The position numbers and the translations under genes are program-made. From Pseudomonadota bacterium (lineage in GTDB: Bacteria; Pseudomonadota; Gammaproteobacteria; Burkholderiales; Thiobacillaceae): DNA of 13,054 bases. Below, one piece after another: positions 1 through 13,054 of this stretch. The stretch is taken from NCBI GenBank assembly GCA_021791235.1, contig JAJYXA010000430.1:1-13054 (forward strand), read 5' to 3'. Numbering within the stretch: the first letter of the stretch is position 1; each line of letters begins with the position of its first letter. The notes beneath the pieces are model-generated. The model was given only the letters and a program-made list of their open reading frames with translations. It was not told where the DNA came from and did no database searches.

Positions 1-2
1 CC

Positions 3-533
3 GGTGTCGACATCGTCAAGGTCGGCATCGGCCCCGGCTCGGTCTGCACCACGCGCACCATGACCGGCGTCGGCTATCCGCAGCTGTCCGCGGTGATCGA
101 ATGCGCCGACGCCGCGCACGGCCTGGGCGGGCGCATCTGCGCCGACAGCGGCTGCACTTCGCCCGGCGACGTCGCCAAGGCTTTCGGCGGCGGCGCCGAC
201 TTCGTCATGCTGGGCGGCATGCTCGCCGGCCACGACGAGTGCGCAGGCGAGGTCGTCGAACAGGACGGCGCGCGCTTCAAGCGCTTCTACGGCATGAGTT
301 CGCGCACCGCGATGGAAAAGTATGCGGGCGGCGTCGCGCACTACCGCGCCTCCGAGGGCAAGGAAGTGCTGGTGCCCTACCGCGGCCCGGTGGCCGAAAC
401 CGTGCAGGAAATCCTCGGCGGCCTGCGCTCCGCCTGCACCTACGTCGGGGCGCGCACGCTGAAGGAAATGACCAAGCGCACCACGTTCGTGCGCGTGGGC
501 ATGGAGTCGAACGAACTGTTCGGCGAGAACTGA
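3..533 (+). CDS. guaC: GMP reductase, C-terminal half (partial at the window edge)
   Basis: GMP reductase converts GMP to IMP with NADPH and releases ammonia, in cytosolic purine salvage. The frame is open from base 3, and 176 residues up to TGA are visible. The family is about 345 residues long, so this is the C-terminal half; the N-terminus lies outside the window. The segment [11 protein letters not shown] holds the active-site cysteine loop (Cys at visible residue 15). It is followed by [20 protein letters not shown], the phosphate-binding stretch [12 protein letters not shown], then FYGMSS and [12 protein letters not shown], all very close to enterobacterial GuaC. The CRxx form of IMP dehydrogenase and its CBS domains are not seen, and the protein ends where GuaC ends. 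An ATG at 60 is internal and is not the start. The gene is distinctly GC-rich compared with the catabolic block downstream, as expected of a core chromosomal gene. It converges on the antitoxin gene, with 42 bp between the stops. Confidence 0.95.
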
Positions 534-575
534 GCGCCGGGCCCGATCCAGTCAGTCGCTTCAGCACAGCACAGT

Positions 576-896
576 TCAGGAAGCGCGTGCAGTCACGCTC
601 AGTCTGACTTTCGTCTTCTTTTGCAGCGCGCTCACGATGTCGACAAAATTCTCCGTGTTCGGATTGCCGTGCGGAGCGAGCATGCGGTGCAGGCTTTTGC
701 TCGGCCTGTTCACTTCCGCGGCCAAACCTTCGAAGCCGATCGTAGCGTTCACCAGATCACGCAGCATCGCTTTGCCAGTCAGCGTGTCGCCGGCAAGATA
801 GGCGTTGATCGCCTCGGTAAACATTGCTTGCCGGAACTTGGGATCGCGCTGCGCGCGCGCAAGCATGGTTTGTTTGAAATCGCGTGTGAGTGCCAT
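576..896 (-). CDS. Antitoxin of a RelE/ParE-type TA module (HTH addiction-module antidote), orphaned
   Basis: This 106-residue protein begins MALTRDFKQT and has the layout of the putative addiction-module antidote family: an N-terminal helix pair with RAQRDPKFRQAMFTEAINAYLAGD (residues about 15-37 in part), then an XRE-like helix-turn-helix. In the HTH, ATIGFEGLAAEV (51-62) and RPSKSLHRMLAP (64-75) form the helices, followed by GNPNTENFVDIVSAL. Its expected role is to bind and neutralise the co-encoded toxin and to repress the shared promoter. The frame is intact, with a weak GAG-type ribosome site before the ATG. The partner toxin directly upstream on the same strand is truncated, and its frame runs into this start codon, so the antitoxin is probably a survivor without a working toxin. 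Family placement is from recognised sequence pattern; the orphan status follows from the neighbouring fragment. Confidence 0.8.
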   Translation of the reverse strand: MALTRDFKQTMLARAQRDPKFRQAMFTEAINAYLAGDTLTGKAMLRDLVNATIGFEGLAAEVNRPSKSLHRMLAPHGNPNTENFVDIVSALQKKTKVRLSVTARAS

Positions 897-1051
897 CCTA
901 GGCTCTTTACGTTGGAAACATTTCCCTCGCCGAGGCGATATAGTGCTGTCGCAACCTTTGCCGCCGCTTGCGCGTTGAGCTTATCGAACCAGCGGCCGCA
1001 GGGCGAATTTCCGCCGGTTTCAAGATATTCCTGAAGACGGACTATCGGCAT
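896..1051 (-). pseudogene. RelE/ParE-family toxin, N-terminal remnant (C-terminal half deleted)
   Basis: Fifty-two codons from ATG at 1051 read MPIVRLQEYLETGG, GRWFDKLNAQAAAKVATALYRL and GEGNVSNVKS. This is the start of the phage-derived Gp49-like/RelE-type toxin family that pairs with the antitoxin at 576-896. Members are usually about 95-105 residues long and carry the active-site strands (the YRIYF-like segment and the C-terminal GGxK region) in the second half. That half is absent: after VKSLG the frame enters the antitoxin start (CTAGGATGG) and then continues out of frame through the antitoxin gene to 779, giving nonsense. The simplest reading is a deletion of about 45 codons that joined the toxin's first half to the antitoxin ATG. 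A 99-residue reading from 1078 exists but its second half is an overlap artefact. The product should be inactive as an RNase or gyrase inhibitor. Confidence 0.72.
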
Positions 1052-1057
1052 GGCTTT

Positions 1058-1077
1058 TGGTAACACAGTCGTTACCA
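1058..1077. promoter_or_regulatory. Inverted repeat upstream of the TA genes, candidate antitoxin operator
   Basis: TGGTAAC, a 6-bp spacer, then GTTACCA form a perfect 7+7 bp inverted repeat. It ends 6 bp before the toxin start codon at 1051, where type II antitoxins usually bind to repress their own operon. No clear -35/-10 pair was found around it, so the operator role is inferred from symmetry and position only. Confidence 0.45.
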
Positions 1078-1230
1078 CTCAGGGATAGGCACTCGAGTCT
1101 CAAGGCCGCCGGCCCCATCAGCGTCGACTATCTTGCCGTTGAGCAGGATGGTATGGGAGGCTTGGGCGAAGGCAAAGGCTCTGGTGAGGGTAAACGAGAG
1201 GACGGCCAGCGTGCGAAATGAAATATCCAT
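1072..1230 (-). pseudogene. Remnant of a secreted amidohydrolase-like gene (N-terminus only)
   Basis: From ATG at 1230 there is a 52-residue reading frame with a well-placed AGGAG ribosome site 7 nt upstream on the minus strand. It starts with a typical Sec signal peptide (MDISFRTLAVLSFTLTRAFAFAQA), followed by SHTILLNGKIVDADG. That resembles the first beta strand of metal-dependent amidohydrolases, which commonly open with a TILLNGKIVTVD-like strand after the leader. Coding similarity appears to stop around DADG; the last residues before TAA (GGLETRVPIPEW) run into the TA promoter region. The original enzyme would have had 400 or more residues, so this is a stump cut off at the TA locus. The signal peptide and ribosome site are clear; the amidohydrolase identification rests on one short strand and is tentative. 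A genuine small secreted protein is the alternative. Confidence 0.45.
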
Positions 1231-1333
1231 GAGCTGACTCCTGGTAGTACATTCAAGGATGGGTGCCGCAGCATCGTTGAGCGGCGCGGACGCAGTCAAT
1301 TAGAATACGTTTGACCAAGATCGAGACACGACT

Positions 1334-1672
1334 TTGAGCACGGCAAAACTCAAGCGACTGAAAGCTGCCGGCTGGAAAGCCGGTAGCGCCAGGGATTTTC
1401 TGCACCTGAGCGAAGAAGAAGTCATGCTTGCGGAACTCAAGCTCATGCTGACGGACGCCATCAAGGCATCCCGCCAGAAGCGGGGCCTGTCGCAACTCGA
1501 TCTAGCCAGAAAAATGGGCTCTAGTCAGTCGCGGGTAGCCAAGATCGAGGCGGGCGATCCTTCCGTCTCACTCGACCTCATCATGCGCGCGTTCTTCGCG
1601 ACCGGCGCCACCCAGCGGGAGTTGCAGCTCGCGTTCGGAGCGGGGGGAAAAGCGGGCTGGGTCGCGAAGTAG
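1334..1672 (+). CDS. XRE-family helix-turn-helix protein, HigA-like orphan antitoxin or regulator
   Basis: The 112-residue protein has an N-terminal region typical of HigA-like XRE proteins (GWKAGSARDFLHLSEEEVMLAELKLML, residues about 13-39 in part) and then a classic helix-turn-helix at 51-74 (GLSQLDLARKMGSSQSRVAKIE). PSVSLDLIMRAFFATGAT completes the domain. The relatives I recognise are mostly antitoxins encoded after a RelE/HigB-type toxin. Here no toxin frame exists in the ~100 bp upstream, so it is an orphan, acting at most as an autoregulator or DNA-binding protein. The start is TTG at 1334: the frame is closed by TAG at 1301 and holds no ATG before the conserved region. The ribosome site is weak. 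The last ten residues are Gly/Ala/Lys-rich tail. Confidence 0.72.
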   Translation: MSTAKLKRLKAAGWKAGSARDFLHLSEEEVMLAELKLMLTDAIKASRQKRGLSQLDLARKMGSSQSRVAKIEAGDPSVSLDLIMRAFFATGATQRELQLAFGAGGKAGWVAK

Positions 1673-1682
1673 ATCTGCGGCC

Positions 1683-1823
1683 CTAATGCTGAGCTTGGCG
1701 CGTCCAGTCGGGTAGGTCGCGGAATGCGCTGAGATATTCAAGCGTCGGCGGGGCTATCACAGTAAGCGCGGGGGTCTGGTTTCCAAAATTGTGAACGATC
1801 GCTTCGCCAACTCGTGTTGACAA
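1683..1823 (-). pseudogene. Unrecognised C-terminal gene fragment
   Basis: Between the XRE gene and the dehydrogenase, the minus strand holds a 46-codon open frame from TTG at 1823 to TAG at 1683. It reads like real protein: TRVGEAIVHNFGNQTPALTV, then IAPPTLEYLSAFRDLPDW and TRQAQH at the end. There is no good start or ribosome site, and a TGA lies just before the TTG, so I take it as the 3' end of a lost gene. I do not recognise the family; a cupin-like C-terminus is a guess only. The plus-strand dehydrogenase promoter overlaps its 5' end. Confidence 0.35.
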
Positions 1824-1845
1824 TCATGCGCCTAGTCTTTACATT
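1817..1845 (+). promoter_or_regulatory. Sigma70-type promoter of the D-2-hydroxyacid dehydrogenase gene
   Basis: A perfect -35 box TTGACA (1817-1822), a 17-bp spacer and a -10 box TACATT (1840-1845, four of six consensus bases) lie 35 bp before the dehydrogenase ATG. Transcription would start near 1852 and leave a leader of about 29 nt. Confidence 0.6.
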
Positions 1846-1880
1846 CCGGAGCCAAAATCAATCAAATCGAAAGCGAACTC

Positions 1881-2861
1881 ATGAGCGTGCGTCTCCTCCC
1901 GGCCAAAGATAAGCTGACTATTTGCTTCGCACACGTCGCCTATCGGATGGGCGAGCGTTTCGCGCTGCGGAACACTGGCATTGACTGGTTCGAGGTGCGC
2001 AGTCTGGACGAACTGAAAGCACGCCTTGCCGAAGTCGACGTGCTGTTGTGCTCCCGCTTCTGGCGCAACGAATTTATCGCGCAGGCGTCCAGGCTAGCCT
2101 TCATCCAGTCGATCAGCGCCGGTACAGACCAGTACTCGCGCGATATGCTCGCTGCGGCCGGCATACGCGTTGCCAGTGCGCAGGGGGCGAATGAGCGAGC
2201 GGTGGCCGAACATGCCATCGCTATGATCCTCGCCATGGCGCGGCAGATTGCGGGGGCGCGAGACAACCAGGCTGCGAAGAAGTGGCGCGGCATAATCGGG
2301 GATATTTCGAAACGCGAGCTCGAACTCGGTGGCAAGACGCTGCTGATTGTCGGCATGGGACGCATCGGCTCGCGACTCGCCACACTTGCCAAGGCTTTCG
2401 ACATGCGCGTGATTGCCACCAAGCGCGATATCTCAAAGGGCACCGGCGCTGCACACAAGGTTGTGGGGCAGAACGATTTGCTGCGTGTGCTGCCCGAGGC
2501 AGATTTTGTCGCGCTCACCTGTCCGCTGACGCCGCAGACGGAAAACCTGATCGATGCGAAGGCGCTCGCGGCGATGAAGCCCTCCGCCTATCTCATCAAC
2601 GTCGCGCGCGGTAAGGTGGTCAACGAACCTGCGCTCGTTGAGGCGCTGCAGGCGAAACGGATCGCCGGCGCCGCGCTGGATTGCGCATGGGAGGAACCAC
2701 TGCCCCCGACGTCGGGGCTGTGGAGCGTGCCGAACTTACTGATCACGCCACACACTGCCGGCGAGACGCGTTGCTACGAGGACAACGTGCTCGACCTGTT
2801 GATGGAAAACCTCGACCGGATGTGGCGCGGCGAAACAGCGCTGAAAAACCAGTTCGTTTGA
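1881..2861 (+). CDS. NAD(P)-dependent D-2-hydroxyacid dehydrogenase
   Basis: This cytosolic oxidoreductase of 326 residues should interconvert a 2-keto acid and a D-2-hydroxy acid with NAD(H) or NADP(H). The catalytic domain is split around the nucleotide domain, as in the family. The Rossmann loop is GMGRIG at 158-163, inside LLIVGMGRIGSRLATLAKAF. The catalytic arginine is Arg243 in NVARGKVVNE, the glutamate is Glu272 in WEEPLP, and the histidine is His291 in ITPHTAG, so the triad is complete. The usual D residue in ALDVF is kept as ALDCAWEEP. The acidic residue that normally selects NAD at the end of strand 2 is replaced by a basic run (IATKRDISKG, 178-187), which suggests NADP preference. 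The start ATG follows a clear promoter and a weak GAAAG ribosome site. It stands alone and meets the Bug fragment tail to tail with 24 bp between them. Substrate unknown; a glyoxylate/hydroxypyruvate-type reductase is the broad alternative. Confidence 0.88.
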   Translation: MSVRLLPAKDKLTICFAHVAYRMGERFALRNTGIDWFEVRSLDELKARLAEVDVLLCSRFWRNEFIAQASRLAFIQSISAGTDQYSRDMLAAAGIRVASAQGANERAVAEHAIAMILAMARQIAGARDNQAAKKWRGIIGDISKRELELGGKTLLIVGMGRIGSRLATLAKAFDMRVIATKRDISKGTGAAHKVVGQNDLLRVLPEADFVALTCPLTPQTENLIDAKALAAMKPSAYLINVARGKVVNEPALVEALQAKRIAGAALDCAWEEPLPPTSGLWSVPNLLITPHTAGETRCYEDNVLDLLMENLDRMWRGETALKNQFV

Positions 2862-2885
2862 CGTGCGGCGCATTGCCGCAACTGG

Positions 2886-3168
2886 TCACCTCATCTTGAT
2901 ATCGGCCTCGGGGATCACCTTGCCCCATCGCACCAACTGATCCGCAAGCCAAGCCGCGAACTGCTTCGCCTTGTTGTCGCGCAGGGAGAGCGGTATTTGC
3001 GTCCAGCGCTCCTGCATGTCGCGCTGCTTGGTGATCTCGGCAACCTCGGCGTTCAGCTTTCTGACTATCTCGCGTGGTGTTCCGGCGGGGGTGAATAAAT
3101 CCTGCGCACCGGCGGCTTCGAGACGTGGCACCCCGGATTCGGCCGCCGTCGGCGCCCGTGGCGGCAGC
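2886..3168 (-). pseudogene. Bug-family (TTT) solute receptor, C-terminal fragment
   Basis: About 94 codons ending at TGA 2886-2888 match the last third of Bug periplasmic receptors, which bind carboxylates for tripartite tricarboxylate transporters. Visible landmarks are ALPPRAPTAAESGVP, DLFTPAGTPREIVRKLNAEV, and the C-terminal LVRWGKVIPEADIKMR; the intact paralogue at 6232-7197 has the same landmarks. Family members have about 320 residues with a signal peptide, so roughly 225 residues are missing. Upstream of about 3168 the frame enters the acuR promoter and has no credible start; a GTG at 3131 is in frame but lies inside the conserved region. The fragment therefore cannot be exported or bind ligand. 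A rearrangement joining acuR to this site probably removed the rest. Confidence 0.75.
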
Positions 3169-3185
3169 GCACGTCTAAAAAAGCG

Positions 3186-3214
3186 TGTACATTTCGAACA
3201 GACCGGTCTAATAT
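3186..3214 (+). promoter_or_regulatory. acuR promoter
   Basis: TGTACA (3186-3191) and TAATAT (3209-3214), each with four of six consensus bases, are separated by exactly 17 bp. The start of transcription is expected near 3220-3222, which coincides with the GTG start codon at 3221. No ribosome site is seen, so a leaderless transcript is suggested. Confidence 0.5.
3200..3209. promoter_or_regulatory. Palindromic operator AGACCGGTCT, likely site for the AcuR/NemR-type repressor
   Basis: The perfect 10-bp palindrome AGACCGGTCT lies in the promoter spacer and touches the -10 box. Sites with an AGACC/GGTCT core are known for NemR-like TetR regulators. Its place suits autorepression of the acuR-acuI operon by blocking RNA polymerase. 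Confidence 0.6.
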
Positions 3215-3220
3215 GAATTG

Positions 3221-3868
3221 GTGGCTCTCATATTGAATATTTCCCCTGAGTCGCCGAAGAAGAGGCGAACCCACAAAGCGCGAGCAGCCCATCGGCTCGA
3301 TACGCGCACCGCACTGATCCGATGCGGCACTGAGCTGTGCACGCAAAGAGGCTTCCAGGTAAGCGGGATTAACGAGCTTCTGCAACGTGTCGGCGCGCCC
3401 AAGGGTTCTTTTTACCATTTCTTCTCAAGCAAACATGAATTCGGCGAAGCGGTAATCGATAACTACGCTGCGTACTTCCAGCGCAAGCTGGACCGTCTGT
3501 TAAGCGATAGCTCACGCCCTCCCTTGGAGCGCCTTGCCGGCTTCGTCAAAGAAGCGCAGAGGGGTATGGCCAAGTTTGATTTTCAGCGCGGCTGTCTGGT
3601 CGGCAATCTCGGACAGGAACTTGGCGGATTGAATGACAGCTTTCGTGGCCGACTCGAAGCGGTGCTGCTTTCGTGGGAACAGCGCACCGCAGCATGCCTG
3701 CGCGAAGCGATCGTCGCAGGTGATCTTGACTCCGAAGCCAATCCTGATGCGCTTGCCAAATTTTTTTGGATCGGATGGGAAGGTGCGATCTTGCGCGCAA
3801 AGTTGACCCGATCGGTCGCGCCGATGCGGCTTTTTGCCGAGTTATTCTTCAAGAAAGTGCTCTGCTGA
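3221..3868 (+). CDS. acuR: TetR-family transcriptional repressor, AcuR-like
   Basis: TetR-type regulator of about 215 residues. The N-terminal DNA-binding domain covers roughly residues 28-75, with TRTALIRCGTELCTQRGF as helix 1 and GINELLQRVGAPKGSFYHFF as the helix-turn-helix. The C-terminal ligand domain includes RGCLVGNLGQEL and WIGWEGAILRAKLTRS, a pattern shared with NemR and AcuR. AcuR represses acrylate-use genes together with acuI in Rhodobacter; here an acuI gene follows, once the IS630 element is removed, 48 bp downstream. That makes AcuR the best reading. GTG at 3221 is preferred as start because it coincides with the predicted transcription start; TTG at 3218 is directly in frame before it, and no ribosome site serves either. 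The leader of about 25 residues is rich in Lys/Arg. Cysteines at about residues 35, 40 and 124 could sense electrophiles such as acrylate derivatives, but this is conjecture. Confidence 0.75.
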   Translation: MALILNISPESPKKRRTHKARAAHRLDTRTALIRCGTELCTQRGFQVSGINELLQRVGAPKGSFYHFFSSKHEFGEAVIDNYAAYFQRKLDRLLSDSSRPPLERLAGFVKEAQRGMAKFDFQRGCLVGNLGQELGGLNDSFRGRLEAVLLSWEQRTAACLREAIVAGDLDSEANPDALAKFFWIGWEGAILRAKLTRSVAPMRLFAELFFKKVLC

Positions 3869-3884
3869 TTGTTTTGACCCATCC

Positions 3885-3886
3885 TA
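3885..3886. repeat. TA target-site duplication, left copy
   Basis: TA abuts the left inverted repeat of the IS630 element and matches the TA at 5051-5052 abutting the right one, as expected for IS630/Tc1-type insertion. Confidence 0.8.
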
Positions 3887-3909
3887 GTGTACTGAGTCAT
3901 AAGTTCGTT
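3887..3909 (+). repeat. Left terminal inverted repeat of the IS630 element
   Basis: It matches the reverse complement of 5028-5050 at 20 of 23 positions: the blocks GTGT, CTGAGTC and AAGTTCGTT are identical, with one and two mismatches between them. Confidence 0.9.
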
Positions 3910-3964
3910 GAACTAAGTGCATCCCTTGCTGTCTCACGATAAGGTGATCAGCGAGGGGAAGAAC

Positions 3965-5053
3965 ATGAGCCGAGGCCGACGGATGCCGGAGTTGAAATTG
4001 AGCGTTCAGGAGAATAATCGTTTGGTCGAATGGATGCGACGGGGCAAGACCTCGCAAGCGCTGGCGATGCGGGCGCGCATCATTCTGGCCGGGGCTAAAG
4101 GGCTGAACAATGGCGAAGTGGCACGGGATCTTCGCGTGACCCCGCAGACCGTTGGCAAATGGCGCAACCGGTTCATCGCCCGCCGGCTCGATGGCCTTTT
4201 GGATGAGCCCAGACCGGGCGCCCCGCGTAAGGTAGGTGACGAGCAGATCGAGCGTCTGATTGCCACAACGCTCAATCAGCTTCCGCGCGACGCCACGCAC
4301 TGGAGCACCCGATCGATGGCGACCAAGTGCAAGGTGTCGCAAAGCACCGTTAGCCGGATCTGGCGCACCTTCGGGCTGCAGCCACACCGCACCGAAACCT
4401 TCAAGCTGTCCACCGATCCGTTGTTTATCGATAAGGTACGCGACATCGTGGGCCTGTACCTTGATCCGCCGATGAAAGCGATGGTGCTGTGCGTGGATGA
4501 GAAGAGCCAGATTCAAGCTCTTGATCGCACCCAGCCGATGCTTCCCTTGGCACCCGGACTGCCGGAACGACGCACCCATGATTACCTTCGCCATGGCACG
4601 ACGACGCTGTTTGCCGCACTGGACGTTGCCACCGGCACAGTCATCGGCGAGATTCATCGGCGCCACCGAAGCTCGGAGTTTCTGAAGTTTCTGGCCACCC
4701 TGGAACACGAGACTCCCGCCAAATTGGACATCCATCTGATCATGGACAATTATGGTACTCACAAAACCCCTACGGTGCGCGCTTGGTTCGCCAGACACCC
4801 CCGCTTTCATGTGCATTTCACTCCGACCTCAACGTCATGGATAAACCAAGTTGAGCGCTGGTTCGCACTCATTACTGAAAAGCAGATCAGGCGCGGCTCA
4901 CACCGCAGCACCATCGCCTTGGAGACCGCTATTCGCGATTACCTCAACATCTACAATGAGAACCCTCGGCCATTCAAATGGACCAAGCACGCCGACGAAA
5001 TCCTTGCCAGCATCGCACGCTTTTGTAAACGAACTTCAGACTCAGGACACTAG
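3965..5053 (+). CDS. IS630-family transposase (DDE)
   Basis: Cut-and-paste transposase of 362 residues. The N-terminal half holds two helix-turn-helix units, [20 protein letters not shown] (47-66) and the [20 protein letters not shown] region (113-132), which bind the inverted repeats. The catalytic DDE domain shows Asp178 in [13 protein letters not shown], Asp261 in [10 protein letters not shown] and Glu297 in [10 protein letters not shown], with 35 residues between the last two, normal for IS630. ATG at 3965 is chosen because a GAGGGGAA ribosome site lies just before it; a GTG at 3917 in the same frame begins almost inside the inverted repeat. The stop codon TAG is unusual: its TA is the target-site duplication and its G comes from the host DNA, so the element carries no stop of its own. 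No frameshift is present. Confidence 0.95.
5028..5050 (-). repeat. Right terminal inverted repeat of the IS630 element
   Basis: It pairs with 3887-3909 (20 of 23 positions). It overlaps the last codons of the transposase gene, whose final codon CAC is also the last three bases of the element. Confidence 0.9.
5051..5052. repeat. TA target-site duplication, right copy
   Basis: Second copy of the TA target; it also supplies the first two bases of the transposase stop codon. Confidence 0.8.
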
Positions 5054-5082
5054 ACCGCCACTCCATTTTTTGAGAAAGAGTT

Positions 5083-6066
5083 ATGTTCAAAGCCATACTG
5101 TTAGAACAAGAAGGAACACAGACCAAGGCGCGCATTGCGCAGCTGGACGAAGCGCAGTTGCCCGAGGGCGATGTCACGGTTGCCGTGGAATATTCCACAC
5201 TTAACTACAAGGACGGGTTGGCGATTACCGGAAAAAGTCCGGTAGTGCGAACTTGGCCGATGGTGCCTGGGATCGACTTCTCCGGGACGGTGGAGGTCAG
5301 TACAAACTCACGGTTCGGCGTCGGGGACAAGGTCGTACTGAATGGCTGGGGCGTAGGTGAGAACCGCTGGGGCGGCCTGGCGCAGAAAGCCAGGGTGCCG
5401 GGAGAGTTTTTGATTCCGCTGCCCAAGGGCTTGAGCGCGCGTGACGCGATGGCGATCGGCACTGCCGGATATACGGCGATGCTGTCGGTACAGGCACTGG
5501 AACGCGCCGGCATACTGCCAAACTCGGGCGATATCCTAGTAACCGGTGCGAATGGCGGTGTCGGCAGCTTTGCGATCGCAATTCTCGCCAAACGTGGTTA
5601 TCACGTCATTGCATCAACCGGCCGATTGGAAGAGACAACGCGATTACAGGGTCTGGGCGCGGCAGAGGTGATTGACCGCCAAAGCCTGGCGGACAAGGGC
5701 AAGCCATTGCAGAAGGAGCGCTGGGTAGGCGCGATCGACAGCGTTGGCAGTTACACCCTCGCCAACATCTGCGCTGCGACGAAATACGGGGGTGTGGTCG
5801 CCGCCTGTGGCTTAGCCCAGGGTATGGATTTTCCCGCGACTGTAGCTCCCTTTATTCTGCGCGGCGTCACGCTCGCGGGCATAGACAGCGTGAATGCGCC
5901 TCTGGCGAAAAGGCTTGCTGCCTGGGGATCTCTCGCGCAGGAAATTGACACAAAGATCATTGACGCCATTGTGAGCCAGGTGTCCTTGGAACAGGCGATC
6001 CCAACGGCAAGTTTATTGCTTGAAGGGAGAATCAAGGGCCGCGTGATTGTCGACCCCAATCTCTGA
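5083..6066 (+). CDS. acuI: Acrylyl-CoA reductase (NADPH), AcuI/YhdH family
   Basis: This zinc-free medium-chain dehydrogenase/reductase of 327 residues reduces acrylyl-CoA to propionyl-CoA with NADPH in the cytosol. It removes a toxic electrophile formed from acrylate, DMSP or 3-hydroxypropionate. The AcuI/YhdH signature is plain: EYSTLNYKDGLAITGK (36-51), PGIDFSGTV (62-70), GWGVGENRWGGLAQ (88-101), the nucleotide loop VTGANGGVGS (153-162), STGR (178-181) for the 2'-phosphate of NADPH, and AACGLAQG after it. Length agrees with E. coli YhdH (324). AAAGAG serves as ribosome site 4 nt before ATG. It was the second gene of an acuR-acuI operon until the IS630 element entered 32 bp upstream; its expression now must come from read-through or an element-borne promoter. 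The gene is complete and without defects. Confidence 0.9.
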   Translation: MFKAILLEQEGTQTKARIAQLDEAQLPEGDVTVAVEYSTLNYKDGLAITGKSPVVRTWPMVPGIDFSGTVEVSTNSRFGVGDKVVLNGWGVGENRWGGLAQKARVPGEFLIPLPKGLSARDAMAIGTAGYTAMLSVQALERAGILPNSGDILVTGANGGVGSFAIAILAKRGYHVIASTGRLEETTRLQGLGAAEVIDRQSLADKGKPLQKERWVGAIDSVGSYTLANICAATKYGGVVAACGLAQGMDFPATVAPFILRGVTLAGIDSVNAPLAKRLAAWGSLAQEIDTKIIDAIVSQVSLEQAIPTASLLLEGRIKGRVIVDPNL

Positions 6067-6117
6067 CGGGATAACTCGCACCGAAGCATTAGATGCGTTG
6101 AGAACAGGGTGCATAAA

Positions 6118-6129
6118 CGAAACGTTTCG
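6118..6129. promoter_or_regulatory. 12-bp perfect palindrome CGAAACGTTTCG, candidate operator
   Basis: The site lies 103 bp before the Bug receptor gene, in the 165-bp gap after acuI. CGAAACGTTTCG is perfectly symmetric with a central CG and resembles LacI-family half-sites. No LacI-type gene is in the window, so the binding protein is unknown. Confidence 0.4.
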
Positions 6130-6142
6130 CGTTTCTGTACCG

Positions 6143-6152
6143 ATTACGTAAT
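6143..6152. promoter_or_regulatory. 10-bp perfect palindrome ATTACGTAAT, candidate operator
   Basis: It lies 13 bp after the first palindrome, and TACGTAA recurs immediately downstream (6152-6158 region), so the gap is rich in short symmetric or repeated motifs. No convincing -35/-10 pair could be assigned beside it. Confidence 0.3.
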
Positions 6153-6231
6153 ACGTAAGCATTTTGAGGCAGGCGCTGCTGTTTAGCGCAAAAATAATGC
6201 AGCACGACACTTAATCAAAGGAGGCACAGAC

Positions 6232-7197
6232 ATGCGTAAATTATCAAGGTGCGTTTCGCAGCTATTATTCGCAGTGCTTTTGCTCGGGACATCGTTTAGC
6301 GCACTGGCTGCATGGCCGGATAAGCCAATTGTCATCGTAGTGCCATTTCCGCCAGGAGGGAACACAGACATATTGGCGAGGTTAGTCGGACAAAAGCTGT
6401 CGATCAGCCTGGGGCAACCGGTAATCGTGGAAAACAAACCGGGGGCCGGCAGCATGATCGGCTCGCAAGTTGTTGCGCGGGCCAAGCCAGACGGATACAC
6501 CTTCCTCATGGGCAGCATTGCCAATGTGCTGAACAACTTTTTCTACAAGAAGCCGCTGTACGATATATCGAAAGATTTGATGCCGGTTTCCCAGCTTGTA
6601 GCGGTGCCGAATTACCTTGCGGTGAATAATAGTGTCAAGGCCCAATCGGTAAGCGACATTATCGCAATGGCAAAGGCGACTCCAGACAAGATCAGTTGCG
6701 CGAGCTCAGGTGTGGGAACGAGTCCTTATCTGTCGTGTGAACTGCTCAGAACAATGGCAGGCGTGAACATGGTAACCGTGGCCTACAAAGGTGGGGTGCC
6801 GGCGATGCAGGACGTCATGGGAGGGCAGGCTACCATGGTCATTGCAAATGAAGCCCTACCCTACATTAAAGACAAACGCCTAAAGGGAATTGCTGTCACG
6901 ACCGCGGTGCGCACACCGTTGGCGCCGGATCTGCCGACTATTGCGGAAACGCTGCCCGGATTCGATGTTACTTCCTGGTATGGCGTATTTGCGCCCACGG
7001 GCACTCCGCGAGAAATAGTGAACAAAATAAGCGCCGAGATAGCCAGCATACTGAAGATACCAGAGGTGGAAAAACGCCTTGAATCGCTGGGCGCAACCCC
7101 GGTCGGTAGTTCGCCAAAGGAGTTCGGCGACTACGTCAATGCGGAAATGATACGGTGGGAAAAGGCGCTCAAGCCGATGAATATTAATCTCGATTGA
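6232..7197 (+). CDS. Bug-family tripartite tricarboxylate transporter substrate-binding protein
   Basis: Periplasmic receptor of 321 residues that captures a carboxylate and either hands it to a TctAB-type membrane transporter or senses it. A Sec signal peptide is clear (positive MRKLSR, hydrophobic core LLFAVLLLGT, cleavage after ALA near residue 26). The mature part begins AWPDKPIVIVVPFPPGGNTD; the PFPPGG loop (38-43) is the family hallmark for the ligand carboxylate. GYTFLMG, SSGVGTSPYLS, VAYKGG and FAPTGTPREIVNK follow in the usual order, and the length is normal. A very strong AAAGGAGG ribosome site precedes the ATG. No TctA or TctB genes are in the window, which is common for Bug genes placed inside catabolic operons. 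It sits 165 bp after acuI and 66 bp before the CoA ligase, so the ligand is plausibly the acid that the ligase activates. Confidence 0.93.
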   Translation: MRKLSRCVSQLLFAVLLLGTSFSALAAWPDKPIVIVVPFPPGGNTDILARLVGQKLSISLGQPVIVENKPGAGSMIGSQVVARAKPDGYTFLMGSIANVLNNFFYKKPLYDISKDLMPVSQLVAVPNYLAVNNSVKAQSVSDIIAMAKATPDKISCASSGVGTSPYLSCELLRTMAGVNMVTVAYKGGVPAMQDVMGGQATMVIANEALPYIKDKRLKGIAVTTAVRTPLAPDLPTIAETLPGFDVTSWYGVFAPTGTPREIVNKISAEIASILKIPEVEKRLESLGATPVGSSPKEFGDYVNAEMIRWEKALKPMNINLD

Positions 7198-7263
7198 GCC
7201 ACACAGACGCAACCTGGACTATGTGGGATTGTGTCGAATTAAACGCAATGAGCTGGCTTCGTA

Positions 7264-8889
7264 ATGCGAAACGTACCCCGCGTGTCGACCCAGCCCGTTG
7301 CGCCTGACGCGTTTGCGGCCACGGGCGCGGTACGAGCATCCCTAGGAGTCAACGTCATCGAGCGCACCGTGTCGCGTGTGTTGGCGTGGGCCGAACGGCA
7401 GCCGGACGCGCCGGCACTGCGCGACGAAGGCGCTGCCCTGTCGTATGGCGAGCTGGCCCTAGCCATTCATGAGACGGTAGCGACACTGCAAGCGCAGGGC
7501 ATAGAGTCCGGTTCCCGCCTGATGGTCATCGGCGAAAACAGCGTCGCGCTTGCAGTGCTGCTGCTAGCGGCAAGCCGGTTGGGCGCATGTGCGGTGCTGG
7601 AAAATGCGCGGGGCGTTCCGGCAGAAATCAAAGCGATCGTTGCCCATAGTCTGCCGAAGCGGATTTTCGTCGTCCTCGCGAATTCGCCGGACGCTCTACG
7701 CCATGTGTCGGCGCTGGACGCGCAACAGCAGCACACGCGAGCTCTGGGTACTTTCGGCGTCGCCGCGCCTGCCTCAGCCGCGAGTTGTACAGAGATAGAG
7801 TCGACTCCGGAACAGGTGGCCGCGATCATTTACACGACTGGGACAACCGGGCAGCCTAAAGGTGTGATGCTCACTCACGGCAACCTGTGCTTTATCGCTG
7901 GAATGATGCCGGTACTGCGGCACATGACGCCGCACGACCGCGTTTACGGCGTGCTTCCGATTACGCATGTCATGGGGCATGCGTCGGTGTTTCTTGGGGC
8001 TCTGCATGCGGGCGCCTCTCTCTATCTGGCTCCTCGGTTTTCGGTGCAGGAATGCGTCGCCACGCTGCTTGAGCAGCGTATCACGGCGCTGCAAGGAGCT
8101 CCCGCGATGTTTGCCAAGATCGCCGAATATTGCAAAGCGCGAGGTAGTATCCACTTCCCCGATATCCGGTTCATCGGCTCAGGTGGCGCACCCATCGACC
8201 CCTCGGTCAAACGCGAAGCCGAGCACTTATTCGGCCGCACCCTGCAAAATGGCTACGGCTTGACCGAAGCGGCATCGATTTGCTGGACCCGTTTCGAAGA
8301 CGTAAACGCAGACGATTCCGTCGGCCGCCCGCTGCCGGGGGTCGAAGTAGTCGTGCGCGACGCGAACGGGCAGCTCGTAGCCGCCGGTGAAATCGGCGAG
8401 TTGTGGATGCGCGGTCCGAATCTGATGCACGGCTATTTTCGCGACCGCGAGCAGACCGCGTCGGCGATCGACCAGGCAGGTTGGTTTAATACGCAGGATC
8501 TGGCGCGCATCGGGCCGGATGGCCGTGTATTTGTCGTGGGAAGAACCAAGGACATAATTATTCGGTCGGGTTTCAAAGTCTATCCACTAGAGGTAGAAGC
8601 GGTATTGAATGCGCATCCGGCGGTGTTGCATGCGGCCGTGGTCGTCCGGTCGGTGCCGGGCAACGAAGAAGTCATCGCCTATGTCGAACTCGCAAGGAAT
8701 TCGACCGTCGATGCCGGGCAATTGGCGCAATATGCGGCTCAAGCGCTTTCGCCGTATAAGCGGCCCAGCCATATTGTAATCATGCCGGCACTGCCACTTG
8801 CTGCAAACGGCAAGGTGCTGAAAAGTCAACTGCCGCGCTACGCCGCAGCGGATGCCGATTGGGAAAACCAAGTGAAAGGTGAAAGATGA
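7264..8889 (+). CDS. Acyl-CoA synthetase (AMP-forming, ANL superfamily)
   Basis: Cytosolic ligase of 541 residues that activates a carboxylic acid to its CoA thioester through an acyl-adenylate. The P-loop is TTGTTGQPKG (191-200), A5 is NGYGLTEAA (329-337), the hinge is GRTKDIIIRSGFKVYP (426-441, Arg427), and the adenylation lysine is Lys517 in AANGKVLKS. The usual TGD of motif A7 reads TQD (410-412); the ATP-ribose-binding aspartate Asp412 is kept. The first 30 residues before NVIERTVSRVL are not conserved in the family, and the ribosome site at ATG 7264 is weak, so translation may begin later, for example at GTG 7282. The gene overlaps the crotonase gene by 4 bp (ATGA), showing translational coupling. 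The acid substrate is not deducible; the position with a Bug receptor, a crotonase and AcuI favours a short-chain or substituted acid. Confidence 0.9.
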   Translation: MRNVPRVSTQPVAPDAFAATGAVRASLGVNVIERTVSRVLAWAERQPDAPALRDEGAALSYGELALAIHETVATLQAQGIESGSRLMVIGENSVALAVLLLAASRLGACAVLENARGVPAEIKAIVAHSLPKRIFVVLANSPDALRHVSALDAQQQHTRALGTFGVAAPASAASCTEIESTPEQVAAIIYTTGTTGQPKGVMLTHGNLCFIAGMMPVLRHMTPHDRVYGVLPITHVMGHASVFLGALHAGASLYLAPRFSVQECVATLLEQRITALQGAPAMFAKIAEYCKARGSIHFPDIRFIGSGGAPIDPSVKREAEHLFGRTLQNGYGLTEAASICWTRFEDVNADDSVGRPLPGVEVVVRDANGQLVAAGEIGELWMRGPNLMHGYFRDREQTASAIDQAGWFNTQDLARIGPDGRVFVVGRTKDIIIRSGFKVYPLEVEAVLNAHPAVLHAAVVVRSVPGNEEVIAYVELARNSTVDAGQLAQYAAQALSPYKRPSHIVIMPALPLAANGKVLKSQLPRYAAADADWENQVKGER

Positions 8890-9629
8890 ACGATGCCGTT
8901 ATCTACGAGTCACGCGATCGCATTGCAACCATCACGATAAATCGACCGAAACGACTCAACGCCATCAACGCCGAGGTCGAGACCGGATTGGCCGCGGCCT
9001 GGCGCCGTCTGAACGAAAGCGATGATCTCGTCGCGATCCTGACCGGTGCGGGCGACAAGTCGTTTTCGGTCGGCAAAGACCTTCAGTACGAAGCTGTGCC
9101 GGAGTACCGGCGCTTCGTGCCCGGATTCGATATTTGCGTAAATAAGCCAATCATTGCCGCGGTCGGCGGGTGGTGCGTGGGCGGCGGTCTCACGCTGGTG
9201 CAGATGTGCGATCTCTGCGTGGCTTCGGAAAACGCGCGCTTTTCGTATCCCGAAGCGAAACTGGGCTTTGCTGGCGGTCTGATTGCGTCCTTGGTGGCGC
9301 GCATCCCGCACAAGGTAGCCATGGAAATGATCTTGCTCGGGGACGAAGTGAGCGCGGAACGCGCCTACCAAGTGGGCTTTGTCAATAAAATCGTGCCGCA
9401 AGGCAAGCACCTCGAAGCGGCGCAGGAGTATGCGCGGCGGCTCGCGCAAAACGCACCGATGGTGCTTGCTATGTTCAAGAACTTTGTGGGCCAGGTTATT
9501 CCAAAGAGTCCGATGGAGTACGCCAGCCATGCCATGCGCGAGGTCGAGGCCGTGATGAATAGCGCCGACCGCAAGGAGGGCATGGACAGTTTCGTAAGCA
9601 AGCGAGCGCCGCGCTATCAGGGGCGGTAG
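8886..9629 (+). CDS. Enoyl-CoA hydratase/isomerase (crotonase family)
   Basis: Crotonase-fold enzyme of 247 residues, expected to add water across the double bond of an enoyl-CoA. The oxyanion hole is formed by SFSVGKDLQ (59-67) and VGGWCVGGGLTL (93-104). Both hydratase glutamates are present: Glu123 in ARFSYPEAKLGF and Glu147 in KVAMEMILLGD, in the positions of Glu144 and Glu164 of the rat mitochondrial enzyme. So a true hydratase is favoured over an isomerase with one acid. The first oxyanion motif has VGKD instead of the usual AGAD. The start overlaps the ligase stop, so the two products are probably made in step: activation followed by hydration. With acuI nearby, acrylyl-CoA hydration to 3-hydroxypropionyl-CoA is one possible reaction; other enoyl-CoAs fit as well. 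Confidence 0.88.
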   Translation: MNDAVIYESRDRIATITINRPKRLNAINAEVETGLAAAWRRLNESDDLVAILTGAGDKSFSVGKDLQYEAVPEYRRFVPGFDICVNKPIIAAVGGWCVGGGLTLVQMCDLCVASENARFSYPEAKLGFAGGLIASLVARIPHKVAMEMILLGDEVSAERAYQVGFVNKIVPQGKHLEAAQEYARRLAQNAPMVLAMFKNFVGQVIPKSPMEYASHAMREVEAVMNSADRKEGMDSFVSKRAPRYQGR

Positions 9630-9734
9630 CGTTCCGGGCGCCGCGAAGGAAATTGATTACGGCATCTCCAAAATGCGCCCCCGGCCGGGTCGCGATCGAT
9701 TTGGGTTATATCCATTAAAGCGAAGGAGAGAACG

Positions 9735-10934
9735 ATGAAGGTCACCGCGCTGGAGACTCTGATTTGCGACGCTGGCTGGCGCAACTATTACTTTCTTAAA
9801 TTGACGACCGATACCGACATCGTCGGGTGGAGCGAGTTCGATGAAGGATTCGGGTCGCCGGGCGTTGCAACCATCATCAGCCAGCTCGGCAATCGCCTGA
9901 TCGGTAAATCGGTCATGGAGCATGAGCGCTTCTTCGCCGAAGCCGCCTGTCTCACGCGACCTGCCGCGGGCAGCGTGATCGCCGAGAGTATCGGCGCGAT
10001 CGAGAACGCGCTTCTGGACGCCAAGGCAAAGGCACTAAATGTGCCCTGCTATCAACTGCTCGGCGGTAAGGTCCGGGACCGTGTGCGGGTCTATTGGTCG
10101 CATTGCCCGACTTGGCGTATCAATCATTCGAAATATTTTCCACCTGCGGTGACCGATCTGGATGGCGTAAAGCGCACGGGCGCCGAGGCGCGGGAGAGGG
10201 GTCTTACCGCGCTCAAGACAAACATATTTATACACGATGAAGGGCCGGCGTATGCCTGGCGTCCTGGTTTTGCCGTGCCATTCTATCCTGAGCTGAACGT
10301 CGATCGTAAGGTTATACGTAATGTCCGGGCGCACTTGGAAGCCTTGCGCGATGGCGCCGGTCCCGACATGGACATACTGATCGACCTCAACTTCAATGCG
10401 AAGCCGGAAGGTTTCCTGAAGATCCTAAGGGCCATCGCAGACCTGGATATCTTTTGGGTCGAGATAGATAGCTATCAGCCCAAAGCGCTGGCGTATGTGA
10501 GATCTCACAGCCCCCACCCGATCAGTTCCTGTGAAACGTTGTTCGGTATTCGTGAATTTATGCCTTACATAACTGAACAGGCAATGGACGTTGCGATCGT
10601 CGACGCAGTGTGGAATGGCGTATGGCAATCAATGAAAATCGCGGCCGTACTGGACGCGCATGACGTGAACATGGCCCCACATAATTTCTACGGCGATTTG
10701 TGCACGATGATGAATTCGCATTTGGCGGCTGCCGTTCCCAATTTGCGGATCATGGAGACCGATATTGACCGCCTGCCTTGGGAGGACGAACTGTTCACGC
10801 ATGCGCCGGAGTATAAGGATGGTCATCTTGTTGTTCCCGACCGTCCGGGCTGGGGTACCGATCCGGTCGAAGAGGCCATCCGCGCGCATCCACCAAAGAT
10901 CGCGGGCGGTTTGTTGCAATATAAGCGAGCGTAA
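9735..10934 (+). CDS. Enolase-superfamily enzyme (mandelate racemase/muconate lactonizing type)
   Basis: Protein of 399 residues with the capping domain (about 1-130) and TIM-barrel of the MR/MLE group, which abstract a proton next to a carboxylate held on Mg2+. The three metal ligands are visible: Asp217 in ILIDLNFN, Glu243 in FWVEIDSYQP and Glu267 in SSCETLFG. Lys161 in TALKTN takes the place of the barrel lysine of the KxK or KxN motif. His316 in MAPHNFYG, with Asp290 in IVDAVWNG, resembles the His-Asp pair of acid sugar dehydratases. This points to a dehydratase or racemase for a hydroxy or sugar acid. An AAGGAGAG ribosome site stands 6 nt before ATG. It follows the crotonase after a 105-bp gap and comes 76 bp before the acyl-CoA dehydrogenase homologue. 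It works on free acids, so it would act before the ligase. Confidence 0.88.
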   Translation: MKVTALETLICDAGWRNYYFLKLTTDTDIVGWSEFDEGFGSPGVATIISQLGNRLIGKSVMEHERFFAEAACLTRPAAGSVIAESIGAIENALLDAKAKALNVPCYQLLGGKVRDRVRVYWSHCPTWRINHSKYFPPAVTDLDGVKRTGAEARERGLTALKTNIFIHDEGPAYAWRPGFAVPFYPELNVDRKVIRNVRAHLEALRDGAGPDMDILIDLNFNAKPEGFLKILRAIADLDIFWVEIDSYQPKALAYVRSHSPHPISSCETLFGIREFMPYITEQAMDVAIVDAVWNGVWQSMKIAAVLDAHDVNMAPHNFYGDLCTMMNSHLAAAVPNLRIMETDIDRLPWEDELFTHAPEYKDGHLVVPDRPGWGTDPVEEAIRAHPPKIAGGLLQYKRA

Positions 10935-11010
10935 ACTCTACCGCCGAACATCTGCCGCAGGCACATCATTCGCAATTCAATCTCCGCAAACAGAAATAGC
11001 TGGTAAATAC

Positions 11011-12186
11011 ATGGATTTTCAACTCGACGAAGCACAGAAAATGTTGGCTGACCTGGCCGAGCGCATGGGGCGCGAGCAGTTCGCGCCGAAGGCGGCGCGC
11101 TGGGACCGCGAGCACGCATACCCGCATGAGAACGTAGAGGCGCTGCGCCGCGCCGGACTGCTGGGCATGACCATACCGAAGAAGTTTGGCGGACCCGAGC
11201 GGCCGCTGATCGACGTGGTGCTGGCGATCGAGAGAATCGCGAAATATTGCGGCGTGACTGCGCGCATCGTGGTCGAAACCAATATGGGCGCGCTCGGCTG
11301 CATCATGGCCTACGGCAGCGAGGCGCAGCAGCGCGAAATCGCGGGGCGCGTGCTCGAGGACGGCGACAAGCCGGCCATAGGCATGACCGAGCCCGGCGCC
11401 GGCACCGATCTGACCGCGCTCAAAACCACCGCGCGCGAGCGCGCCGGCAGCTATGTGCTGAACGGGCGCAAGCACTGGATCACGGGCGGCGGCGTTTCGA
11501 GGACCAACCTGATTTTCGCCCGCATCATCGACAGCAAGGGAGCGGACCAGGGCATAGGCGGCATCCTGGTCGATCTGGGCACGTCGGGTTTCTCCATCGG
11601 ACGGGTCGAGGACGCGATGGGCCTGCGCGGGATTCCCGAGGCCGAACTCGTATTTGAGGACTGCGCGGTGCCGGCAGCCAATCTGGTCGTTTGCGACGTC
11701 AAGGTCGGATTCAAGAAGCTCATGAACGGCTATAACGCTCAGCGCATAGGCGCATCTTCCGTCGCGCTCGGCCTGGCGCAGGGTGCACACGACCTGGCGC
11801 TCGAGTACATGGGGCAGCGCGAGGCCTTCGGGCAGAAACTCAAGGATTTCCAGGGATTGGACTGGATGATGGCCGAGGGCGAAATCAAGCTCGAAGCCGC
11901 GCGCCTGCTCATATACCGCGCGGCCTGCAATGCGCGTCGGCTCGCGAACAACGTGATGCTGCCGCAGATGAAGGAAGCCTCGATCGCCAAAGCCTACACC
12001 GGACACGCGGCGTTCGAGGTCGTGAGCGAGTCGCTGCAGATGTTCGGCGCCGCCGGCTACTCGCGCGACCTGCCGCTGGAGCGCATGCTGCGCGACGTGC
12101 GCATGTTCCAGATCGGCGGCGGAACCTCCCAGGCCCAACTGAACATGATCGCGCGCAGCATTTTTGCCGCAAATTCACGTCTGTAA
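11011..12186 (+). CDS. Acyl-CoA dehydrogenase-fold protein lacking the catalytic glutamate (desulfinase-like)
   Basis: FAD-dependent ACAD-fold protein of 391 residues. Start at MDFQLDEAQK matches the family; an upstream frame open to 10765 is not used. Landmarks: AIGMTEPGAGTDL (122-134) and WITGGGVS (156-163) at the flavin, QREAFGQKLKDFQG (269-282), and QMFGAAGYSRDLPLER (343-358). Counted back from AFGQ, the base of isovaleryl-CoA dehydrogenase (Glu254) falls on Gln244 in GYNAQRIGAS. The medium-chain base (Glu376, before GT) falls on Gly370 in QIGGGTSQAQ. Hence no usual base is present and ordinary alpha,beta-desaturation is doubtful. I recall that 3-sulfinopropionyl-CoA desulfinase of Advenella has a glutamine at this site and an important arginine near residue 84; Arg85 is present here (GVTARIVV). 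Function as a desulfinase or other non-oxidising enzyme is an inference. Base composition is GC-richer than the preceding four genes. No strong ribosome site is visible. Confidence 0.85.
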   Translation: MDFQLDEAQKMLADLAERMGREQFAPKAARWDREHAYPHENVEALRRAGLLGMTIPKKFGGPERPLIDVVLAIERIAKYCGVTARIVVETNMGALGCIMAYGSEAQQREIAGRVLEDGDKPAIGMTEPGAGTDLTALKTTARERAGSYVLNGRKHWITGGGVSRTNLIFARIIDSKGADQGIGGILVDLGTSGFSIGRVEDAMGLRGIPEAELVFEDCAVPAANLVVCDVKVGFKKLMNGYNAQRIGASSVALGLAQGAHDLALEYMGQREAFGQKLKDFQGLDWMMAEGEIKLEAARLLIYRAACNARRLANNVMLPQMKEASIAKAYTGHAAFEVVSESLQMFGAAGYSRDLPLERMLRDVRMFQIGGGTSQAQLNMIARSIFAANSRL

Positions 12187-12301
12187 CGCGACACCCGCCG
12201 ATGGCGCCGACCGGTTTTGCAGAGATTCCTTAGTCTTACTGCGTCATTAATAGAAACATGGCATTATGGCGGGCATCTCAAGTTATAGATGAGGTGCTGC
12301 C

Positions 12302-12976
12302 ATGCGGATGATGAAACGATTTGATGCTTACCTGTCGAGACTGTGCGAAGTGCTGGGACATGCCGATCGTGACGTGCCGATGCGCGAATACTGCACCGGA
12401 CTGATGTTGCCGCTCAAGCGAAAGAGCGTGGAGCCGATTGCCGCGCACATAGGGCCGCAAGCGGTGAGCGCCAAACACCAATCGCTGCTGCACTTTGTGG
12501 GCAACTCGATGTGGTCGGATAAAGCAATGTTGCGCAGCATTCATGACTACGTGATGAAGCGTGTACCTGAGACTGGGCGCAAGGGATGGGTCTTGGTGGT
12601 CGATGACACCGGACACCCCAAGCAAGGGCGCGATTCGGTTGGTGTTGCGCGGCAGTACTGCGGCATGTTGGGCAAGACCGATAACTGCCAGGTGGCGGTG
12701 AGCGTATCGAAGGCCAACGCGCTGATGAGTTTGCCGCTGGCTTACCGGTTGTATTTGCCGCAGGAATGGGTGAAGGATGCGCCGCGGCGCAAGGCTGCCA
12801 AGGTGCCGGCAGAAGTGTGCTTCGCCACCAAGCCGCAGATTGCTCTGGAGCAACTCGCCTGGGCCTGCGAGCAAGGCATGGCTGTCGGAGTCCAAGCGGT
12901 GCTCGCCGATAGCGCCTACGGCACCGAGTACGCGTTCCGGCAAGGTAAGCGTCCCCAAATCCCCGTACTACCGTAG
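12302..12976 (+). pseudogene. IS701-family transposase, interrupted by an IS66-family insertion
   Basis: The N-terminal part of an IS701-type DDE transposase: VVDDTGHPKQG (99-109, first catalytic Asp at 101/102) is followed by GVARQYCGMLGKTDNCQVAVSVS and, further on, VQAVLADSAYGTEYAFRQ with the second Asp at 203. The family has about 400 residues or more and a third acidic residue after this point. Here native sequence stops at about 12944, after residue 214; KRPQIPVLP and the stop are read from an inserted IS66-like end. ATG at 12302 has a GAGGTG ribosome site 7 nt upstream. The left end of this element must lie in the 115 bp after the dehydrogenase (12187-12301); I could not identify its inverted repeat because the right end is outside the window. 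The element is dead unless its remainder is supplied elsewhere. Confidence 0.85.
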
Positions 12977-13054
12977 CTGAGCCGAATATGTCAGCGTTTG
13001 TCCTTTTGGCGAAGGAGGCGAACGATGAGCGAGGCAAAGCAATCTGGGCAAGCC
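12945..13054 (+). mobile_element. Left end of an IS66-family insertion sequence (continues beyond the window)
   Basis: Exactly where the IS701 transposase loses its similarity, the sequence GTAAGCGTCCCC begins; GTAAGCG is the typical terminus of IS66-family elements. About 80 bp further a strong AAGGAGG site introduces a new gene. The 8-bp target duplication expected for IS66 cannot be checked without the right end. Confidence 0.6.
13025..13054 (+). CDS. Start of the first IS66 gene, probably the accessory protein TnpA (partial)
   Basis: Only ten codons are visible (MSEAKQSGQA), preceded by AAGGAGG with 7 nt spacing. In IS66 elements the first gene after the left repeat is the small HTH protein TnpA, needed for transposition. 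The identification rests on its position in the element; the residues themselves are too few. Confidence 0.45.
   Translation, partial: MSEAKQSGQA

Follow-up and report, generated by a model that had tools for sequence, protein, structure and literature searches.

The 3-sulfinopropionyl-CoA (3SP-CoA) desulfinases are known from a handful of aerobic bacteria that degrade synthetic sulfur compounds. AcdDPN7 of Advenella mimigardefordensis was reportedly found by Schurmann et al. to bind FAD and not to dehydrogenate, and its Arg84 is said to matter. In the short-chain and butyryl-CoA dehydrogenases, a glutamate serves as the catalytic base. The AcdA enzyme of Variovorax paradoxus is described as converting 3SP-CoA to propionyl-CoA and sulfite, and its acdA and act genes are given on neighbouring locus tags (PMC6370202). 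In the Advenella cluster, as described in PMC5373536, the desulfinase gene is located between a family III acyl-CoA transferase gene and the dioxygenase gene mdo, near LysR and TctC genes. A CoA-transferase gene also adjoined acdA in P. phenoliruptrix, where a cysteine-dioxygenase-type gene was found ~6 kb off. In Mesorhizobium loti, the desulfinase gene was preceded by a CoA-transferase gene, with a LysR gene on the opposite strand before that, and followed by the gene of a putative sulfate exporter; the same stretch carried propionyl-CoA carboxylase and methylmalonyl-CoA mutase genes.

The window analyzed here was a stretch of 13,054 nucleotides of a Thiobacillaceae contig, which ended 17 bases beyond it. 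A complete open reading frame, starting with ATG at 11011 and with a stop codon ending at 12186, encoded a 391-aa acyl-CoA dehydrogenase (ACAD) homologue. The frame was also open from a TTG at 10765 upstream; the N-termini of close relatives were MDF or MEF, as given by the ATG at 11011. The gene and its signature codons were as follows:

11011..12186, + strand, desulfinase-like ACAD homologue of clade A (defined below), 391 aa; by open reading frame, profiles, alignment and tree
11263..11265, + strand, Arg85 codon; aligned with Arg84 of AcdDPN7
11740..11742, + strand, Gln244 codon, within the YNAQR motif; aligned with Gln246 of AcdDPN7
12118..12120, + strand, Gly370 codon, second base position; aligned with Gly366 of AcdDPN7

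The N-terminal, middle and C-terminal ACAD domains (PF02771, PF02770 and PF00441) all scored above the Pfam gathering score, and Arg85 was placed within helix 81-91 of the predicted fold. Both ACAD base positions were occupied by other residues than the catalytic Glu, namely Gln244 and Gly370, as the initial annotation had read them together with Arg85; the codons and the alignment to AcdDPN7 bore this out. Therefore, by the usual mechanism, the window protein would not be a dehydrogenase.

The Arg/Gln/Gly signature and the YN[A/G/S]QR motif were kept in 83/83 distinct superclade sequences drawn from loci L002-L098 (92 rows at 47-100% identity, the window's own counted), with YNAQR in 32, YNGQR in 26 and YNSQR in 25. 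Hence, judged from sequence, the signature in the window protein is not a matter of chance. Neither Arg85 nor Gln244 was present in any of the six other ACADs aligned from the same genome. Five of these had Glu at one of the two base sites; the sixth (L008) had it at neither, at 27% identity and with a less certain alignment. Among the ACADs compared, the pair of Arg and Gln was confined to the superclade. Another base-less lineage outside it was represented by an ACAD on a plasmid of Sagittula sp. P11 (L102:6998-8140), which had Thr and Gly at the base sites, no Arg85, and a second ACAD, a CoA-transferase, a hydratase and TRAP genes as neighbours. Base loss alone was thus unspecific.

The main tree was built from 71 rows (57 of the superclade and 14 other ACADs) by a quick search with SH-aLRT values and no bootstrap. 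The superclade (clades A, B and D) was set apart from the 14 other ACADs with an SH-aLRT of 99, so that the tree with AcdDPN7 and other ACADs called for in the initial annotation placed the window protein on the branch of AcdDPN7. Within the superclade, clade A (16 rows, SH-aLRT 100) was separated by long branches from B+D (41 rows, 98). Clade D (8 rows, 100) contained AcdDPN7, the V. paradoxus protein named as a desulfinase, the P. phenoliruptrix protein and that of Cupriavidus necator N-1, which has reportedly been assayed. The window protein was assigned to clade A, sister to B+D and outside the clade D of AcdDPN7. A second tree, of 100 rows including six for the outgroup, agreed with this, giving 99 for A, 98 for B+D and 83 for the base of the superclade; one outgroup row (L110a) had a very long branch in the 71-row tree, and the outgroups from the window's own genome were also long-branched.

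Besides the window protein and a second copy from the same genome, clade A contained proteins of Burkholderiales MAGs, Pollutimonas, Pseudothauera, Alicycliphilus (P0113), Desulfosporosinus, Desulfotruncus, Thermodesulfobacteriota and one Chloroflexota genome, as found among the loci of the best 80 of 264 relatives. Its members thus came from Betaproteobacteria, from Bacillota genera that reduce sulfate, from Thermodesulfobacteriota together with two genomes bearing the label Myxococcota, and from one genome of Chloroflexota. Genus genomes L010-L016 were the same as the named loci L019-L024 and L041; they lent no independent support and were left out of the trees. One stretch of viral contigs fitted a pattern, and no relative was encoded on viral contigs. 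To our knowledge, no member of clade A has been assayed. At the level of sequence, the desulfinase signature is now seen in a separate clade beyond the aerobic degraders.

The top-ranked profile for the window protein was the NCBIfam desulfinase model NF042439, at 476 bits against a cut-off of 600, and AcdDPN7 was the best match by both sequence and predicted fold. When NF042439 matches at E<=1e-105 were counted by order, they were recorded in 4/399 genomes, own included, two of them over the cut-off, with at most four candidates scored per genome. The name 3-sulfinopropanoyl-CoA desulfinase was carried at JGI by four among the 120 relatives listed. The expectation that annotation would miss such a gene was therefore half right, as the score fell below the cut-off, but the desulfinase model ranked first and some relatives were already so named.

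The genes beside the ACAD gene, all on the same strand, were:

3218..3868, + strand, AcuR regulator, over the NCBIfam cut-off
3884..5053, + strand, IS630-family element with 26-nt inverted repeats (88% complementary), parting AcuR from AcuI
5083..6066, + strand, AcuI, acrylyl-CoA reductase, over the NCBIfam cut-off
6232..7197, + strand, TctC solute-binding protein
7264..8889, + strand, AMP-forming acyl-CoA ligase
8886..9629, + strand, enoyl-CoA hydratase/isomerase family protein
9735..10934, + strand, enolase-superfamily protein (MR_MLE), upstream neighbour of the ACAD gene
12302..12976, + strand, transposase gene (DDE_5, matching part of the profile), following the ACAD gene

The GC3 of AcuR, AcuI, TctC, ligase, hydratase and enolase genes was 0.61-0.73, against 0.83 for the ACAD gene and 0.78-0.88 for 13 ORFs picked elsewhere in the genome. 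The block from AcuI to the enolase gene is disrupted by an IS element and foreign in composition. Using BLAST with chosen queries (E<=1e-20, over half the query), genes like the window's AcuI, ligase, hydratase and enolase were found in 0/23 named clade A loci, the own second locus on contig C23 being added in a separate comparison. The exception was a crotonase-family gene, 27-28% identical to the window hydratase, directly before the ACAD gene in C23 and three genus relatives (L020, L022 and L041, where it was 86-88% identical to that of C23). The block, which the initial annotation had taken as support, says little about the ACAD substrate; the operon reading was set aside, as its company was absent from the clade A loci searched and the GC3 differed. 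A beta-elimination of 3-sulfopropionyl-CoA to acryloyl-CoA, followed by reduction by AcuI, was attractive because AcuI was near. This candidate was rejected, since it needs the alpha-proton base that was missing and linkage to AcuI was not seen in the other loci.

Matches to the window ligase at E<=1e-90 were recorded in 2/199 genomes, own included, and its plasmid relatives reached <=46% identity among the matches listed (8 of 22 records). Twelve regions around close enolase relatives (64-73%) carried no other block genes except a TctC-like one in two. Three plasmid regions held enolase relatives; those of Cupriavidus and Rhodococcus carried no annotation. On the Agrobacterium tumefaciens LN-1 plasmid (L104:4337-11670), a 59% relative was situated in sulfur-flavoured surroundings, among PatB-type C-S lyase, OsmC and D-cysteine desulfhydrase genes.

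The second copy of the ACAD gene (G000:C23:6949-8115) encoded a protein 94% identical to the window protein. The homology was limited to the gene (window positions 11009-12159, 91.9%), with different flanks, and the dN/dS between the copies was 0.12. A cystathionine beta-lyase gene immediately preceded the ACAD gene in L024; in C23, L041 and L022, in the last as a partial gene, it stood at a greater distance on the upstream side. In Pollutimonas bauzanensis (L030:6232-11179), MetQ-, MetN- and MetI-like genes, a methionine gamma-lyase-like gene and the clade A ACAD gene stood in a row. The C-S lyases of the genus loci give a hint of sulfur amino acids. TetR, FadE-like, 3-hydroxyacyl-CoA dehydrogenase and thiolase genes followed the clade A gene in several genus loci (L019-L021 and C23); these genes and the crotonase-family neighbour would also suit beta-oxidation.

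A class III CoA-transferase gene adjoined the ACAD gene in 9/23 clade A loci. None of the kinds sought was found beside it in the other 14, several of them cut by contig ends, nor in the window or C23. Only that of Pseudothauera was Act-like: its frame overlapped the clade A ACAD gene by 4 nt, and its product was 60% and 62% identical to the CoA-transferases beside clade B/D desulfinases. No other genomic evidence speaks as strongly for a substrate common to clades A and D in that organism. The other eight were from presumed anaerobes; seven of these, compared all against all, were 59-87% identical to one another, and the identity to the Act-like enzymes of L099 and L101 was 39-45%. PrpR-like sigma-54 regulators and TRAP or ABC transporters were present in several of the anaerobe loci.

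Further, the window genome encoded two Mdo-like dioxygenases, 53% and 42% identical to the P. phenoliruptrix protein, ~2 kb from SoxB. The two genes, on contig C104 (L125:5491-7109), stood on either side of a gene for a 107-aa protein. Contig C5 of the window genome carried an Act-like CoA-transferase gene (52%) adjoining a TauE/SafE gene and a TRAP transporter. Mdo was present in 8/8 genus genomes with clade A (own included) and in 2/6 without it, these genomes being related and of unequal completeness. Two Mdo-like genes were counted in five genus genomes, own included, and Mdo-like genes overall in 26/60 genomes of relatives, own included. This co-occurrence fits a 3-mercaptopropionate route, but Mdo is common among the relatives.

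It was proposed that the window protein would act by the same mechanism as AcdDPN7 because of their homology. The enzyme would bind FAD and a short acyl-CoA bearing a terminal anion, and would cleave the C-S bond of 3SP-CoA to give propionyl-CoA and sulfite with no enoyl-CoA formed. Arg85 would grip the sulfinate, and Gln244 could stand in place of the base as no alpha-proton would be taken. The sequence with its signature residues supports membership of the window protein in the non-dehydrogenating desulfinase superclade, as do the tree and the predicted fold. It is very likely that the enzyme cleaves a C-S bond in a short acyl-CoA and does not dehydrogenate it. That the bond cleaved yields propionyl-CoA and sulfite, as in a desulfinase proper, is probable, and 3SP-CoA is with similar probability the main substrate in the window bacterium. 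The interpretation given in the initial annotation was thus supported in part: the tree, the residues and the predicted fold placed the protein in the desulfinase superclade, but the argument from the gene block was weak. In the proposed route, 3-mercaptopropionate would be oxidized to 3-sulfinopropionate by an Mdo-like dioxygenase and activated to 3SP-CoA by an Act-like class III CoA-transferase, 3SP-CoA would be taken by the desulfinase-like enzyme (two genomic copies), and sulfite would exit through a TauE/SafE-type exporter.

DsrA was detected over the cut-off in 8/13 clade A genomes (L027-L039) versus 1/13 hand-picked clade B genomes, giving a Fisher p of 0.011 for lineages that are not independent. 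The samples were 13 of 23 clade A genomes, the other ten being betaproteobacterial, and 13 of 57 clade B genomes. In a second clade B genome, DsrA was in two pieces on two contigs and below the cut-off, and the Chloroflexota match was interrupted by two stop codons. A search at E<=1e-10 revealed no Mdo-like gene in 12/13 clade A genomes outside the genus, namely Pollutimonas and 11/11 presumed anaerobes, anaerobe status being inferred from names and DsrA. Mdo was likewise absent from the Mesorhizobium plasmid, where the search covered the plasmid only. Therefore, if the enzyme is a desulfinase in the presumed anaerobes, its substrate would be made elsewhere or would be another sulfur acid, and the substrate may differ in Pollutimonas as well.

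These data bear on whether clade A has kept the base-less scaffold for another substrate. The enzyme would then cut the C-S bond (or take off some other group) in a short acyl-CoA that ends in an anion but is not 3SP-CoA; 3-sulfopropionyl-CoA and the CoA thioester of an acid derived from sulfur amino acids are examples. The long branches between A and B+D, the CoA-transferase of another kind in the eight presumed-anaerobe loci, the lack of Mdo in the 11 presumed anaerobes and the sulfur-amino-acid C-S lyase genes close by in the genus and Pollutimonas would all agree with such a change. However, C80, R85, N91, Y241, N242, Q244 and R245 are among the positions that do not vary across clades A, B and D, and the Act-like partner in Pseudothauera and the co-occurrence with Mdo in the genus favour 3-sulfinopropionate. 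A different substrate is less likely than 3SP-CoA.

An ordinary dehydrogenase using another acidic residue as the base would account for the complete ACAD domains, the beta-oxidation-type genes after the gene in L019-L021 and C23, and the crotonase-family gene before it in C23, L020, L022 and L041. It is nevertheless very unlikely, as the window protein grouped with the desulfinases rather than the base-bearing ACADs, and the characterised enzymes of that type are reported to be non-dehydrogenating. Slightly less credible still is a duplication of the C23 gene whose product, the window copy, has fallen silent or is decaying: the homology limited to the gene, the IS elements of the region and the nearby contig end could suggest it, but the frame was intact, all signature residues were present and the dN/dS was low.

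Desulfination of 3SP-CoA being preferred for the window bacterium, the sulfite reducers of clade A allow a wider proposal, which is put forward tentatively and is rather doubtful. Clade A may represent an overlooked type of acyl-CoA enzyme that cleaves C-S bonds in bacteria reducing sulfate and sulfite. With the partner CoA-transferase activating 3-sulfinopropionate or 3-sulfopropionate, the sulfite released would directly enter dissimilatory sulfite reduction. No glycyl radical enzyme would be needed for the organosulfur acid to serve both as carbon source (as propionyl-CoA) and as electron acceptor. In Betaproteobacteria such as the window bacterium, the enzyme would have been joined to the oxygen-dependent mercaptopropionate route. 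Enterococcus gilvus is described as producing 3-sulfopropionate and Bilophila wadsworthia as using it as an electron acceptor (PMC11489063); the way in which B. wadsworthia degrades it is called unclear in a 2026 review (PMC12890257). A link of clade A to this compound is speculation, though it may bear on that question. Among the papers searched, none joined 3-sulfinopropionate, sulfate-reducing bacteria and acyl-CoA dehydrogenase. Should clade A proteins prove to be desulfinases, a group of genes now labelled as acyl-CoA dehydrogenases would be misnamed and anaerobes would gain an unrecognised source of sulfite.

Among the described systems, AcdDPN7 (5AF7, 5AHS) and AcdA of V. paradoxus share with the window protein the fold, the Arg84/Gln246/Gly366 residues, the RGIPE and YNAQR motifs and the lack of the catalytic Glu, at 43% identity to AcdDPN7 and 44-45% to the V. 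paradoxus protein. Unlike these, the window protein belongs to clade A, scores below the NF042439 cut-off and is encoded by a copy without a surrounding act-acd-mdo cluster. The clade B protein of M. loti NZP2037 (WP_019863718.1), annotated as a 3-sulfinopropanoyl-CoA desulfinase, has the signature residues in common with it at 49% identity, but groups with D and not with A. The short-chain/butyryl-CoA dehydrogenases 5ol2, 4l1f and 1jqi have the same fold and flavin domain; 5ol2 and 4l1f, however, carry Glu at the position of Gly370 and lack the Gln. The glutaryl-CoA dehydrogenases 3mpi and 1siq have the same fold, and were 27% and 21% identical to the window protein when the structures were aligned; in glutaryl-CoA dehydrogenase an Arg binds the far carboxylate of the substrate, which is oxidized and decarboxylated with a Glu base.
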